From NCBI RefSeq assembly GCF_900116415.1, contig NZ_FPAP01000004.1:124001-188000 (forward strand): a DNA stretch of 64,000 nt, given 5' to 3'. A program made the translations under genes and the position numbers. The DNA is from Chryseobacterium formosense. GTDB lineage: Bacteria; Bacteroidota; Bacteroidia; Flavobacteriales; Weeksellaceae. Below are positions 1-64,000 of this stretch, one piece after another (positions within the stretch are counted from its first letter, which is position 1; each line of letters opens with the position of its first letter). Below the pieces are notes generated by a model. It was not told the DNA's origin. It searched no databases and worked only from the letters and a program-made list of their open reading frames with translations.

Positions 1-557
1 TGCTCAACTCCCCATTCCTGCTCTGCCATTTTCACTCCATTGTTTAGAATAGAAATCCGGCTTCCATACAAACCACGAATCACTGGTTTTGAAATATTAT
101 TTCCTGTTTTCAGTGCTGTAACCCCTGAAATTCTTGTCAATAAATTCCCAAGATTTTCCGTGGAATTTCTTTCGATTTCAGTTTTATCCAGCGTTCTCAT
201 AATCACTGAGCCTTTAGTTTTGTGACTTCCGTGAATGGTAACGGTTTCGATATCACCAATGTGATGTTCTAAAGTAATGGCTAAATGCAAATCTCTGTCG
301 ACTCCCACATTTTCAGTATAATCATCGCACAGAGGATGCTTTGCAATGAGCTGATATTTTCCTGCAGGAATATTATTGAATGAAAACTTACCTTTTTTAT
401 CTGTTTTTGTAGTATAATCGCCGATTTTTACCGTCGAATTTTCGAGCATGGTTTTATCGTGAAAATCCTGAACAGTTCCTTCAACCGTATACGTTTTCTG
501 TGCGTTTGTAAATGCAAATCCTGAAAGGATAAGCAGTAAACTATATATCAATTTCAT
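1..557 (-). CDS. TonB-dependent receptor, N-terminal part (runs off the left edge)
   Basis: A minus-strand frame opens at ATG 557 and stays open to the window edge, giving about 185 residues. Residues 1-19 look like a Sec signal peptide ending in TNAQ. Residues about 22-100 look like a carboxypeptidase-regulatory beta-sandwich, and from about 115 a TonB plug begins (LDKTEIERNSTENLGNLL, then VIRGLYGSRI). Such proteins are outer-membrane importers driven by TonB-ExbBD. The barrel lies outside the window, so the substrate cannot be read. The His/Cys-rich small protein encoded just upstream on the same strand suggests metal handling, which is inference. The frame was translated by hand from the sequence. 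Confidence 0.85.
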   Translation of the reverse strand, partial: MKLIYSLLLILSGFAFTNAQKTYTVEGTVQDFHDKTMLENSTVKIGDYTTKTDKKGKFSFNNIPAGKYQLIAKHPLCDDYTENVGVDRDLHLAITLEHHIGDIETVTIHGSHKTKGSVIMRTLDKTEIERNSTENLGNLLTRISGVTALKTGNNISKPVIRGLYGSRISILNNGVKMAEQEWGVE

Positions 558-950
558 TGTAAATAGATAGATTGCGTATGTATCAGATCATTTCATTATT
601 AAATGAACGACATGAAAATACTTTCGTTAAAATTTTGAATTGGATTTTGCTTTGCACTTTTGCCTTGAAGCAAAAAGTACCAAAAATTCAAGACCAGAAT
701 CTTCCGCTAAAAATTTAAATTAAATCCTAAAATCCCCAAAACTCGTTCGCAATTAAAATTACGGTTTCGAAACAAAAAATGATGCTCACTCAAACAGTGG
801 GAATTTTTTAACGGATTGAATTTCAATTTTCCTAACGCTTCAGCTTCTTAGGTCAGAGAAATATTAGTAATCAATATAAAATTACTACACTCAACGACTT
901 TTAAATCTTGAAAAATTTAAAGCAAAAAAATCCGGAAAAGAATCTATTGA
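558..950. other. Intergenic stretch with a probable degenerate dispersed repeat
   Basis: No credible gene is seen here. The part from about 641 to 862 contains a short stem (CTTTTGC at 657-663 pairing with GCAAAAAG at 669-676). It reads like a dispersed intergenic element I recall from other Flavobacteriia genomes. Only one copy occurs in this window, so the repeat status is memory-based inference. The rest is AT-rich leader DNA for the receptor gene ending in this direction. Confidence 0.35.
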
Positions 951-1304
951 TTATGAAATTGCGGGAGGTCCCCGAAGTTGAAAGGTAAATTTAGTTTGTG
1001 ACCAGATTTTTTCCTGTACAGCAAAAACCTGCTCTGCCTCATGAGTATGTTTGATCAAAGTGAAACTAAATTCGTCCGGTAAAAGAGTATTTCCTGTTGC
1101 TAAAAAGTGACAGGCCAAACAGTCGCCCGCTTTTTCTTTAGCTTCAGATTTTGAAATAGAATTTTCGGTTTTTTTAAGATTAAAATGCTTAAAATCTCCT
1201 GAATCATGATTGTGAAAGCTTGACGAAAACAACGCAAAGAAGTAAATCCCAAACATCAGTTTTGAGATAAAGCTTTTTAGTTGTCGGCTTTCCTTGAAAA
1301 TCAT
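951..1304 (-). CDS. Small His/Cys secreted protein, DUF2946-like
   Basis: A 117-residue protein. Residues about 12-30 are hydrophobic (FISKLMFGIYFFALFSSS), consistent with a signal peptide or membrane anchor. They are followed by HNHD, a charged stretch, a DCLACH motif near residue 62 and a C-terminal LRGPP. Short proteins with a His cluster, a CxxC or CxxCH pair and a terminal R-x-P-P are typical of DUF2946-like proteins beside metal-related outer-membrane receptors. Here the gene precedes a TonB receptor on the same strand by about 390 bases. A role in metal uptake or sensing is inference, and family membership is tentative. Confidence 0.55.
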   Translation of the reverse strand: MIFKESRQLKSFISKLMFGIYFFALFSSSFHNHDSGDFKHFNLKKTENSISKSEAKEKAGDCLACHFLATGNTLLPDEFSFTLIKHTHEAEQVFAVQEKIWSQTKFTFQLRGPPAIS

Positions 1305-1665
1305 TTGGTAAAATTATAAAAAATAAATGAAAGCCTTTTACATAAAGATTAAATTTTAATAATTTAAAGAGGATTATGCCATTTATAGTTAAAAAGTTTC
1401 GCTCCTACGGAGCTCAAATATTGATAAAATGATCATGCTACAAAGGTTTTGCTCCTACGGAGCAAAAAAATTTTAAAGCTTTTTTTCAGGTCGCCCCTAA
1501 GGAACTCTCTGAACATTTTAATTGTACATTCTATTAACAGATTGCTCCTACGGAGTAATATTCATCACGAGATTTTCTGATGGAGAAAACTTCTTTTAGG
1601 TACATCACATATCTCACAAAAAAAGATGAACCAAAGTCCATCTTTCAATATTTTAAATTTAAAAA
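1305..1665. other. Intergenic stretch carrying small palindromic repeats
   Basis: No gene is seen. The stretch holds three copies of a 13-base hairpin unit (see the repeat entry at 1401-1566) in AT-rich DNA. It also contains the upstream region of the small His/Cys gene and the 3' flank of the ABC-F gene. Confidence 0.6.
1401..1566. repeat. Three copies of a short palindromic unit (REP-like)
   Basis: GCTCCTACGGAGC is at 1401-1413 and again at 1451-1463. GCTCCTACGGAGT is at 1554-1566. Each can fold as a 5-bp stem with a TAC loop. The spacing is irregular, which argues against a CRISPR. A degraded relative (CGCCCCTAAGGAACTC) lies near 1491. Such extragenic palindromes in Bacteroidota resemble REP sequences mobilised by RAYT transposases, but no such transposase is in this window. 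Confidence 0.7.
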
Positions 1666-3597
1666 TTAATCTAACTGCGTTCCCAAATGTTCCCATTCCT
1701 GTAATGCAAGATCAAGGTCTTCTTTGGTTTTATTGTATTTTTCTAAAGTTTCTTCAGAAGGATTTTCTTTAGTAAAAGAAGCTTCGAATTCTTCAATTTT
1801 TAGTTCAATCTCAGAAATTGTTTCTTCAACTTTCTTCAGTTTATTCTGAATACTTTTTTGTTCTTTGCTGACAATGGTTGGCTGTTGGTTGCTAGTTGCT
1901 GGTTCTTCAACTTTTTTAGCCTTTACCTCAACCTTGGGCTCTTCACCATGAAGTTTTGCTTTTTCGGCAGAAATCTCTCTGATTGATTCTTTCTGTCTGA
2001 ATTCAAGATATTCATTGATATCTCCTAAGAATTCTTTCATTTTACCATCCCGGAATTCATAGATTTTATCACAAAGTCCCTGTAAAAACTCTCTGTCGTG
2101 CGAAATGACAATTAAAGTACCTTCGAACTTCTGTAAAGCTAATTTGATAATTTCTTTAGACTGAATATCCAGGTGATTGGTAGGCTCATCCATAATCAAC
2201 GTATTGAACGGACGCAGCAACAATTTACAAAGTGCCAAACGGTTTCTTTCACCTCCGGAAAGTACTTTTGTTTTTTTATTTACCGCTTCACCCTGGAACA
2301 AGAAAGATCCTAATAAATCACGAACTCTTGGTCTCGTTTCTTCGGTAGCAGAGTCTTCTGCTTCTTCCTGAACGGTTTTATTAGGCGTTAACACTTCTTC
2401 CTGGTTTTGGGCGAAGTAACCAATATTTACGTTGTGACCCAAGTTCCAGTTTCCTGAATAATCTTTGATGTCTCCGGCAAGAATTTTTGCTAAAGTGGTT
2501 TTCCCCTGTCCGTTTTGCCCAAGAAGGGCAATCCTGTCGCCACGTTGTACGATGAAATCAACATCATCAAAGATCTGCTTTTCACCATAAGCTTTCCCAA
2601 GATTTTCAGCTTCGAAAATAACTTTTCCGGGAATCTGCGACTGTACGAAACGGATATTGAATTTAGAAACGTCTTCGTTATCCACTTCAATACGTTCTAT
2701 TTTATCTAATTTTTTAATCAAAGACTGGGCAAAAGATGCTTTGGTAGCACTTGCACGGAATTTATTGATGTTATCTTCCATCTGCTTGATTTCCGCATCC
2801 TGATTCTTTTTAGCCTGAATCAGTTTTTCACGGCGGTCTTCACGCATGATTAAATATTTGGAATAATTGGCTTTGTAATCGTCAACTTTTCTGTTGTTCA
2901 CATCAAAAGTACGGTTACAAACCGCTGTCATAAACTGCTTATCGTGACTTACCAAAACAATTCCTCCGGGATAATCTTTCAAAAAGTTCTCCAACCAAAT
3001 GATGGATTCCATATCGAGGTGATTGGTAGGCTCATCGAGAAGCATGAGATCATTTTTTTGAAGAAGCAATTTTGCCAGTTCGATTCTCATTCTCCATCCC
3101 CCTGAAAATTCGTCGGTGATTTTTTGAAAATCATCTGCTTTAAAACCAAGACCAAAAAGAACTTTTTCGATGTCACCTTCCAGATTATAAGCATCATGAT
3201 GCATCAAAAGATCATTCAGATCAGTCATTCTGTTAATCAAATCGGTATAAGAATCACTTTCATAATCAGTTCTTACGGTCAATTGATGATTGATTTCTTC
3301 CAATTCATCTTTCCATGCATTGATTTGCTCAAAAGCCTGCATTGTTTCATTCCAAACCGTTCTGCCTTTCACAAAATCAAGATCCTGCTTTAGAAAACCA
3401 ATCGTAATATTTCCTTCGGGAACAACATTTCCTTCGTAGAAATTGATTTCCCCGGAAAGCATTTTTAAAAGCGTAGATTTCCCCGCTCCATTTTTACCGA
3501 CCAACCCAATTTTATCATCTTTTTTAATGGTAAAATTGACGTTTTGAAACAAATAGTTACCCGAATGATGTAATCCTAAACCCTGAACCGAAAGCAT
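1666..3597 (-). CDS. ABC-F family ATPase (translation factor type)
   Basis: A 643-residue cytosolic protein with two ABC nucleotide-binding domains in one chain and no membrane segments. Cassette 1 has Walker A GKNGAGKST at 34-42, signature FSGGW at 164-168 and Walker B LMLLDEPTNHLD near 184. Cassette 2 has GQNGQGKTT, LSGGERNRLAL and LIMDEPTNHLD. The charged helical linker between them (about 240-305) is the ABC-F P-site tRNA-interacting region. The last 100 residues are a Glu/Lys-rich coiled coil like that of Uup. ABC-F proteins act on the ribosome, relieving stalls or giving antibiotic protection; which subgroup this is cannot be decided here. A Gln/Ser/Thr-rich patch before the coiled coil derives from repeat-like DNA (see findings). 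Confidence 0.92.
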   Translation of the reverse strand: MLSVQGLGLHHSGNYLFQNVNFTIKKDDKIGLVGKNGAGKSTLLKMLSGEINFYEGNVVPEGNITIGFLKQDLDFVKGRTVWNETMQAFEQINAWKDELEEINHQLTVRTDYESDSYTDLINRMTDLNDLLMHHDAYNLEGDIEKVLFGLGFKADDFQKITDEFSGGWRMRIELAKLLLQKNDLMLLDEPTNHLDMESIIWLENFLKDYPGGIVLVSHDKQFMTAVCNRTFDVNNRKVDDYKANYSKYLIMREDRREKLIQAKKNQDAEIKQMEDNINKFRASATKASFAQSLIKKLDKIERIEVDNEDVSKFNIRFVQSQIPGKVIFEAENLGKAYGEKQIFDDVDFIVQRGDRIALLGQNGQGKTTLAKILAGDIKDYSGNWNLGHNVNIGYFAQNQEEVLTPNKTVQEEAEDSATEETRPRVRDLLGSFLFQGEAVNKKTKVLSGGERNRLALCKLLLRPFNTLIMDEPTNHLDIQSKEIIKLALQKFEGTLIVISHDREFLQGLCDKIYEFRDGKMKEFLGDINEYLEFRQKESIREISAEKAKLHGEEPKVEVKAKKVEEPATSNQQPTIVSKEQKSIQNKLKKVEETISEIELKIEEFEASFTKENPSEETLEKYNKTKEDLDLALQEWEHLGTQLD

Positions 3598-3646
3598 TTG
3601 AAATGAATATTAAATGTGAATAATGAATATGAATCTTTTTCGGGTG

Positions 3647-3654
3647 CAAAAATA
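3647..3654 (-). promoter_or_regulatory. TAnnTTTG promoter box of the ABC-F gene
   Basis: The minus strand reads TATTTTTG, matching the Bacteroidota -7 consensus TAnnTTTG, about 50 bases before the ATG at 3597. No clear -33 TTTG is seen at the usual distance. Confidence 0.5.
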
Positions 3655-3680
3655 CAGAAAAGAAATGAAAGACAGGAAAA

Positions 3681-3708
3681 TAAAAAGAGCCGTCCTAAAC
3701 GACAGCTC
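3681..3708 (-). terminator. Terminator of the two-component operon
   Basis: GAGCCGTC at 687-694 (offset from 3000) pairs with GACAGCTC at 701-708 with one mismatch and a 6-base loop. On the minus strand it is followed by a T-run. It lies about 190 bases beyond the response regulator stop codon. Confidence 0.65.
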
Positions 3709-3895
3709 ACTGCTAAATTTTAAAAAAAACGTTTGCCTAGAATATAATTTCTGAAATTCAGCAGAACTTTTATTTTTCATCAGTCTTTTTCATGTAGAAC
3801 ATCAAAAGAACAACGCAAAATAAGAGAAAATATTTTGATTGCCGATACGTATAATCTACCAAATAGAAAAATCCGTATTTATACTGAGTTACGCT

Positions 3896-4567
3896 TTACG
3901 CAAGAGAATAAATATTGTTCACGATTGCATAGATCACTATTCCGACGGTGTTTTTAGCACCAATTTTTTCAATTGCACGTTGTCTGTGACTTTCGACGGT
4001 TCGCGGACTGATGAAGAGTTTCTCGGCAATCTCATGATTGGTCATTTCCTGACAGATCAGCTTTACGACTTCACGCTCTCTATCAGAAAGATCATCATTC
4101 ATCTCAAAAAGCGATTTCTTTTTTGAAGAATTGTTCATATAGGAAAGAAGCATTGCATGATCTTCATTGGTGAAAAAGATCCCGTTTTTATAGACTTTTG
4201 CAATCGCCTCTATGAATAATTTTTTGTTGGAATTTTTCGGCAGAAATGCAGAAACTCCCAACTTGACCATATACCCTAAAACGGATGTCTTGTAGTGTGA
4301 CGAAAGAATAATAACTTTGAGATCAGGATATTTGTTTTTTAAAATCTCCACAAGCTCAAAACCGTTCATCGGCTCCATCTGTACATCAACGAGAGCGATA
4401 TCCGGAAAGTCTTCTGCTGAAAGATTTTCGAGATTTTCGAGGAAGACATTTCCATCATTCGCCATCATCGTTACCGAGAAGTTTTTTTCTTTTGAAAGTA
4501 ACATTTTTACCCCTTCAAGAATCAACTGTTCATCGTCTACCAAAGCAATTTTTATCTGCTCACTCAT
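3896..4567 (-). CDS. LuxR/NarL-type response regulator
   Basis: A 223-residue cytosolic DNA-binding regulator. The receiver domain (about 5-125) has the acidic pair Asp11-Asp12, the phospho-acceptor Asp61 (IALVDVQM) and the conserved Lys in FLPKN. A LuxR-type helix-turn-helix follows at about 158-218 (LSDREREVVKLI, then HEIAEKLFISPRTVESHR). Its ATG overlaps the end of the histidine kinase gene by 8 bases, so the two are translationally coupled partners. Target genes are not visible. It is the last gene of a minus-strand run and is followed by a terminator. Confidence 0.93.
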   Translation of the reverse strand: MSEQIKIALVDDEQLILEGVKMLLSKEKNFSVTMMANDGNVFLENLENLSAEDFPDIALVDVQMEPMNGFELVEILKNKYPDLKVIILSSHYKTSVLGYMVKLGVSAFLPKNSNKKLFIEAIAKVYKNGIFFTNEDHAMLLSYMNNSSKKKSLFEMNDDLSDREREVVKLICQEMTNHEIAEKLFISPRTVESHRQRAIEKIGAKNTVGIVIYAIVNNIYSLA

Positions 4568-5285
4568 TGTTTTTATTAATTTTAAAAATTAGTCGGCTTC
4601 CTTTATTGGGAACACTTTTCCATTTAAATTCTGCATCCATCGATTTGATTCTGGATTCTATGTTTTTGATTCCCATTCCTTTTTTTACTTTTTCATAGTC
4701 AAAACCTTTTCCGTTATCGGAAATAACGATTGCAGTAAAATTATCAAATTCTTTTATTGCAATTTCAATTTTTTCTGCTCCCGAATGTTTAATAACATTG
4801 GTCGTAAATTCCTGAATAATTCGATAAATCTGAACTTCAACAAACATATCCTTTTTAATATAACGAGAGAGATGCATTGAAATATTGATCCTTGCCGATA
4901 AATTCGTAATCAGTTCTTCAATATATAAAATTAAGCCTAATTTCTCAAGATTTACAGGATAAAGCGAATGCGAAATGCTTCTTGTATTGTCTATTAATTC
5001 AGAAATCTGATTTGAGATAACTTCTGAAGCAGAATCATCTTCAATGTCAAGATTATTGAGCCATAATGAAAGAATGTTGAGCCTGTTGCCAATATCATCG
5101 TGAACTGCAATGGCAATTCTTTTCCTTTCTTCTTCCTGTGCTTTCGTATTTTCTAAAGCCAATTCTTTCTGATGCTGAATTTCAGCTCTGTTCTGCAAAT
5201 CTTTTTCTCTGACAATACGATCAATAAAAGTTTTATATAATATCAATATAAAAAATACAATAATCGCCAATGTGACAATTATCAA
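4560..5285 (-). CDS. Sensor histidine kinase (HisKA_3 type)
   Basis: At least 241 residues. A membrane helix (about 3-21) is followed by a charged coiled coil, then the HisKA_3 box with phospho-acceptor His62 (VHDDIGNRLN), and a HATPase_c domain with N box EFTTNVIKHSG and G box DNGKGF plus GMGIKNI. It presumably phosphorylates the LuxR-type regulator with which it overlaps. Start choice is uncertain: 5285 is TTG, and the open frame continues upstream through another hydrophobic stretch (VTLNINLLV) without any ATG. ATT codons at 5321 or 5330 are the only other initiation candidates I see. The sensing domain is small, so input may come from the membrane protein encoded just upstream. Confidence 0.88.
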   Translation of the reverse strand: MIIVTLAIIVFFILILYKTFIDRIVREKDLQNRAEIQHQKELALENTKAQEEERKRIAIAVHDDIGNRLNILSLWLNNLDIEDDSASEVISNQISELIDNTRSISHSLYPVNLEKLGLILYIEELITNLSARINISMHLSRYIKKDMFVEVQIYRIIQEFTTNVIKHSGAEKIEIAIKEFDNFTAIVISDNGKGFDYEKVKKGMGIKNIESRIKSMDAEFKWKSVPNKGSRLIFKINKNNE

Positions 5286-5308
5286 AACCAGCAGATTGAT
5301 ATTGAGTG

Positions 5309-5932
5309 TTACTTCTTTAATTTTAAAAATATATAAATAAATGAACTATATAAAATACTCGACAAAACTGTGTTGATTCCCAAAATCATATAAAAATTAT
5401 CTTCTGAAAGATTCTGTAATTGTTGTTGAATAATAAATATGAATACAGAAACCGAATAATAAAAGAAAATGCTTGCATCCACTAAGATAAATCTGTTTGA
5501 ACTGTTATCATCTTTAATCTGTTTCAGTAAAGTAAATCCCGCTAAACAAATAATAACAATATTGGATGCAACTTTGGCTTCATCAAGATTGAAATTAATT
5601 TCAGGAATATTAGCGATAATTAAAAATATTACCCCAATAGTTGATGAGATTACCAATGTATATTTTGGTAAATCTAATTTTTTTATGAATATATTGGTTA
5701 TCAGTAAAAATTCTCCTGCTATATAATACTGATAGATAAATGATGTATCCTGCAATTCAAATATATACGCTAAGATCAAACCGACCAACTCAACAAGAAA
5801 AAGAAAAACAATATAATATGTATATTGTCTTTCTTTTTGACTTAATATGGTAAATTTCCAAAAAATAAGGAAAACTATTAATGCAAGCAATCCGTAATTT
5901 AAAAGCAAAAATGTTTTATAAAAATCTACCAT
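5309..5932 (-). CDS. Multi-spanning membrane protein, likely partner of the histidine kinase
   Basis: A 207-residue, strongly hydrophobic protein with six or seven predicted membrane helices (for example FLLLNYGLLALIVFLIFW near 8-25 and TLVISSTIGVIFLIIANI near 92-109). No catalytic motif is recognised. It lies 9 bases after an unknown gene and 23 bases before the histidine kinase on the same strand, so co-transcription is likely. A role as signal-input module for the kinase is inferred from position only. Confidence 0.75.
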   Translation of the reverse strand: MVDFYKTFLLLNYGLLALIVFLIFWKFTILSQKERQYTYYIVFLFLVELVGLILAYIFELQDTSFIYQYYIAGEFLLITNIFIKKLDLPKYTLVISSTIGVIFLIIANIPEINFNLDEAKVASNIVIICLAGFTLLKQIKDDNSSNRFILVDASIFFYYSVSVFIFIIQQQLQNLSEDNFYMILGINTVLSSILYSSFIYIFLKLKK

Positions 5933-5941
5933 TTGAATTCA

Positions 5942-6679
5942 TTATTCAATTCCCAAATCAGGAATTTTGCAAACTGGTGGACAAGGTTTTGCATAATCAA
6001 AAGTATTCGAAATTGTTTCTACACTCCCACCTAAATTCTTAATAAAGGAAATAAAAATTAGTGCAGGAAGCTGTTTTTGATAAATATCAGAATATTTAAG
6101 CCCGAAAGAACAAACAAAACTTACTTCAGTTTCTGTTTTAGAAATTTTATCAAACGGAACATAGAATTTATTGAAGATACTTTTGCCTCCGTTTTGCTTG
6201 TACTCAGCATAAAACCAGTCTTGTCCGTTTTCCTTCCAGGATTCGATACAGTCAATCGCTATATCCTGATCCATAATCGGTTTACCTGCAACCGGAAAAA
6301 ACATGTCTGAATCGTTATCGACCTTACGCATTTCTTTTGACAGAACTGCATTCTTCACCACCGTATAGGTTTGAATTTCCGTCAGTTTCAAATCTTCCTC
6401 CAAAGGTTCAAAAACAGAGAAAGGAACTTCACCTACTTCCATTTTGTTGCCTTTTTCGTCAAGCGGGCAAAGCATTACAGTCAGTTTGCCTTCCATCACT
6501 CCGATTTCAGCGCAAAACTCTTTATTAGCGTTAGCTTTTCTAAGCCAGTCTACCTGCTCGGTTGTAAAATTGAAAATGTAGTTTTCGGGAAAAAGTTCGT
6601 TTAGTCTTCTTGGATCAGTTTTAGCATAGATCCATCCTTCCACTGCAGCAGTGTACTGTTCCCTGTTCAAATTTTGCAT
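5942..6679 (-). CDS. Conserved hypothetical cytosolic protein
   Basis: A 245-residue protein with no signal peptide or membrane segment and no domain I can name. It is a soluble, mixed alpha/beta-looking sequence. Notable parts are WIYAKTDPRRLNELFPEN near 17-34 and a C-terminal CPPVC pair near 235. It begins with ATG 6679 and ends 9 bases before the membrane-protein gene, so it is probably first in the operon that ends with the response regulator. Function unknown. Confidence 0.7.
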   Translation of the reverse strand: MQNLNREQYTAAVEGWIYAKTDPRRLNELFPENYIFNFTTEQVDWLRKANANKEFCAEIGVMEGKLTVMLCPLDEKGNKMEVGEVPFSVFEPLEEDLKLTEIQTYTVVKNAVLSKEMRKVDNDSDMFFPVAGKPIMDQDIAIDCIESWKENGQDWFYAEYKQNGGKSIFNKFYVPFDKISKTETEVSFVCSFGLKYSDIYQKQLPALIFISFIKNLGGSVETISNTFDYAKPCPPVCKIPDLGIE

Positions 6680-6906
6680 TAAAAGTTTTTTTAAAGGTTT
6701 ACGCGATAAATTTATTGAATCCCTTTAAACTGCGCAAACATCCGATTAATAAATAAGAATAAATTAATATTTTCTCACAATTACATGAAAATAGGTTCAT
6801 TTTTTTCTTAAAAAATTTTTCAACGAGTTTTTAGAAAACAATTTTAATTTAGGATTTATTCATTAAAAAAAGCTCACTGTACAAATATTTTACAATTAAA
6901 AGTAAT

Positions 6907-7524
6907 TTAATAATTTCTCACCGTCACATGAAAACAGCTTTGCTGTCTTTCTTTGATGTAATGAATGCGTCCTGCATCGTAATAATATTTCAGAACCTTT
7001 TCCAGGGCAGATTCCAACTTAGAATTCGGTCTATGAACACCATTAAATCTTACATAAGAAATATCAAAAGAATTTCCGTAATTATGAGAGCTGATTCCCA
7101 AACTTGCATTCGAATTAACTTTTCGTAGTTTACACTGATCTTCAAGCGTTCTCGTGATAGAAGTTACTGTAAAATAAGCTCCACCTGTATTTTTACTGAA
7201 TCTATTGCCAATCCTTTCCAAATTCAGATACGCTTTTGAAACCAGCCAGGCTCTGCTGTAATCCAGTTTTTGAACTCGGTAACCCTTTCCTTTTTTATTA
7301 ACGGAATGAAATTTCCCGCTGTTGATGTATTTCTGTACTGTACCTGTAGTTTTGAGAATTTTTACATTAAAACTTTTTGAGGCATCCAGATGTGGCTTAT
7401 AGAGAGGAGTCGGCTCTACTTTCAAAACTTCATTCAAATCATAACAAGGTGAAGATTTTGCCGATTTCTGACCGTGAAAAGTATGTGAAAAAATAACAGG
7501 AATTATTAACAGAAACTTTTTCAT
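6907..7524 (-). CDS. DUF5715 / peptidase M15-like secreted protein
   Basis: A 205-residue protein with a signal peptide (MKKFLLIIPVIFSHTFHGQ). The C-terminal half has the M15-like metal site pattern: SHNYGNSFD (His147, Asp154) and a later CFHVTV (His199). M15 and related folds cleave peptidoglycan peptides, and DUF5715 members keep this fold. A murein-acting role in the periplasm is family-based inference. The gene stands alone. A short stretch resembling its own 3' end lies downstream at about 6763-6795 (see findings). Confidence 0.75.
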   Translation of the reverse strand: MKKFLLIIPVIFSHTFHGQKSAKSSPCYDLNEVLKVEPTPLYKPHLDASKSFNVKILKTTGTVQKYINSGKFHSVNKKGKGYRVQKLDYSRAWLVSKAYLNLERIGNRFSKNTGGAYFTVTSITRTLEDQCKLRKVNSNASLGISSHNYGNSFDISYVRFNGVHRPNSKLESALEKVLKYYYDAGRIHYIKERQQSCFHVTVRNY

Positions 7525-7739
7525 TCAAGAGACTTTAAAAATTTATAAACTAAAAATAATCATTTATGTTATAAAAATCAACTACAATTTAAAATTATGT
7601 GAAATATATCACTACCAAACAAATAAATATATTATTAAATTCACAAATAAAAACCCCACAAGCCATAAATATATTTAAAAATTATCATCTTAAATTAAGA
7701 TATTAATTTTAAATTTGAAATACATTTAAAATAAACATT

Positions 7740-8474
7740 ATGATAAAAAAACTTTTTGCTGAATTTTTCGGCACATTCTGGCTTGTTTTCGGCGGTTGTG
7801 GAAGCGCAATCTTTGCTTCACAAATTGCTCCCTCTTCAAACGGACAATTGGGAATTCTTTTAATAGGAGTCGCCCTGGCTTTCGGTCTTACAGTTCTCAC
7901 CATGGCTTATGCAGTCGGACATATTTCAGGAGGACATTTTAATCCTGCGGTGTCCTTCGGTTTAGTTGCCGGAGGAAGGTTTTCTGCAAAAGAACTTGTT
8001 CCTTATATTGTAGCACAATGCGTAGGAGCAATTGCTGCTGCGGGAGCTTTATATTTTATCCTTTCCGGCTCCGGAACACCCGATTTTTCAGGACCGGGAG
8101 CTTTTGCCACCAATTTTTACGGTGATGCTGTTTATTTTGGCAAAGGATATTCTATGGGTGCAGCATTTTTAACAGAGTTTTTATTGACTGCTTTCTTTTT
8201 GATCATCATCATGGGAGCAACTGACAAATTTGCTAACGGAAAATTTGCAGGAATTGCCATCGGTTTAGGGTTAACATTGATTCATTTAATTTCTATTCCG
8301 ATTACCAATACTTCTGTAAACCCTGCAAGATCACTTTCTCAGGCAGTTTTCGTTGGCGGAAATGCTATTTCCCAGCTTTGGCTGTTTTGGGCAGCTCCGA
8401 TTTTAGGTGGAATTGTTGGCGGATTGATCTACAAGTTTTTACTGCAAAAAAATTCTGAGGCTATTGCCGAATAA
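7740..8474 (+). CDS. aqpZ: Aquaporin Z-type water channel
   Basis: A 244-residue inner-membrane channel of six helices with two NPA loops: HFNPAVS (68-70) and SVNPARS (194-196). The selectivity filter residues typical of water-specific AqpZ are present: Phe48, His182, Thr191 and Arg197, with the same 15-residue His-Arg spacing as in E. coli AqpZ. Length is close to the family norm. It should conduct water rather than glycerol, since glycerol facilitators lack the filter His. It is monocistronic with its own terminator, preceded by about 200 bases of very AT-rich DNA. Confidence 0.95.
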
Positions 8475-8492
8475 ATATTAATTAATATTACA

Positions 8493-8518
8493 AAATCCCG
8501 TCATTTGGCGGGATTTTT
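8493..8518. terminator. Hairpin between aqpZ and the convergent MmcB-like gene
   Basis: AATCCCG pairs with CGGGATT around a short loop and is followed by a T-run on the plus strand. It ends at the stop codon of the convergent gene and may serve both genes. Confidence 0.8.
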
Positions 8519-9062
8519 ATTTTGTCTTCTTGATATCAAACGGATTTTTAAAGATGAGTTCTTCGTGTTTTCCTTTGATTTCCAATTTGCGTTGTAATAG
8601 ATTCAGGGCCATTTTTCGGATGAAAAGGTCTTTATCTGTCAATTTCCAGTAAGAATCTTCGTGAACTGTTTTAGGCTTTCGAATCAGATAAAACTCAGTT
8701 TCCCAAGAGTCTACATTGTGGTAAAATTCAATAATTCCGCAATGTTCAGGAATGGCTGAATATTCGATCATTCCCATTGGCAACAAAAAACTGAAAGAAT
8801 TGCAGATATAATCGCCACAGCAAATTTTATCGTGCTTCAGAAATTTTTCTCCTGTTGAGGTATTAACGTACGATTTTTTAAAATCATTTTTAAAATCACT
8901 TTTTGAAAGCTTGATTTCAATTTCGTGACTAAATCCTTCCGCATTAATGATCAGAATATCTGCTTCCCAATCTGCCTGAAAATGATTGGTCAAGACAATT
9001 TCTTTCTCAAAATCACATTGAGAATGAATGTATGCATGAACAAGTTCTTCTATTTTTAACAC
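8517..9062 (-). CDS. MmcB-like PD-(D/E)XK nuclease-fold protein
   Basis: A 181-residue cytosolic protein. Residues 33-58 read EADILIIN, then HEIEIKLSKSDFKNDFK, giving Asp35 and Glu49-x-Lys51, the PD-(D/E)XK catalytic triad pattern. The wording around it (ADI, EIKLSKSDF, then a Cys-containing motif) resembles MmcB-type DNA-repair proteins. The start is GTG 9062. A role in DNA metabolism is family-based, and the target is unknown. The gene is monocistronic and convergent with aqpZ. Confidence 0.6.
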   Translation of the reverse strand: MLKIEELVHAYIHSQCDFEKEIVLTNHFQADWEADILIINAEGFSHEIEIKLSKSDFKNDFKKSYVNTSTGEKFLKHDKICCGDYICNSFSFLLPMGMIEYSAIPEHCGIIEFYHNVDSWETEFYLIRKPKTVHEDSYWKLTDKDLFIRKMALNLLQRKLEIKGKHEELIFKNPFDIKKTK

Positions 9063-9174
9063 TATTAATTTTTTTTAACACAAGGTTCGCTAAGATTTTT
9101 TTAATTAGAATGAGTATTTTTCGGTCGCAAAGGCGCTTTGCTCAGCAAATGATAGCAGAATTTAAGTATCAATA

Positions 9175-9236
9175 TCAACCACACTAAAACACTAGAGCAC
9201 TCAAACTCATTAACCAATCAACTAACCAACAAACTA
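9175..9236. repeat. Low-complexity intergenic repeat (CAACTAACCAACAAAC type)
   Basis: The stretch is a run of short related words (ACTAAAACACTAGAGCACTC, then AACCAATCAACTAACC). Reverse-strand relatives occur inside the neighbouring acyltransferase gene (9615-9642) and at 63813-63835, and a similar string is at 13653-13695. It reaches the 3' end of the acyltransferase gene. Confidence 0.45.
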
Positions 9237-10198
9237 CAGCCCCGAATATCAGAATGATCAATCCTACCCAGAACCTGAAATTTATCGCCCATTATTTTAC
9301 CCAAATCCTGCGTTGCAATGAATGAACAGGAATGAATATTTGCTAAGTCAATAATATTGATCGCTCCTGTTCTGCCTTCTTTTTCATAATTAAACGGGTC
9401 TTCTGCGTTTCTTACCAGGATTCTCATCCAGTTCGGGCATTGGTAGATATTTTCACCTAAAGAATATGCCTGAGAAAGCAATTCTGTCATCGAATATTCT
9501 GAATAAATTTTATCGGTTTTAAAACCTTCCTGTAGAATTTTCAATAATTCATCTTTGGTCATCTCTTCTTTTCGCCCTTTCATTCCGCCGGTTTCAATGA
9601 CAGTTAAAGTGTCGGAGAGTTTGAGGGTTTGAGAGTTTGAGGTGCAGTAATCTAAGAAATCTAAAAGCGCAAACGAAACTCCGAATAAAATGACCTTTTT
9701 GTATTTTAGATCATTCAAAAGCTTGAACAGATCTTCGTGATTGTACAGGAAATATCCGTTTTCGGTTTTGCCGGATTTTTTCATAAGGTAATCAACCATA
9801 TAAATCAGCGACGAATTCTGCTTTTCAAGATAACTTGGCAACAGACCCAGGAAAATAAAATCTTCAGGCTTTCCGATAAACTGATCGAAACTTTTATAAA
9901 TGCTTTCCTGATAGATATTTTGGTCCGCTATAAAATGTTTAGACAGATTCATCTGCGTTGTTCCCGAGCTCTGAAAATATAATTCTGTTGAAATATTTTT
10001 ATTTAAAATCTGATGATTTTTAAACATTTCAATTGGCAGAAAAGGAATTTTCGCCAGTTCATCTACATTTTGAGGATCAATCTTCAGGTAATCAACAAAC
10101 TTTCTGTAAATCTCAACATTTTCATATTGAAATCGGAAAGTTTCGAGACAGGCTGTCAAAAAATCTTCTTCGGTCTTTATGTCAAAAATATTTTTCAA
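9218..10198 (-). CDS. LuxE/PaaK-family acyl-protein synthetase / acyltransferase
   Basis: A 326-residue adenylating-enzyme relative with the nucleotide-binding motif FQSSGTTQ (75-82). The family activates carboxylic acids: LuxE charges fatty acids for bioluminescence, PaaK makes phenylacetyl-CoA. No lux or paa genes are nearby, so this orphan form, common in Bacteroidota, probably has another acyl substrate. The start is TTG 10198; a stop lies upstream in frame and no ATG exists. The segment around TSNSQTLKLSD (about 184-195) is encoded by repeat-like DNA, which suggests a tolerated surface loop. Confidence 0.8.
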   Translation of the reverse strand: MKNIFDIKTEEDFLTACLETFRFQYENVEIYRKFVDYLKIDPQNVDELAKIPFLPIEMFKNHQILNKNISTELYFQSSGTTQMNLSKHFIADQNIYQESIYKSFDQFIGKPEDFIFLGLLPSYLEKQNSSLIYMVDYLMKKSGKTENGYFLYNHEDLFKLLNDLKYKKVILFGVSFALLDFLDYCTSNSQTLKLSDTLTVIETGGMKGRKEEMTKDELLKILQEGFKTDKIYSEYSMTELLSQAYSLGENIYQCPNWMRILVRNAEDPFNYEKEGRTGAINIIDLANIHSCSFIATQDLGKIMGDKFQVLGRIDHSDIRGCSLLVS

Positions 10199-10256
10199 TT
10201 TATTTTTCAGATTAAATTTTAAGCTTATTGATTCAAAATGAATCTTTTACATTTTG

Positions 10257-10264
10257 CAAACCTA
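10257..10264 (-). promoter_or_regulatory. TAnnTTTG promoter box of the LuxE-like gene
   Basis: The minus strand reads TAGGTTTG, about 58 bases before the TTG start at 10198. It lies back-to-back with the plus-strand promoter proposed for the candidate small RNA. Confidence 0.4.
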
Positions 10265-10268
10265 AATA

Positions 10269-10404
10269 TTTGTAATTTATTTATTTGGAGAGCATACTTT
10301 TGGTCAAGTTTTTGCAACAACAAAATCGGAATATGGATTAGTAATAAAGAGTGTAGAACCTTTATTCAAGAATTGCCTCAAATTTTTTTGAGGTAATTTT
10401 TTTA
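10269..10404 (+). ncRNA. Candidate small RNA: orphan promoter and terminator without an ORF
   Basis: On the plus strand, TTTG at 10269-10272 is followed after 22 bases by TACTTTTG at 10295-10302, matching the Bacteroidota promoter pattern. At 10376-10393 CCTCAAA pairs with TTTGAGG and is followed by a T-rich tract to 10404, a plus-strand terminator. Both flanking genes are on the minus strand and no sensible reading frame lies between. The expected transcript would be about 90-95 nt from about 10309. This is inference from sequence signals only. Confidence 0.35.
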
Positions 10405-10405
10405 T

Positions 10406-11176
10406 TTAATTCTCAAATTTTTTCAATTCAAAATCATGTTCAAAAACTCCATAGGTAAAATAAGATATCCAATCTCCCAAATTGATGTATTTCGAATTTT
10501 TTTCTAAATCTAAAACCATCGGCAAATGTCGGTGACCATAAATAAAATAGTCGATATTCTCTGTTTCCAGCTTTTTTTTAGAATAAATAATCAGGAACTC
10601 TTTATCTTCTCCCAAAAACGCCTTGTCTTCATCACCGGAAATCAGTTTGTTTTTCTGCGACATATACAATGCTATTCTCATTGCAATATCTGGATGAAGC
10701 CATTTGAAAAACCACTGCGCAACAGGATTGGTAAAGACTTTTTTCATTCTTTTGTACCCTTTATCTCCGGGTCCTAATCCATCTCCGTGAGCCAGTAAAA
10801 ATTGTTTTCCGGAAATTTCAAAGTATTGTTTTTTATAAAAAACAGTGCAGCCGATTTCTTCTTCCAGATAATCTTTCATCCACAAATCGTGATTTCCAAC
10901 AAAGAAATACACCTGAATTCCGCGATCTTTCAGTTCTGCAATTTTACCAAGAACACGTACATAACCTTTTGGAATGACGTGATTCCATTCGTGCCAGAAA
11001 TCGAACAGGTCGCCCATCAAAAACAAAACCTGCGCATCTTCTTTGATCTCATTCATCCAACGGATAAATTTGGCTTCACGCAGTTTGCTTTCTTTCGGAT
11101 CCGGAGAACCAAAATGCTGATCTGAAGCAAAATATACTTTTTTACCGGGTTCTAAATTGATGGTTGTTTTTAACAC
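10406..11176 (-). CDS. lpxH: UDP-2,3-diacylglucosamine diphosphatase
   Basis: A 256-residue metallophosphoesterase that makes lipid X from UDP-diacylglucosamine in lipid A synthesis, at the inner face of the inner membrane. The full metal-ligand set is visible: SDQHFG (Asp19, His21), GDLFDFW (Asp56), GNHD (Asn95, His96), AHGDG (His130, Asp132) and YGHRH near 207. The start appears to be GTG 11176, 23 bases after queD on the same strand, so it is probably the second gene of a queD-lpxH unit. Confidence 0.9.
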   Translation of the reverse strand: MLKTTINLEPGKKVYFASDQHFGSPDPKESKLREAKFIRWMNEIKEDAQVLFLMGDLFDFWHEWNHVIPKGYVRVLGKIAELKDRGIQVYFFVGNHDLWMKDYLEEEIGCTVFYKKQYFEISGKQFLLAHGDGLGPGDKGYKRMKKVFTNPVAQWFFKWLHPDIAMRIALYMSQKNKLISGDEDKAFLGEDKEFLIIYSKKKLETENIDYFIYGHRHLPMVLDLEKNSKYINLGDWISYFTYGVFEHDFELKKFEN

Positions 11177-11199
11177 CGCTTTTGAGCTTTTTGAATAAA

Positions 11200-11646
11200 T
11201 TACTGATTATCTTCTGCAAACCATTCCCCATAAGAGTTTTCGGTTTCGTGAAGTTTTAGATAAGCCAAAGAAATTCCTTCCGGAAGTTTAGATTTTATTT
11301 TTGCTGCAATAGCGTACAACATATTTTCGCAAGTTGGCTGAAAGGTACAGTAAATTACTTTATGTCCCTGATCTTCCAGGCTTTCTCCTAAATTTTTGTG
11401 CGGTGAAAGTCCGTTGATTAAAACGGCATGATCCCAAACATCAACAATCTCGGATTTCACAATACTTTTTATATCGCCGAAATCTACCACCATTCCGTTT
11501 TTGGGATTTTCAAGATCATTTACAGGCTTTCCTTTTACCGTAACGAAAAGTTTGTAAGAATGTCCATGCATATTTTTACATTTTCCGTCATAATTGTACA
11601 AAACATGAGCGGTTTCGAATGTAAAAATTTTTGTAATACGTATCAT
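11200..11646 (-). CDS. queD: 6-carboxytetrahydropterin synthase (QueD/PTPS family)
   Basis: A 148-residue T-fold enzyme acting in queuosine/7-deazaguanine synthesis, converting dihydroneopterin triphosphate to 6-carboxytetrahydropterin. Zinc ligands are His14 (FETAHVLYNYDG), His27 and His29 (MHGHSYK), with catalytic Cys23 between them (GKCKN). HETENSYGEWF near the C terminus carries the pterin-binding Glu. The promoter box TATCTTTG ends 4 bases before the ATG, so the transcript is probably leaderless. lpxH follows after 23 bases. Confidence 0.9.
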   Translation of the reverse strand: MIRITKIFTFETAHVLYNYDGKCKNMHGHSYKLFVTVKGKPVNDLENPKNGMVVDFGDIKSIVKSEIVDVWDHAVLINGLSPHKNLGESLEDQGHKVIYCTFQPTCENMLYAIAAKIKSKLPEGISLAYLKLHETENSYGEWFAEDNQ

Positions 11647-11650
11647 GGTG

Positions 11651-11658
11651 CAAAGATA
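11651..11658 (-). promoter_or_regulatory. queD: TAnnTTTG promoter box of queD (leaderless arrangement)
   Basis: The minus strand reads TATCTTTG with only 4 bases between its last G and the ATG at 11646. Transcription would begin at or next to the start codon. Confidence 0.6.
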
Positions 11659-11723
11659 GGGAAATTCAATATTTAATGAACGACCTTTGTACCGAGTTTA
11701 CAATCGATTAAATCATTAAAACT

Positions 11724-12389
11724 TTAAAAAATCCTAGAAATCGAAAACACTAATACAATAGGAAGGATAATTATCAAAATAGGCAAAATAAGATTAAGAA
11801 TAGCTTTCCCTACTGAGAATTTTTGTACAACAGACAAACCAATAACCATGAAAACCAATGTTGCAAGAGAAAGTATGATCTGAAAAACAGAAAGTATACT
11901 GCGAACAATATTACCAAAAGAGCCGGGAGCTATATATTCAATATCACTGAAAACATCACGACCGTATATTGCTATTTGAGGAAACAAAAAGAATAAAATC
12001 AAAACAGACGGAATCATCGCATAAGCCATCATTCTGAATATTGAAGAAGTATCACCTATTCCACCTAACCATTTTCCTGTCCAGCTCAATAAAGCAGAAT
12101 AAATATAATAAGATATCCAGCCAAAAGCACCACCAAAAACAATCGCTGAAAACAGAATCATAAGAAGTGAAGAATCGTCACCCATACTTTTTGAGGATGC
12201 GCGATCAAAAGCTCTTACCACACCTGCCAGAAACAATAGTATGTAATAATATTTTTCGTACTTGGTATCATTAATAAATTTAAAGATCCTTCTGGGTTCC
12301 GTCCATATTTTTGTGAAAACATCCCGATCAGACACAACATCGTATTTTTCGAACTCTTCAAATTGATTTTCCGTATAATTTGATTCCAT
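11724..12389 (-). CDS. Yip1-domain membrane protein
   Basis: A 221-residue inner-membrane protein. The N-terminal cytosolic part (FTKIWTEPRRIFKFIND, about 25-41) is the signature start of bacterial Yip1-family proteins. It is followed by about five membrane helices (YYILLFLAGVVRAF, LLMILFSAIVFGGAFGWI, MIPSVLILFFLF and others). Bacterial members have no well-defined function. It sits alone between queD and a thioesterase gene on the same strand. Confidence 0.75.
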   Translation of the reverse strand: MESNYTENQFEEFEKYDVVSDRDVFTKIWTEPRRIFKFINDTKYEKYYYILLFLAGVVRAFDRASSKSMGDDSSLLMILFSAIVFGGAFGWISYYIYSALLSWTGKWLGGIGDTSSIFRMMAYAMIPSVLILFFLFPQIAIYGRDVFSDIEYIAPGSFGNIVRSILSVFQIILSLATLVFMVIGLSVVQKFSVGKAILNLILPILIIILPIVLVFSISRIF

Positions 12390-12433
12390 GTTTAGTTTTT
12401 ATAAAAAACGAAAGTAATCATATTTATTAAAAA

Positions 12434-12817
12434 TCACAATTTATTTAACCAATCGCTATCAAGTCGTTTAATTTTCTGAGTTTCTTTATCGATGAAGACC
12501 CAAAGCGTCAGAGAATCCACTACCAACTGATCATTACAGTAAAACTCAACTTTTCTGGGTTGGCGGATTCCTTCGGGAGCTTTCGGATACGTTTTAATCG
12601 TGATCGTATCATTTAAATAAACCTGCTTTTTGTATTGAATATGATGATCGAGAAGCATCCAGATGTCGTTTGGGAAATCGATTTTATACTTTACAAAATC
12701 CCAGTGTTCACCGGCAATTTCTTCTACCCATTTTACATACTGCACATTATTCACATGATTATTGGCGTCAATATGCTCTTCTGTTACCTGTATTTCCTTT
12801 TCGTAGACTAAACTCAT
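12434..12817 (-). CDS. Acyl-CoA thioesterase, 4HBT hotdog fold (YbgC/FadM-like)
   Basis: A protein of about 127 residues from ATG 12817. DANNHVNNVQYVKWVEE near the N terminus is the 4HBT active-site segment with catalytic Asp. A hotdog-type core follows, with a DHHIQYKKQV strand. Family members hydrolyse acyl-CoA or acyl-ACP thioesters, and substrate length cannot be read. A longer frame begins at TTG 12838, but that codon lies inside a TAnnTTTG promoter box (12836-12843), so the ATG is preferred. Confidence 0.85.
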   Translation of the reverse strand: MSLVYEKEIQVTEEHIDANNHVNNVQYVKWVEEIAGEHWDFVKYKIDFPNDIWMLLDHHIQYKKQVYLNDTITIKTYPKAPEGIRQPRKVEFYCNDQLVVDSLTLWVFIDKETQKIKRLDSDWLNKL

Positions 12818-12835
12818 CTTCTTCAAATATTTACT

Positions 12836-12843
12836 CAAAAATA
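12836..12843 (-). promoter_or_regulatory. TAnnTTTG promoter box of the thioesterase gene
   Basis: The minus strand reads TATTTTTG, 18 bases before ATG 12817. It decides against the upstream TTG start that overlaps it. Confidence 0.55.
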
Positions 12844-12851
12844 AATATTTT

Positions 12852-12890
12852 TGGATGGAAGTTGGGTGATGGAAGCTGGAAGTTTATGAT
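12852..12890. repeat. Copy of the GGAAGCTGGAAGTT intergenic repeat family
   Basis: Contains GGATGGAAGTTGGGTGATGG and GGAAGCTGGAAG. Related words occur at 19767-19797, 43412-43492 and, in reverse, at 58998-59030, always outside genes. Confidence 0.5.
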
Positions 12891-12970
12891 ATATTTTAAT
12901 AGTTTTTTTCATAAATTATCGTTTCCGGCTTTCAGCTAAAATAACTATCTTCGTTTTACACAATTCACAA

Positions 12971-13624
12971 ATGATTTTAGATTTATTCTTCCCGAACCGA
13001 TGTCTTGGCTGCAACCGAATTATTGAAGGAAATCTTCTGGTTTGTACGCTTTGCTTTGAACAGATTCATTTTACCCATCATCGCTACTTCGAAAACAGTT
13101 ACCTCAAAGAAAAGTGCAAATTACTTTTCCCCATTGAACATTGTTTTTCGCTCATGCAGTTCGAAAAAGAGAGTTTAAGCCGTAAAATCATTCACGAATT
13201 AAAATACAAAAGCAGAGAAAAAACAGGGAAAATTCTTGCAGAATGGACGACCGAGAAATTAGATTTTAAAGATGAAAAACCAGATTTATTTGTAACAGTT
13301 CCCCTTCATTCTAAAAAATTAAAAGAAAGAGGATACAACCAACTGCATGTATTCACAGAAACTTTATCTGAATTTTACAAAATACCTTTTGATCATCATT
13401 TGATTAAAAGAAATCATTACTCAAAAGCTCAGGCTTTAAAGGATAAAAAACACCGTCTGGAAACAGAAAACACCTTTTCAATGACTACGAATATTTCGGG
13501 GAAACATATTTTGCTGATTGATGATGTTTTTACCACAGGGAATACTTTAGCAACGATTGCCTGGGAAATTTTGAAATCAGGGAATAATAAAGTCAGTGTT
13601 CTGGTAATGGCCATTGATATTTAG
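12971..13624 (+). CDS. comF: ComF-family phosphoribosyltransferase-like protein
   Basis: A 217-residue protein. The N-terminal zinc-binding pair CLGC (Cys11, Cys14) and CTLC (Cys25, Cys28) is typical of ComF. A phosphoribosyltransferase domain follows, with the PRPP-loop signature LLIDDVFTTGNT near 178-189. ComF/GntX proteins act with the DNA-uptake machinery in competent bacteria, although they are also kept in species without known competence. Start at ATG 12971. The gene is likely single, followed by repeat-like DNA. Confidence 0.88.
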   Translation: MILDLFFPNRCLGCNRIIEGNLLVCTLCFEQIHFTHHRYFENSYLKEKCKLLFPIEHCFSLMQFEKESLSRKIIHELKYKSREKTGKILAEWTTEKLDFKDEKPDLFVTVPLHSKKLKERGYNQLHVFTETLSEFYKIPFDHHLIKRNHYSKAQALKDKKHRLETENTFSMTTNISGKHILLIDDVFTTGNTLATIAWEILKSGNNKVSVLVMAIDI

Positions 13625-13652
13625 CTTTAAGGTTTTTAAGTTTTAAATTTAA

Positions 13653-13695
13653 AAATGAGAACCAACAACAGACAACGATCAACAAACAAAAACTC
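13653..13695. repeat. Low-complexity intergenic repeat (CCAACAACAGACAACGATCA type)
   Basis: Short CAAC words in a run between comF and the hydrolase gene. A reverse-strand relative built of TTGG/GTTG words is inside the ABC-F gene at about 1875-1912. Confidence 0.4.
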
Positions 13696-13733
13696 TCAAC
13701 TTTTTTTCTTAATTTTCCGTCAAACGAATAACG

Positions 13734-14420
13734 ATGCTACATTTAATTTTATTGCATGGCGCTTTGGGACACAGCGAAGTATTTGAACCATTCAAAAAAG
13801 AGTTTTCAAAATATTTTACAGTTCACACGCCCTTATTTTCAGGCCACGGAGACCGTGAGATTCCGGAAACCAGAATTACTATTGAAAAATACACTGAAGA
13901 GTTACAAGAATATATTAATCAAGAAAAATTGAACAATGTTTATATTTTCGGTCACAGCATGGGCGGTTATGCCGCACTTTGCTATGCTTTGGAGCACTCC
14001 GAAAACATCAATTCTATTATGACTTTGGGAACAAAATTCGACTGGACAGAAGAACAGGCTACCAAGGAAAGTAAGATGCTTAATCCCGATGTTATTGCCG
14101 AGAAAGTTCCAAAATATGCTGAATTATTGGAAAAACAACATGGTGCAAAGTGGAAACAGCTGCTTCCTGAAATTGCTGAAATGATGATTGATCTGGGTAA
14201 AAACCCACCATTGAAAGGTAATTTGGCAACCATTCAGATTCCTGTTCAGATTATGGTTGGTGATAAAGACAATATGGTGACCCTCGAAGAAAGTGTAGAG
14301 GTTTACAGAAGTCTTCCGAATGCAAAACTTTCCGTACTTCCCGATACAAAACATCCTATAGATAAAGTACGACCACATTTATTATTGAATATGATGAAAG
14401 ATTTTTGGAATCTTTTATAA
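13734..14420 (+). CDS. Alpha/beta hydrolase
   Basis: A 228-residue soluble hydrolase. The nucleophile elbow GHSMGG places Ser75, the oxyanion region is LLHGALGHS near 6-14, the acid is probably in MVGDKDNMV near 178-186, and the catalytic His in PDTKHPID near 207-214. The set is complete, so an esterase or lipase-like activity is expected, but the substrate cannot be read. No signal peptide. Start ATG 13734; convergent with upp. Confidence 0.85.
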   Translation: MLHLILLHGALGHSEVFEPFKKEFSKYFTVHTPLFSGHGDREIPETRITIEKYTEELQEYINQEKLNNVYIFGHSMGGYAALCYALEHSENINSIMTLGTKFDWTEEQATKESKMLNPDVIAEKVPKYAELLEKQHGAKWKQLLPEIAEMMIDLGKNPPLKGNLATIQIPVQIMVGDKDNMVTLEESVEVYRSLPNAKLSVLPDTKHPIDKVRPHLLLNMMKDFWNLL

Positions 14421-14464
14421 TCTAAATTTTTAATGTAAAGAATATTTTGATATTAATTCAAAAA

Positions 14465-15115
14465 TTATCTCTGAAGTTTCTCTCCGTAACTTAAATCTCC
14501 TGCATCACCTAATCCTGGAGTAATGTAGCCTTTTGAAGTTAAATTTTCATCGATAGCTCCAACCCAGATTTTTGCTTTGGGATATGCTTTTTCGATCGTT
14601 TCAACACCCTGTCTTGATGCAATGGCAGCAACGATGTGAAGCTGAGAAGGATTTCCGTTGGTTAATAAATCTTTGATGGCTTCAATTAAAGAAGCTCCGG
14701 TTGCCAACATCGGATCGCCTACGATCAATGGTCTTCCTTCGATATTCGGACAAGTAAGATAATCCTGCTTGATTGAAAAATAATCGTTGGCATCGTGTTT
14801 TCTGTATGCAGCAACGAAACCACAGTCTGCTTTATCAAAATAATTCAAAATCCCTTCAAACAAAGGAACACCCGCTCTGAGAATGGTTGTAATAACCGGC
14901 TGAACAGCGATTTCTTTTACCCTGATTGTATCTAATGGCGTCTGAATTTCAATTTCTTTTTGCTCTAAACCTTTACTGATCTCGAAAGCTGCAATTTCAC
15001 CGATTCTTTCCATATTTCTTCGGAATCTCATTCGGTCATGCTGAATATCGATATTCCTCAATTCGTTGATCCAAGAATTAACCAAAGAAAACTGTTCTGA
15101 AAGGATTACTGTCAT
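14465..15115 (-). CDS. upp: Uracil phosphoribosyltransferase
   Basis: A 216-residue cytosolic salvage enzyme converting uracil and PRPP to UMP. The PRPP-binding loop GDPMLATGASLIEAI is near 131-145, LRAGVPLFEG near 80-89, and the C-terminal uracil-binding GDAGDLSYG is present. Length matches the family (about 208-216). Start ATG 15115. It is convergent with the hydrolase gene and separated from der by a REP-like repeat and a terminator, so it is probably monocistronic. Confidence 0.95.
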   Translation of the reverse strand: MTVILSEQFSLVNSWINELRNIDIQHDRMRFRRNMERIGEIAAFEISKGLEQKEIEIQTPLDTIRVKEIAVQPVITTILRAGVPLFEGILNYFDKADCGFVAAYRKHDANDYFSIKQDYLTCPNIEGRPLIVGDPMLATGASLIEAIKDLLTNGNPSQLHIVAAIASRQGVETIEKAYPKAKIWVGAIDENLTSKGYITPGLGDAGDLSYGEKLQR

Positions 15116-15158
15116 GATTATTAAAAATTTGAGCCTAAATTAACTAATATTTCTAAGT

Positions 15159-15215
15159 TTTGGCTAAAGCCAAATTGATTTTGTTTTAATGTAGGCGGGC
15201 TAAAGCCCACCCTCC
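15159..15215. repeat. REP-like pair built on GGCTAAAGCC
   Basis: TTTGGC-TAAA-GCCAAA is at 15159-15174 and GGGC-TAAA-GCCC at 15197-15208, each a stem with a TAAA loop. The same unit occurs as a pair at 58300-58346 and as a half copy at 63854-63871. Confidence 0.75.
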
Positions 15216-15249
15216 TGATAAATTAATTGTAAAATTATACAATAAAAAG

Positions 15250-15278
15250 AAAACCCTCTCAGAATCTAAAAGGGTTTT
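15250..15278 (-). terminator. Terminator of der
   Basis: AAAACCCT at 15250-15257 pairs with AGGGTTTT at 15271-15278. On the minus strand a T-rich run follows the stem, directly after the der stop codon. Confidence 0.75.
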
Positions 15279-15284
15279 TGTAAT

Positions 15285-16595
15285 TTATTTTTGTCTGAAA
15301 TATACTTCGATTGGAACTCCGGTAAACCCGAATTGTTTTCTCAATTGGTTTTCAGTAAATCTTTTATAAGGTTCTTTTACATATTGCGGCAAGTTGCAGA
15401 AGAATACAAATTGTGGAGACGGCGTCGGAAGCTGTACACAATATTTGATTTTAATATATTTCCCTTTGTTTGCGGGTGGCGGAGTTGCTTCAAAAATCGG
15501 AAGCATTACTTCGTTTAGTTTTGAAGTTTTGATTTTCTTTTTACGGTCTTCGTAGACCTCCATTGCTAATTCTACAGCCTTTAAAATTCTCTGCTTCGTC
15601 AAAGCTGAAACAAAAAGAATCGGAATATCGCTAAACTGACCAATTTTATCTCTGATCGATTTCTCGAAATCTCTGATGGTATTGGTGTGCTTATCTTCGA
15701 TCAAATCCCATTTGTTTACAAGAATCACGATTCCTTTTCTGTTTTTCTGAGCAAGACCAAAAATATTCATATCCTGAGATTCCCATCCCAAAGTTGCATC
15801 GACCATAATAATCACAACATCAGAATATTCGATAGAACGGATAGAACGCATTACAGAATAGAATTCCAAATCTTCATTAACCTTAGATTTTCTTCTCATT
15901 CCTGCTGTATCTACCAATACAAACTCGTGCCCGAATTTATTATATAAAGTCTGAATACTGTCTCTGGTAGTTCCTGCAACATCTGTCACGATATTTCTTT
16001 CGGTATCAAGCAATGCATTAGTTAGGGTAGATTTACCAACATTCGGTCGTCCTGCAATGGTAATTTTCGGCAAGCCTTCAAAAGGATCTTTATAATCTGT
16101 GGTCGGGAAATCTTTTACAATATCATCCAGTAAATCTCCTGTTCCTGAACCTGTTGCAGAGGATAGCGTGTAGTATTTTTCAATTCCGAGCTGATAAAAT
16201 TCTGTTGCATCAAGTTCTTCTTTAGACGAATCTACTTTATTTACAACAATATAGGTTGGTTTATTTGATCTTCTGAGCATTTCATGGATCTCATAATCGG
16301 TATCGGTAAGACCGTCTTCCACATTCAGCATAAAAATAATCGATGTAGCTTCATCAATAGCCAACTGAACCTGTTTTGAAATTTCACCCTGAAAAACGTC
16401 ATCATTATTTACATCATAACCTCCGGTATCAATTACGGTAAAATCTACTCCGTTCCAGTCAGATTTGCCGTAATGACGGTCTCTGGTTACCCCTGCAGTA
16501 GAGTCTACGATAGCCTCTCTTCTTTCTAGCAAACGATTAAATAATGTGGATTTTCCTACGTTGGGACGCCCAACGATTGCGACAATATTCGACAT
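15285..16595 (-). CDS. der: Ribosome biogenesis GTPase Der
   Basis: A 436-residue protein with two tandem GTPase domains and a C-terminal KH-like domain, assisting 50S assembly. G1 motif GRPNVGKS is at 9-16 and repeats in the second domain near 180. VDTAGMRRKSK, NKWDL and NKVDSSKEE supply the other G motifs. Start is placed at ATG 16595 (SNIVAIVGRPN). A longer frame from TTG 16649 would start only 8 bases beyond a TAnnTTTG box and add 18 residues unlike Der. It is transcribed alone from the box at 16657-16664. Confidence 0.95.
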   Translation of the reverse strand: MSNIVAIVGRPNVGKSTLFNRLLERREAIVDSTAGVTRDRHYGKSDWNGVDFTVIDTGGYDVNNDDVFQGEISKQVQLAIDEATSIIFMLNVEDGLTDTDYEIHEMLRRSNKPTYIVVNKVDSSKEELDATEFYQLGIEKYYTLSSATGSGTGDLLDDIVKDFPTTDYKDPFEGLPKITIAGRPNVGKSTLTNALLDTERNIVTDVAGTTRDSIQTLYNKFGHEFVLVDTAGMRRKSKVNEDLEFYSVMRSIRSIEYSDVVIIMVDATLGWESQDMNIFGLAQKNRKGIVILVNKWDLIEDKHTNTIRDFEKSIRDKIGQFSDIPILFVSALTKQRILKAVELAMEVYEDRKKKIKTSKLNEVMLPIFEATPPPANKGKYIKIKYCVQLPTPSPQFVFFCNLPQYVKEPYKRFTENQLRKQFGFTGVPIEVYFRQK

Positions 16596-16656
16596 AAAAA
16601 TGTTTAATAATTTAATTATTAATGGGTTTCTCCAACTTTTGGAGCCCAATTTTTTG

Positions 16657-16664
16657 CAAAGATA
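16657..16664 (-). promoter_or_regulatory. der: TAnnTTTG promoter box of der
   Basis: The minus strand reads TATCTTTG, about 60 bases before ATG 16595. It supports the shorter Der start. Confidence 0.55.
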
Positions 16665-16800
16665 AGCCTTTATTATTTAGCAAGGAAAAATGAGATTATA
16701 AATCTCTCTTTTACAATCAAATAGTTGATAAAATTTATTATATTTAATCTTTAGGCATTTGATTTGTTTTAAACATTGAATCTTTGTAAATCTCACATTT

Positions 16801-17259
16801 ATGAAAAAAATACTCATTATTATTCTGGTTGCTTTTGTGATCATTCAGTTTTTTCCGATTGATAAGACTAATGTACCCGTAAATCCCGGAATGGATTTTT
16901 TAAAAATAAAAAACACAACACCAGAGGTTGCAAAGCTTATCAATGGTTCATGCTATGATTGTCACTCAGACGAAACAAAATACCCGTGGTACTCAAATAT
17001 TGCTCCGGCTTCATGGTGGCTGAAAAATCACATCAATGAAGGAAGAAAACATCTGAATTTTTCGATATTTGCAACTTACGAACCACAGAGACAGATTCAT
17101 AAGATGGAAGAATGTGTAGAAATGCTTGAAAAACACGAAATGCCTTTAGAATCTTACTATTTAGGACATCAGGATGCAAAACTTACCGATGCACAAAGAA
17201 AGGATTTGATTAAGTATTTCAAAAAAGAGATTGAGGAAACAAAGTTTAAAATGAATTAA
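16801..17259 (+). CDS. Haem-binding domain protein (Haem_bd), exported
   Basis: A 152-residue protein with an N-terminal membrane anchor or signal (ILIIILVAFVIIQFF). A single c-type haem site CYDCH (Cys51, Cys54, His55) sits inside the family wording SCYDCHSDETKYPWYSNIAP, typical of the Bacteroidota Haem_bd family. It is probably a periplasmic electron carrier or haem sensor anchored to the inner membrane. A DCC-type thiol oxidoreductase gene follows after 13 bases and is likely co-transcribed. Confidence 0.85.
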   Translation: MKKILIIILVAFVIIQFFPIDKTNVPVNPGMDFLKIKNTTPEVAKLINGSCYDCHSDETKYPWYSNIAPASWWLKNHINEGRKHLNFSIFATYEPQRQIHKMEECVEMLEKHEMPLESYYLGHQDAKLTDAQRKDLIKYFKKEIEETKFKMN

Positions 17260-17272
17260 AAAACTAAAGATT

Positions 17273-17686
17273 ATGCAGGCGAACTGGGAACAAAAGCACA
17301 TTGTATTTTTTGACGGTGAATGCGGCGTCTGTAATTTCTGGGTGCAATGGATTCTTGAGAGAGACCGGAAAGACCAGTTTATGTTTGCCTCACTACAATC
17401 GGATTTTGGCCAGAAGTTTTTATCAGAAAGAGGCTTGGAAACAAGAGTTTTCAATACGATGTATTTATGGAAACCGAATCAGTATTATTTAATAAAATCA
17501 AAGGCAGTATTACAGATTGCCAGTTTACTTGGCGGCATTTACAAGCTTTCTGCTTTGGGGAAAATAATCCCGGGAATTCTGAGCGATAAAGTGTACGATA
17601 TTATTTCCAAAAACAGAATGAAACTTGCCAATCAGAAATGTTATTTGCCGACACCTCATCAGAGGAAAAAGTTTATAGAAGTCTGA
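17273..17686 (+). CDS. DCC-family thiol-disulfide oxidoreductase (DUF393)
   Basis: A 137-residue protein. The family motif FFDGECGVCN gives Asp14 and the redox pair Cys17-x-x-Cys20. WILERDRKDQFMFASLQS follows as in DUF393 proteins. The fold is thioredoxin-like and activity on disulfides is family-based. The upstream neighbour binds c-type haem, whose attachment needs reduced Cys pairs, so a link is possible but unproven. Start ATG 17273. Confidence 0.85.
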   Translation: MQANWEQKHIVFFDGECGVCNFWVQWILERDRKDQFMFASLQSDFGQKFLSERGLETRVFNTMYLWKPNQYYLIKSKAVLQIASLLGGIYKLSALGKIIPGILSDKVYDIISKNRMKLANQKCYLPTPHQRKKFIEV

Positions 17687-17788
17687 TCTTATTCGATATA
17701 AAAAGCTTTTTAATAATTAAATTTTAAAATTTTTTATTAATTTTTTATAAAGAATTAAGTTTTTCAAAACATATTTTTTATTAATCCA

Positions 17789-17796
17789 TATATTTG
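17789..17796 (+). promoter_or_regulatory. TAnnTTTG promoter box of the DUF4290-murA unit
   Basis: TATATTTG with 6 bases between its G and ATG 17803, implying a leaderless or nearly leaderless message. It also argues against TTG 17794 as the start. Confidence 0.55.
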
Positions 17797-17802
17797 CAGA
17801 CT

Positions 17803-18456
17803 ATGGAATACAACACCCAAAAAACTCAGCTCAATATGCCGGAATATGGTAGAATCATACAACAGTTGGTTGAACGTTGCAAAGAAGTTTCAGATAAAGA
17901 AGAAAGAAACGAGATGGCAATGGCTATTATTGATTTTATGGGGCAGCGAAACCCGCAATTACGCGACGAAGAAAATTATAAACATAAACTTTGGGATCAT
18001 CTATTTATTCTTGCCAATTATGACTTAGATGTAGATTCTCCCTACCCTTTTCCTACCCAAGAACAACTTCAGGAAAAACCCAAAAGAATGGAATACCCAA
18101 AACTTCAGGGTGACTTCAAATTCTACGGGAAAAGTATTCTTCAGCTCATCGAAAAAGCAATCGAACTTGAAGCAGGTGACGAAAAAGAAGCCCTGATCGA
18201 AGTGATTGCCAATAATATGAAGAAGTCTTATAATGTTTATAATAAAGAGCATGTAACAGATGATGTGATTTTCCGTCATTTGAAAGAACTTTCAGAAAAC
18301 AGATTAGATCTAACCAGTATCGAAAGCTTAGAGAAAAGCAAAATCTACTACGCTAACAATACCAACAGGAATAACAACAATAAGAACACAAATAACAAAA
18401 ACCAACCCGCAAAAAGAAGATTTAACAACAACAATCATAAGAATAACAGAAGGTAA
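17803..18456 (+). CDS. DUF4290 domain protein
   Basis: A 217-residue soluble protein. The folded part (about 1-175) carries LNMPEYGRIIQQLVERC and LWDHLFILANYDLDVDSP, as in DUF4290 proteins, which are restricted to Bacteroidota and have no known function. The tail (about 178-217) is an Asn/Lys/Arg-rich, presumably disordered basic stretch that could bind nucleic acid (inference). The stop codon overlaps the murA start in TAATG, so the two are translationally coupled, an arrangement worth noting for a function near cell-wall synthesis. Confidence 0.85.
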   Translation: MEYNTQKTQLNMPEYGRIIQQLVERCKEVSDKEERNEMAMAIIDFMGQRNPQLRDEENYKHKLWDHLFILANYDLDVDSPYPFPTQEQLQEKPKRMEYPKLQGDFKFYGKSILQLIEKAIELEAGDEKEALIEVIANNMKKSYNVYNKEHVTDDVIFRHLKELSENRLDLTSIESLEKSKIYYANNTNRNNNNKNTNNKNQPAKRRFNNNNHKNNRR

Positions 18457-19763
18457 TGAGTGGAACATTTCAAATAAGAGGAGGAAAAAGACTGCAAGGT
18501 GAAATCACTCCACAAGGGGCAAAAAATGAGGCGCTTCAGATTTTGTGTGCCGTTTTGCTTACGGATGAAGAAGTAAGAATTAAAAATATTCCCGACATCC
18601 ACGATGTCAACAGACTAATTGAAATCTTGGGTGATTTTGGGGTAAAAGTAACCAAAAATGGTCACGGAGATTTCACTTTTAAAGCAGACAATGTCAATTT
18701 CGATTATATTAAATCTAACGAGTTTAAAAAAGACGGTGCCAAACTAAGAGGTTCAATTATGTTGATGGGACCAATGTTGGCTCGTTATGGTGAAGCTTAT
18801 ATGCCGACTCCGGGAGGCGATAAAATCGGAAGAAGAAGATTAGATACCCATTTCCAAGGTTTGGTGGAACTCGGAGCAGAATTTAATTATGATGAAGAAG
18901 AATATTTCTATTCATTAAAAGCTAAAGAACTCAACGGAAAATTCATCCTTTTGGAAGAAGCTTCGGTAACCGGAACGGCAAATATCGTAATGGCAGCAGC
19001 TTTAGCTAAAGGAAAAACAAGAATTTACAACGCAGCTTGCGAACCTTATCTACAACAGCTTTGCAAAATGCTGAACAGAATGGGAGCAAATATTTCGGGA
19101 ATCGGTTCAAATTTATTGACAATTGAGGGAGTAGCTCATTTGAACGGAACAGAACACACGATGCTTCCGGATATGGTGGAAATCGGTTCGTGGATTGGTC
19201 TTGCTGCGATGACAAAATCTGAAATCACCATCAAAAATGTAAACTGGAATCAGCTGGGTGTAATCCCAAATACTTTCAGAAAACTGGGAATTCAGCTTGA
19301 GCAAAGTGGTGATGATATTTACATTCCTTCTCAGGAACATTATAAAATCCAGAAATTTATCGACGGATCTATTCTTACTGTTTCAGATGCGCCGTGGCCG
19401 GGATTTACACCGGATTTGCTTTCTATCATTTTAGTAGTCGCCACTCAGGCAAAAGGAAGTCTTCTCGTACATCAGAAAATGTTCGAATCGAGATTGTTCT
19501 TTGTTGATAAATTAATCGATATGGGTGCTCAGATTATTCTTTGTGATCCGCACAGAGCAACGGTTATCGGTTTAAATCAGGAATCACCGCTTCGCGGGAC
19601 AACCATGGTTTCTCCGGACATCAGAGCAGGAAATGCACTTTTGATTGCAGCACTTTCGGCAGAAGGAAAATCGATCATTCACAATATTGAACAGATTGAT
19701 CGTGGTTATGAAAATATCGACGGAAGATTGAAAGCGATCGGAGCAGATATTGAGAGAATTTAA
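18456..19763 (+). CDS. murA: UDP-N-acetylglucosamine 1-carboxyvinyltransferase
   Basis: A 435-residue cytosolic enzyme transferring enolpyruvate from PEP to UDP-GlcNAc, the first committed step of peptidoglycan synthesis. GAKNEALQIL carries the conserved Lys23. The flexible loop reads MPTPGGDKIGRR with Asp122 where E. coli has Cys115, the residue fosfomycin alkylates. A natural Asp at this site is known to give fosfomycin-insensitive yet active MurA in other bacteria. RGTTMVSPDIRAG and GYENIDGRLKAIGA complete the family pattern. Start ATG overlaps the DUF4290 stop. A strong terminator follows. Confidence 0.95.
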   Translation: MSGTFQIRGGKRLQGEITPQGAKNEALQILCAVLLTDEEVRIKNIPDIHDVNRLIEILGDFGVKVTKNGHGDFTFKADNVNFDYIKSNEFKKDGAKLRGSIMLMGPMLARYGEAYMPTPGGDKIGRRRLDTHFQGLVELGAEFNYDEEEYFYSLKAKELNGKFILLEEASVTGTANIVMAAALAKGKTRIYNAACEPYLQQLCKMLNRMGANISGIGSNLLTIEGVAHLNGTEHTMLPDMVEIGSWIGLAAMTKSEITIKNVNWNQLGVIPNTFRKLGIQLEQSGDDIYIPSQEHYKIQKFIDGSILTVSDAPWPGFTPDLLSIILVVATQAKGSLLVHQKMFESRLFFVDKLIDMGAQIILCDPHRATVIGLNQESPLRGTTMVSPDIRAGNALLIAALSAEGKSIIHNIEQIDRGYENIDGRLKAIGADIERI

Positions 19764-19766
19764 TTC

Positions 19767-19797
19767 GGTTGGAAGCTGGGAGCTTGAAGATGGATGT
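19767..19797. repeat. Copy of the GGAAGCTGGGAGCTTG repeat family
   Basis: GGTTGGAAGCTGGGAGCTTG, then GAAGATGGATG, between murA and its terminator. It is related to the copies at 12852 and 43412. Confidence 0.45.
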
Positions 19798-19842
19798 TTT
19801 TTGAAGTCTTTAATTCCAAATCTATTTCCTTCAAAATATATA

Positions 19843-19876
19843 AAAAGCGTTCAGAATTGATTTTCTGAACGCTTTT
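19843..19876 (+). terminator. Terminator of the DUF4290-murA unit
   Basis: AAAAGCGTTCAGAA (19843-19856) pairs perfectly with TTCTGAACGCTTTT (19863-19876) across a 6-base loop. T-rich DNA follows. Confidence 0.9.
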
Positions 19877-20009
19877 GTTTTATTTAAAATTAATTTTTGA
19901 CCATTAAGGATTTTAAATTTTAATAACAAAAATGAATTTGATTTTTTAAGATTTTAATAATTAACTGCAGTATTTTAATACAAAGATTAAAAATTAATTT
20001 AGAAGAAGG

Positions 20010-22010
20010 TTACCAACCACCTCCGCCTCCGCCGCCTCCACCGCCGCCGGAAGAACCACCTCCTGAAGAGCCGCTTGAGCTTGATCCGCCGGAATATGAT
20101 GAACTGCTTGAAGACCCTGACGAAGAGGAAGAAGATGATGAAAAACTGCTGACTGGCATTACTGAAGTTTCTTTTAATGAATTTGTAAAAGAATTTGCAA
20201 ACCCATATCCGAAATGATTCTGAACATTCGCAAACGATTCTTCACCCGCATCGACCGTTTCCTGTAATTTATCTCTGAATCTTTTGCCCCAGATTCCTTC
20301 AACTCCGAAAACAATGGCATACGGAAGAAACTTTTCATACACATCGGTCGTCATTTCCGGTGGATTATGAAACTTCAGCTGGTTTTCTTCGGCAACACTC
20401 AGATACATTTTGAATCCTTCAATTTCGGTCTCCATTTTTACTTTTTCTTCGGTGGGCTTTTTGATCAGATACCTGAAAATAAGAAGTGAAATACCACCAA
20501 ATATCAGAAATTTAAAACAATTGGATTCAAAAGAAGAAACATCATCATTCTCAACAAAAGCCATTACCAAAAGTGGAGCAAAAAGCGCCATCGAAAAGAA
20601 AAATATGACAGCGAAAATTAATTTCTTGCCATCTTCCCAAACAATGATTAGTAAGGCAACAAAAAGACTTGCAAAAATCAGCATTATTGATCCCATCAGC
20701 AGAATTTTGAAGTCCCATGTGATGAGGGAATTGATGAGTAATGCAACAAAAAATGTAGCCAGTATAATCTTCAATGCATTGGTTACGATCTTTTTATTGC
20801 TGATTTTTTCAAAATACTTCTTCGTTAATTTCGTAACCGATTTTTCAAAATCTTCAATGGCATTTTTAATGGTAGAATTAAAAGACCCGTTTACCGAAAT
20901 CTGATTATTATTACCAAATAGCTTTTGAATCAGCTGTTTTTGGTCATTTTGAAGTGAAGAATCGTGTGATTTCAGTTTTTTAATATTAAAAATCTTCGTC
21001 ACATAAGATTCTTTCGTTCCTTTTATTTCGTCAATGTCCACAAAGCCTTTTATGGAGAGATCGACCAGATTTGCTGTTACCAAGCTGGTTTCAAAGCTTC
21101 CTTTATCAATGTAACCCAATGATGCCGGTGAGAGATTTCCCGGAGCATTAAATTGCGGAATTAAAACCGGCTTTTCGGGATCTTTACCGTATTTCTTCCA
21201 GTTGGTGTAATAATAAAATAAAAGATAAAGACTCACAAAAACTAAGGCGAGACTTGGCCAGTTTCTGCTGATCCATTTTGAAAAACCTGAAGGCTCTTTT
21301 AAAACATTGGCTTTAAAACCTACCGCTACCGTTAAATTTTCGTGTTCCTGTAAATTTTTAGCATTAAAAACAATTTCAGTAGCAGATAAATTTTGAGCAG
21401 TACAGTTTCGTTCGGTACTTCCCTGAACTCCTGTATAACAGGAATTCTGAAGAATATCTGCTCCATTCGGTAAATGAACTTTTGCCTGAATATTTTCGAC
21501 GGGGAAAGACCAGTCGGTTCCGTTCACATTCCAGTAATATTCATCATAACCTTTGAATTTACCGATCTGATCCTGTGTTTTATAAACTATTTTGTAAGTA
21601 TAATATCCCGACTGAAGATAAGAATCTTCATCTCCCATGTAAATGGTGAAAATTCCGTTTTTGGTTTCTTTGTGATATGATTCCGCAACGCCATCTTTCT
21701 CGATCGAAACAATTTTGTAAACAACCTTTTCTTTTCTTCCGTTAATATTCCTAATTGTTGGCAATGCACGAAAAATCCCTCTTTTAATTTCATTTCCTGT
21801 CGCGTAAACTTTTATATTTTCTGTTACAGTGACATCGGCATTTTCGGCAATAAGAATATCCGTATTAAAAGAAACAATTCTTTCAAGCTGAACATTATCC
21901 TGAATATTTTCGGTATGCTCTTCGGCCTCGACAGGTAATGCAACCACTTCCTTTTGTGCAAAAACAAGAAAGCAGAACAAAAGAGCTATGATCTGTATAG
22001 AATTTTTCAT
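20010..22010 (-). CDS. DUF2207 membrane protein, paralogue B
   Basis: A 666-residue protein with a signal peptide (about 1-20). A beta-rich extracytoplasmic domain (about 40-235; FNTDILIAENADVTVTENI) is followed by a membrane helix near 250-268, a cytosolic part with two or three further helices (about 415-505), and a C-terminal Ser/Gly-rich tail ending in a run of Gly and a Trp. This is the DUF2207 layout with the Gly tail also seen in TPM/YgcG proteins. It is similar along its length to the next gene (IKRGIFRALPTIRNIN; WNVNGTDWSFPVE). Function unknown. It lies 11 bases after its paralogue in a lemA-led operon. Confidence 0.85.
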   Translation of the reverse strand: MKNSIQIIALLFCFLVFAQKEVVALPVEAEEHTENIQDNVQLERIVSFNTDILIAENADVTVTENIKVYATGNEIKRGIFRALPTIRNINGRKEKVVYKIVSIEKDGVAESYHKETKNGIFTIYMGDEDSYLQSGYYTYKIVYKTQDQIGKFKGYDEYYWNVNGTDWSFPVENIQAKVHLPNGADILQNSCYTGVQGSTERNCTAQNLSATEIVFNAKNLQEHENLTVAVGFKANVLKEPSGFSKWISRNWPSLALVFVSLYLLFYYYTNWKKYGKDPEKPVLIPQFNAPGNLSPASLGYIDKGSFETSLVTANLVDLSIKGFVDIDEIKGTKESYVTKIFNIKKLKSHDSSLQNDQKQLIQKLFGNNNQISVNGSFNSTIKNAIEDFEKSVTKLTKKYFEKISNKKIVTNALKIILATFFVALLINSLITWDFKILLMGSIMLIFASLFVALLIIVWEDGKKLIFAVIFFFSMALFAPLLVMAFVENDDVSSFESNCFKFLIFGGISLLIFRYLIKKPTEEKVKMETEIEGFKMYLSVAEENQLKFHNPPEMTTDVYEKFLPYAIVFGVEGIWGKRFRDKLQETVDAGEESFANVQNHFGYGFANSFTNSLKETSVMPVSSFSSSSSSSSGSSSSSSYSGGSSSSGSSGGGSSGGGGGGGGGGGW

Positions 22011-22021
22011 AATTCAAAATT

Positions 22022-23977
22022 TTACCAGCCGCCACCGCCACCGCCACCACCGCCGCCGCCGGAAAATCCACCACCACCAGATCCGGAGCCAGAACTGCTT
22101 CCGGAACTTGATGGTTGCGTAGCCGAAGACTGTATCGATTGTGTTAAACTAGAATTAAGAACACTTGCCATTGCAAAATGATTCATTGTAGAACCTACAT
22201 ACCAGTTGGACTGATAATCGGTTGCAGACATTTTTTTGAGCAAATCATCGAATTTTTTTCCCCAGATTTCATCAACTCCTAAAACCATTGCAAAAGGCAA
22301 AAGTTTCTCGAAAGATTGTGGCGTCATTTCCGGTGGATTGTGAAATTTCAACTGTTGATTTTCGGCTGCTCCCATATACATTTTAAAACCGGCAATCAAA
22401 GATTTTTTCCTCAGTTTTTCTTCCGAAGGTCTTCTGATGAGAAACTGATAAATAATCAGCGAGGTAAATCCTAAAATAATGAATATATAACAGATATTAA
22501 AATTATCATTAATGGTAAAATCATTGTGCGCAAACATCAATCCGCCCAAAGAAACCAAAAGCACTGCCGGAATAACCAGAAAAATTTTGAATAAAACCGG
22601 ATATAGTTTAAACAAAAATCCTGTGATCAGGAAAGCAATCAAAAGAATTACATATAAAACTCCACCAACAAAAACTTTTTCGCCTTCCGGAAATATTTTG
22701 AAACTGAAAAATAATCCTAAACCATACATAATAGTTATTAAAATTAATGGCAAAAAGATCTTGCGGGTATTATTGCCTTCATTCAATAATTTATCATGCT
22801 GGAATTTAAGTGCATACTCAAAACTACGAACTGCCTGCTCGATTTTCGGATCATATTTCCCATCAAATTCTACGTGATCCAAACCGCCTGTAAATAGGCT
22901 GTTCATTAAACTAACTTCTTCTTTCGGAAGGTTCTGATCCTGATTTTTAAGCTTTTTAACGGTAAATTTTTTCGATTTAAACAAACCAAAAACTCCCGAG
23001 TCTTCACTTTCGATAATCTGAACATATCCTTTGACCGCTAAACTAACCAAAGCCGCTGTAAGATATTTATTTTTGAAGGTTTCGTTGTTGATAAATCCCA
23101 AAGAAGCCGGTGAAAGATCATCCGGAGAATTGAATTGCGGATAAACAGTCGGCATTTCGGGATCGACACCATATTTCCTCCATGTTGTATAATAATATAT
23201 CAACAATGCTAGAAAAATGACAATTCCTACGATCAGAATCCCGAATTTTTCGATAAAAGTTGGCGGAGGTGGCGGAATCATGATTCCTTTTTTAAAACCA
23301 ACTGCAATGGTTAAGCCTTCACCCGAACTCAAATCTTTAGCACCCCACTCAATAGAATGATCAGAAATAATTTTAGCCAAACAATCCTGAGAGTTACTGC
23401 CATAAGCTCCTTTGTAACAAGAATTCTGGATAATTGAAGCACCTTGCGGAAGATTCACTGTTGCCGAAATGCTGTCTACGGGAAAATTCCATTCATTTCC
23501 ATTAACGTTCCAGTATAGTTCGTCATACTTTTCGAAAAAACCGATCTGCTTTTCTGTGGTGTATTTTATTTCATAATCATAATCTCCGGGACTTAAAATA
23601 ATATCTTTATTCCCAATATATATTTTAAGAAAACCATCTTCAATCTCCTCATGATAATCTTCTTCCACTCCATTTTTCTTTACGGAAACAACATTATATT
23701 TTACCTTTTGAGTGCGGTCATTAAGATTTCTCACCAAAGGAAGTGTCCGGAAAATTCCTCGTTTAATTTCCTGCCCGAGACTGTGAACTTTTATGTTTTC
23801 GGTAATGCTTAATCCTGAATTTTTATCTACGTCAATGTTCGAATGAAAGTTTATAATTCTTTCGGTTCCCAGAGAATATTCTACATCTGCAGGCGGAGTA
23901 ATCTCAAGATCTTCGGCATGTTGGGAAAACCCCAGAGAAAAAAAAAGGAGAAAAAGAAATGCTATAAGCTTTTTCAT
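22022..23977 (-). CDS. DUF2207 membrane protein, paralogue A
   Basis: A 651-residue protein, closely parallel to the next downstream gene: signal peptide (MKKLIAFLFLLFFSLGFSQ), N-terminal beta-rich domain with IKRGIFRTLPLVRNLN, a membrane helix near 240-262, and cytosolic segments with KFHNPPEMTPQSFEKLLPFA. The tail has Ser/Gly repeats and ends in poly-Gly plus Trp. Only 2 bases separate it from lemA. LemA plus DUF2207/TPM neighbours are a recurrent bacterial pair linked to envelope processes in published work, but no enzymatic activity is known. The tandem copy points to duplication. Confidence 0.85.
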   Translation of the reverse strand: MKKLIAFLFLLFFSLGFSQHAEDLEITPPADVEYSLGTERIINFHSNIDVDKNSGLSITENIKVHSLGQEIKRGIFRTLPLVRNLNDRTQKVKYNVVSVKKNGVEEDYHEEIEDGFLKIYIGNKDIILSPGDYDYEIKYTTEKQIGFFEKYDELYWNVNGNEWNFPVDSISATVNLPQGASIIQNSCYKGAYGSNSQDCLAKIISDHSIEWGAKDLSSGEGLTIAVGFKKGIMIPPPPPTFIEKFGILIVGIVIFLALLIYYYTTWRKYGVDPEMPTVYPQFNSPDDLSPASLGFINNETFKNKYLTAALVSLAVKGYVQIIESEDSGVFGLFKSKKFTVKKLKNQDQNLPKEEVSLMNSLFTGGLDHVEFDGKYDPKIEQAVRSFEYALKFQHDKLLNEGNNTRKIFLPLILITIMYGLGLFFSFKIFPEGEKVFVGGVLYVILLIAFLITGFLFKLYPVLFKIFLVIPAVLLVSLGGLMFAHNDFTINDNFNICYIFIILGFTSLIIYQFLIRRPSEEKLRKKSLIAGFKMYMGAAENQQLKFHNPPEMTPQSFEKLLPFAMVLGVDEIWGKKFDDLLKKMSATDYQSNWYVGSTMNHFAMASVLNSSLTQSIQSSATQPSSSGSSSGSGSGGGGFSGGGGGGGGGGGW

Positions 23978-23979
23978 CT

Positions 23980-24531
23980 CTAAAATTTTACATTAGGAAC
24001 TTCTCTTTCGGCAATATTATCAAGTTCGAAGAATTTAGATTTTTCAAATTTGTACATATTGGCGATGATATTGCTTGGGAAAGACTCTACCAAAGTATTG
24101 TTTTCTCTCACTGTTCCGTTGTAATATCTTCTTGATTTTTCGATGTCGTTTTCGATTGAGCTCAGCTCTGCCTGTAATTGCTGGAAATTTGAATTCGCCT
24201 TAAGATCGGGATATTGTTCTGCAACTGCAAATAGATTTATCATTGCCTGATTCAGGTTTTTCTCTGCTGCTTCTTTTGCCTCTACAGAATCTGCACCCAC
24301 CGCAAGGTTTCTTGCTCTTGTCACGTTTTCTAAGGTTTCACGTTCGTGAGTGGCATAGCCTTTTACGGTTTCAACCAAATTCGGAATGAGATCATGACGT
24401 TTTTTAAGCATTACATCAATACTGCTCCATGCTTCCTGAACAAGATTTCTTAGTTTCACAAGGCGATTGTAAATAGAAACTCCGTAAAGCAACACAATAG
24501 CCAAAACACCACCAATAATAAGTGCGATCAT
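23980..24531 (-). CDS. lemA: LemA family protein
   Basis: A 183-residue protein with an N-terminal membrane helix (IALIIGGVLAIVLLYGVSIYN) followed by the LemA helical bundle. Family wording is clear: WSSIDVMLKKRHDLIPNLVE, ENVTRARNLA, AVAEQYPDLKAN, FQQLQAELSSIENDI. Length matches the family. It probably sits in the inner membrane with the bundle outside. It leads an operon with two DUF2207 paralogues, 2 and 11 bases apart. Confidence 0.93.
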   Translation of the reverse strand: MIALIIGGVLAIVLLYGVSIYNRLVKLRNLVQEAWSSIDVMLKKRHDLIPNLVETVKGYATHERETLENVTRARNLAVGADSVEAKEAAEKNLNQAMINLFAVAEQYPDLKANSNFQQLQAELSSIENDIEKSRRYYNGTVRENNTLVESFPSNIIANMYKFEKSKFFELDNIAEREVPNVKF

Positions 24532-24584
24532 AATTTTGTAATTTAATTTAGATTAAAAATAATCTTTTTCTCGGATAATTGAAT

Positions 24585-24612
24585 AAAAAAAGCGCTCAAT
24601 AAATTGAACGCT
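24585..24612 (-). terminator. Terminator of the NIL-domain gene
   Basis: AGCGCTCAAT (24591-24600) pairs with ATTGAACGCT (24603-24612) with one mismatch. A T-run follows on the minus strand. It separates the NIL gene from lemA. Confidence 0.8.
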
Positions 24613-24637
24613 CCTCAAACTATATATGGACTTACAG

Positions 24638-24943
24638 TTATGAATACTTTCTGCAGGTATATTCAACAGTGGTATTCAAGAGTTTATTTTTATTCAGGAA
24701 AAACTCAAGTTGCTGAGATTCTTCCGGTGTTGCATTGATGTATAGCTGAAATGATCCAAAATTGCTTCCGTTCATGTATTCCACATTTGCACTGAGAACT
24801 TTGTAGCATATTCCCATCTGCTGGTAAATAGCATTTAAAAGATGATCGAATTTCATTTTTCCGTTGAGTTCAACTTCTAAAATCAGTTCTTTTTTACTCA
24901 GGTTTACGTTTTTAGGCAATGTCAGCAAATTGGATGTTATCAT
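24638..24943 (-). CDS. Stand-alone NIL-domain protein
   Basis: A 101-residue cytosolic protein matching the NIL domain, a ferredoxin-like fold otherwise found at the C terminus of the methionine transporter ATPase MetN, where it binds methionine. Residues about 18-97 carry GKMKFDHLLNAIYQQMGI, SANVEYMNGSNFGSFQLYI and a final strand LLNTTVEYTCRKYS. A role in sensing or carrying a sulfur amino acid is inference from the family. The gene has its own near-perfect promoter with an overlapping palindrome, so it seems tightly regulated, and its own terminator. Confidence 0.65.
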   Translation of the reverse strand: MITSNLLTLPKNVNLSKKELILEVELNGKMKFDHLLNAIYQQMGICYKVLSANVEYMNGSNFGSFQLYINATPEESQQLEFFLNKNKLLNTTVEYTCRKYS

Positions 24944-25014
24944 AACTAAAAGATTTTGGTTTGTACTGTACTTTCTGAATTACATTTTGAAATATTTAAT
25001 CATTAATTCCTGAC

Positions 25015-25045
25015 AAAAGTATAAAAAAATATTAGTCCACCAAAT
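25015..25045 (-). promoter_or_regulatory. Near-consensus Bacteroidota promoter of the NIL-domain gene
   Basis: On the minus strand TTTG (25045-25042), a 19-base spacer, then TACTTTTG (25022-25015). This matches the -33/-7 consensus TTTG-N19-TAnnTTTG. The leader before ATG 24943 is about 65 bases. Confidence 0.7.
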
Positions 25046-25056
25046 TAGTAGACTAT
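25034..25056. promoter_or_regulatory. Palindromic operator over the -33 box of the NIL-domain gene
   Basis: A 23-bp imperfect palindrome with outer arms TAGTC (25034-25038) and GACTA (25052-25056). Nine of eleven positions pair around the central base 25045. It covers the -33 element, so a bound dimer would block transcription. The regulator is not in this window. A sulfur-responsive repressor is a guess from the NIL domain. Confidence 0.6.
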
Positions 25057-25125
25057 TATTTTTGAATTTTAACATAAAAAAAGACCATTCCAATCTTTAA
25101 ATGATCAAATGATAGTAAAAAAATG

Positions 25126-25184
25126 CCACGATGCACGAATTTTATTCCTTAATTTTTAAGATAAATAAATTCGTGCATCGTGGC
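25126..25184. repeat. Long hairpin with GCCACGATGCACGAAT arms
   Basis: GCCACGATGCACGAAT starting at 25126 pairs with ATTCGTGCATCGTGGC ending at 25184. The AT-rich loop also pairs partly (AAATTTATT type). It lies between the 3' end of the C92 gene and the NIL promoter, with no T-run, so it looks like a mobile palindromic repeat rather than a terminator. Confidence 0.7.
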
Positions 25185-25214
25185 TTATATAAAATAAGCT
25201 TGCAAAAGCAACCG

Positions 25215-25868
25215 TTATAATTCTTTTATGCGCTCGATTTTGTCTGAAGCAGCTAAACCATTCGGATTACATCCAGGCTCACTTTCCGGAACCTTGAGAT
25301 TTTTTTTAGCGTAAAACTCTTCCCAGAAAGCATTGGTTTTTCCTGTTTTCGGATCTATAAAAGTCATGGGCTCCAACTTAAAGATATGATTCTTTCTAAA
25401 GGCTCTTTCGATATAATCTGAACAGTAATAAGAATTCTCATCCAAAATATAATTGAAATTGTAAGGCTTACCCAACATTGAGTTTGCTGTATCTATAGCT
25501 TCAGGAATATTATTCTGAAATTCAGGTTTTAAACGATACACCACAACTTTTTGTCCGTCATCGGATTGGTCTTTTAAAAAATCTTTTAGATTCTGCTTTT
25601 GAGAGCCTCCTTTTGGAGCAGCATGAAGAACAAAAGTTCCATTTTTATCTTTCTGCAAAATCCCGATGTGATCAAATGAAGCTTTTTTTTGCTTTTGAGT
25701 GACATTATTAATCGCTCCCGACAACCCTGATTCTTTAGCGGTGACAAAAAGTAAATCTCCGTTTTTTAAACCCGATGAAACCGAACTTCTGCATCCTGAA
25801 AGTAAAATCAGAAAACCAAGAATTAAAAATGAACTGAAAAAATTATTTCTTCTTAAAATTGCTTTCAT
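25215..25868 (-). CDS. YiiX/YebB-like papain-fold lipoprotein (C92 type)
   Basis: About 217 residues from ATG 25868. The signal ends in a lipobox (LILLSGC), so the protein is probably a lipoprotein. The permuted NlpC/P60-like core has His in SFDHIGIL and, later in the chain, Cys in SYYCSDYIERAF, the reversed order that marks the YiiX/YebB (C92) group of amidases or peptidases. Substrate unknown, possibly acyl or peptide bonds in the envelope. Its start overlaps the 3' end of the DUF1801 gene, and the ATG at 25868 is preferred over 25886 because the signal peptide fits better. Confidence 0.8.
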   Translation of the reverse strand: MKAILRRNNFFSSFLILGFLILLSGCRSSVSSGLKNGDLLFVTAKESGLSGAINNVTQKQKKASFDHIGILQKDKNGTFVLHAAPKGGSQKQNLKDFLKDQSDDGQKVVVYRLKPEFQNNIPEAIDTANSMLGKPYNFNYILDENSYYCSDYIERAFRKNHIFKLEPMTFIDPKTGKTNAFWEEFYAKKNLKVPESEPGCNPNGLAASDKIERIKEL

Positions 25869-26301
25869 AAATAGAGATCCATTCATCGACAGTCATTTTC
25901 TTACTTAATTCAGCAATCAGTTCAAAGGGAATATCATCCATTTTTTTGAAGCGGACACACGATTTACCCATATCCAGTTTTCTTTTTGAATGCTTTGGAA
26001 ATTCAGCCACAAACCAGTCTAAAAGCTCCGGTTTTGCATACATTCCCATGTGATACAGCGCAATAAAGTTTTTCTGAGAAGCCAGGCTCATAAAAGGGAG
26101 TGCAGAGCCCGGAGAACAATGATAACCTTCCGGGTACGATTCTAAAGGAACTTGCCACCCAACCATTCCGTAACTTATACCTTGCTCAAAGCCTTCCGGT
26201 AAATTTTCCGTAATCGCACTAAACATTTTTTTAAAAACTTCCTGTCTTTCTTCAGGAATTTGCGAGATATAATCTTCTGCTGATGTTGCCGGAATCTGCA
26301 T
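25843..26301 (-). CDS. DUF1801 domain protein
   Basis: A 152-residue cytosolic protein. PATSAEDYISQIPEERQEVF at the N terminus, ISYGMVGWQVP and MGKSCVRFKK are typical of DUF1801 (YdhG-like) proteins of the iron-chaperone-like fold. Function unsettled. The gene overlaps the following C92 lipoprotein gene by 26 bases, so the two are likely co-transcribed. Confidence 0.85.
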   Translation of the reverse strand: MQIPATSAEDYISQIPEERQEVFKKMFSAITENLPEGFEQGISYGMVGWQVPLESYPEGYHCSPGSALPFMSLASQKNFIALYHMGMYAKPELLDWFVAEFPKHSKRKLDMGKSCVRFKKMDDIPFELIAELSKKMTVDEWISIYESNFKKK

Positions 26302-26324
26302 TGTTTTAATTTTTTAACAAATTT

Positions 26325-26358
26325 AAAAAAAACAGCCTTACAAAAAGATGTAAGGCTG
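26325..26358 (-). terminator. Terminator of the T9SS cargo gene
   Basis: CAGCCTTACA (26333-26342) pairs perfectly with TGTAAGGCTG (26349-26358). A run of T follows on the minus strand. Confidence 0.9.
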
Positions 26359-26384
26359 CTTAAAAAAAATAATTCAAAAATAGT

Positions 26385-28886
26385 TTACTTTTTGATGGCT
26401 TTCACGGTATTTTGAGAACCGTCTTTGAAATACAATGTAATCAAATACAGTCCAGAATTCAATGAGCTTAAATTGATTTCCTTGGTAGGATTTTCAATAA
26501 CTTTGAGTGTTCTTCCTGCCACATCATTTACTTTAACAGTTTTCACATTTTCTGTTTCAGAAATGAATAGTACATTGTTGAACGGGTTAGGATAGATTGA
26601 AAGTTTCTTTTTAGCAGGAGCTTCAGAAGTACTTAATGAGTTTTTAGGTTCCCAAGTCACATCGTCCCAGTAATAAGATTTTGAGTCTGACGTATTTTTT
26701 ACTGCCAATCTAGCATTTGCCGGAACTGTAGTTGGTATGTCCACAGTATATTCAGCCCCTGAAGCATAGCTTGTATTAGCGATACTTAAAGTCTCAATAT
26801 TTACAAATGTTGCAGCGTCTGTTGAGCTAGTTACATATCCTACATTTAAACTTCCTGTAGCAGAAGAAACTCTTGCTTTTATTTTTAATCTGTGCGTTCC
26901 AGCATTAATATTGGTAAATTCAGGAAGCACAACAATGGTAGGATTTTGTGACGAAGTGCTATACTGATAAAGATTTCTGATCCCTGAAGCTGGCGTTGTA
27001 GAACTGATTTGCTGAGTTCCATTTGTTGTTATAATTCTTGCCCAACAATCCGGAACAATACTTACTGAAGAACCATAAGATTCCAAATCTTCAAATAAAG
27101 AAGGTGTTGGTGCACAAGTTGTCTTGAAAGCAACCTGATACGTCCACTCACTCTTATTTGTTGTACTACATACAGAACGTAGCCATAAATTATAAGTATG
27201 GTTAGGATTTAATCCTGAAATTGTACCTGAAACAGCGCTTGCTGCAAAAGTACCACTAGCTGGTGTTGTAGAAGTAGGAGCTACTGTACTTACAGGTGAA
27301 TAATAATACTCATATCCGCTTGCTGCACCGGTTGAAGGAGCTGTCCACGCTATATCCACTGTATTGGCAGTTGCATTTGATATCGAAACATTTGAAGGAT
27401 GTACACAAGATGGGATTGCTTCCCATTTTACATCATCATAATAATAGCTCTTCCCGTCTGCAGTATTTCTAATCGCTAATCGTGCAGTTGCAGGTATTGA
27501 AGTTGGTACTGCTACAAAATATTCAGAGCCATAATTTACATTCGTGACATTCAAAGCTTGAATAAGAGTGAATGTAGATGCATCTGCAGGATTTGTAACA
27601 TATCCAACATTAAGAGTTCCAGGAGCAGTACTTACTCTAGCTTTAAGTCTAAGCCAATGAGTTCCTGCATTAATGTTATTGAATTCAGGTAAAACAGCAA
27701 CAGAAGTACTTTGTGATGTCGTACTGTACTGGTATATATTTCTTGTCCCTGAAGCAGGTGTTGTTGCAGAAATTGTTAACGAACCTGTACTTCCTACAAG
27801 TCTTACCCAACAATCAGGTAAAGTTGTTCCTGTAGCATAAGAATCAAAATTCTCAGTCATAGATGTCACTGCACCACAAGCTGTTTTAAAAGTTCCCGAG
27901 AAAGACCATGTACTTTGAGATGTTGCACCTCCACAGTTTGCTCTAACCCAATAATAATAGGTTGTATTTGCATTTAAGCTCGGAATTGTTGTCGAAGTCC
28001 CAGTAATTGAAGTTAAAATAGGAGCCGTTGTACTTGTCGGAGCTGTGTTTGTTGTACTATAATAAATATCATAATTTGTTGCTGTTGTTCCGGTAACAGG
28101 TGTCCAAGAAACCGCTGCCGAATTATTCGTAACTGTGCCAACAGCATTTAAAGTAGGAGCGGCGCAAGTAGAATATGCATCAACAGAGAAAGCAAAAACA
28201 TTCGTATGACCTTGAGCTGTTGATGTTTTTGTAACAGTAACACTTTGAATTAGTTTAGCCTGATTCGCAGGATCAAGAGTTATTAAACTCTGATAAAGTC
28301 GTGGATTTGTTCCATTTCCGGATTCTAAGGCATTGGTATCTCTATTGATTCTTCCAAACCCCTGAATTGCAAATCCAGTCGCATCATACCAATCCGAAAC
28401 TGCCACTCCTGTAAAAGTTTGCGAAGTATTGTCTGTAAAATTTACAACAACAGAAACTGTTGAAGCACCACTACCACTCGTAGCAAGCATATATAGCCTG
28501 AAAGCTGCTTTTGGCGTTGTGAAGACAATTGTTCCGGTAGCATTTTGAGTAGAAAGTTTAAGTGAATTATTAGAACTATAATTCGCCAAAACGTAGCTTA
28601 AACCAGGTGTTGATGCTACTACGCTATTTACAATCCCATTGGCTGGAAGACCATAAGTAAGAGCAGGGCTGGTTGTTGTTGCTGAAAAATCCTGAGAAAC
28701 AAAAGCATAAGAAACTCCATCAACGTCTGTGGTTGTAGAAGTTGTAGCAGAACCTACTCCATTAGCAATCACATCTGAGTTAAGACCTGATTGAATTGGC
28801 ATGGTTTGAAAATTTTGTGCAATTGCAAGCGAACTGGTAAGAATGCCCAGTACACCCAGCAACAGAGCTGGTTGATTTCTTTTCAT
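26385..28886 (-). CDS. Large secreted protein with two FN3 / adhesin-like units and a T9SS sorting domain
   Basis: An 833-residue protein with signal peptide (about 1-23). The N-terminal part (about 25-238) is a beta-rich domain I do not recognise. Two parallel units follow: FN3 (about 240-335) with an adhesin/MAM-like domain (about 340-488), then FN3 (about 490-590) with a second adhesin-like domain (about 594-745). Shared phrases such as TPASG-RN-YQYST-SQ and LPEF-NINAGTH show internal duplication. The C terminus (about 755-833; LSIYPNPFNN, GLYLITLYF, KAIKK) is a type A T9SS sorting signal, so it is exported through T9SS and probably surface-bound. Likely an adhesin or carbohydrate/protein-binding protein. 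It has its own terminator. Confidence 0.88.
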   Translation of the reverse strand: MKRNQPALLLGVLGILTSSLAIAQNFQTMPIQSGLNSDVIANGVGSATTSTTTDVDGVSYAFVSQDFSATTTSPALTYGLPANGIVNSVVASTPGLSYVLANYSSNNSLKLSTQNATGTIVFTTPKAAFRLYMLATSGSGASTVSVVVNFTDNTSQTFTGVAVSDWYDATGFAIQGFGRINRDTNALESGNGTNPRLYQSLITLDPANQAKLIQSVTVTKTSTAQGHTNVFAFSVDAYSTCAAPTLNAVGTVTNNSAAVSWTPVTGTTATNYDIYYSTTNTAPTSTTAPILTSITGTSTTIPSLNANTTYYYWVRANCGGATSQSTWSFSGTFKTACGAVTSMTENFDSYATGTTLPDCWVRLVGSTGSLTISATTPASGTRNIYQYSTTSQSTSVAVLPEFNNINAGTHWLRLKARVSTAPGTLNVGYVTNPADASTFTLIQALNVTNVNYGSEYFVAVPTSIPATARLAIRNTADGKSYYYDDVKWEAIPSCVHPSNVSISNATANTVDIAWTAPSTGAASGYEYYYSPVSTVAPTSTTPASGTFAASAVSGTISGLNPNHTYNLWLRSVCSTTNKSEWTYQVAFKTTCAPTPSLFEDLESYGSSVSIVPDCWARIITTNGTQQISSTTPASGIRNLYQYSTSSQNPTIVVLPEFTNINAGTHRLKIKARVSSATGSLNVGYVTSSTDAATFVNIETLSIANTSYASGAEYTVDIPTTVPANARLAVKNTSDSKSYYWDDVTWEPKNSLSTSEAPAKKKLSIYPNPFNNVLFISETENVKTVKVNDVAGRTLKVIENPTKEINLSSLNSGLYLITLYFKDGSQNTVKAIKK

Positions 28887-29122
28887 ATTTTTTTTTATTA
28901 GTTCGTCGTAAAACTAAGAATTAATTCCAAATCAGCAATATTATTTTTTAATTATTTTTAATAATATTTAGATATTAACAAAATATACCCAAAGCAAAAA
29001 CGATTACACAAATAAAAATAAACATATTTCACAAATATTAACACGAATATAACAATTAAAATGCTTTACATAATAAGTTAACATCTTATGCCGTGTTTAT
29101 ATTCAGAGCCGAAATATTTTGT

Positions 29123-29130
29123 TATTTTTG
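29123..29130 (+). promoter_or_regulatory. TAnnTTTG promoter box of the aminotransferase gene
   Basis: TATTTTTG, 20 bases before ATG 29151. The upstream -33 element is not clear. Confidence 0.5.
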
Positions 29131-29150
29131 TGCATACAAATTTTTAGACA

Positions 29151-30356
29151 ATGCCAAACATTTCAAACAGAGCGCAGCAGATGCCGCCTTCACCGGTAAG
29201 AAAACTGGTTCCTTTTGCCCTTCAGGCTAAACAAAGAGGTACAAAAGTGTATCACTTAAATATCGGCCAGCCGGACATAGAAACTCCTGAAACAGCTCTT
29301 AATGCTTTAAAAAACATTGATTTAAAAGTTTTGGAATATGCTCTTTCTGAAGGTAACATCGAATACAGAAAAGCATTAACAGAATATTATCACTCATTAG
29401 ATTTTACAGATCTTACTCCGGATCATTTCATTGTAACAAATGGTGGATCAGAAGCATTAAATTTTGCGATTTCGACACTTTGTGATGACGAAGATGAGGT
29501 CATTATTCCTGAACCGTATTATGCCAATTATAACGGATTCACAAGTACGTTTAATGTAAAAGTAGTTGCCATTCCGTCATCAATCGACACTGGTTTTGCA
29601 CTTCCTCCGATTGAAGAATTTGAGAAAAAAATCACTGCAAAAACAAGAGCAATCGTTATCTGTAATCCTGGAAATCCTACAGGGTATCTTTACACCCGTG
29701 AAGAACTTCAGAAATTAGCAGAAATTGCTTTAAAATATGACATTGTTGTCATTTCGGACGAAGTTTACAGAGAATATGTATACGATGGAAAACAACAGGT
29801 TTCTATGCTTGCTTTCCCTGAATTGGCTGAAAACTGCATCATCATCGATTCTGAATCTAAACGCTACTCGATGTGTGGGGTAAGAATCGGATGCTTGATT
29901 ACCAGATCTAAAAAAATTCGTGACGCAGCCATGCTGTTCGCTCAGGCTAGATTAAGCCCTGTTTTGTTGGGACAAATCGCTGCAACTGCTGCTCATCAGA
30001 ATGACGGAGCGTACATCAGAGCCGTAAGAGAAGAATATACGCACCGAAGAAATGTTTTGGTTGACTTACTGAATTCTATTCCGGGAGTAATTTGCCCTAA
30101 ACCAAAAGGTGCTTTTTATTGTGTTGCTGAACTTCCGGTAGACGACACCGAAAAATTTGCTCAATGGCTTCTTGAAAAATATACTTTAAACAACGAAACC
30201 ATTATGGTTGCACCTGCAGGAGGATTTTACAGCGATCCTGAATTAGGAAAGAAGCAGGTAAGAATTGCTTATGTTTTGAAAGAAGAAGATTTGAGAAAAA
30301 GTGCAGAAATCTTAAGGAATGCACTTGAAAAATACAGATTAGAGTTTAATCTTTAA
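29151..30356 (+). CDS. PLP-dependent class I/II aminotransferase
   Basis: A 401-residue fold-type I enzyme. The PLP Lys lies in SESKRYSMCGVRIG (about 237-250), with the usual NPGNPTGY (about 172-179), SDEVYREYVY, and the C-terminal Arg in KKQVRIAY. It resembles aspartate/aromatic aminotransferases of the AspC/PatA group, but exact amino-acid specificity cannot be read. Start ATG 29151. A small lipoprotein gene follows after 9 bases, then murB. Confidence 0.9.
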   Translation: MPNISNRAQQMPPSPVRKLVPFALQAKQRGTKVYHLNIGQPDIETPETALNALKNIDLKVLEYALSEGNIEYRKALTEYYHSLDFTDLTPDHFIVTNGGSEALNFAISTLCDDEDEVIIPEPYYANYNGFTSTFNVKVVAIPSSIDTGFALPPIEEFEKKITAKTRAIVICNPGNPTGYLYTREELQKLAEIALKYDIVVISDEVYREYVYDGKQQVSMLAFPELAENCIIIDSESKRYSMCGVRIGCLITRSKKIRDAAMLFAQARLSPVLLGQIAATAAHQNDGAYIRAVREEYTHRRNVLVDLLNSIPGVICPKPKGAFYCVAELPVDDTEKFAQWLLEKYTLNNETIMVAPAGGFYSDPELGKKQVRIAYVLKEEDLRKSAEILRNALEKYRLEFNL

Positions 30357-30365
30357 TAGAGAATA

Positions 30366-30845
30366 ATGTCAGCAGTAAAAATAAATTATTTGAAAATATT
30401 GTTTTCAACATTTTTACTGCTGATCTTTTTTTCGTGCAGTAAAGAATCCACAGATAAAACCTCGGATTCTAAAAAAGAAGAAATCACTTTTATAGGATCA
30501 TCTAATGTAGGTGGACAACTCGGATACTACAGGATCATTAAAGTCACTAAAGATTCCATTCATTTCGAAAGCGGACAAACCGTTAATAATAAGCACAAGG
30601 AATGGCATTCAGCCATAAAACCCGAAACGTGGAAAAAACTGGTTTCTTCTTTTAAAATTAAAAACTTAGACCATATCGAAAGTTCGCCAAGCATTCAGGC
30701 GATTGACGGAATTGATGAGAGTTTTCAGATCAAAACAACCAAAAAATCTCATGTTTATGTCAATTCTCATAACGATATTCACTACAATCAGTTCAGCCGT
30801 TTCAAACAGGAACTTTTAAAAATCATTCCTCAGGAATATCAATAG
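30366..30845 (+). CDS. Hypothetical lipoprotein
   Basis: A 159-residue protein with a lipoprotein signal (LLLIFFSCS) placing the lipidated Cys near residue 24. The mature part is about 135 residues, charged and beta-rich (EITFIGSSNVGGQLGYYRI, EWHSAIKPETW). No catalytic motif is seen and I do not recognise the family with confidence. It lies between an aminotransferase and murB on the same strand with short gaps, so it is probably carried on the same transcript. Confidence 0.7.
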   Translation: MSAVKINYLKILFSTFLLLIFFSCSKESTDKTSDSKKEEITFIGSSNVGGQLGYYRIIKVTKDSIHFESGQTVNNKHKEWHSAIKPETWKKLVSSFKIKNLDHIESSPSIQAIDGIDESFQIKTTKKSHVYVNSHNDIHYNQFSRFKQELLKIIPQEYQ

Positions 30846-30886
30846 AAAGTTCATTTTCAATTAATTCTAAAACATTACAAGATCAA

Positions 30887-31900
30887 ATGCAGGAAAATTT
30901 CTCCTTAAAACCTTTTAATACTTTTGGTGTAGAAGCCAAAGCAAAATATTTCATTGAGGTAAATTCTGTTGACGAATTAATTGAAACACTCAAACACGCC
31001 CACTCTCAAACTCTCCCACTTCTATTCTTAGGAGGCGGAAGCAATATTTTACTGACCAAAGATTTTGACGGTTTAGCAATTAAACTGAATTTAAAAGGAA
31101 TTTCTGAAAAAGCCCTCAATGAAAATGAAGTTTTAGTTACTGCAAAAGCGGGCGAAAACTGGCACGAATTCGTCATGTCCTGCTTAAACAAAAACTACGG
31201 CGGATTAGAAAATCTTTCCCTGATTCCGGGAAATGTGGGGACTTCACCGATGCAGAATGTCGGAGCATACGGAACAGAAATCAAAGATATTTTTGTGGAT
31301 TGTAAAGTTTTGAATCTTGAAACGCTTGAAATTGAAACTTTTAATCTTGAAAAATGCAGATTTGGGTACAGAGATTCTATTTTTAAGCAGAAAGGAAAAG
31401 GAAAATATGTGATTCTGGAAGTTAGTTTTAAATTAACATCTAAAATTCATTCCATTAAAACGGAATATGGCGCTATAAAATCCGAGCTAGAAAATTTAGG
31501 AATTACCAATCCTACCATTCAGGACATTTCGAAAGCGGTTATTAACATCAGACAAAGCAAACTTCCTGATCCTAAAGAAATCGGCAATGCAGGAAGCTTT
31601 TTTAAAAATCCTACAATTCCTTTAGCTCATTTTGAAAATCTAAAAGAACAGTTTCCCAATATACAAGGATATCCGAATGAAAATTTTGTAAAAGTTCCTG
31701 CAGGATGGCTGATCGAACAGTGCGGCTGGAAAGGCAAACAGATCGGAAATGTTGCCTCTCACAAACTTCAGTCTTTAGTGATCATCAACGCTACAGGAAA
31801 TGCAACCGGTAAAGAAATTTTTGATTTCTCAACTTTAATTATTGATTCTGTAAAAGAAAAATTCGGGATTGAACTGGACAGAGAAGTGAATATTCTTTAA
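30887..31900 (+). CDS. murB: UDP-N-acetylenolpyruvoylglucosamine reductase
   Basis: A 337-residue flavoenzyme reducing enolpyruvyl-UDP-GlcNAc to UDP-MurNAc, the step after MurA. FAD-binding LGGGSNILL (about 47-55), PGNVGTSPMQNVGAYG (about 115-130), YRDSIFK with the catalytic Ser region, and NAGSFFKNP are all present. The length and C-terminal part fit the E. coli-like type I MurB. Residues near HAHSQTLPLL derive from repeat-like CTCAAACTCTC DNA. Start ATG 30887; it is probably co-transcribed with the two genes before it. Confidence 0.95.
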   Translation: MQENFSLKPFNTFGVEAKAKYFIEVNSVDELIETLKHAHSQTLPLLFLGGGSNILLTKDFDGLAIKLNLKGISEKALNENEVLVTAKAGENWHEFVMSCLNKNYGGLENLSLIPGNVGTSPMQNVGAYGTEIKDIFVDCKVLNLETLEIETFNLEKCRFGYRDSIFKQKGKGKYVILEVSFKLTSKIHSIKTEYGAIKSELENLGITNPTIQDISKAVINIRQSKLPDPKEIGNAGSFFKNPTIPLAHFENLKEQFPNIQGYPNENFVKVPAGWLIEQCGWKGKQIGNVASHKLQSLVIINATGNATGKEIFDFSTLIIDSVKEKFGIELDREVNIL

Positions 31901-31964
31901 CAAAAAAAACTTCAATACCCATCTTCTGACATTTGTCATTTATTTTAATTCATTCTAAATAAAC

Positions 31965-31995
31965 TTTGTTTCTGTAAATATAATTGTTATTTTTG
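31965..31995 (+). promoter_or_regulatory. Consensus promoter of the TonB-DUF4876-DUF6850-peroxidase cluster
   Basis: TTTG at 31965-31968, a 19-base spacer, then TATTTTTG at 31988-31995, an exact match to the Bacteroidota TTTG-N19-TAnnTTTG pattern. ATG 32027 follows after about 31 bases. Confidence 0.7.
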
Positions 31996-32026
31996 CGGTC
32001 GCTTTGCTTTTAGAACAACTAAAATA

Positions 32027-34786
32027 ATGATGATCAGGCTATTAACTTTCGTAATACTATTTTTCTTCGGCTCCCAACTCTTATTTGCTCAAAATGAGAG
32101 ATTACAATTAAGCTTAACTATTTCCGGAGACAATCAGCAAAAATTAAAAAATGTATCCGTAAAAAGTTCTGAAAAAACTACAGTTACAGACGAAAACGGA
32201 AATGCTACCCTTTTATTAAACAAAGGAAAACATCATCTTAAAATATATCATTCTAATTATCAGGAAAAAGAAGTTGATATTACACTCAGCAGTTCCACAA
32301 GCTTAAATTTTCAGCTACAACCCATTAATCAGCTTGAAGAATTGGTCATGTTTTCGAAAGAAGACAAAGGTTTAACGACAAAATCGGTTATCGACAGAAA
32401 AGCAATGGAGCATTTGCAGCCATCCAGCTTAACCGATCTGATGGAACTTTTACCCGGTGGATTGGCAAAAACTCCCGATCTAACCGTCAACAACAGACCA
32501 ATGCTTCGTGAAAACAGAGGAGGACTTTCTTACAAAACCGATGATTATAATACTTCTGCTTTAGGAACTCAGTTTATGATTGACGGAAATGTGATCAACT
32601 CTAATGCAGATATGCAGGTTTCATTGGACAACAGACAGTTTGGTGAAGGACCAATGGCTAGAGAAACTGCAACCACGGGTGTTGATATGAGAACAATTTC
32701 TACAAACGACATCGAAAAAGTAGAAATTATCCGAGGTATCCCGTCTGCATCTTACGGTGATCTTACCTCCGGAGTGATAAAAATCGAAAGAAAAATTGGC
32801 GAATCTCCTTTACAGGCGAGATTTAAAGCAGATGGCTTCAGCAAGCAATATTATGTTGGAAAAGGTTTTAAAATTAATGATAACTGGCAAATCAGTGCAG
32901 GTGCAGATTTTTTAGATTCAAAAGCAGATCCGACTGACGATTTTGAGAACTATCAGAGAATGACCGCATCCATCCGTTCAAAAAAGGAAGGAAATCTGTG
33001 GTCTAATCCTTTGGAATGGCGCTCCAATATTGATTTTTCGAGCAATATAGATTCACAGAAAAACGATCCAGATAACGGAGCTCCCGAAATCGACAAATAC
33101 AAGCAGACGAGAAACAGAATCAGTTTTACAAATAACTTCTTATACAGCTTAAACGAATCTTCGGTTTTCAACAAAATTATTTTAAACACAGCGATCAGAC
33201 AGGGATTTGAAAAAATCGATCAGACCAAACTCGTACAGTTATCCGGACCAAGATCTTTTTCATTGGCTACTGAACAGGGCGAAAATGTTGGTGTTTTTCC
33301 GGTTCTTCGTTACATCAGTGATTATTCAACGGAAGGAAAACCTTTAGATATTACAGCAATGCTTCAGGCGACGGGTACAAGAAATACTTTCGGAGTTTCG
33401 CATCAATATGAAGCAGGTTTAGACTGGAGATATTCTAAAAACAACGGCAGAGGTTTAATTTACGATATGAATTCGCCTTACACAGCAGATTTAAGCAATT
33501 CAAGACCAAGACCTTTCAACGACATTCCGGCTTCCAATTTACTGGCTGCGTTTTTGGGAGACCAGATGAGCTACGAGATTAATCAGCATAAATTTACATT
33601 ATACACTGGTTTGAGATTTTCAAAGCAATTGGGAATTGATAATTCTTATGCCATCAGCAAAAAAGTTTTTGTGGAACCAAGATTAAATTTGCAATATAAT
33701 CTTCCCCACCTGATCATCAACAATTCTCCTTTAAAAACTGATATTACTTTAGGATACGGACAGTTTTATAAACAACCAACACTTTTAATGCTTTATCCGA
33801 ACAGAGAATATTGGGATTACACACAGCTGAATTATTATCATAATGATGCACAATATCGTTATGTAAATTTCATGACGTATGTACAGAATGTTGAAAATAA
33901 AAACCTTGAAGCGGCTAAAAGCATCAAAAAGGAATTAAGACTAGATCTGTCATATAAGAATCATAACCTTTTCATTACTGTTTTCCAGGAAGATATGACA
34001 AATGGTTTCCGTCCTATGAAACACACTGTTCTTCATACTTTCAAACAATACGATGCTTCTCAGGTAGACCTTTCACAATGGAATAACGGACCAAATCTGG
34101 CGAATACTCCCTACATCGACAGAAAAACAAATGCTGAATATCTAATGACCGAAAACGGAAGTAGCACCATTAAAAACGGTATCGAATTCGGGTATACTTC
34201 CCCACGTTTTAAGGCAATCAATACAAGATTTACTTTGAGTGGAGCTTATTTTAAAACACAACTGAGAAATTCAGTTCCTGTGGTAGAAAAACCGAATGCA
34301 TCAATCGGTCCCGATGGATTTCCTTATTATGGAATTTATCAAAATGATTTAGGCTATGTAAATTCTAATATGAATTACAACCTTTTCATCGATACTTATA
34401 TTCCTAAAATGGATCTGACGATTTCTGCATCATTCCAGGGCAGCTTTTTCGACTATAACAGAAATGACAAAAGAATTGCAGAACCTATCTCTTATTACGG
34501 AATCGACGGAATTGTACATCCTTTTACCGAAGCAGATAAAACAGATACATACAAACAGTGGCTCGTAAGAAACGTTTCAGTAACAGATAACCTACCTACA
34601 GAATATACTTTCACTTTTGCAGCCAACCTGAAAGTTACAAAGAGTATCTACAAAGACATCAAAACATCCATGTTTGTGACAAGGATCTTTAATTATAGTG
34701 CGCCTTACTATTTCAACAATTTACTGATTGAAAGAAAAGCAGCCAACAGACCTTATTTCGGGATGGAATTAACCTACAATTTTTAA
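32027..34786 (+). CDS. TonB-dependent receptor with carboxypeptidase-regulatory-like domain
   Basis: A 919-residue outer-membrane receptor. Signal peptide about 1-21 (ending LLFAQ), a CarboxypepD_reg-like sandwich about 28-105, then a plug about 115-245 (SVIDRKAMEHLQPSSLTDLM; STNDIEKVEIIRGIPSASYG), and a 22-strand-type barrel ending with Phe (MELTYNF). It lacks the SusC signatures and has no SusD partner. It is first of four plus-strand genes with a DUF4876 lipoprotein, a DUF6850 barrel and a di-haem peroxidase. The substrate is unknown; a metal chelate or a small redox-active ligand is inference. Confidence 0.92.
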   Translation: MMIRLLTFVILFFFGSQLLFAQNERLQLSLTISGDNQQKLKNVSVKSSEKTTVTDENGNATLLLNKGKHHLKIYHSNYQEKEVDITLSSSTSLNFQLQPINQLEELVMFSKEDKGLTTKSVIDRKAMEHLQPSSLTDLMELLPGGLAKTPDLTVNNRPMLRENRGGLSYKTDDYNTSALGTQFMIDGNVINSNADMQVSLDNRQFGEGPMARETATTGVDMRTISTNDIEKVEIIRGIPSASYGDLTSGVIKIERKIGESPLQARFKADGFSKQYYVGKGFKINDNWQISAGADFLDSKADPTDDFENYQRMTASIRSKKEGNLWSNPLEWRSNIDFSSNIDSQKNDPDNGAPEIDKYKQTRNRISFTNNFLYSLNESSVFNKIILNTAIRQGFEKIDQTKLVQLSGPRSFSLATEQGENVGVFPVLRYISDYSTEGKPLDITAMLQATGTRNTFGVSHQYEAGLDWRYSKNNGRGLIYDMNSPYTADLSNSRPRPFNDIPASNLLAAFLGDQMSYEINQHKFTLYTGLRFSKQLGIDNSYAISKKVFVEPRLNLQYNLPHLIINNSPLKTDITLGYGQFYKQPTLLMLYPNREYWDYTQLNYYHNDAQYRYVNFMTYVQNVENKNLEAAKSIKKELRLDLSYKNHNLFITVFQEDMTNGFRPMKHTVLHTFKQYDASQVDLSQWNNGPNLANTPYIDRKTNAEYLMTENGSSTIKNGIEFGYTSPRFKAINTRFTLSGAYFKTQLRNSVPVVEKPNASIGPDGFPYYGIYQNDLGYVNSNMNYNLFIDTYIPKMDLTISASFQGSFFDYNRNDKRIAEPISYYGIDGIVHPFTEADKTDTYKQWLVRNVSVTDNLPTEYTFTFAANLKVTKSIYKDIKTSMFVTRIFNYSAPYYFNNLLIERKAANRPYFGMELTYNF

Positions 34787-34814
34787 TAAAAAAAAATAAT
34801 TAAATAAAATCAAC

Positions 34815-36044
34815 ATGAAGAAAAGTGTATTATTATTAGGCTTAGTAGCGGCAATGGCAACCGGATTTACGGTAACCTCATGCTCGAGTGATGATGATTT
34901 CGGAAACTCGGTTTCGCAAACAGGCGTTTTAACAATGAATTTTACCGGGGAAGGAATCGCTACGTACAAAACTTTAGACATTTCAATCAAAGAAATCAAT
35001 ACGGGAGCAATCACAGAATTTACCATTCAGAATACCAATGCACATTCTATTGAATTACCATTCGGATCTTACAATATTACCGTAAACGGAATCGTTGTGA
35101 GTACCGATTCAGAACAAATCAATGTAGGAGCAACAGCCGTTACAGATATTAAAGTAAATGCAACGAACACAACAATTCCACTTTTGGCAAAAAGATTTGG
35201 CAATGATTTCATCATTGAAGAAGTATTTTTTACGGGAGTAAGAACCCCGGACAATAAAAACTATAATTCGAGCAGATATTTTAAAATCACCAATAATACA
35301 GATAAGGTTTTAGACGCAGCAAACCTGATCATTGGGCAGTCTAATTTCCTTACAACTTCCAATGACAACCCTACTCCTTACAATGTAAATGATTATTTCC
35401 CTGTAAAAGGGGTGATGGTTTTGGAAAGCAGTTCTCCAAAACTTGTTCAGCCCGGAGATTTCATCGTAGTTGCAGATAATGCGATAAACCATTCTCAAAA
35501 CACTTCAACAGCTTATAATCTACAGAATGCAGATTGGGAATTCCCTTCTACAAATCCTGCTTTAGGTCAGGTTGACAATCCAAGTGTACCGAATGTAGAT
35601 GTTATTTTTACAACAATGGGTTTTCCAGATATGTTTTTCCTTCACAACAGAGGTTTTGAAAGCTATGTAATTGCACGTTTTCCGGCAGGAGAAAATACAG
35701 GTACTTTTCTTCAGAACCAAAAATACGATTACACTTATGTAAACAGTGCAGGAAATGTTACCGCAAGAAGTGCTTATAAAATTCCGAATTCTTGGATCGT
35801 GGACGGCGTGAACAACAGTATCCCGACAGATTTTGTTCAAACCCTTACTTCGGCAAGTATCGATGCAGGCTGGACCTCAGTAGGTTCTATGAACAACGAT
35901 GCAACACGTTACGGAAAATCGGTAAGACGTAAAGTGATCGGAAAAACTTCTGAAGGCAGAAACGTTTATAAAGACACCAACAATTCTACATTGGATTTTG
36001 TAAAAGATTCTCAGCCAAGCTTAAAAAACGGGATTTCTCACTAA
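34815..36044 (+). CDS. DUF4876 lipoprotein
   Basis: A 409-residue protein with a lipoprotein signal (lipobox VTSC, Cys23, followed by SSDDD, an export signal to the surface in Bacteroidota). It starts with a beta-sandwich of carboxypeptidase-regulatory type (about 35-125), then a larger domain with TPDNKNYNSSRYFKI, QPGDFIVVAD and NADWEFP. This wording fits DUF4876, whose function is not described. The gene starts 28 bases after the receptor, so the lipoprotein is a likely surface partner capping or feeding the receptor (inference). Confidence 0.85.
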   Translation: MKKSVLLLGLVAAMATGFTVTSCSSDDDFGNSVSQTGVLTMNFTGEGIATYKTLDISIKEINTGAITEFTIQNTNAHSIELPFGSYNITVNGIVVSTDSEQINVGATAVTDIKVNATNTTIPLLAKRFGNDFIIEEVFFTGVRTPDNKNYNSSRYFKITNNTDKVLDAANLIIGQSNFLTTSNDNPTPYNVNDYFPVKGVMVLESSSPKLVQPGDFIVVADNAINHSQNTSTAYNLQNADWEFPSTNPALGQVDNPSVPNVDVIFTTMGFPDMFFLHNRGFESYVIARFPAGENTGTFLQNQKYDYTYVNSAGNVTARSAYKIPNSWIVDGVNNSIPTDFVQTLTSASIDAGWTSVGSMNNDATRYGKSVRRKVIGKTSEGRNVYKDTNNSTLDFVKDSQPSLKNGISH

Positions 36045-36074
36045 TCCCGGTTTACAATTTATTAAAACATAGGT

Positions 36075-37592
36075 ATGTTCAATATTAAAACTTCTTTCGC
36101 CGCACTTTTTGTCGTTTGCTTTTCTTTAGTAAAAGCTCAGGACAGTCTTGATTTTTTTAATAACTACCGCAATCAGTACAGTGCAGAAAGAAATTTAAAA
36201 TCACAGTTTTACTATAATCCGGCTTCAATGTCGGGTTATAGTTCTACTTCATTCTCAGAATTCGGAATAGGTTATCATTCAGAAAAAAAAGACATTTACA
36301 GAGAACAGCTTGGTGCAGGAGATCAAGGATTGAAAATCTATGTAAATTCTTTTCAAAAGCTCAACGAAAAAAGATCAGTCTGGGGAAAAGCCAGCTATGA
36401 AAGTCTGAAGCAATTAAAGCTAAAATGGAACGAAAATCTTGATTTTGACCGTGTTGCACCTTATCTTTTGGCAGATTCTGTAGGCGGAGACATGAAACTG
36501 GAAAGATATTCTTTTGCAGGAGGTTATTCTGAAAAGTTCAACCGTTTTACATTAGGAATTGAAGCCAACTACACCGCACAATTGGGCTATCGTTCAAGAG
36601 ATCCGAGAATCAACAATACAACTTCCGATCTTTGGGTAAATGCAGGCTTGAATTACAAAGCATTCAGAGAGTACGAAATTGGAGTTTTCACAAGATTAAA
36701 TAAGTACACCCAAAACAGCAGCATCTCATTTGTAAGTCTTTTAGGAAATCCATACGTTTATCAGATGGTTGGTTTAGGCTACTCCAACAACTTTTTCAAT
36801 GGCGGAAAATATGGGATTGCATTCGAAGAACTGGGTTATCAGGTCGGTGCACAGATCAACAATAAAGCAGGAAAAGATTTCTATATTCAGGCAATCGTAG
36901 GAAATTCTAAAAACACAAAAAACATCCAGATCAACAATCCGTATTTTGAAGCATCAGATTTACAGAACGAACAGTTTGTTTTCGAAGGCGCCAAATTTTT
37001 CAATCTGAATGACCATCACAGATTCGGCGTCTTTGCCAACTATTCTGCTTCTGTAAAAACAGGAACCGAATATGGTTACTCTATCAATACACAACGTACA
37101 GAACAGATTTTTGAAAGAAAAGCTTACCGTAAAGAAGATTATGCATCGATGTTTAAGTTGATGTATCAATATTCAAAAAATAATTTTACATTGAATGCGA
37201 CTCCGTTTTTCGGTCATCAGGAAATCAAAGAGAGAAGGTTATATCCGGGTTCCGGACAAAAATTTCTTTACAATTATTTTGGAATCAATGCAGATTTCCA
37301 ACAAAAATTAAACGAAAAACAGGTCTTGACTTTTCAGCCTTATTTCACAAAACGAATCGTAAACAAATCGATCTGGGCGATTACATCAACTTCAAATGCA
37401 GCCATCAACGAATGGGTTCTTCAGGATTATCTTTTCCAGACAAGTGATATAAGCACTTTCGGAGCTTCATTAAGATATGATATTAAACTTGAAAAACTCC
37501 CTGCATTTTTCGTAAGCGCAGAATATCAGTCGCAGAAAATTCAGAAAAAAAACAATAATTTTGTCGGCGCAAGTTTAGGAATTACTTTTTAA
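36075..37592 (+). CDS. DUF6850-family outer-membrane beta-barrel protein
   Basis: A 505-residue protein with signal peptide (about 1-21, ending VKAQ) and alternating amphipathic strands throughout, ending in Phe (ASLGITF), as for outer-membrane barrels. SAERNLKSQFYYNPASMSGY near the mature N terminus fits DUF6850. No TonB plug is present, so it is not a second receptor. It lies 30 bases after the DUF4876 gene. Possible roles are a secretion or diffusion channel or a scaffold for the cluster; this is inference. Confidence 0.8.
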   Translation: MFNIKTSFAALFVVCFSLVKAQDSLDFFNNYRNQYSAERNLKSQFYYNPASMSGYSSTSFSEFGIGYHSEKKDIYREQLGAGDQGLKIYVNSFQKLNEKRSVWGKASYESLKQLKLKWNENLDFDRVAPYLLADSVGGDMKLERYSFAGGYSEKFNRFTLGIEANYTAQLGYRSRDPRINNTTSDLWVNAGLNYKAFREYEIGVFTRLNKYTQNSSISFVSLLGNPYVYQMVGLGYSNNFFNGGKYGIAFEELGYQVGAQINNKAGKDFYIQAIVGNSKNTKNIQINNPYFEASDLQNEQFVFEGAKFFNLNDHHRFGVFANYSASVKTGTEYGYSINTQRTEQIFERKAYRKEDYASMFKLMYQYSKNNFTLNATPFFGHQEIKERRLYPGSGQKFLYNYFGINADFQQKLNEKQVLTFQPYFTKRIVNKSIWAITSTSNAAINEWVLQDYLFQTSDISTFGASLRYDIKLEKLPAFFVSAEYQSQKIQKKNNNFVGASLGITF

Positions 37593-37733
37593 TACAATTC
37601 GCTTAAAAATCTTTAATTAAAATCAATGTATTGATTCTTAAAAAAATCAATGAGATATTTCTAAAATTCTTAATGGTTTAAAAATAATTTGCATAAAATT
37701 TATTCATCAAAAAAAAGGAATATTTAATTTAAA

Positions 37734-38882
37734 ATGAAAAAAGGAATTTATTGGAGTTTAGGATTGATTTTATTTATTCTTTGGAGTTTTACCTCAAAAG
37801 TCGGAAACGAATTATCAAACATTCAGGATCCAACCATTGAAGACATAGTAAAAAGCTACAAAAAAGCCATCACAGAATGGCCAAAACCCAATATCGACAA
37901 AGGTGTAAAATGGCAGGAATTTGCTGCAATCAAAACCGATTCAGCTTATTTCACAGAACAGGACAAACCGAATGTTATTCTAGGAAAAATGCTTTTTTTT
38001 GATCCTAAATTATCTCAATCCAACCAGATTTCCTGCAGCTCTTGTCACGATCCTGAAATGGGATGGCAAGATAGAAGACGTGTCGCTTTAGGAAACAGCC
38101 ATCTTCTAGGAAACAGAAACACCATGTCGCTTTACAATATTGCCGAAAGAACTTCTTTCTTTTGGGACGGAAGAGCGAAAACTTTGGAAGAACAGGCTTC
38201 GGGTCCGCTTGGAGCCCATCATGAAATGGCTATGGATGTAAAGACACTTCCCGCAAAAATTCATAACATCAAAGGTTATCAGGACCTTTTCAAAAATGCT
38301 TACGGAACAGAAAAAGTGACTTATGAAAAGATCGTAAAAGCAATCGCAGACTTTCAGAAAACCATTAAAAGCCAGCCAAGCCGTTTTGATAAATTTCTCG
38401 AAGGAAAATATAACTCGCTAACAGACGAAGAAATCTACGGAATGCATATTTTCCGTACCAAAGCACGTTGTATGAACTGCCACAACGGACAATATCTTAC
38501 CGATGAATCTTTCCACAATATCGGTCTGACCTATTACAAAAGAAAATACGAAGATTTAGGTTTATACAATGTCACCAAAAAAGCTGAAGACGTGGGGAAA
38601 TTCAAGACCCCTCAGTTACGAGATTTGACACTCACTCAGCCATGGATGCACAACGGGCTTTTTGATAATCTTGAAGGTGTTGTTAACATGTACAACAGCG
38701 GAATGCACCAAATCGACCCGACTCCCGAGAAAAAATCGGCAGACCCGCTCTATCCTTCCACAGATCCATTACTGCAGAAATTAAATTTAACAAAAGACGA
38801 AACAAAAGCTTTGGTTTCTTTCCTGGAAGCCCTTTCCGGGACAAAATATAAAATGAGAAGACCAGAATTTCCGGTGGAGTAA
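37734..38882 (+). CDS. Di-haem cytochrome c peroxidase family protein (CCP/MauG-like)
   Basis: A 382-residue periplasmic protein with a hydrophobic signal (about 6-19). Two c-type haem sites are CSSCH (Cys101, Cys104, His105) and CMNCH (Cys246, Cys249, His250). WDGRAKTLEEQ and KFKTPQLRDLTLTQPWMHNG are family hallmarks. Family members reduce peroxide or, as in MauG and MbnH, oxidise protein or cofactor residues. It comes fourth in the TonB-DUF4876-DUF6850 cluster after a 141-base gap, which suggests a redox step on the imported ligand or on a partner protein (inference). Confidence 0.92.
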   Translation: MKKGIYWSLGLILFILWSFTSKVGNELSNIQDPTIEDIVKSYKKAITEWPKPNIDKGVKWQEFAAIKTDSAYFTEQDKPNVILGKMLFFDPKLSQSNQISCSSCHDPEMGWQDRRRVALGNSHLLGNRNTMSLYNIAERTSFFWDGRAKTLEEQASGPLGAHHEMAMDVKTLPAKIHNIKGYQDLFKNAYGTEKVTYEKIVKAIADFQKTIKSQPSRFDKFLEGKYNSLTDEEIYGMHIFRTKARCMNCHNGQYLTDESFHNIGLTYYKRKYEDLGLYNVTKKAEDVGKFKTPQLRDLTLTQPWMHNGLFDNLEGVVNMYNSGMHQIDPTPEKKSADPLYPSTDPLLQKLNLTKDETKALVSFLEALSGTKYKMRRPEFPVE

Positions 38883-38959
38883 AATTTAATTTCTTTTTAA
38901 AATCCATTCTGCATTCATTTTGTCAGAATAGCTTATTTTAGTTTAATATTTCTAAAATA

Positions 38960-40345
38960 ATGGCGGCTGATAAAACATATTCAGATAAAGAATTCAAAAA
39001 AATAATCCAAAAGCATATCGACAGAATTGATTTTGTAAAGGTTAATCTTGAAGACGATTCTTCAATTTTAGGCTTCATCGTAAAAGCATCTGATGATTTT
39101 CTAATGATAGAAGAAACCAATGATTTTTCTTTAGCTGGAACTAAAATTGTACCTTATGAAAGAGTTTCGGGGATTCGCCATGGCTTGTCAGACAAAGTTT
39201 CAAAGATGATTTATTCTAAAGAAGGATTAATCAAATTGAATCAAAAAATCATCAAAAACACATCTCTAAAAGATTTTGAAGAACTTTTCAATTCGATCAG
39301 AAAACAAAATTTCCATTGCATTGTTGAAAGCAAAAAGAAAGAGGAGGAATTATTTTCAATCGGTGAAATTTTAGAGGTTAATGAAAAATCTGTTATCATC
39401 AAAAATTATAGTCCTGTCGGTAAAATTGATAAAAAACCGAGAAAAATTAATTTTAAGCATATAGAAATCATTAACTTTAATGATAATTATTTCTGTAGTT
39501 TTCAGAAAATACATATTCGAATAAAAATTAAAAACACAAATATGAAAATCGCCATCATCGGAGCCGGAAACATGGGTTTATCTTTTTCAAAATCATTTTT
39601 GAAATATGAACTGATAAAACCGGAAAACCTTCATCTCATTACAAGAAATCAAGCTAAAATTCAGAAAATTTCAGAAGAATTTCCAAAATCGAAAATTTCT
39701 TTATTTGAAAATCTGAATGCAATAGATGCAGATTTAATTATTATCGCTGTAAAACCACAGGATTTTCAGAAAACCGCCGAAAATATCAAATTTTCATTTA
39801 AAGAAAACCAGATGATTCTGTCGATTATGGCGGGAATTAAAATCGAAAAAATCCAACATTTATTAAATCATAAACTGGTTGTACGAGCAATGCCCAACTC
39901 ACCTACTCTTTTGGGAATGGGAATTACAGGTTATACTTCTGCACAAGGAATTTCTTTTAATCAACTAATGAATATCGAAAGACTTCTGAACAGCACAGGA
40001 AGATCTGTTTATCTGGAAAACGAAGAACTTTTAGATGGTGTAACTGCTCTTTCAGGAAGCGGACCGGCTTATTTTTATTACATTGTCGATGCCATGATCA
40101 AAGCCGGAACAGAAATGGGAATTGATGAAAATCTCTCAAAACTTTTTGTGAAACAGACAATGTTGGGAGCGTATCATCTTATTAATAATTCGGATAAAAG
40201 CTTAGAAGACCTGATCAAAGACGTCGCCTCAAAAGGCGGAACTACCGAAGCTGCACTGAAAACTTTTGAAGAAAATAATTTTAAAGAAATTTTGCAGCAG
40301 GGAATTTTGAATGCAGAGAAAAGAGCGAAGGAATTAAACGGATAA
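38960..40345 (+). CDS. proC: Sm-like domain fused in frame to pyrroline-5-carboxylate reductase
   Basis: One open frame of 461 residues. Residues about 195-461 are a full-length ProC: MKIAIIGAGNMG (Rossmann start), AVKPQDF, RAMPNSPTLLGMG, and LSGSGPAYFYYIVDAM with the family's signature. ProC reduces pyrroline-5-carboxylate to proline with NAD(P)H. Residues 1-194 are an unrelated domain with Sm-like wording (KVNLEDDSSILGFIVKASDD, FSLAGTKIVPYERVSGI). No stop separates them, and ATG 39542 marks where an ordinary ProC would start, preceded by leader-like AT-rich DNA. Either a true fusion or a lost stop codon with internal initiation is possible. Confidence 0.85.
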   Translation: MAADKTYSDKEFKKIIQKHIDRIDFVKVNLEDDSSILGFIVKASDDFLMIEETNDFSLAGTKIVPYERVSGIRHGLSDKVSKMIYSKEGLIKLNQKIIKNTSLKDFEELFNSIRKQNFHCIVESKKKEEELFSIGEILEVNEKSVIIKNYSPVGKIDKKPRKINFKHIEIINFNDNYFCSFQKIHIRIKIKNTNMKIAIIGAGNMGLSFSKSFLKYELIKPENLHLITRNQAKIQKISEEFPKSKISLFENLNAIDADLIIIAVKPQDFQKTAENIKFSFKENQMILSIMAGIKIEKIQHLLNHKLVVRAMPNSPTLLGMGITGYTSAQGISFNQLMNIERLLNSTGRSVYLENEELLDGVTALSGSGPAYFYYIVDAMIKAGTEMGIDENLSKLFVKQTMLGAYHLINNSDKSLEDLIKDVASKGGTTEAALKTFEENNFKEILQQGILNAEKRAKELNG

Positions 40346-40369
40346 TTTGTTTTAATTTAAAAGTAAGTC

Positions 40370-40439
40370 TCTCGCTGATTAGACAGATTATGCAGATTCA
40401 ATATTGAAAGAATCTGCGTAATCAGCAAAATCTGCGAGA
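40370..40439. repeat. Palindromic repeat of the TCTCGCTGATT...GCGAGA family, copy 1
   Basis: TCTCGCTGATTAGACAGATT starts the left arm and AATCTGCGTAATCAGC starts the right arm ending GCGAGA at 40439. The arms pair with few mismatches over about 29 bases and a short loop. A second copy is at 58217-58284. Confidence 0.8.
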
Positions 40440-40455
40440 AAATAAAAACGATCTT

Positions 40456-40477
40456 TAGATTCCTCCCGAATGACAAA
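40456..40477. repeat. Degenerate half copy of the ATTCCTACGGAATGACAAA repeat
   Basis: GATTCCTCCCGAATGACAAA resembles the right arm of the hairpin at 55399-55457. No left arm is seen here. Confidence 0.4.
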
Positions 40478-40496
40478 TTAGATCTTTACTTTTTGA

Positions 40497-40922
40497 CTAT
40501 TCACCTATAAATTTAGTGAAATTCATTTCAAGCATTCTCTTGATTTGCCATCCCAGAAAAACACCGAAAGTATTCAGAATAACATCGTCCACCTCAAAAA
40601 TTCCCAATCGTGTAAAATACTGAAACGCCTCTACAATAACAATTGCAGAAATAAAAAACAGAATATTTTCTCTCAAATTTTCAAGACGCGGAAAAACCCA
40701 CCCCAAGAAACCAAAAGGCATAAACATAACGACGTTTCCGACAACAATTCGGATAATATCCCACCACCGAATTGTGTTTTCAATAAAACCCAACGTTGCA
40801 AAAAGAGGTTCTACCCGGATGACATGGTCTTCATACTGCGTTCTTCCCATTCCGAAAAACATCAGATAGAGAAGAAAGACCGTGAAAGGGAGAATGGTAA
40901 TTTTGTAAAATTTCTTTAACAT
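40497..40922 (-). CDS. VanZ-family membrane protein
   Basis: A protein of about 141 residues from ATG 40922 with three or four membrane helices. VVGNVVMFMPFGFLGW and the Asp-containing GIFEVDDVILNTFGVFLGW are the VanZ hallmarks. VanZ of enterococci gives low-level teicoplanin resistance; chromosomal homologues in Bacteroidota have no settled role, so resistance should not be assumed. A TAnnTTTG box ends 6 bases before the ATG, excluding the TTG at 40931 as start. It is divergent from lnt. Confidence 0.85.
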   Translation of the reverse strand: MLKKFYKITILPFTVFLLYLMFFGMGRTQYEDHVIRVEPLFATLGFIENTIRWWDIIRIVVGNVVMFMPFGFLGWVFPRLENLRENILFFISAIVIVEAFQYFTRLGIFEVDDVILNTFGVFLGWQIKRMLEMNFTKFIGE

Positions 40923-40928
40923 CAATTG

Positions 40929-40936
40929 CAAATTTA
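40929..40936 (-). promoter_or_regulatory. TAnnTTTG promoter box of the vanZ-like gene
   Basis: The minus strand reads TAAATTTG with 6 bases to ATG 40922, a leaderless arrangement, back-to-back with the lnt box at 40953. Confidence 0.55.
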
Positions 40937-40952
40937 TTCATTTCAAAAACAT

Positions 40953-40960
40953 TAAATTTG
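40953..40960 (+). promoter_or_regulatory. lnt: TAnnTTTG promoter box of lnt
   Basis: TAAATTTG, 17 bases before ATG 40978. Confidence 0.55.
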
Positions 40961-40977
40961 TATGTTAAACTAATTTA

Positions 40978-42618
40978 ATGAAATACGTTTTACTTACGCT
41001 CATTTCAGCAATGCTGCTTTCGGTTTCCTGGCCGACTTACGGAGTTCCGTTTTTTATATTCTTTGCCCTCGTTCCGCTTTTAATGATGGAACATGATGTT
41101 TCTAAATTTTCAAAATACAACAGAAAAAGCTGGGTAGTTTTTGGACTTTCCTATTTATGCTTTGTGATTTGGAATATTGTTACCACAGGCTGGCTGTACG
41201 GATCAAAAAATCCGGACGGAAGCCACTCAATGATGGCAGTTTTATTTCCTGTTCTGGTAAATTCTTTTTTATATTCCTTGGTTTTCCAGTGTTATCACTG
41301 GTATAAAAATGCACAGGGAACGTATTGGGGAATGGTTTTTTTAGTAGCAATCTGGATGAGTTTTGAAAAGTTCCACCTAAATTGGGAACTGACCTGGCCT
41401 TGGCTGAATCTGGGAAATGCTTTTTCAGATTATCCTAAACTGATTCAATGGTACGATACTTTGGGCTCAACCGGCGGAAGTTTCTGGATCTTACTTATTA
41501 ATTTACTGATATTCTATACCATAAGAATCTGGCAAGCCGGAAGAAAAAGAAAAGATTTAATCATCAATATTTCAGCAACGGTACTTTTAATCGGTGTTCC
41601 GATGATTATTTCCTTGGTGAAATTTAATAATTTTAATGAAAAACCGATTGGGGAAGTCAGTGTTTTAATGCTGCAGCCTGATCTTGATCCTTATAATGAA
41701 AAGTATCAAAAAGACAGTATTACGATTCAAAATGAGCTGTTAACATTAGCTGAAAACAATACCAAAGGAAAAATCGATTATTATATTGCTCCTGAAACAG
41801 CAATTCCTGGAAGAGGTTCTATTTCTGAAACCGCTTTCGAGAAAAGTTATTTATTAAATAATGTAAAAGGATTTCTTGCGAAACATCCGGGTTCTGTTTT
41901 TGCAACAGGAATTTCTTCGCACCGATATTTTTTCGATAAAAATAATTTACCAAGAGATGCTTATCAAATTAACGACAGAGCCTGGGTAGAAAGTTACAAT
42001 TCGGCAGTTCAGATTATTCCTAATCAGAAGGTTGAGGTTTATCACAAAGGAAAGCTGGTTCCCGGCGTTGAAATTTTCCCTTACATGAACGTTTTGAAGC
42101 CACTTTTAGGCGATGCAATGATTAATTTGGGAGGAACAGTTGCTTCTTTGGGAACAGATAAAGAAAGAGTGGCATTTTCAAATCCTTTTAACAAGGGAAA
42201 AATTGCCCCGATTATCTGCTATGAAAGTATTTATGGTGAATTTGTAACCGATTATGTAAAAAAAGGAGCCAATTTCCTCGGAATTATGACCAACGATTCT
42301 TGGTGGGGCGTTACAGAAGGGCACAAACAGCTTTTGTCTTATGCAAAGATGAGAGCGATTGAAACCCGAAGAGAAATCGTACGTTCTGCAAACAGCGGAA
42401 TTTCTGCTCACATCAACGCAAAAGGTGAAATTTTAGAGGATACTTTTTACGGTGACAAAACAACTTTATTTGCCAAGGTAAACCTATATGAAGGTGAAAC
42501 ATTTTATGTGAGAACCGGAGATTTTCTTTCAAGACTTTCTCTTTTTGCATTAGGATTTTTATTGTTTTATTTTTTGATTAAAAGATTTCAGAAAAAGCTG
42601 TCTGAGAAAAAGCCTTAG
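40978..42618 (+). CDS. lnt: Apolipoprotein N-acyltransferase
   Basis: A 546-residue inner-membrane enzyme that adds the third acyl chain to lipoproteins. About eight membrane helices (most in 1-210, one at the C terminus) surround a periplasmic nitrilase domain (about 225-505). The triad is visible in APETAIPGRGS (Glu), YHKGKLVPGVE (Lys) and PIICYESIYGEF (Cys). MTNDSWWG and MRAIETRREIVRSANSG complete the family. Start ATG 40978, about 17 bases after its promoter box, divergent from the vanZ-like gene. Confidence 0.95.
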   Translation: MKYVLLTLISAMLLSVSWPTYGVPFFIFFALVPLLMMEHDVSKFSKYNRKSWVVFGLSYLCFVIWNIVTTGWLYGSKNPDGSHSMMAVLFPVLVNSFLYSLVFQCYHWYKNAQGTYWGMVFLVAIWMSFEKFHLNWELTWPWLNLGNAFSDYPKLIQWYDTLGSTGGSFWILLINLLIFYTIRIWQAGRKRKDLIINISATVLLIGVPMIISLVKFNNFNEKPIGEVSVLMLQPDLDPYNEKYQKDSITIQNELLTLAENNTKGKIDYYIAPETAIPGRGSISETAFEKSYLLNNVKGFLAKHPGSVFATGISSHRYFFDKNNLPRDAYQINDRAWVESYNSAVQIIPNQKVEVYHKGKLVPGVEIFPYMNVLKPLLGDAMINLGGTVASLGTDKERVAFSNPFNKGKIAPIICYESIYGEFVTDYVKKGANFLGIMTNDSWWGVTEGHKQLLSYAKMRAIETRREIVRSANSGISAHINAKGEILEDTFYGDKTTLFAKVNLYEGETFYVRTGDFLSRLSLFALGFLLFYFLIKRFQKKLSEKKP

Positions 42619-42656
42619 CTTTCATTTTCAAAATAATGCGAATAAAAATTTAATAA

Positions 42657-42703
42657 TAATTTTGCAAAGCACTTGTCTATTAAAAAAATTATCCGTTATT
42701 TTG
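42657..42703 (+). promoter_or_regulatory. Probable tandem promoters of the rpmB-rpmG-DUF4295 operon
   Basis: TAATTTTG at 42657-42664 matches TAnnTTTG. A second, one-base-short box TATTTTG is at 42697-42703 with TTG 21 bases upstream. ATG 42740 follows. Confidence 0.4.
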
Positions 42704-42739
42704 CAACCTCAAATATTATACAAATAAGAACATCGAGAT

Positions 42740-42982
42740 ATGTCAAGAATTTGCCAGATAACAGGAAAGCGTGCAATGGTTGGTAACAACGTTTCTCACG
42801 CTAATAACAAAACGAAGCGTCGTTTTGAAATTAACTTATTGGAGAAGAAATTTTACCTTCCAGAGCAAGATAAGCACGTTACTTTAAAAGTTTCAGCTCA
42901 TGGATTGAGAGTAATTAACAAGATTGGAATCGAGGAAGCTATCGAAAGAGCTACTAGAAACGGATTGATTAAAAAGAACTAA
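42740..42982 (+). CDS. rpmB: 50S ribosomal protein bL28
   Basis: An 80-residue basic protein. [21 protein letters not shown] and [10 protein letters not shown] are the L28 signature, and [14 protein letters not shown] the C-terminal part. It is a structural protein of the large subunit. It starts an operon with rpmG (3 bases later) and the DUF4295 gene, the standard order in Bacteroidota. Confidence 0.97.
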
Positions 42983-42985
42983 ATC

Positions 42986-43168
42986 ATGGCAAAAAAAGGA
43001 AACAGAGTTCAAGTAATCCTTGAATGTACAGAGCATAAAGAAAGTGGTATGCCGGGAATGTCTAGATACATTTCTACTAAAAACAAAAAGAACACTACAG
43101 AAAGATTGGAATTGAAAAAATACAATCCTGTTCTTAAGAGATCTACCCTTCACAAAGAAATCAAGTAA
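42986..43168 (+). CDS. rpmG: 50S ribosomal protein bL33
   Basis: A 60-residue protein with [19 protein letters not shown] and a C-terminal [16 protein letters not shown], as in L33. Only one Cys is present, so it is the zinc-free (C-minus) form. It lies 3 bases after rpmB and 19 before the DUF4295 gene. Confidence 0.97.
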
Positions 43169-43187
43169 TTTATAAATATAATTTACC

Positions 43188-43337
43188 ATGGCAAAGAAAG
43201 TAGTAGCAACCCTACAAACCGGGTCTAAAAAAATGACCAAAGTGGTGAAAATGGTGAAGTCATCTAAATCAGGTGCTTACGTTTTCGAAGAAAAAGTAAT
43301 GAATGCAGACGAAGTTGACGGTTATTTGAAAAAATAA
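43188..43337 (+). CDS. DUF4295 protein (small ribosome-associated protein, probably bL38)
   Basis: A 49-residue basic protein translated by hand (starts MAKKVVATLQTGSKK, ends EVDGYLKK). It is a standard third gene after rpmB-rpmG in Bacteroidota and matches DUF4295. I recall that the Flavobacterium ribosome structure revealed an extra large-subunit protein named bL38 of this kind; assignment to it is from memory, not shown here. Many Lys residues fit rRNA binding. A terminator follows the stop. Confidence 0.9.
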   Translation: MAKKVVATLQTGSKKMTKVVKMVKSSKSGAYVFEEKVMNADEVDGYLKK

Positions 43338-43360
43338 TCAGTTACTTTATTTACAATATA

Positions 43361-43390
43361 AAAACTACTCATTTTTTGGGTAGTTTTTTT
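43361..43390 (+). terminator. Terminator of the rpmB-rpmG-DUF4295 operon
   Basis: AAAACTAC pairs with GTAGTTTT across an AT-rich loop and ends in a T-run. It separates the ribosomal operon from ftsY. Confidence 0.75.
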
Positions 43391-43392
43391 GT

Positions 43393-43400
43393 TATCTTTG
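43393..43400 (+). promoter_or_regulatory. ftsY: TAnnTTTG promoter box, probably of ftsY
   Basis: TATCTTTG directly after the ribosomal terminator. It lies about 117 bases before ATG 43518; the repeat at 43412-43492 would fall in the leader. Confidence 0.45.
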
Positions 43401-43411
43401 CTTTTAATCTC

Positions 43412-43492
43412 GCTGGATGTCTGATGCCAGATGTTAATAAAACTATACATTATGATTGTTAACATCTAACTTCCAACATCCAGCATCCGACA
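43412..43492. repeat. Inverted repeat of the GGATGTCTGATGCCAGATGTT type
   Basis: GATGTCTGATGCCAGATGTT on the left and AACATCTAACTTCCAACATC then CAGCATCCGACA on the right form an imperfect long hairpin between the ftsY promoter and its ATG. Related words occur at 12852, 19767 and 58998. Confidence 0.65.
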
Positions 43493-43517
43493 ATAACTAA
43501 ATTCCGAAAATTCATAC

Positions 43518-44471
43518 ATGAGTTGGTTTAAAAATATTTTTAAAAAAGAAGAAAAAGAAACTTTAGATAAAGGATTGGAAAAATCGAATCAGGGTTTCTT
43601 TGAAAAAATGACAAAAGCCGTAGTTGGCAAAAGCAAAGTAGATGATGAAGTTCTGGATGATCTGGAAGAAATACTTATCGCTTCCGATGTAGGTGCTTCT
43701 ACGACCATCAAAATCATTGAGAGAATTGAAGAACGTGTCGCAAGAGACAAATATGTCGGTGTAAACGAACTCGATAAAATTCTGCGTGAAGAAATTTCAG
43801 GACTTTTATTGGAAAATCCTCACCGAGGAACCGGGAACATCGATTCTTCGAAAAAACCATACGTCATTATGGTTGTCGGGGTAAATGGTGTAGGAAAAAC
43901 CACTACTATCGGAAAACTTGCACATCAGTTTAAATCTGAAGGGAAGAATGTTGTTTTGGGAGCTGCAGATACTTTCAGAGCTGCTGCGGTAGACCAGCTG
44001 GTAATATGGAGCGAAAGAGTCGGTGTTCCGATTGTAAAACAGGAAATGGGTTCAGATCCTGCTTCTGTGGCATTCGACACTGTACAAAGTGCAGTTGCTC
44101 AAAATGCGGATGTTGTTATTATTGACACTGCGGGAAGACTTCACAATAAAATTAACCTGATGAATGAGCTTTCAAAAATCAAGAGAGTGATGCAAAAGGT
44201 GATTCCTGATGCTCCGCACGAAATTTTATTGGTTCTTGATGGTTCTACAGGACAAAATGCTTTTGAACAGGCAAAACAATTTACAGCAGCAACAGAAGTA
44301 AATGCTTTAGCGGTAACAAAACTTGACGGAACTGCGAAAGGCGGTGTCGTTATCGGAATTTCAGACCAGTTCCAGATTCCGGTGAAATATATTGGTGTGG
44401 GTGAAAAAATGCAGGACCTTCAGCTTTTTAATGGTACAGAGTTTGTAGATTCATTTTTCAAGAAGAGGTAA
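43518..44471 (+). CDS. ftsY: Signal recognition particle receptor FtsY
   Basis: A 317-residue SRP GTPase that docks ribosome-SRP complexes at the inner membrane. N domain about 20-105; G domain with GVNGVGKTTTIGKLA (G1), DTFRAAAVDQL, DTAGRLHNKINLM and TKLDGTAKGG. The acidic N-terminal A domain of E. coli FtsY is missing; only a short amphipathic lysine/glutamate stretch (SWFKNIFKKEEKE) is present, as is usual in this phylum. It has its own promoter and follows the ribosomal operon. Confidence 0.95.
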   Translation: MSWFKNIFKKEEKETLDKGLEKSNQGFFEKMTKAVVGKSKVDDEVLDDLEEILIASDVGASTTIKIIERIEERVARDKYVGVNELDKILREEISGLLLENPHRGTGNIDSSKKPYVIMVVGVNGVGKTTTIGKLAHQFKSEGKNVVLGAADTFRAAAVDQLVIWSERVGVPIVKQEMGSDPASVAFDTVQSAVAQNADVVIIDTAGRLHNKINLMNELSKIKRVMQKVIPDAPHEILLVLDGSTGQNAFEQAKQFTAATEVNALAVTKLDGTAKGGVVIGISDQFQIPVKYIGVGEKMQDLQLFNGTEFVDSFFKKR

Positions 44472-44523
44472 AAATTACCTTTCTAAAATATAAACACAAT
44501 ACTAACATTAAAAAAATTAAACT

Positions 44524-44781
44524 ATGGGAATTTTAACATGGATTATTTTTGGTCTTTTAGCAGGAGCTATTGCTAAAATGATTATGCCCGGAAAACAAGG
44601 TGGCGGATGGCTGATTACGATTATTTTAGGTATCGTAGGAGCATTTATTGGCGGACTGGTCGGAGTTTATGTTCTTCACTGGGGCGACGTAGATTCTTTC
44701 TGGAATTTCAGAAGCTGGGCTCTCGCTATCGGAGGCGCACTAATTGTTCTTTGGCTGTACGGAATGGCAATAAGGAAATAA
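44524..44781 (+). CDS. GlsB/YeaQ/YmgE-family small membrane protein
   Basis: An 85-residue protein with three membrane helices. ILTWIIFGLLAGAIAKMIMPG at the N terminus and IILGIVGAFIGG are the transglycosylase-associated (GlsB/YeaQ) family signature. Members are stress-linked in other bacteria but have no known activity. Own terminator downstream. Confidence 0.92.
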   Translation: MGILTWIIFGLLAGAIAKMIMPGKQGGGWLITIILGIVGAFIGGLVGVYVLHWGDVDSFWNFRSWALAIGGALIVLWLYGMAIRK

Positions 44782-44799
44782 AATTTAAATAAAAAAATA

Positions 44800-44835
44800 A
44801 AATCCCGATTTGAATTTTTCAGATCGGGATTTTTT
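44800..44835 (+). terminator. Terminator between the GlsB-like gene and sppA
   Basis: AAATCCCGAT (44800-44809) pairs with ATCGGGATTT (44823-44832) with additional inner pairing, followed by T. It may act in both directions for the convergent sppA. Confidence 0.85.
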
Positions 44836-44850
44836 ATGAAACAATATAAT

Positions 44851-46605
44851 TTAGTTGATTTTGATTCTGTAAGGCATTTCCATTTTCACCTCAGATTTTA
44901 GTTTCTTATCGGTAAGTTGCTCAAGAATTTCATAGTTTGCTTTACCAATTTTGTTTTTAATAACTCTTGCAGAAATATCGTCTTCATTCATATCACTGAA
45001 GATTTGTTCAAAAGCTGTCATTTTCTTAGGATAAGAAGCAACATTATAAGATTTAAGATTCGCCTTCTGAGCTGCAAATTTCACAGCATCATTTAAAGTT
45101 CCCAGTTCGTCTACCAAACCTATTTCTTTTGCACGAACACCACTCCAAACTCTTCCGCCTCCTACACTATCGATCTGCTCAAAAGTTTTCTTTCTGTTTT
45201 GCGTTACAAAATGTACAAATCTTTTGTAAGTTCCTTCAACACTTCTGGTCATCAAATTCACTCCATACGGTGTAAGACCGTGCAATGAAGAATAATAAGC
45301 CGAATTCGCATTGGTAGCAACAATATCGGAACGAACTCCGTTTTTATTAGCTATTTCCTTGAAGTAAGGCAGAACTCCGAAAACACCGATTGATCCTGTC
45401 AAAGTATTCGGCTCCGAATAAATTTTATCTGCACCCATCGCAATATAATAACCACCTGAAGCAGCATAATCACCGAAAGACACAACAAGAGGTTTTGTTT
45501 TTTTCAACTGCTGAAGCTCAAACAAAATCTCATCCGATGCATTTGCGCTTCCACCAGGAGAATTAATTCTTAGAACCACAGCTTTCACCTTCTTATCTTC
45601 CTGAAGATCTCTGATATATTTAATGTATTTTTCAGAATAAATTTCGTTGTATTCATCACCGCTGTTGATAGAACCTGAAGCATATAAAACCGCTACTTTA
45701 TCACCAGAACTGTCTTTATCAGTAAAAGAATCTATGTATTTCTGAAGCGAGATCTTATTAAGCTTATCCTTATCACCAAGCTTAAGTTTTGTCTTGATCA
45801 TTTGATCATACTCGGTCTTCTGAATAAGTTTATCCGCAAGTTTATATTGTAAACTCAGATCAGGAATCATTCCGTATAAACTGTCGACAACCGTTTTAAA
45901 ATCATCAGCGCTCATTTTTCTCGAGGCAGCCATTTTAGCTGAAGTGCTTCCCCAAATATCATTGAGTAAAGTACTAAGCTGCTCTTTATTTTCAGGAGAA
46001 ATATCGTTTCTAAGGAAAGGCTCTACTGCCGACTTGAATTTGCCATGACGGATCACTTCAATTCCGATACCGTATTTTTCAGCAAAATCTTTAAAGAAAG
46101 TAACTTCAGTCGCCAAACCTTTCAATTCAATTCCACCTGATGGATTTAAATAATACTGATCCGCAACAGATCCTAAATAATAAGAAGCCTGAGAAACTGC
46201 ATTACCATAAGCATAAACAAATTTTCCGCTCTTCTTGAAATCTTCAATGGCATTTCTCAGATCATCGATCTGTGTAGTTCCTGCATTAAGATTATCGGCT
46301 TCAATACTGATTCCTTTGATATTATCATCATCTTTTGCTTTATGAATAGCTTCCACAGCATCGTAGATCAGAATATCGGTATTTTTATCTTTAATATTAA
46401 AAATATTCTGCTGCTCTTCTGTAGGACTATCTATAATAGACGTTTTCAGATTAATCGTTAAAACAGAATTCTTTTTTACAGATACCGATTTCTCACCACC
46501 CATTGATCCCAAAGCAATCATTACAATAAAAAAGAAAAAAAACACGAAGCATAATATGACTATAGCCACTATATTTGCCAAAACATTTTTAAAGAAACTC
46601 TTCAT
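44851..46605 (-). CDS. sppA: Signal peptide peptidase SppA (long, 67K type)
   Basis: A protein of about 584 residues from ATG 46605, anchored by one N-terminal membrane helix (ANIVAIVILCFVFFFFFIVM). Two tandem ClpP-like domains: the first holds the catalytic Lys in HGKFKSAVEPF, the second the Ser in YAASGGYYIAMGADKIY. VLRINSPGGSANASDEI and ITGSIG-type elements are present. It cleaves remnant signal peptides at the periplasmic face. A longer frame from TTG 46611 is less likely. Only 18 bases lie between its ATG and that of the divergent folK. Confidence 0.95.
   Translation of the reverse strand: MKSFFKNVLANIVAIVILCFVFFFFFIVMIALGSMGGEKSVSVKKNSVLTINLKTSIIDSPTEEQQNIFNIKDKNTDILIYDAVEAIHKAKDDDNIKGISIEADNLNAGTTQIDDLRNAIEDFKKSGKFVYAYGNAVSQASYYLGSVADQYYLNPSGGIELKGLATEVTFFKDFAEKYGIGIEVIRHGKFKSAVEPFLRNDISPENKEQLSTLLNDIWGSTSAKMAASRKMSADDFKTVVDSLYGMIPDLSLQYKLADKLIQKTEYDQMIKTKLKLGDKDKLNKISLQKYIDSFTDKDSSGDKVAVLYASGSINSGDEYNEIYSEKYIKYIRDLQEDKKVKAVVLRINSPGGSANASDEILFELQQLKKTKPLVVSFGDYAASGGYYIAMGADKIYSEPNTLTGSIGVFGVLPYFKEIANKNGVRSDIVATNANSAYYSSLHGLTPYGVNLMTRSVEGTYKRFVHFVTQNRKKTFEQIDSVGGGRVWSGVRAKEIGLVDELGTLNDAVKFAAQKANLKSYNVASYPKKMTAFEQIFSDMNEDDISARVIKNKIGKANYEILEQLTDKKLKSEVKMEMPYRIKIN
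46570..46577 (+). promoter_or_regulatory. folK: Possible folK promoter box inside the sppA coding region
   Basis: TATATTTG on the plus strand, 46 bases before ATG 46624, within the 5' end of sppA on the other strand. Confidence 0.35.
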
Positions 46606-46623
46606 AAACAATCATTTTCCGAT

Positions 46624-47037
46624 ATGTCGCAACATAAGGTGGTTTTGTTACTCGGAAGTAACATTGGTGACCAAAAAAAAAATATTGATACCGCTCTGGA
46701 TAGAATAAGTAAGGACTGTTTAATATTAAAAAAAAGTAAATATTTAACTTCTGATCCTGTAGAGTTTGCCAGTTCTAATATTTTTTGTAATATTGCATCA
46801 ATAATATCTACTCACCTATCACCTATTCAATTGCTTGATTATGTGAAAAAAATAGAGATCGATATGGGGCGTACAACAGACTCTACAATCTCGAAAGTTT
46901 ATACAGACAGAATCATTGATATTGATATAGTGAAGTATGATGAGCTAGAATTCACATCAGAAAGGTTAAAAATCCCTCATAAGAAACATCTTTTTGAAAG
47001 GGAATTTTCGAGGATATTATTAAAAGATTTTAATTAA
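46624..47037 (+). CDS. folK: 2-amino-4-hydroxy-6-hydroxymethyldihydropteridine pyrophosphokinase
   Basis: A 137-residue folate-pathway enzyme transferring pyrophosphate from ATP to the pterin. VVLLLGSNIGDQKKNID at the start, MGR plus DRIIDIDIVKYDE (metal-binding Asp residues) and IPHKKHLFEREF identify HPPK. It is shorter than the common length of about 160, with a trimmed central loop. A pathway role is supported, although the short form deserves a check. OmpA-type gene 1 follows after 23 bases. Confidence 0.85.
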   Translation: MSQHKVVLLLGSNIGDQKKNIDTALDRISKDCLILKKSKYLTSDPVEFASSNIFCNIASIISTHLSPIQLLDYVKKIEIDMGRTTDSTISKVYTDRIIDIDIVKYDELEFTSERLKIPHKKHLFEREFSRILLKDFN

Positions 47038-47060
47038 AAACAACAAATAAAACATATTGT

Positions 47061-48170
47061 ATGAAATTAGGTTTATTATTATTGGCCGCTTTGCCTATTG
47101 CTACTTATGCTCAGGACAGTATTTCTGTAAATTCTACCAACGAATATCCCAATACTTTTTCTTCAGGGTCTTCAAATGTTCAAAAATTTGACAACAAAGC
47201 AAGAAGATTCAGAGACTGGTCTATTTCCGTAGGTGGTGGTGCTGCATTTATGGCCAACTCGGATCTTTCATCTTTTTATGATAAGAAGGTCAACTGGGGA
47301 TATAACACTTATGTCAGCATAGACAAGCAGATTTCACATACTTTCGGATTGAGTATTATTTACCAGAGAGGTGAAACCAATCAGAAAGGAATGATGGATG
47401 GCGCACGTGGGCAACTTGCCGGCGTAGGAGTTGCAAAGACAAAGTACAACCAAATTGCCGTACTAGGAGACATTAATTTTTCGAATCTTTTAAGAAGAGT
47501 TGACAATTATTCTACTTACAGATGGGCATTCCATGGTTATGGAGGTTTAGGCTTAATGAATTACAACACATCATTACATGATAATGATGAATTCAGATGG
47601 AGCACATCACCTAAACGCGCACCATTATTCATTGATCAGAAATTAGACATCAATTCTCTTTATTATCAGTTTGGAGCAGGTCTTAAATTTAATGTTTCAA
47701 AGCTTATTGACATTGAAGCCAGAGCAATGTACATCATCAGTGGTGATGATGAATTTGACGGCGGTGGATGGGCAAGTCCTGCAGATTACGATCCTGCAAG
47801 CACCAATTCTAAATATAATATGATCAACGATAAAAGATCAGATAACATGTTTACTGTAAATTTGGGGGTATCATTTAAATTAGGAAAACAAATGTCTCAT
47901 CTTGCTTGGCATGATCCTTTACAGGAAGCTTATTACAGAATGAATGTACTGGATAACAGTACAAACGAACTTGTTGTATGCGAAAAAGGAGATAATGACA
48001 ACGACGGTGTTTGCGATGATTGGGACAGAGAGCTTAATACTCCTGCAGGAGCAAGAGTTGATGGTGCCGGTGTAGCTTTAGATATGGATCTTGATGGCGT
48101 AATCGACTTGTACGACAAGTGTGTTACGGTTCCTGGTTCACCTGATAACAATGGCTGCCCTACCAACTAA
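47061..48170 (+). CDS. Outer-membrane barrel with calcium-type repeats, lacking the OmpA domain
   Basis: A 369-residue protein with signal peptide (about 1-17, ending TYAQ). The N-terminal barrel (about 40-285; AHTFGLSIIYQRGET-like strands, INFSNLLRRVDNYSTYRWAF) and a thrombospondin type 3-like Asp-rich segment (CEKGDNDNDGVCDDWDREL, DMDLDGVIDLYDKC) parallel the next gene closely. It stops after DNNGCPTN, where the neighbour continues into a peptidoglycan-binding OmpA domain. So it is a tandem paralogue that would sit in the outer membrane without anchoring to the wall. Confidence 0.85.
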   Translation: MKLGLLLLAALPIATYAQDSISVNSTNEYPNTFSSGSSNVQKFDNKARRFRDWSISVGGGAAFMANSDLSSFYDKKVNWGYNTYVSIDKQISHTFGLSIIYQRGETNQKGMMDGARGQLAGVGVAKTKYNQIAVLGDINFSNLLRRVDNYSTYRWAFHGYGGLGLMNYNTSLHDNDEFRWSTSPKRAPLFIDQKLDINSLYYQFGAGLKFNVSKLIDIEARAMYIISGDDEFDGGGWASPADYDPASTNSKYNMINDKRSDNMFTVNLGVSFKLGKQMSHLAWHDPLQEAYYRMNVLDNSTNELVVCEKGDNDNDGVCDDWDRELNTPAGARVDGAGVALDMDLDGVIDLYDKCVTVPGSPDNNGCPTN

Positions 48171-48218
48171 TTTGCAATCACAACATATTCATTTAATTAA
48201 CAAATAAAAAAATACACT

Positions 48219-49676
48219 ATGAAATTAAGTTTAGCAATTGTTGCCTTAGCATTGGCTGTACCTACAGTGAGCTATGCACAAGATTCAATAGCCGTAGCTT
48301 CTACAGACGAATATCCAAATACATTTTCTTCAGGCTCTGCAAACGTTTCACCTTTTACACAAAAGTCTAAAAGATTTAACGATTGGGCAATATCTGCCGG
48401 AGTTGGTGTTCCACTTTTACAGTCTGGAGATTTAACATCTATAAAAAACGGTAACGGTAAAAACCTATTTGGTTATTCTGCTTATGTAAGTATTGACAAA
48501 GCGATTACTCATGCTTTTGGTATTAATCTACAATACGACAGAGGAGAAACAAGACAAGGTTGGTTCAATACAAAAGATGCTGCTCCTGCTGATTTAAGCC
48601 AGGTAGGTGCAAGAACTCAATATGATGCAATCTCTTTATTGGGAGACATCAACTTCTCAAACCTTTTAAGAAGAGTTGATAACAAATCTACATACAGATG
48701 GGCATTACACGGATATGGAGGTATTGGTACAATAGCATACAGAGCTTATCAGAAAGATGCTACTGGACAAAGACTTATGACGGAAATTAAACCGTTTAAA
48801 CTTGGTTCATTCTTTGGACAAGCTGGTGCCGGAGTTAAATTTAAAGTAAACAGAAGAATAGATCTTGAAACTAGATTGATGTATGTCTTCACAGGTGATG
48901 ATGAATTCGATGGTGGAGGTTCACAATATAGCGCTATCAACCAACGTGAAGAGCAGGTTTCTGATAACTTCTTCAACGCTACAGTTGGTGTTTCTTTAAA
49001 ATTAGGAAAACACGAATCTCACTTAATGTGGCATGATCCATTGCAGGAAATCTATTACAAATTGGATGTTTTGGCTAACAAAAACCAGGATATTGAAGTT
49101 TGTAAAAAAGGAGATGCTGATAACGATGGTGTTTGCGACGATTGGGACAGACAGCTTGATACTCCTGCAGGTGCAAGAGTTGACGGTGCTGGTGTAGCTT
49201 TAGATACAGATCTTGATGGTGTAATCGATCTTTACGATAAGTGTGTAACTGTTCCTGGTCCGGTAGAAAACCAAGGATGTCCATTGACACCTACGACTAC
49301 TGAGCCAACAGGACCTGTTCAAGAATCTGTAAGCAATATGGAAGGAATTGAGTTTGATTTAAATTCTGACAGAATTTTACCATCAAACACACCAATCCTT
49401 AACAATGCTGTAAACTATATCAATTCTTCAAATGGTACTTATACTGTAATTGGAGCAACTGATACAAGAGCTTCTGATGAGTACAACCAAAAACTATCTG
49501 AAAGAAGAGCAAACAGCGTTAAAAATTATTTAATTAAAAACGGTGTAGAAGCTTCTAAACTGAACGCTGTAGGTAGAGGTGAAAAAGACCTTAAATATCC
49601 TGAGTGTGATCCTGCTACTAAATGTCCTGAATGGAAAAACAGAGCAAACAGAAGAGTTTACTTCGAAGCTAAATAA
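48219..49676 (+). CDS. OmpA-family outer-membrane protein
   Basis: A 485-residue protein: signal peptide (about 1-20), barrel (about 40-285), Asp-rich TSP3-like calcium repeats (about 290-345; GDADNDGVCDDWDRQL), then a C-terminal OmpA domain (about 365-485) with MEGIEFDLNSDRIL, DTRASDEYNQKLSERRA and NRRVYF, including the Asp and Arg that bind meso-diaminopimelate. It should tether the outer membrane to peptidoglycan. It lies 48 bases after its truncated paralogue and ends in a strong terminator; abundance is likely high but not shown. Confidence 0.93.
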   Translation: MKLSLAIVALALAVPTVSYAQDSIAVASTDEYPNTFSSGSANVSPFTQKSKRFNDWAISAGVGVPLLQSGDLTSIKNGNGKNLFGYSAYVSIDKAITHAFGINLQYDRGETRQGWFNTKDAAPADLSQVGARTQYDAISLLGDINFSNLLRRVDNKSTYRWALHGYGGIGTIAYRAYQKDATGQRLMTEIKPFKLGSFFGQAGAGVKFKVNRRIDLETRLMYVFTGDDEFDGGGSQYSAINQREEQVSDNFFNATVGVSLKLGKHESHLMWHDPLQEIYYKLDVLANKNQDIEVCKKGDADNDGVCDDWDRQLDTPAGARVDGAGVALDTDLDGVIDLYDKCVTVPGPVENQGCPLTPTTTEPTGPVQESVSNMEGIEFDLNSDRILPSNTPILNNAVNYINSSNGTYTVIGATDTRASDEYNQKLSERRANSVKNYLIKNGVEASKLNAVGRGEKDLKYPECDPATKCPEWKNRANRRVYFEAK

Positions 49677-49700
49677 TAAAATTTTCTTATTATAAAATTA

Positions 49701-49726
49701 AAGTCACGCAATGCGTGACTTTTTTT
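49701..49726 (+). terminator. Terminator of the OmpA pair
   Basis: AAGTCACGC (49701-49709) pairs with GCGTGACTT (49713-49721), followed by T. Confidence 0.9.
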
Positions 49727-49754
49727 GTCCCGATACTTTTATTACATTTACCTT

Positions 49755-51656
49755 ATGATTTCTCCACAAGATTTTAATGAATTAAAAAACAAAACCCTGA
49801 AGCATTTTTGGGGATACGATCATTTCAGAGATTCGCAGGAACAAATTATTAACTCTGTGATCAACAGAAAAGACACATTAGTTCTGCTTCCGACAGGAGC
49901 CGGAAAATCTTTGTGCTATCAGCTTCCTTCATTATTGCAGGAAGGAACCTGTCTGGTTATTTCTCCTTTGTTGGCATTGATGAAAGACCAGGTCAATCAG
50001 TTAAAATTCAGAGGAATTGAAGCAGAATATCTAAGCTCGGAATTGGATGAATTTGATGCGGAAGTTATTTACAACCGTTGTAAAGATGGCTTAACGAAAT
50101 TATTGTATGTTTCTCCAGAAAGGCTTACCAATAAATTGTTTATTCAGCAAATGGAAGAAATTCAGCTGTCATTTATTGCGGTAGATGAAGCGCACTGTAT
50201 TTCAGAATGGGGGCAGGATTTCAGACCAAGCTATCAAAACATTAAAGATTTCAGAAAAAACAATCCAGAGATTCCATGTTTAGCTTTAACGGCAACGGCA
50301 ACCCCGAAAGTTCTGGATGAAATTAAGAATAAACTAGAGCTTAAAAATCCACAGATATTTCAGAAGAGTTTTAGAAGAGACAATATTAAAATATTCTCAG
50401 AGGAAGTTTCAGATAAATATCAAAAGGTTTTCAACATTCTTAAATATGCAAAGGAGTCGGGAATTATCTATGTAAGAACCCGAAAAGAGGCAGAATTACT
50501 TACCGAATTTCTTCACCGAAATAAAATTCAGAATGTTGATTATTTTCATGCAGGATTATCAACCAAAGAAAAAAATGAAAGACAGAATTTCTGGAACAAT
50601 AGCGACCAAAATGTTTTGATTTCTACCAATGCGTTCGGAATGGGTATTGACAAAGACAATGTACGTTTTGTGATTCATTTTTCGCCTTCACAATCGATTG
50701 AAAATTATTATCAGGAAATTGGTCGCGCCGGAAGAGACGGCAAAAAAAGTTATGCATTCATGTTGTGGAATCAGCAGGAGATTTCAAATATTGATCAGAT
50801 CTTAAAAAATCAGATTCCTAACAAAGCTGAATTTTTAAAAATAATAACTTATCTATATTCTAAATTTCAGATTGCAGAGTTTGAACTGCCCGAAAAAGTT
50901 TTTCAATTAAATACTTCAGGGATACAGAGTTTCACCAAACTTTCAACAGCAAAAATTAAAAATGTTTTAAATTTTCTTCACACTCAGGAAATCATTTTTT
51001 ATAACAGTAATAAAAGCTTGTCATCGCTTGAGCTTTTAATTAAACCGGATGAAATCGATCAGCTTCCCGCCAAAGATGCTTATTTTGTTGAACTTTTACT
51101 ACGCTCAGTTTCTGGAATTACAACACATAAAGTGATGTTCAGCGAACAAAAAGTGAGTGATAAAATCGGAGTAAGCATTCATCTGATCAAAGAACGCTTA
51201 AAAGAGCTTCAGCAAAAAAATTATCTTGAATATATCGACGGCGCTTTGGCTTCTGTAAAGTTTCTAAAACCTCGTGATGAAAGGTCAAACGGTGGAATTT
51301 ACTGGAAGCTTTTTGAACATATTCAGAAGAATAAAATTCAGAAATGGGAAGAAATGAAGTTTTATATTGAGGATCATCAATACTGTAAAATGAAACTTAT
51401 TCTCTCCTATTTTGGTGAAAAGAATTCTAAAAACTGCGGTCAATGTGCCGTTTGTGAAAAAAACAAACAATCTATTTTCGGGAAGAATGTTTCTGATGAG
51501 ATCGTAAAAGTATTAGGTAAAAAGCCTGCAACAATCGAAGAAATATCGGTTCAGCTACAGTTTCAAACTAAAGAAAATATTTTAGAAAATTTAATATTCT
51601 TACTGGATTCGGGAAAAGTGAAAATGCTGAATTTTAGAACATACGCTTTAACATGA
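49755..51656 (+). CDS. recQ: ATP-dependent DNA helicase, RecQ family
   Basis: A protein of about 633 residues from ATG 49755 (ISPQDFNELKNKTL). SF2 motifs: LPTGAGKSLCYQLP (I), VDEAHCISEWGQDFRP (II plus the RecQ aromatic loop), ALTATATP (III), YQEIGRAGRDGK (VI). A zinc-binding set (YCKMKLI, then CGQCAVC) and winged-helix region follow. No HRDC domain is evident. It unwinds DNA in repair and recombination. The track-like longer start at TTG 49725 lies inside the OmpA terminator and is rejected. Confidence 0.92.
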   Translation: MISPQDFNELKNKTLKHFWGYDHFRDSQEQIINSVINRKDTLVLLPTGAGKSLCYQLPSLLQEGTCLVISPLLALMKDQVNQLKFRGIEAEYLSSELDEFDAEVIYNRCKDGLTKLLYVSPERLTNKLFIQQMEEIQLSFIAVDEAHCISEWGQDFRPSYQNIKDFRKNNPEIPCLALTATATPKVLDEIKNKLELKNPQIFQKSFRRDNIKIFSEEVSDKYQKVFNILKYAKESGIIYVRTRKEAELLTEFLHRNKIQNVDYFHAGLSTKEKNERQNFWNNSDQNVLISTNAFGMGIDKDNVRFVIHFSPSQSIENYYQEIGRAGRDGKKSYAFMLWNQQEISNIDQILKNQIPNKAEFLKIITYLYSKFQIAEFELPEKVFQLNTSGIQSFTKLSTAKIKNVLNFLHTQEIIFYNSNKSLSSLELLIKPDEIDQLPAKDAYFVELLLRSVSGITTHKVMFSEQKVSDKIGVSIHLIKERLKELQQKNYLEYIDGALASVKFLKPRDERSNGGIYWKLFEHIQKNKIQKWEEMKFYIEDHQYCKMKLILSYFGEKNSKNCGQCAVCEKNKQSIFGKNVSDEIVKVLGKKPATIEEISVQLQFQTKENILENLIFLLDSGKVKMLNFRTYALT

Positions 51657-51716
51657 GTAATTGATAATAAGTAATGGAAATTCATAACGCTTAATTTCTA
51701 ACTTATAACTCAAGAG
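51653..51716. repeat. AT-rich repeat of the GAGTAATAAGTAATGG type
   Basis: Short related words (GAGTAATTGATAATAAGTAA) between recQ and fmt. Similar words flank hemH at 59964-60026. Confidence 0.35.
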
Positions 51717-51719
51717 TTT

Positions 51720-51727
51720 TATCTTTG
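51720..51727 (+). promoter_or_regulatory. fmt: TAnnTTTG promoter box of fmt (leaderless arrangement)
   Basis: TATCTTTG with 4 bases to ATG 51732. Confidence 0.6.
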
Positions 51728-51731
51728 TACC

Positions 51732-52679
51732 ATGAAATCATTGAAAGTCATTTTTTTAGGTACTCCGGAGTTTGCAAAGACCTCTTTGGAAGCTATTCAT
51801 CAATCCCATCACAAAGTTGTAGGCGTTGTAACGGTTGCCGATAAAGCAAGCGGACGTGGACAAAAAATTAATCAATCGCCCGTAAAAGTTTTTGCAGTAG
51901 AAAATAATCTCCCGGTTTTTCAGCCTGAAAAATTAAGAAATCCTGAGTTTTTAGAAGAACTAAGAAAATTAGATGCCGATGTTTTCGTAGTGGTTGCTTT
52001 CAGAATGATGCCTAAAGTTTTGTTTGAAATGCCTAAAATGGGAACTTTCAATCTTCATGCTTCATTACTTCCTGATTACAGAGGCGCTGCTCCGATTAAT
52101 TATGCCGTAATCAACGGTGAAGAAAAAACAGGCGCAACCACATTTTTTATCAATGAAAAAATTGATGAAGGAAATATTTTGCTACAGGAAGAAATTCCGG
52201 TTTTGGAAAACGAGAATGCGGGACATCTTCACGACAGATTAATGGAAATGGGCTCAAAATTAGTCGTAAAAACTTTAGACGGCTTAGCTGAAAACTCAAT
52301 TACAGAAAGACCTCAACCTCAGGTTGAACATCCTAAAAATGCCTATAAAATTTTCAAGGAAGACACAAGAATCGACTGGTCGAGAACATCAAAAGAAGCT
52401 CATCAGTTTATTTTGGGAATGTCGCCTTATCCTTCAGCTTTTACCACTTTAATAATTGGCGAAGAACAAAAAGGATTAAAAATATACGGCGGAAAATTCG
52501 AACTTTTAAATCATGGAAAACCTGTCGGAAGTTTAGAAATCTCCAAAAACGATTTTAAAATCTACACAAAAGATGGAGTTTATTATCCTTTAGAATTACA
52601 GCTTGAAGGTAAAAAAAGAATGAATATCAAAGATTTCCTGAATGGGTTCAGAAATTTTGACGAAATAAAAATGGCTTGA
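51732..52679 (+). CDS. fmt: Methionyl-tRNA formyltransferase
   Basis: A 315-residue enzyme formylating initiator Met-tRNA with 10-formyl-THF. Catalytic NLHASLLPDYRGAAPINYAV (Asn and His, about 105-124), ATTFFINEKIDEGNILLQ with the active Asp nearby, and a C-terminal OB-type tRNA-binding domain (about 205-315). Length fits the family. A TAnnTTTG box ends 4 bases before the ATG. Its stop codon is part of the terminator stem. Confidence 0.96.
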   Translation: MKSLKVIFLGTPEFAKTSLEAIHQSHHKVVGVVTVADKASGRGQKINQSPVKVFAVENNLPVFQPEKLRNPEFLEELRKLDADVFVVVAFRMMPKVLFEMPKMGTFNLHASLLPDYRGAAPINYAVINGEEKTGATTFFINEKIDEGNILLQEEIPVLENENAGHLHDRLMEMGSKLVVKTLDGLAENSITERPQPQVEHPKNAYKIFKEDTRIDWSRTSKEAHQFILGMSPYPSAFTTLIIGEEQKGLKIYGGKFELLNHGKPVGSLEISKNDFKIYTKDGVYYPLELQLEGKKRMNIKDFLNGFRNFDEIKMA

Positions 52680-52697
52680 GAAATCAAGCCATTTTTT
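52669..52697 (+). terminator. Terminator of fmt, overlapping its stop codon
   Basis: AAATGGCTTGA (52669-52679) pairs perfectly with TCAAGCCATTT (52684-52694) over a GAAA tetraloop, then T. The first arm includes the fmt stop TGA. Confidence 0.9.
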
Positions 52698-52700
52698 ATT

Positions 52701-52792
52701 GTGAATGGTAAAAAGTCAATTTTGCTTTGCAAGTGAATTTAAATCTAATCAAAAATTGACAACGAAGTGAATTCACCATTGACAATTCACTA
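52701..52792. repeat. Intergenic repeat with GTGAATGGT / ACCATTGACAATTCAC words
   Basis: GTGAATGG at the left edge and CACCATTGACAATTCAC at the right edge, with AGTCAATTTTGCTTTGCAAG and CAAAAATTGACAACGAAG inside, form shuffled inverted words between fmt and ribB. Confidence 0.4.
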
Positions 52793-53914
52793 TTAAAGCT
52801 GAACCATCTCTGTCACCTCAACGTCATATCCTCCAACCTGAGGTTTTACATTAGGATTCTGAGTGATTACTTTAAATTTATTGATTCCTAGGTTTTTAAG
52901 AATCTGTGTTCCGATCCCATAATCTCTGTAATTGAACGCCAAAGTAGGATGCTGCTGCTGTCCGTCCTGATAATTCAGGAACTGCTGTAATTTTCTTAAT
53001 GTATTTTCAGAATTTGAAACGTTGTTGATGAAAATTATCGCACCTTTTCCAGCCTCATTAACCATGTTGGTTACTTTTTCCAATAAAGGTTTTTCGCCAT
53101 TATTCAGTCTTGTCAGTACATCAAAATAAGAATCTGAAGACTGTACTCTCACCAAAACAGGCTCATCAACCGTCCATGAACCCTTCGTTAATGCAAAATG
53201 GATCTGATCATTAGAAGTTTCTCTGAAAGCAAAAAAATCATACTCACCATAAGCGGTATTTACTTTTCTTTCTTCAAGTCTTTCGATCAGGTTACCTTTT
53301 TTAAGCTGATAATGAATCAGATCTTCGATGGAAACAATCTTCATATCATGCTTCTGAGCAAATGCATAAAGTTCAGGTAAACGAGACATTGAACCATCTT
53401 CATTCATGATTTCACAAATAACACCACCTTCTTTCAAACCTGCAAGACACGTAAGATCGATCGCAGCTTCAGTATGCCCTGCTCTTTTTAGAACACCACC
53501 TTTTCTAGCACGAAGCGGGAAAATATGACCAGGACGCATAAAATCTGTAGGTTTAGATTTTTCATCCATCAAAGCTAAAATTGTTTTCGCTCTGTCACTC
53601 GCAGAAATTCCGGTAGAAGTTCCGTTTCCTAAAAGATCGACAGATACTGTGAAAGCAGTTTCTTTTGGATCGCTGCTTCGGCTCACCATCACATCAAGAC
53701 CCAACTCATCACATCTTTTCTCAGGAAGCGGCATACAGATCAAACCTCTCCCATGGAATGCCATAAAATTGATGATTTCAGGTGTTGTCAATTCAGCTGC
53801 ACAAAGAAAATCTCCTTCATTTTCTCTGTCTTCATCATCTACAACTATGATTATTTTACCATTTTTAAGGTCTTCAATCGCCTCAGGAATAGTATTTAAT
53901 TTAATATCAGACAT
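52793..53914 (-). CDS. ribB: 3,4-dihydroxy-2-butanone 4-phosphate synthase with degenerate GTP cyclohydrolase II-like domain
   Basis: About 373 residues from ATG 53914. Residues 1-205 are a complete RibB (DDEDRENEGDF with the metal-binding acids; RPGHIFPLRARKGGVLKRAGHTE; CEIMNEDGSMSRLP), converting ribulose 5-phosphate for riboflavin. The remaining 165 residues align in layout with RibA of RibBA fusions (YGEYDFFAFRE, VLVRVQSSDSYFDV) but lack the Cys zinc ligands and catalytic pattern, so GTP cyclohydrolase activity is unlikely. A separate RibA elsewhere is expected. The TAnnTTTG box at 53933-53940 excludes the longer start. Confidence 0.9.
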   Translation of the reverse strand: MSDIKLNTIPEAIEDLKNGKIIIVVDDEDRENEGDFLCAAELTTPEIINFMAFHGRGLICMPLPEKRCDELGLDVMVSRSSDPKETAFTVSVDLLGNGTSTGISASDRAKTILALMDEKSKPTDFMRPGHIFPLRARKGGVLKRAGHTEAAIDLTCLAGLKEGGVICEIMNEDGSMSRLPELYAFAQKHDMKIVSIEDLIHYQLKKGNLIERLEERKVNTAYGEYDFFAFRETSNDQIHFALTKGSWTVDEPVLVRVQSSDSYFDVLTRLNNGEKPLLEKVTNMVNEAGKGAIIFINNVSNSENTLRKLQQFLNYQDGQQQHPTLAFNYRDYGIGTQILKNLGINKFKVITQNPNVKPQVGGYDVEVTEMVQL

Positions 53915-53932
53915 TTTTACTTTAAATTTTCG

Positions 53933-53940
53933 CAAAGATA
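53933..53940 (-). promoter_or_regulatory. ribB: TAnnTTTG promoter box of ribB
   Basis: The minus strand reads TATCTTTG, 18 bases before ATG 53914. I saw no FMN riboswitch signature in this short leader. Confidence 0.55.
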
Positions 53941-53989
53941 ATCAATAAAATAAGCATCGACAATTAATATCAGTGGTTTGTTTTAAGCC

Positions 53990-54200
53990 ATAAATTTTAA
54001 CCACAAGAAGTTTTTAACACATGAGTCACATTAGTTTTAGTTTAAAATATTGAAAACACTTTAGAACATATAAGATTTGAAAATCAAAGATTTTCATTAA
54101 ATGCTTAGTGCAATAGGCATGCTCTCATGTTTAAATTAGAAATTATTTCCTTTATAATTCTAACAAACCGGCTGTAACTCTCCCTCTCAAAAATCTTTAT
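53990..54200. repeat. Intergenic DNA with ACCACAAG/CACATGAGTCACATTAG words
   Basis: AACCACAAGAAG, CACATGAGTCACATTAG and, near the other end, GACTTATGTGTTAT are related words in opposite orientation. No ORF, promoter pair or terminator stands out. A partly related word is at 9075-9090 (AACACAAGGTTCGC). Confidence 0.3.
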
Positions 54201-54210
54201 GACTTATGTG

Positions 54211-55212
54211 TTATCCAACTAAAGAATTTTTCGCTTTCCTAATGATTTTATATGACTCCAATCTTTTCTGATGGTCGTAAATGTGAGAATTAATCATCAG
54301 TTCATCAACCTGATATTTTTCCTGAAAGTTTTTAAGTTGCTCTGCAATTTCTTCTTGGTTTCCAATAAAACTGAACTTTAATTTCTGTAAAACCATCGAT
54401 TTTTCCATGGCTGACCAAATTTCGTCCATATCTTCAACCGGAGCAGGAAAAGGTTTTCTGTCGTTTCTGATGATGTTGATAAATGCCTGAAATAAAGTAG
54501 TCGAAAGAAAATGTGCTTCTTCGGAAGTTTCTGCAGCAACTCCGTTCACACAAGCCAAAACAAAAGGTCGATCTAAATATTTCGAAGGTTCAAAATGTTC
54601 TCTGTAAATTTTAAAAGCCATATCCATCTGTTCGGGAGCAAAATGTCCTGCAAAAGCATAAGGAAGTCCCAGCTCGGCAGCCAACCAGGCGCTGTCTGTG
54701 CTCGAACCGAGAATATACATCGGAATATCTAAACCTTCACCAGGAATCGCCCGAACCAAAGCGTTTGAATTTTCTTTCGAAAAATATTTCTGCAATTCTA
54801 AAATTTGTCTTGGAAATTGTTCATTAATGATTGCAGGATTTCTACCCAAAGCTTGAGCCGTCAAACCATCAGTTCCGGGAGCTCTTCCCAAACCCAGATC
54901 GATTCTTCCGGGAAAAAGCGATTCCAAAGTTCCGAATTGTTCAGCAATCACGAGCGAACTGTGATTCGGAAGCATAATTCCACCTGAACCGACTCTTATT
55001 TTCTTTGTTCCGTTGGCAATAAAACCAATCAGAACGGATGTTGCAGAACTTGCAATGCTTTCCATATTGTGATGTTCGGCAAGCCAGAATCTTTTATAAT
55101 CTAAATTTTCAGCGTGATTTGCCAAAGACAAACTATCCTGAAAAGTATCGTGAATGGTCTTTCCTTGTTTTACGGGAGCAAGATCAAGCACGGATATATC
55201 AAAATTTTTCAT
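54211..55212 (-). CDS. LLM-class flavin-dependent monooxygenase (MsnO8-like)
   Basis: A 333-residue soluble luciferase-like TIM-barrel protein. ISVLDLAPV at the start, YKRFWLAEHHN, IRVGSGGIMLPNH and LFPGRIDLGLGRAPGTD are the wording of the bacterial luciferase-like MsnO8 group. Substrate unknown. It is preceded by a promoter with two palindromic sites (55218-55231, 55241-55261), so regulation by a repressor is likely. Start ATG 55212. Confidence 0.88.
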   Translation of the reverse strand: MKNFDISVLDLAPVKQGKTIHDTFQDSLSLANHAENLDYKRFWLAEHHNMESIASSATSVLIGFIANGTKKIRVGSGGIMLPNHSSLVIAEQFGTLESLFPGRIDLGLGRAPGTDGLTAQALGRNPAIINEQFPRQILELQKYFSKENSNALVRAIPGEGLDIPMYILGSSTDSAWLAAELGLPYAFAGHFAPEQMDMAFKIYREHFEPSKYLDRPFVLACVNGVAAETSEEAHFLSTTLFQAFINIIRNDRKPFPAPVEDMDEIWSAMEKSMVLQKLKFSFIGNQEEIAEQLKNFQEKYQVDELMINSHIYDHQKRLESYKIIRKAKNSLVG

Positions 55213-55217
55213 TATAA

Positions 55218-55261
55218 CTAATTTGAATTAGCAAATTTAAAACTAATAAATTGCATTAGTT
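55218..55261. promoter_or_regulatory. Promoter and paired CTAAT/ATTAG palindromes of the LLM gene
   Basis: A minus-strand -7 box TAAATTTG is at 55239-55232. CTAATTTGAATTAG (55218-55231) is a palindrome between the box and the ATG, and AACTAAT-n7-ATTAGTT (55241-55261) another upstream of the box. The shared half-site CTAAT suggests one dimeric regulator binding both. Confidence 0.55.
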
Positions 55262-55398
55262 ACTTTTTGTAATTGATGGAATTGATTGGGTGTTGTGGGA
55301 AAAACTATTGGAAAAAATATTTAAGTAAAGATTAGTTCTATTATTCTTAAATTAAAAAAACACTTAAATAATTTATATCTAAATTAATTTACGGTTGT

Positions 55399-55457
55399 TT
55401 GTCATTCCGTAGGAATCTACACATTTTAAGTTTATTGAGATTCCTACGGAATGACAA
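55399..55457. repeat. Perfect 20-bp inverted repeat, TTGTCATTCCGTAGGAATCT
   Basis: The left arm at 55399-55418 and the right arm at 55438-55457 are exact reverse complements around a 19-base AT-rich loop. There is no T-run after either arm. A degraded half copy is at 40456-40477. Confidence 0.85.
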
Positions 55458-55483
55458 AGTGACTGCTGATTAATTACAAAAAA

Positions 55484-57613
55484 TTAACCGTTATTCTTCT
55501 CCTTCTGATACGTAAAATGATTAATCAAAATCCTGATTTCATTAAATTCAAAATTACTTGGTAGAGCATTTTTCCATTCTGTAAGATTTTCTTTTGGATT
55601 TTTGTAAAACATTTCTTCAAACGCTTTTATTTTATCGGAAGTGATGACTCTCGAAATATCCAGTAAGCCCTGTTCTGCAAATTTGGCAAGGTGACCGATG
55701 ATGGTTTCTTTTACCAAACCTCTTTCCAAAGCAATTTCTGAGATGGTTTTCCCTTCCTCGAACAATTGAAAAGTAAGAACCTGAGACGGAACTTTTGCAA
55801 TTTTCATGCTGACTTCCTTATCATTTTTTTCGTCGAGAAGTTTGGTTTCGAGCAAATGAATTTCTTTTAAACTGTTCAGATATTCTTCAATATCTTCCAA
55901 CCAATTTTTAAGCTCTTCATTGTATTGCTTTAAGCCTTTTGCACCTTTTATTTCAGCATAAAAATCTTTTAGTGGATTAAAAACTTTGTCTCTGATTTCG
56001 GTAAAAAAGAAATTCACAGCACCCTTAGATTTGCTTTCAATTTCTGCCCATTGCTCTTTATTCTCAATAAACAGATTTACTTTTTGGAAAATTACCCTCT
56101 CTAATTTTTCGAAAATCTTTCCTAAATTTAAAACATCTCGTTTCAACTGAAGATACAATTGATTAGATTTTGTACGATCGATGCTTTTAGTCACAATTGA
56201 AAGATTATTCCATTGTTCTACTTCTTTTAAAAACCATTGACAATCTAGTGTACGAAGCAGTTTTCTGATGCTGTAATCGTACTTTTCCTGATTTAAAATA
56301 CTTTCAACGTTATCATTTGCCTGAGTTTCACCCTGGAATTTAAGAATCCGGTTATCTTTAAAGATAACATCGGGAGTAATTTTTGATTTTAAAACAATTC
56401 CTTCCAAAGTACGACAACGGGACAATGCCACATAAACCTGACCTGCCGTAAAACTTTTTCCGGCATCAATGATCACTTTATCAAATGTCAAACCCTGACT
56501 TTTGTGAATCGTCACCGCCCATGCTAATTTTATCGGAAACTGCTCAAAGCTTCCCAAAACTTCTTCCTTGATATTTTTATCGGTATCGAGCGAGTATTTT
56601 TTCTGTTCCCAGACTTCTCTTTTTACAACGATTTCTCTTTCACTTCCTTCAAGAATGACCTTGATTTCATTTTCATCTAATGATGAAATTTCACCTAATT
56701 TACCATTGAAATATTTCTTTTCACCTGAAATATCATTCCGAATAAACATCACTTGAGCACCAATTTTTAATTCTAAAAACTGATCATTAGGAAACTGATT
56801 TTCTTTAAACTCACCAAAAAGTTTAGCTTCATACGTACTTGGACTGACTTTTATATCTTTCAGTTTTTCCTGATTGATGTCGTCTGCCATTTTGTTGTGC
56901 GAGCAAAGATAGACGTAAGGTTCATCGCCTGCTTCAAAACCAGGATCGTATCTTTCATTCAGATGATCAAAATCGATATTGGCAACATCTCCGTCACGGA
57001 TTGCATTTAATATTTCTAAAAATTCCTGATCGGTTTGGCGGTAAACTTTCGTTAATTCAATCGTGATTAATGGAATATCTTTAATTGCCAAACTATCGAA
57101 AAAGAAAGGCGAATTGTAAAACATTTTCAAGACATGCTCATCTCTCACCACTGGCGGAAGCTGATACAAATCTCCGATGAACAACATCTGAACTCCACCA
57201 AAACGCTGATTATTTCTACGGATAAATCTCAGAGAAAAATCCATCATATCCAAAACATCTGCACGAAGCATCGAAACCTCATCAATGATCAAAACTTCAA
57301 CTTCTCTTAAAAGTTTAAGCTTATCTTTTCTGTATTTAAAATGTTGCTGAAGATCAATAATATTGTTGGCGATATTGCTATCAATACGATCTGTTGTTGG
57401 CAAAAAAGTACGCAAAGGCAAACCAAACATCGAGTGAATGGTAACTCCGCCTGCATTGATAGCAGCAATTCCGGTGGGCGCAACAACAATGTGCTTTTTT
57501 TTCGTTTTCTTTACAAATTCGTTAAGGAATGTTGTCTTACCCGTACCCGCTTTTCCCGTAAGAAAAACGCTTCGGTTGGTATATTCTATTAAGTCAAAAA
57601 AATGATTATTCAT
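55484..57613 (-). CDS. PIF1/RecD-like helicase with C-terminal helix-turn-helix
   Basis: About 709 residues from ATG 57613. Walker A GKAGTGKTTFL (about 20-30), LIIDEVSMLRADVLD (motif II), GDLYQLPPV (motif III) and the C-terminal HKSQGLTFDKVIIDAG and YVALSRCRTLEG (UvrD_C_2 type) define a 5'-3' SF1B helicase. The end (about 630-690; GKTISEIALERGLVKETIIGHLAKF) is a helicase HTH_40 domain. It probably removes replication obstacles or unusual DNA structures. The TTG at 57622 is an unlikely start. Confidence 0.9.
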   Translation of the reverse strand: MNNHFFDLIEYTNRSVFLTGKAGTGKTTFLNEFVKKTKKKHIVVAPTGIAAINAGGVTIHSMFGLPLRTFLPTTDRIDSNIANNIIDLQQHFKYRKDKLKLLREVEVLIIDEVSMLRADVLDMMDFSLRFIRRNNQRFGGVQMLFIGDLYQLPPVVRDEHVLKMFYNSPFFFDSLAIKDIPLITIELTKVYRQTDQEFLEILNAIRDGDVANIDFDHLNERYDPGFEAGDEPYVYLCSHNKMADDINQEKLKDIKVSPSTYEAKLFGEFKENQFPNDQFLELKIGAQVMFIRNDISGEKKYFNGKLGEISSLDENEIKVILEGSEREIVVKREVWEQKKYSLDTDKNIKEEVLGSFEQFPIKLAWAVTIHKSQGLTFDKVIIDAGKSFTAGQVYVALSRCRTLEGIVLKSKITPDVIFKDNRILKFQGETQANDNVESILNQEKYDYSIRKLLRTLDCQWFLKEVEQWNNLSIVTKSIDRTKSNQLYLQLKRDVLNLGKIFEKLERVIFQKVNLFIENKEQWAEIESKSKGAVNFFFTEIRDKVFNPLKDFYAEIKGAKGLKQYNEELKNWLEDIEEYLNSLKEIHLLETKLLDEKNDKEVSMKIAKVPSQVLTFQLFEEGKTISEIALERGLVKETIIGHLAKFAEQGLLDISRVITSDKIKAFEEMFYKNPKENLTEWKNALPSNFEFNEIRILINHFTYQKEKNNG

Positions 57614-57705
57614 CGCCGGCAAAATTACGGAAAAACTGCGTAAGGAATAAATTTTGATTACCTTTAAAAATTAAATTAACCAACTTTACAATAATCAAAC
57701 CCAAT

Positions 57706-58146
57706 ATGAAAAACATTATTATAAGCTCCACGATAATATTATCGATAACAACAATCTCACTAAGCTCGTGCAAATCAGCAAACAGCGACACCTCTACTTT
57801 ACCAAAAGATATTTCGGAACGACCTGCCGATGAAAACAGCCAAAAATATGACGAAGCCGCTCTGGAAAAAATAAAAAGTGCCATAGAATCTGAAATCGCA
57901 AAAGAAAAATGCACAAGAAATGCAGACTGGGCTTTTGCACCCATCGGTTCTAAAGCTTGCGGCGGACCTTCAGGTTATATTGCTTATCCGAAGAAAATAG
58001 AAACTTCCATTCTTCCTAAAATAGAAAACTATACTCAAAAAATGTCAGAATTCAATAAAAAACACAATATTACTTCCGATTGTATGATGGCTCCGGAACC
58101 CACTTCTGTAAGATGTGAGAACGGAAAAGCAGTTTTAGTGTTTTAA
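57706..58146 (+). CDS. Conserved small lipoprotein
   Basis: A 146-residue protein with a lipoprotein signal (ISLSSC, Cys near 22). The mature domain carries CTRNADWAFAPIGSKACGG, YIAYPK and NITSDCMMAPEP, wording I have seen in conserved Bacteroidota proteins of unknown function. Four Cys in the mature part could form two disulfides. Divergent from the PIF1-like gene. Own terminator. Confidence 0.75.
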   Translation: MKNIIISSTIILSITTISLSSCKSANSDTSTLPKDISERPADENSQKYDEAALEKIKSAIESEIAKEKCTRNADWAFAPIGSKACGGPSGYIAYPKKIETSILPKIENYTQKMSEFNKKHNITSDCMMAPEPTSVRCENGKAVLVF

Positions 58147-58178
58147 TAAGAGCCAAGGGAAAAGTTAAAAGTAAAAAT

Positions 58179-58208
58179 TTCTGACTAAACCAATCAGAAC
58201 TTTTTTTA
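58179..58208 (+). terminator. Terminator of the small lipoprotein gene
   Basis: TTCTGA (58179-58184) pairs with TCAGAA (58194-58199), followed by a long T-run. Confidence 0.65.
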
Positions 58209-58216
58209 TTTAAATC

Positions 58217-58284
58217 TCTCGCTGATTTTGCAGATTACGCAAATAATCGTTTTAAAATAATCTGCGAAATTTGCTACTGCGAGA
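58217..58284. repeat. Palindromic repeat of the TCTCGCTGATT...GCGAGA family, copy 2
   Basis: The left arm starts TCTCGCTGATTTTGCAGATT and the right arm ends TGCGAGA at 58284, with an imperfect long stem. Same family as 40370-40439, with diverged inner arms. Confidence 0.75.
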
Positions 58285-58298
58285 AAAGCAATAAGTTT

Positions 58299-58354
58299 AG
58301 GCTAAAGCCGTTGAAATTATTTCATAAAAAACGGGCTAAAGCCCGTTCCTATTG
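58299..58354. repeat. REP-like pair built on GGCTAAAGCC, second site
   Basis: GGC-TAAA-GCC at 58300-58309 and ACGGGC-TAAA-GCCCGT at 58331-58346, followed by TCCTATT. The end CTAAAGCCCGTTCCTATT recurs exactly at 63854-63871. Confidence 0.75.
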
Positions 58355-58401
58355 ATAAAATTCATTTGAAATGCTTTGTGATTTCAAAACTAAATATATT
58401 T

Positions 58402-58917
58402 TTAATCTTTATACCAAGAAGAATATTTTACATAATTATCTGCAATTCGGTTCACTTCGCCTTCCAAAAGTGCCGCTGAAATATCTTTTATTTTTCTTGC
58501 AGGTACTCCACCCCAAACTTCTCCGGATTTGATATGCGTCCCCTGGGTTACCACAGAACCTGCTCCCACAATAGAATTTTCTTCAATTGTACAATCATCC
58601 ATCACAATAGAACCCATCCCGATTAAAACATTGTTGTGAATTCTGCAACCATGAACAATCGCATTGTGACCGATGGAAACATTATTTCCGATTTCTAAAG
58701 GAAATTTTTCGTAAGTACAGTGTAACATTGCATTATCTTGCACATTTACTTTATCTCCCATTGTAATGTAGTGTACATCTCCCCTGATTACGGCATTATA
58801 CCAAATGCTGCAGTCTTTTCCCATCGTTACATTCCCGATAACCGTTGCCGTTTCTGCCAAAAATGTATTTTCACCAATTTGCGGTGTTTTTCCTAAAAGT
58901 TCTTTTATAAGTGCCAT
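58402..58917 (-). CDS. Gamma carbonic anhydrase-family protein (left-handed beta-helix)
   Basis: A 171-residue hexapeptide-repeat protein. Repeats such as IGNVTMGKDCSIWYNAVIRG and VIGMGSIV run through residues about 15-130. The three zinc His of gamma carbonic anhydrases are in the expected places (MLHCTYEK, SIGHNAIVHGC). Whether it hydrates CO2 or acts as a carnitine/acyl-type relative (CaiE/PaaY/YrdA) cannot be decided. Start ATG 58917. Confidence 0.88.
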   Translation of the reverse strand: MALIKELLGKTPQIGENTFLAETATVIGNVTMGKDCSIWYNAVIRGDVHYITMGDKVNVQDNAMLHCTYEKFPLEIGNNVSIGHNAIVHGCRIHNNVLIGMGSIVMDDCTIEENSIVGAGSVVTQGTHIKSGEVWGGVPARKIKDISAALLEGEVNRIADNYVKYSSWYKD

Positions 58918-58997
58918 TTAAATTAATTTGAAAATTTGATAATGAGTTAATTTGAAAATTAAAATATGAAATCACAAATTGCAAATTACAGTGATAG

Positions 58998-59030
58998 CAA
59001 AAATCTAACTTCCAACACCCAGCTTCTAAG
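58998..59030. repeat. Reverse copy of the GGAAG intergenic repeat family
   Basis: AAATCTAACTTCCAACACCC then AGCTTCTAAG, upstream of the NifU-family gene. If read as protein it would only lengthen that gene artificially. Confidence 0.5.
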
Positions 59031-59040
59031 TTCTTATCCG

Positions 59041-59048
59041 TATTTTTG
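59041..59048 (+). promoter_or_regulatory. TAnnTTTG promoter box of the NifU-family gene
   Basis: TATTTTTG, 22 bases before ATG 59071. It lies inside the reading frame of the longer start at 58966, supporting the shorter one. Confidence 0.55.
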
Positions 59049-59070
59049 TACTCTCAAATTTAACGAAAAA

Positions 59071-59949
59071 ATGCGTACGATACTTATAGAGCCAACAGAA
59101 AACCCGAAAGTGATGAAATTTGTAGCTGATTACAATCTGATTCCGGGGTCATTGGAGTTGGACAGAGATTCGGATATATCAGAAATTCCTTTAGCACAGG
59201 AACTTTTCAATTATCCTTTTGTGGAAAGAATTTTCATTACCGCAAATTTTGTGGCGATTGCAAAACAGGACACTGTAGAATGGGAACACGTTGCAGAAAG
59301 CCTTAAAAATGTAATAGAAGATGAGCTTTTAGCCAACCCAAGAATTTATTTACAGAAGAAAAAAGAGATGTATGAGATTTATGCTGAAATGACTCCCAAT
59401 CCGAATGCAATGAAATTTGTTTCGAGCAAAATGCTGATGGATGGTTTTGTAGAAGTAAAGTCGAGAAACGAAGCTCAGGGAGTTCCTTTAGCTCAGGCTA
59501 TTTTTACTGAATTCGATTTTGCACATGAAGTTTTTATTTCTGATAATTTTGTTGCTGTTACAAGAGACAATTCTGTAGAATGGCACCAGGTAATGATGGC
59601 GGTTCGTGGTTATATTGCAGAATACCTTCAAAGCGGTGGCGAAATTTCAAATATTGAAGCTCAGAAACACGAAAATCCTGTAGAAAAAATCATTAACAGA
59701 GATTATACAGATGACGAACAGAAAATTTCGGATATTCTAAACGAATATGTTGCTCCTGCTGTAGAAAACGATGGCGGGAAAATTTCTTTAATGGAATATG
59801 ATGCTGCCAACAAAACGGCAAAGATGTTGCTACAAGGTGCTTGTTCGGGCTGCCCAAGTTCAACTGCTACATTAAAAGGCGGAATCGAAAATATTTTAAA
59901 GCAATTCGTTCCGGATTTAGTAGAAAGAGTGGAAGCCGTAAACGGATAA
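59071..59949 (+). CDS. NifU-family Fe-S carrier with two Nfu_N domains
   Basis: About 292 residues from ATG 59071. Two Nfu N-terminal scaffold domains in tandem (about 1-90, TENPKVMKFVADYNLIPGS; and about 105-195, TPNPNAMKFVSSKMLMDGF) precede a NifU C-terminal domain (about 210-290) with the cluster-binding pair CSGCPSS. Such proteins pass 4Fe-4S clusters to apo-enzymes. Most Nfu proteins have one N-domain. The longer start adds 35 residues encoded by repeat and promoter DNA and is rejected. Confidence 0.9.
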   Translation: MRTILIEPTENPKVMKFVADYNLIPGSLELDRDSDISEIPLAQELFNYPFVERIFITANFVAIAKQDTVEWEHVAESLKNVIEDELLANPRIYLQKKKEMYEIYAEMTPNPNAMKFVSSKMLMDGFVEVKSRNEAQGVPLAQAIFTEFDFAHEVFISDNFVAVTRDNSVEWHQVMMAVRGYIAEYLQSGGEISNIEAQKHENPVEKIINRDYTDDEQKISDILNEYVAPAVENDGGKISLMEYDAANKTAKMLLQGACSGCPSSTATLKGGIENILKQFVPDLVERVEAVNG

Positions 59950-59963
59950 AATATAAGCAATAA

Positions 59964-60026
59964 ATGATGAGTAATAAGTAATTTGCATGCGGATTATTTA
60001 TTACTCATTATTCATTACCCATTACA
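59964..60026. repeat. Inverted GAGTAATAAGTAAT / ATTACTCATTATTCATT repeat before hemH
   Basis: AATGATGAGTAATAAGTAAT on the left and ATTACTCATTATTCATTACC on the right can pair. It occupies the space between the NifU-family gene and hemH. Confidence 0.55.
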
Positions 60027-60033
60027 TATATAT

Positions 60034-61056
60034 ATGAAAGGAATATTATTAGTCAATCTTGGATCGCCAAAATCTACTTCAGTACCTGATGTACGAGAAT
60101 ATCTTGATGAATTTTTGATGGACGAAAAAGTGATTGATTACCGATGGTTTTTTCGTGCACTTTTGGTTCAGGGAATTATTTTAAATACAAGACCTGCAAA
60201 ATCTGCCGAAGCGTATAAAACGGTTTGGACAGATGAGGGCTCACCTTTAATTGTCATTACTCAGAAAATTCAGAAAAAACTTCAGAAGCTGGTTGATGTT
60301 CCGGTAGAAATCGGGATGAGATATGCTCAACCAAGTATTGAAGCGGGAATTCAGAAATTGGTAGACCAAGGTGTAAGCGATATCGTTCTTTTCCCGCTGT
60401 ATCCGCAATATGCGATGAGTACAACTGAAACGGTAATTGAAAAAGCGGAAGAAGTAAGAAAAAAGAAATTTCCGGGTATTAAAATTAATTATGTACAACC
60501 TTTTTACAATCGGGAAATTTACATTGACTGTTTAGCAGAAAGCATTAAGGAAAAACTTCCTGAGAATTTCGATGCTTTACAATTTTCTTATCATGGCGTT
60601 CCTGAAAGACATATTTTCAAGACAGACCCTACCAATACCTGTAATCTAAATGATTGCTGTACTCGAGAAAACAACCCGAGTCATCAGTTTTGTTACCGCC
60701 ATCAATGTTTTGATGTGACTAATTCTGTGATAAAAAAATTAGGATTGCCAAAAGAAAAAGTAATGGTAACCTTCCAGTCGAGATTGGGAAAAGATAAATG
60801 GATGGAACCTTACACCGATGAAACGTTGGAAACAATTGGTAAAAAGGGAGTTAAAAACCTCGCTATCGTCTGTCCGGCTTTCGTATCTGATTGTCTGGAA
60901 ACTTTAGAAGAAATTTCTGTGGAAGGAAAACATCAGTTTGAGCACGGTGGTGGAGAAAACTTCCATTACATTCCTTGTTTAAATGATGAAGACCGCTGGA
61001 TTGATGTCGTAAAAATTCTTTGTGAAGAAAAGCTGAATGAATTTTATTTCGTTTAA
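60034..61056 (+). CDS. hemH: Ferrochelatase
   Basis: A 340-residue enzyme from ATG 60034 (KGILLVNLGSPKS) inserting Fe2+ into protoporphyrin IX. QFSYHGVPERH carries the catalytic His, TFQSRLGKDKWMEPYT and CPAFVSDCLETLEEI the other conserved parts including the acidic metal-path residues. A longer frame from 59983 is encoded by the repeat and lacks family likeness. It follows the NifU gene and could share its transcript. Confidence 0.95.
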   Translation: MKGILLVNLGSPKSTSVPDVREYLDEFLMDEKVIDYRWFFRALLVQGIILNTRPAKSAEAYKTVWTDEGSPLIVITQKIQKKLQKLVDVPVEIGMRYAQPSIEAGIQKLVDQGVSDIVLFPLYPQYAMSTTETVIEKAEEVRKKKFPGIKINYVQPFYNREIYIDCLAESIKEKLPENFDALQFSYHGVPERHIFKTDPTNTCNLNDCCTRENNPSHQFCYRHQCFDVTNSVIKKLGLPKEKVMVTFQSRLGKDKWMEPYTDETLETIGKKGVKNLAIVCPAFVSDCLETLEEISVEGKHQFEHGGGENFHYIPCLNDEDRWIDVVKILCEEKLNEFYFV

Positions 61057-61081
61057 AATAAATTTCTTTTAAAAATACATT

Positions 61082-61116
61082 AAGACACTTAATTTCGGTT
61101 TAAGTGTCTTTTTTTA
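61082..61116 (+). terminator. Terminator of hemH
   Basis: AAGACACTTAA (61082-61092) pairs perfectly with TTAAGTGTCTT (61100-61110), followed by T. Confidence 0.92.
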
Positions 61117-61122
61117 TGAATA

Positions 61123-61194
61123 CACCCCATAAAAAATGGGGCAATCTATGATAAAATACATTTATTTAAAAAATATACTAAATTTTATAGGGGT
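61123..61194. promoter_or_regulatory. Possible autoregulatory operator of the toxin-antitoxin-like pair
   Basis: CCCCAT (61125-61130) and ATGGGG (61136-61141) form a small palindrome, and TATAGGGGTA lies further down at about 61186. These GGGG half-sites sit upstream of the pair, where an antitoxin would bind. Inference only. Confidence 0.3.
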
Positions 61195-61268
61195 ATGTTT
61201 TGTTATTTGATATTTTTTATTACCTTTACCCTATCAAAAGACAGGGGTTAGTTTTAAAATTGCAAATA

Positions 61269-61496
61269 ATGGATACAAACGTAGAAATTTTAAAAAGAAA
61301 GATAGAGAGTTTCACTCCGGAGCTTATCGATGCGTTTACAAAGATTGTAGATAATCTGGAAACTGTTCAGCAATCTGCAATTCCGCAGTTTCATCTTGAT
61401 GAAGTTTTGTACAGATTGGAGTTTCATTCTGAAAATCCAAAAACAAAGCTTGATTTTTTTGAAAATATGAATGATCTTGAGAAAAACTGTGCGTAA
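61269..61496 (+). CDS. Probable antitoxin-like partner of the following RelE/ParE-like gene
   Basis: About 75 residues from ATG 61269 (DTNVEILKRKIESF). Small, helical-looking and acidic, with ELIDAFTKIVDNLETVQQ and LDEVLYRLEFHSENP. The form LDEVLYRLEFH resembles short antitoxins preceding ParE genes in Bacteroidota. Its TAA overlaps the next ATG by one base. The longer frame from TTG/ATG 61200 adds a non-conserved-looking hydrophobic stretch and is not preferred. Antitoxin status is inferred. Confidence 0.6.
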   Translation: MDTNVEILKRKIESFTPELIDAFTKIVDNLETVQQSAIPQFHLDEVLYRLEFHSENPKTKLDFFENMNDLEKNCA

Positions 61497-61762
61497 TGAA
61501 AGTTTTACTGTCATCTATCGCAAAAAATGACATCAAATTGCTGATGAGGGTTTTCAATGCAGAAGAACAACACAAAGACAAATATTTTCTGAATGATTTA
61601 AAAGAATCTATTTACAAAATCCTTAATGATTCTGAAAACACAGATATAAAAAGCAAAGAAATGCAGGTTTATGAAACTGAAAACTTTCCTGTTCAGATTC
61701 ATTATCTTTTTGAAGACAACGATTGTCTTTTTATCACGGCAATATTCAAGAGCAATAATTGA
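61496..61762 (+). CDS. RelE/ParE-superfamily toxin-like protein
   Basis: An 88-residue protein with the RelE/ParE outline: an N-terminal strand and helices (SIAKNDIKLLMRVFN), then strands with NFPVQIHYLFEDNDCLFITAIF near 61-82, the usual closing beta-sheet of ParE-like toxins (form F-P-x-x-I-x-Y). Basic catalytic residues known from RelE are not obvious, so it may be gyrase-targeting, divergent or inactive. Overlap with the preceding gene by one base supports a two-gene module. Confidence 0.65.
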   Translation: MKVLLSSIAKNDIKLLMRVFNAEEQHKDKYFLNDLKESIYKILNDSENTDIKSKEMQVYETENFPVQIHYLFEDNDCLFITAIFKSNN

Positions 61763-61853
61763 TAAAGCCTTTAGTAAAGAACTTTTTTGACGTTATTATA
61801 TAGTTTAATTTTTCTGTTGTGTCTTTCTGAAAGACATATGCACTTTTTGACAG

Positions 61854-61886
61854 AACCTTACAGGCATGCAAGCTGTAAGGTTTTGT
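61854..61886. terminator. Hairpin between the toxin-like gene and the T9SS plug gene
   Basis: AACCTTACAG (61854-61863) pairs with CTGTAAGGTT (61873-61882), followed by a T-rich stretch on the plus strand. It may serve both convergent genes. Confidence 0.8.
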
Positions 61887-61889
61887 ATT

Positions 61890-63101
61890 TTATCTCACTG
61901 GTGTTCTGAATTCTCCGTATCCTGCTAAACCGTCGTAATTTCTTCCAAATGGTCTGTAATACAAAAATGCCTGGTATAAATTTTCGGTTTGCCAGAAATT
62001 ACCGTTGATCTCGCCTAAGTTTAAAGTTCCGTTTGCTTCTTTTGTCGCCAGAATATAATTATAGAAACCTTGTTTCAGATAAATCTTAGCAATGTATTTT
62101 TTAGACGCTTCATCATAAAGCATCTGATATTCTTTCGTTGCTTTGAAATCATTAAAACCACCGACTATGTATAATTCTTTATCCATCGGATCAGAATCTA
62201 ATGAAAAATGCACCCATGAATAATCACCTTCACGATTGGCGTCTCTCTCCAATCCCAGATCGTTTCTTCTGTAATACCAAGCTCCATTTACATCAGGTTG
62301 ATACTGATAATTTAAAGGATATGCCCAAACCGGATGAAGAAACGTCTGATTCACTCCGTCAACAACTCCCGTTTCGCGAACCATATCTGCAGCCATTCTC
62401 ATATTTTTGTTATCGAAATAATAAAATTCATTATTCCCAGGAAACGCAAGATTCAACTGTTGGAAAAGCAATTTATTCCCCATTGTTGAGCTTGGTTTCT
62501 GGTTGGTAATCTTCATATTCGGATTGTTGTTCTGTATCACGTTCAGCGTCATAGAATTGACATTCGAAGCCAAGTCTCCCGCTTTTGAAACAGCCTGTAC
62601 TTCTACCCTTTGGTTGATATTCGGCATTTTTGCATCAGCAATTCTAGAAATATTTAAAGCTAAATTTACATTATCTTCATAGATAGAAAACCTCTTTTTA
62701 ATCAGCGGTTGATCTGCAGAACTTTTATAAACAATTAATTCGAAATTCCCTGATATTTTCGGCTGAATTTTCTCGTTTGGAAAAGTTAATTTATAATGCG
62801 TGTAAGGCTGTAATGTATTAAATGAATACTGAAACTGATCTAGCATTGCATTCATCTGTCCGTTTGCAATTTCACTAAAAAACAGATTGTCATCTTCCCA
62901 GTTTCTGTCGAAATGTTTAATGGTGTAACGATAAACCTCACTTGAATTGGTTAAGTCATCAAAACTCAGGATCAATTGCTGATTCATACCGATAACCGGC
63001 GTCTCATCGTTGGTTTGAGGATTAAACAATTGTACACTCTGAATATTCTGCCCGAAAGCAAATGCACCTAAACTTAGTAAAAATATCTGCAACGTTTTCA
63101 T
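61890..63101 (-). CDS. Type IX secretion system plug protein (DUF5103)
   Basis: A 403-residue periplasmic protein with signal peptide (about 1-17, ending AFGQ). VQLFNPQTNDETPVIGMNQQLILSFDDL at the start, then IKHFDRNWEDDNLFF and GNNEFYYFDNKNMRM, match DUF5103, now known as the plug that closes the SprA translocon of T9SS in Flavobacterium. This links to the T9SS cargo at 26.4 kb. The mature protein is mostly beta. No other T9SS gene is adjacent. Confidence 0.88.
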   Translation of the reverse strand: MKTLQIFLLSLGAFAFGQNIQSVQLFNPQTNDETPVIGMNQQLILSFDDLTNSSEVYRYTIKHFDRNWEDDNLFFSEIANGQMNAMLDQFQYSFNTLQPYTHYKLTFPNEKIQPKISGNFELIVYKSSADQPLIKKRFSIYEDNVNLALNISRIADAKMPNINQRVEVQAVSKAGDLASNVNSMTLNVIQNNNPNMKITNQKPSSTMGNKLLFQQLNLAFPGNNEFYYFDNKNMRMAADMVRETGVVDGVNQTFLHPVWAYPLNYQYQPDVNGAWYYRRNDLGLERDANREGDYSWVHFSLDSDPMDKELYIVGGFNDFKATKEYQMLYDEASKKYIAKIYLKQGFYNYILATKEANGTLNLGEINGNFWQTENLYQAFLYYRPFGRNYDGLAGYGEFRTPVR

Positions 63102-63145
63102 TCTTACGAAGATAACGAAAAATGCCCATTTTCCTATTATTATTG

Positions 63146-63153
63146 TATTTTTG
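63146..63153 (+). promoter_or_regulatory. TAnnTTTG promoter box of the MBL hydrolase gene
   Basis: TATTTTTG, 19 bases before ATG 63173. Confidence 0.5.
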
Positions 63154-63172
63154 ATAAAAATTTAATCTCAAT

Positions 63173-63811
63173 ATGTTTCGTATACAGCCTTTCGTATTCA
63201 ATTTTGCAAGTGAAAATACTTACCTGCTTTTTAATGAAAATAAAAATGCATGGCTCATTGATCCGGGAAATATGAATGAGAATGAGACTCAGGTAATTTC
63301 AAGTTTTATTACAGAAAATGATTTAAAAATTCAGAAAATACTGCTTACTCATGCACATATCGACCACGTTTTGGGTTTACAATGGGCTTTTGACACTTTT
63401 AAAGTTCCGGTTACAATGCACCAAGACGATAAAGAAGTTTTAGACATGTTCCAAATGAGCGGAATGAGATTTGGTTTCCAACTGGATCATATTAACGTTG
63501 ATATAGAATATGTAAACGAAGGCGATGAACTTGATTTTGACGGAGAAAAATTTAGAATCTATCACGTTCCGGGACATTCTCCGGGAAGCATCGTTTTTCA
63601 CAATGAAAATCAAAAATTCATGATTTCAGGAGATGTTTTATTTGAAGGAAGCATCGGAAGAACAGATCTGTACAAAGGAAATTACGAACAATTAATTGAA
63701 GGAATTAAAACCAAACTTTTTGTTCTGGACGACGAAACTCAGGTTTTCTCAGGACATGGAAATCCTACGACGATCGGGTTTGAGAAGACATATAATCCGT
63801 TTTTGAAGTAG
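63173..63811 (+). CDS. MBL-fold metallohydrolase (glyoxalase II-like)
   Basis: A 212-residue protein with the metallo-beta-lactamase site: THAHIDHVLGL (HxHxDH, about 63-68), GHSPGS with the third-site His, SGDVLFEGSIGRTDL with the bridging Asp, and GHGNPTTIG with the last His. It resembles short glyoxalase II-type hydrolases acting on thioesters. The substrate is unproven. Start ATG 63173. Confidence 0.92.
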   Translation: MFRIQPFVFNFASENTYLLFNENKNAWLIDPGNMNENETQVISSFITENDLKIQKILLTHAHIDHVLGLQWAFDTFKVPVTMHQDDKEVLDMFQMSGMRFGFQLDHINVDIEYVNEGDELDFDGEKFRIYHVPGHSPGSIVFHNENQKFMISGDVLFEGSIGRTDLYKGNYEQLIEGIKTKLFVLDDETQVFSGHGNPTTIGFEKTYNPFLK

Positions 63812-63812
63812 A

Positions 63813-63871
63813 ATGATTTGAGAGTTAGAGAATATTAAGTTCTTTATACCTACCTAAAGCCCGTTCCTATT
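63813..63871. repeat. Repeat patch: TTTGAGAGTTAGAG words and a half REP copy
   Basis: GATTTGAGAGTTAGAGAATA is related to the repeat-like DNA in the LuxE-like gene. CTAAAGCCCGTTCCTATT at 63854-63871 is an exact copy of the right end of the REP pair at 58337-58354. Confidence 0.65.
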
Positions 63872-63876
63872 AAAAA

Positions 63877-63908
63877 CAAAAAACCGTCAGAAAAATTTCT
63901 GACGGTTT
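63877..63908 (-). terminator. Terminator of the right-edge receptor gene
   Basis: AAACCGTCAGAAA (63881-63893) pairs perfectly with TTTCTGACGGTTT (63896-63908) over a 2-base loop. T-rich DNA follows on the minus strand. It also lies downstream of the MBL gene. Confidence 0.88.
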
Positions 63909-63932
63909 ATCAATTTTATGAAGAAAGTAATT

Positions 63933-64000
63933 TTAGAAATCCAAAGTAATTGAACCCCTTACTGCAGCACCCATAATCGGCCTTGCCATAATAATTCCGT
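63933..64000 (-). CDS. 3' end of a probable TonB-dependent receptor gene (runs off the right edge)
   Basis: Only the last 22 codons are visible on the minus strand: GIIMARPIMGAAVRGSITLD, then Phe and stop TAA. The alternating pattern ending in a C-terminal Phe is that of an outer-membrane beta-barrel, and GRP-IMGA-like wording is common at the end of TonB-dependent receptors in this phylum. The rest lies outside the window. Confidence 0.55.
   Translation of the reverse strand, partial: GIIMARPIMGAAVRGSITLDF

Follow-up and report, generated by a model that had tools for sequence, protein, structure and literature searches.

Organization of the four-gene locus

The window analyzed in this work (the whole stretch of 64,000 nucleotides from Chryseobacterium formosense) harbors on its plus strand a unit of four genes coding for a TonB receptor, a DUF4876 lipoprotein, a DUF6850 barrel, and a CCP_MauG di-haem enzyme (CCP), separated by gaps of 28, 30, and 141 bases. 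The features of the locus are the following:

31940-31962, plus strand: Fur-box-like palindrome TTATTTTAATTCATTCTAAATAA, one mismatch to the pattern; the receptor ATG lies 64 bases downstream
31965-31995, plus strand: promoter TTTG-N19-TAnnTTTG of the flavobacterial type (-33/-7)
32027-34786, plus strand: TonB-dependent receptor, 919 aa (Pfam CarbopepD_reg_2 and Plug)
34815-36044, plus strand: DUF4876 lipoprotein, 409 aa, with SSDDD directly after lipobox Cys23 (Pfam E 3e-51)
36075-37592, plus strand: DUF6850 outer-membrane beta-barrel, 505 aa (Pfam E 6.5e-75)
37593-37733, plus strand: 141-base gap preceding the CCP gene
37734-38882, plus strand: CCP_MauG di-haem enzyme, 382 aa, without lipobox (Pfam E 1.7e-53)
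38034-38048, plus strand: first haem motif CSSCH, residues 101-105; Cys, Cys, and His invariant in 135/135 cluster CCPs
38469-38483, plus strand: second haem motif CMNCH, residues 246-250; Cys, Cys, and His invariant in 135/135 cluster CCPs
38691-38693, plus strand: Tyr320, where classical bacterial peroxidases have their axial Met; Tyr in 135/135 cluster CCPs

Coordinates and Pfam matches confirmed the gene order, the single promoter, and the gaps proposed in the initial annotation. The idea of a single unit is also in agreement with the conservation of the neighbourhood, the absence of which had been named in the initial annotation as a refutation: the four genes are strictly adjacent in 93 of 102 family loci, and the CCP is present in 96 of them, being absent from its usual place in six (these counts leave out four places, in G331, G360, G362, and G390, and enter as one the two units of L090). 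In 93 of the 96 CCP-bearing family loci, the CCP gene is preceded by no more than 15 bases, versus 141 in the window. Because genes in the relatives were called as the longest ORF, the small negative gaps found there are artefacts of start choice.

The computed CCP distances correlate at 0.95-0.97 with those of the receptor, DUF4876, and DUF6850. Moreover, in the 12 genomes harboring two complete units, the nearest CCP came from the same DUF4876 clade in 24/24 loci and never from the genome-mate. Order and co-divergence together bear out the assignment of the CCP to the unit; since this co-divergence with one operon occurs despite the presence of several CCPs per genome, it suggests a dedicated partner.

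The promoter region

The pattern TTTG-N19-TAnnTTTG has three matches on the two strands of the window, versus 0.74 expected from shuffles (2 of 100 shuffles reach three); therefore, the promoter pattern by itself is just mildly above chance. A sigma-70 promoter scan did not outperform shuffled sequence (29 matches versus 27.2). Among the relatives, 77 of 93 loci carry the -7 element TAnnTTTG downstream of the Fur-like box, versus 9% in shuffles, and just 27 of the 93 display a -33 match as well.

The Fur-box-like site at 31940-31962 had been overlooked in the initial annotation. The same motif precedes the receptor gene in 92 of 94 family loci. When up to three mismatches are allowed, 96 sites are found in 85 of 93 receptor upstream regions (30.7 kb), versus 14 in the remaining 1.32 Mb of the same 93 loci; outside the family, the box was found in just 1 of 13 loci. 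The genome under study contains five further sites with at most two mismatches, which precede feoAB, a TBDT-HmuY operon, one TBDT accompanied by a PepSY-like gene, a further TBDT, and an unknown ORF. The palindrome shares its sequence type with the published Riemerella Fur box, which was tested by EMSA on four promoters. Thus, the operon carries a predicted Fur-type box in its promoter region, as expected for a member of the Fur regulon, even though the predicted box could serve another regulator of the Fur family.

The outer-membrane components

The DUF4876 protein (PF16215; 174.6 bits, cut-off 27.9) yielded a structure model with pLDDT 89.4. The closest solved structure is 4q1z (BT_1938; sequence E 2.5e-7), which has the same fold (262 residues matched, Z 29.5, rmsd 2.5, 24% identical) and derives from a Bacteroides locus; the structure titles assign no function. 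The SSDDD stretch right after lipobox Cys23 makes this a start of the surface-export type, the lipobox start CSSDDDFG carrying the acidic residues that are a signal of surface-exposed lipoproteins. Within the six residues after the Cys, 87 of 116 loci have at least two acidic ones, 9 have a single one, and 20 have none; among the best 79 of 483 named loci, the corresponding numbers are 50, 5, and 20, with no Cys found in four. Three publications on DUF4876 were found in our literature search.

The DUF6850 protein (PF21012; 253.5 bits, cut-off 27) is modeled as a barrel with 18 long strands (pLDDT 90.9). The fold comparison returned many barrels with similar Z (18.5 downward), and the comparison with solved sequences only weak matches, apparently to unrelated proteins; for the receptor, no solved structure was found at 1e-3. 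No publication on DUF6850 emerged from our search. In L058 and L063, an ORF of DUF6850 size occupies the DUF6850 place without a DUF6850 match, and in L060 there is no such ORF. The DUF6850 of L054 escaped our own profile but was detected by Pfam, so that a lack of profile matches outside the family does not establish absence.

The di-haem enzyme and its distribution

The CCP belongs to CCP_MauG (PF03150; 181.7 bits, cut-off 25.6), its sole Pfam match, the DUF1111 (EfeB) model giving none. The best NCBIfam models are MauG (TIGR03791; 216.8 versus a cut-off of 443.85 bits) and MbnH (TIGR04039; 203.6 versus 362.85 bits), neither cut-off being reached. No lipobox-like motif occurs in the 135 cluster CCPs, and the N terminus of the window enzyme contains, by eye, a hydrophobic segment. 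Tyr320 presumably occupies the axial ligand position; its counterpart is Met in the alignments with 6qkn and 3hq8 and Tyr in 6e1c. The second haem domain thus bears the Tyr typical of predicted MauG/MbnH-type chemistry and not the axial Met that classical CcpA has in its C-terminal haem domain. E164 and W144 (catalytic Glu and Trp) are invariant among the 135 cluster CCPs, and the His71-type place is occupied by N in 65, H in 43, S in 12, and E in 9, with no His in 92.

Tyr320 was also considered as a mark of this unit and discarded, as it is present in 22/22 other CCPs (10 orphan, 10 of the lipoprotein type, L270, and L271). Among 20 non-cluster CCP places, chosen by hand among the matches listed, 10 (L272, L274-L280, L283, and L285) are orphans of the same CCP type, the 12 kb around each giving no match to DUF4876, DUF6850, or a receptor; hence, the enzyme can function independently of the unit or persist after its loss.

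Among the best 79 of 483 named loci, the CCP carriers are Flavobacteriia and Sphingobacterium, and all 38 Bacteroidales loci possess DUF4876 without a CCP; in 19 of these 38, a gene for an M16 protease lies directly downstream of the unit. PepSY/DUF4857 matches were found in 15 loci, in five of which (L230, L233, L235, L253, and L261) they flank the unit upstream or on its opposite side. One flavobacterial locus (L237, Tenacibaculum) is without CCP; L211 (Myroides) stops at the contig end, where a CCP would escape view, and some MAG contigs are short. The split in downstream genes tracks taxonomy and may mirror oxygen rather than function.

Iron as the probable metal

DUF4876-TBDT loci have been reported to be induced by iron depletion 20.8-214.5 fold in P. 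gingivalis (PG1019-22) and 36.7-128 fold in B. thetaiotaomicron (BT1938-39 and BT3625-33) (PMC10434189). These loci share with the window the association of a TonB receptor with a DUF4876 lipoprotein; their accessory genes differ, and no CCP is named in the passages on them (PMC10434189). In addition, a DUF4876 gene is among those most under-expressed by P. gingivalis W50 in excess haemin, and PG1019 co-varies with HmuY and flavodoxin in proteomics. Our search for literature on this operon in Elizabethkingia or Riemerella found none. Loci of distant relatives contain FecR and an STN-like receptor (L062) or an ECF sigma factor (L059). The metal-uptake role suggested in the initial annotation is therefore supported and can be sharpened, the metal being most likely iron because of the Fur-type box and of the published iron-depletion data. 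It is highly likely that the unit serves iron uptake, very probably not copper uptake, and the operon is probably turned on by iron shortage.

Our preferred reading, which we propose with moderate confidence, is that of a Fur-repressed outer-membrane iron-uptake operon, an importer of iron carriers with exchangeable periplasmic enzymes, embedding the CCP as its own oxidizing module. When iron is scarce, the receptor would act together with the lipoprotein, which would be anchored in the outer membrane with a probable outward orientation. The two would capture an iron carrier (candidates being haem, a siderophore, or an iron-containing protein) and pass it on into the periplasm. The unit might have a second pore in the DUF6850 barrel, through which the ligand or the spent carrier would pass. 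In the periplasm, the MauG-type enzyme would oxidize, most likely, the cargo or its iron, leading to iron release. Cargo or iron as the target of the CCP, as opposed to a partner protein or a role in defence, is a tentative proposal, which we place slightly below an even chance. To our knowledge, the freeing of iron by oxidation of an imported carrier is no known use of MauG-class di-haem enzymes.

What the di-haem enzyme may act upon

According to a different and rather improbable scenario, the CCP would oxidize one of the aromatic residues in a partner protein (receptor, DUF4876, or DUF6850), giving rise to a metal-binding or cross-linked site, as in MauG/MbnH-like maturation. The tight co-divergence, the invariant E164 and W144, and the MauG and MbnH models as best (though below cut-off) matches fit this idea, and residue oxidation keeps its standing because a Tyr, as in 6e1c, replaces the Met of classical peroxidases. 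Residues of the partners were examined for tracking of the enzyme, a column being regarded as CCP-tied when it reached at least 0.85 among loci with CCP and a difference above 0.5. A first small set (97 loci with CCP, 14 without) flagged Tyr 145, 229, and 351 of DUF6850. Nevertheless, in the larger set (131/134/133 loci with CCP versus 52/60/48 without, for receptor, DUF4876, and DUF6850, respectively), none of the Trp, Tyr, Met, Cys, and His columns of the three partners passed: Y145 was found in 133 versus 40 loci, Y229 in 97 versus 30, and Y351 in 125 versus 26, so that Y351 alone still leans toward CCP loci (0.94 versus 0.54), below the mark. A weaker lean is shown by receptor Y590 (0.95 versus 0.65). 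The columns of other residues that passed, receptor N369 and N732 and DUF4876 D26 and I323, may be lineage effects. The persistence of the partner genes without the CCP also speaks against maturation.

Several conserved-looking Trp residues of DUF4876 had been pointed out in the initial annotation by analogy with MbnP. This is true only in part: W327 (101/134 loci with CCP, 42/60 without) and W353 (94/134 and 34/60) are frequent, whereas W241 is rare (6/134 and 10/60) and none is universal or CCP-tied; in the first set of 97 loci, Trp at W241, W327, and W353 occurred in 5, 64, and 59, respectively. W327 is nearly invariant (at least 90%) in one alignment of 39 sequences that includes CCP-less Bacteroidales. 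A Trp-based MbnP analogy was thus rejected as a CCP-tied feature.

It is likewise improbable that the CCP simply clears periplasmic H2O2, shielding iron import and leaving the cargo untouched. Its family membership, the retained catalytic Glu and Trp, and its occurrence, among the best 79 of 483 named loci, in Flavobacteriia and Sphingobacterium and in none of the 38 from Bacteroidales are compatible with peroxide defence; on the other hand, the axial Tyr and the missing His71-type His in most cluster enzymes are unlike classical scavengers, and co-divergence with a single operon points to a dedicated partner.

The uptake of copper or another metal (methanobactin-like) is very improbable. The order of receptor, lipoprotein, and di-haem enzyme resembles that of MbnT-MbnP-MbnH, but the Fur-type box, the iron-stimulon literature, and the lack of an MbnP match for DUF4876 (Pfam gave PF16215 alone and NCBIfam nothing) all argue against it.

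Comparison with known systems

The MbnT-MbnP-MbnH copper system, which combines a receptor, a lipoprotein, and a MauG-like di-haem enzyme in one unit as here, and to which the alignment of Tyr320 with the Tyr of 6e1c adds a further likeness, differs in the family models of lipoprotein and enzyme and in the Fur-type box of our operon. The specific MbnP/MbnH analogy of the initial annotation is accordingly weak, DUF4876 matching MbnP in neither library and occurring without the enzyme in Bacteroidales. A precedent for the pair is represented by the EfeB/DUF1111 di-haem peroxidases, periplasmic enzymes reported to be paired with imelysin-type iron lipoproteins (PMC3143127); the lipoprotein is another one, and the enzyme belongs to another Pfam family.

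Returning to the iron-uptake operon with its own oxidizing module, two families of unknown function (DUF4876 and DUF6850) gain a testable role in iron uptake under Fur, and a MauG-class di-haem enzyme appears to be dedicated to an outer-membrane importer with which it co-diverges. In many Bacteroidales, M16 protease or PepSY/DUF4857 genes lie downstream of the unit, at the place of the di-haem enzyme. One might speculate, though this is doubtful, that TBDT-DUF4876-DUF6850 is a general iron-carrier importer of Bacteroidota with an exchangeable periplasmic unloading enzyme, the di-haem enzyme freeing iron by oxidizing the carrier. Just as doubtful is the assignment of the exchange to lineages, with a MauG-type oxidase in one distant GC-rich phylum member besides Flavobacteriia and Sphingobacterium, and M16 or PepSY/DUF4857 in Bacteroidales. 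In any case, the lineage change of the downstream gene offers a handle on the fate of iron carriers inside the periplasm.

In ferredoxin import by FusA-FusC, a TonB receptor is paired with an M16 protease. This pairing resembles that of the 19 Bacteroidales loci with M16 mentioned above (among the best 79 of 483 named loci); we know of no DUF4876 or DUF6850 in FusA-FusC. In B. fragilis (L251), TBDT-DUF4876-DUF6850 is followed by PepSY, ABC, and DUF4857 genes, a layout resembling that of BT3633-3625.

Organization and conservation of the four-gene unit

The unit, together with murB, which lies before it, and the putative promoter elements, is arranged as follows (the four proteins were assigned by Pfam).

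30887-31900: murB
31940-31962: Fur-like palindrome
31965-31995: match to the promoter pattern
32027-34786, plus strand: TonB receptor (TBDT; Plug, CarbopepD_reg_2)
34815-36044, plus strand: DUF4876 lipoprotein
36075-37592, plus strand: DUF6850 barrel
37734-38882, plus strand: CCP_MauG di-haem enzyme (CCP)

The genes are separated by 28, 30 and 141 bases, and the next gene after them contains proC. The promoter pattern has three matches in the window versus 0.74 expected; a sigma-70 scan of the window added nothing.

DUF4876 was found in 88 of the 246 family genomes, DUF6850 in 95 (89 above its cut-off) and CCP_MauG in 176, while a phylum-wide draw yielded DUF4876 in 15/198. We annotated 102 loci (the surroundings of 100 family loci, the fetched locus L050 and the window) using profiles that started from the proteins of the window, and receptor, DUF4876, DUF6850 and CCP proved strictly adjacent in 93 of them. 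The CCP is present in 96/102 loci; it is absent at its usual place from L066, L072, L104, L162 and L164, and L139 has neither a CCP nor an adjacent receptor. DUF6850 is split in L093, and additional ORFs lie inside the unit in L067 and L085. The genomes of L162 and L164 (G201 and G248) carry a same-type CCP elsewhere (L274 and L272, respectively). The DUF6850-CCP gap does not exceed 15 bases in 93 of the 96 loci with a CCP, being longer only in L118 (34), the window (141) and L105 (170). The genes flanking the unit vary widely, with a murB-sized gene upstream in only part of the loci.

The CCP as a member of the unit

Across the 90 loci where the four proteins are all present, CCP distances between pairs of loci correlate with those of the receptor (0.971), DUF4876 (0.960) and DUF6850 (0.952), a correlation of which part is expected from vertical descent. 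Where a genome has two complete units (12 genomes), its CCPs share only 41-60% identity, and in 24/24 of these loci the nearest CCP belongs to another genome and the same DUF4876 clade; the same rule holds for 89/90 loci overall. Because the CCPs of two-copy genomes have diverged and the nearest CCP follows the DUF4876 clade, the sequences argue that the CCP has long been a dedicated member of the unit and not a chance neighbour. Counting against this are at least 10 same-type CCPs (L272, L274-L280, L283, L285) with no DUF4876, DUF6850 or receptor match in the surrounding 12 kb; at L285 the family search placed a DUF6850 fragment beside the CCP, as expected if the other parts of the unit were lost.

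Regarding the proteins themselves, DUF4876 has a lipobox Cys23 followed by SSDDD, and its invariant positions in an alignment of 39 include C23, G84, Y86, G141, N160, D330, D350, R372, D387-S391 and D394. Comparing its model (pLDDT 89.4) with solved structures gave Z 29.5 for 4q1z, which is BT_1938, itself a DUF4876 protein. For residues 34-126, immunoglobulin-like and pilin domains scored Z 7 to 10; this fold is widespread. DUF6850, modelled with 18 long strands (pLDDT 90.9), is predicted to be a porin-like barrel, and Pfam found no plug domain in it. Two CXXCH motifs, W144, E164 and Y320 occur in 135/135 CCPs, and no lipobox was found in the CCP.

Probable iron control

The palindrome TTATTTTAAWTTATTCTAAATAA recurs upstream of the receptor with at most five mismatches in 92/94 family loci vs 5/321 shuffled stretches; outside the family it was found in 1/13 loci (L054). 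Leaving out the window, sites with at most three mismatches number 96, in 85/93 receptor upstreams (30.7 kb), vs 14 in the remaining 1.32 Mb of the same loci. This genome has 13 sites vs four for the reversed pattern; six of them have at most two mismatches, namely the one before this operon and the five listed below.

Other palindrome sites with at most two mismatches in this genome (stretches fetched from it)
L179: before a 183-aa ORF (2892-3440, minus strand), 93 bases upstream; no Pfam match for the protein
L180: before feoA-feoB
L181: before a receptor and a PepSY-like gene
L182: before a receptor-HmuY-periplasmic binding protein operon
L183: before another receptor

FeoA and the PepSY-like gene, the latter without a Pfam match, were identified by eye. 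The seven weaker sites include another one at L181; near the remaining six (L184-L189) no gene was recognised as iron-related, and these six may be chance matches. The box published for Riemerella anatipestifer is ATTTAGAATTATTCTAAAT, with ATTTAAAATTATTCTAAAT at hmuR, and EMSA was run on four promoters (PMC5609570); counted by hand, the window site differs from that consensus at 4/19 positions, its right half being perfect.

Published expression data concern P. gingivalis and B. thetaiotaomicron, neither of which is shown to carry the unit in its CCP form. In iron depletion, the increase was 20.8-214.5 fold for PG1019-22 of P. gingivalis; for B. thetaiotaomicron it was 36.7-128 fold for BT3625-33 and 3.5-7.4 fold for BT1933-39, the range into which BT_1938 falls (PMC10434189). 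A DUF4876 gene of P. gingivalis W50 (log2 change -5.42) and HmuY are tabulated among the genes with the strongest under-expression when haemin is in excess (PMC10470040). Two other data sets show PG1019 changing together with hmuY, and in one of these PG1020 does so as well (PMC10101095, PMC12119571); polyphosphate lowers PG1019 (PMC4236598). The main text of the Riemerella iron RNA-seq paper does not contain the word "peroxidase" (PMC5429918).

The DUF4876-receptor iron stimulon has been published; no description of the four-gene, di-haem form, of its Fur-type box or of the co-divergence was found in the literature searched, most subscription papers lying outside the search. We file the unit as a variant of the TonB-receptor-plus-lipoprotein iron importers.

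Possible function and the gene downstream

The box and the relatives suggest that low iron would lift Fur repression; DUF4876 and the receptor, judging from family and location, would then capture a cargo at the surface for TonB-dependent import, and DUF6850 might provide a second pore, as its model suggests. We speculate that the CCP could oxidise the cargo or its iron, because it sits where other lineages have M16 or PepSY/DUF4857 and because the EfeB-imelysin pairing offers a precedent (PMC3143127). That the CCP instead modifies a residue of a partner protein, as in the MbnP/MbnH-like lipoprotein-peroxidase pair proposed in the initial annotation, received little support from the conservation test, which would miss a variable target, a weak-lean one (DUF6850 Y351) or one conserved for other reasons; peroxide defence by the CCP is a third possibility.

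The comparison of lineages comes from named genomes, where the best 79 of 483 relatives were kept as loci. Within these 79, the CCP occurs in 39, from Flavobacteriia (Chryseobacterium, Elizabethkingia, Myroides, Flavobacterium, Tenacibaculum and others) and Sphingobacterium mizutaii. The 40 without it are 38 Bacteroidales (CCP in 0/38) and two Flavobacteriia: L237, from Tenacibaculum, and L211, which is cut off by its contig end, so that any CCP beyond it would be missed. The Bacteroidales loci comprise, without overlap, 19 with an M16 protease, 15 with PepSY and/or DUF4857 and four with neither. In 10 of the 15 PepSY/DUF4857 loci, these genes follow the unit on the same strand. The M16 gene lies just past TBDT-DUF4876-DUF6850 (e.g., L267, L257, L239), starting in 19/19 loci between -180 and +175 bases from the unit end on the same strand, and these loci recall FusA-FusC iron-protein piracy.

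Outside the class, the GC-rich genome of L056 (same phylum) has the CCP, with one small gene separating it from DUF6850.

Downstream of the unit, window positions 38960-40345 form a single 461-aa ORF in which ProC is joined in frame to a domain resembling the product of a stand-alone 189-aa gene. L105, the sister locus, has the two as individual genes (9555-10124 and 10140-10943); in the window, either the genes were fused or a stop codon was lost.

Upstream, an ECF sigma gene (L059) and a FecR gene (L062) precede the receptor, which in L062 has an STN-like domain below cut-off; some distant relatives thus look signal-transducing, and L060, L063 and L064 resemble these two loci by eye.
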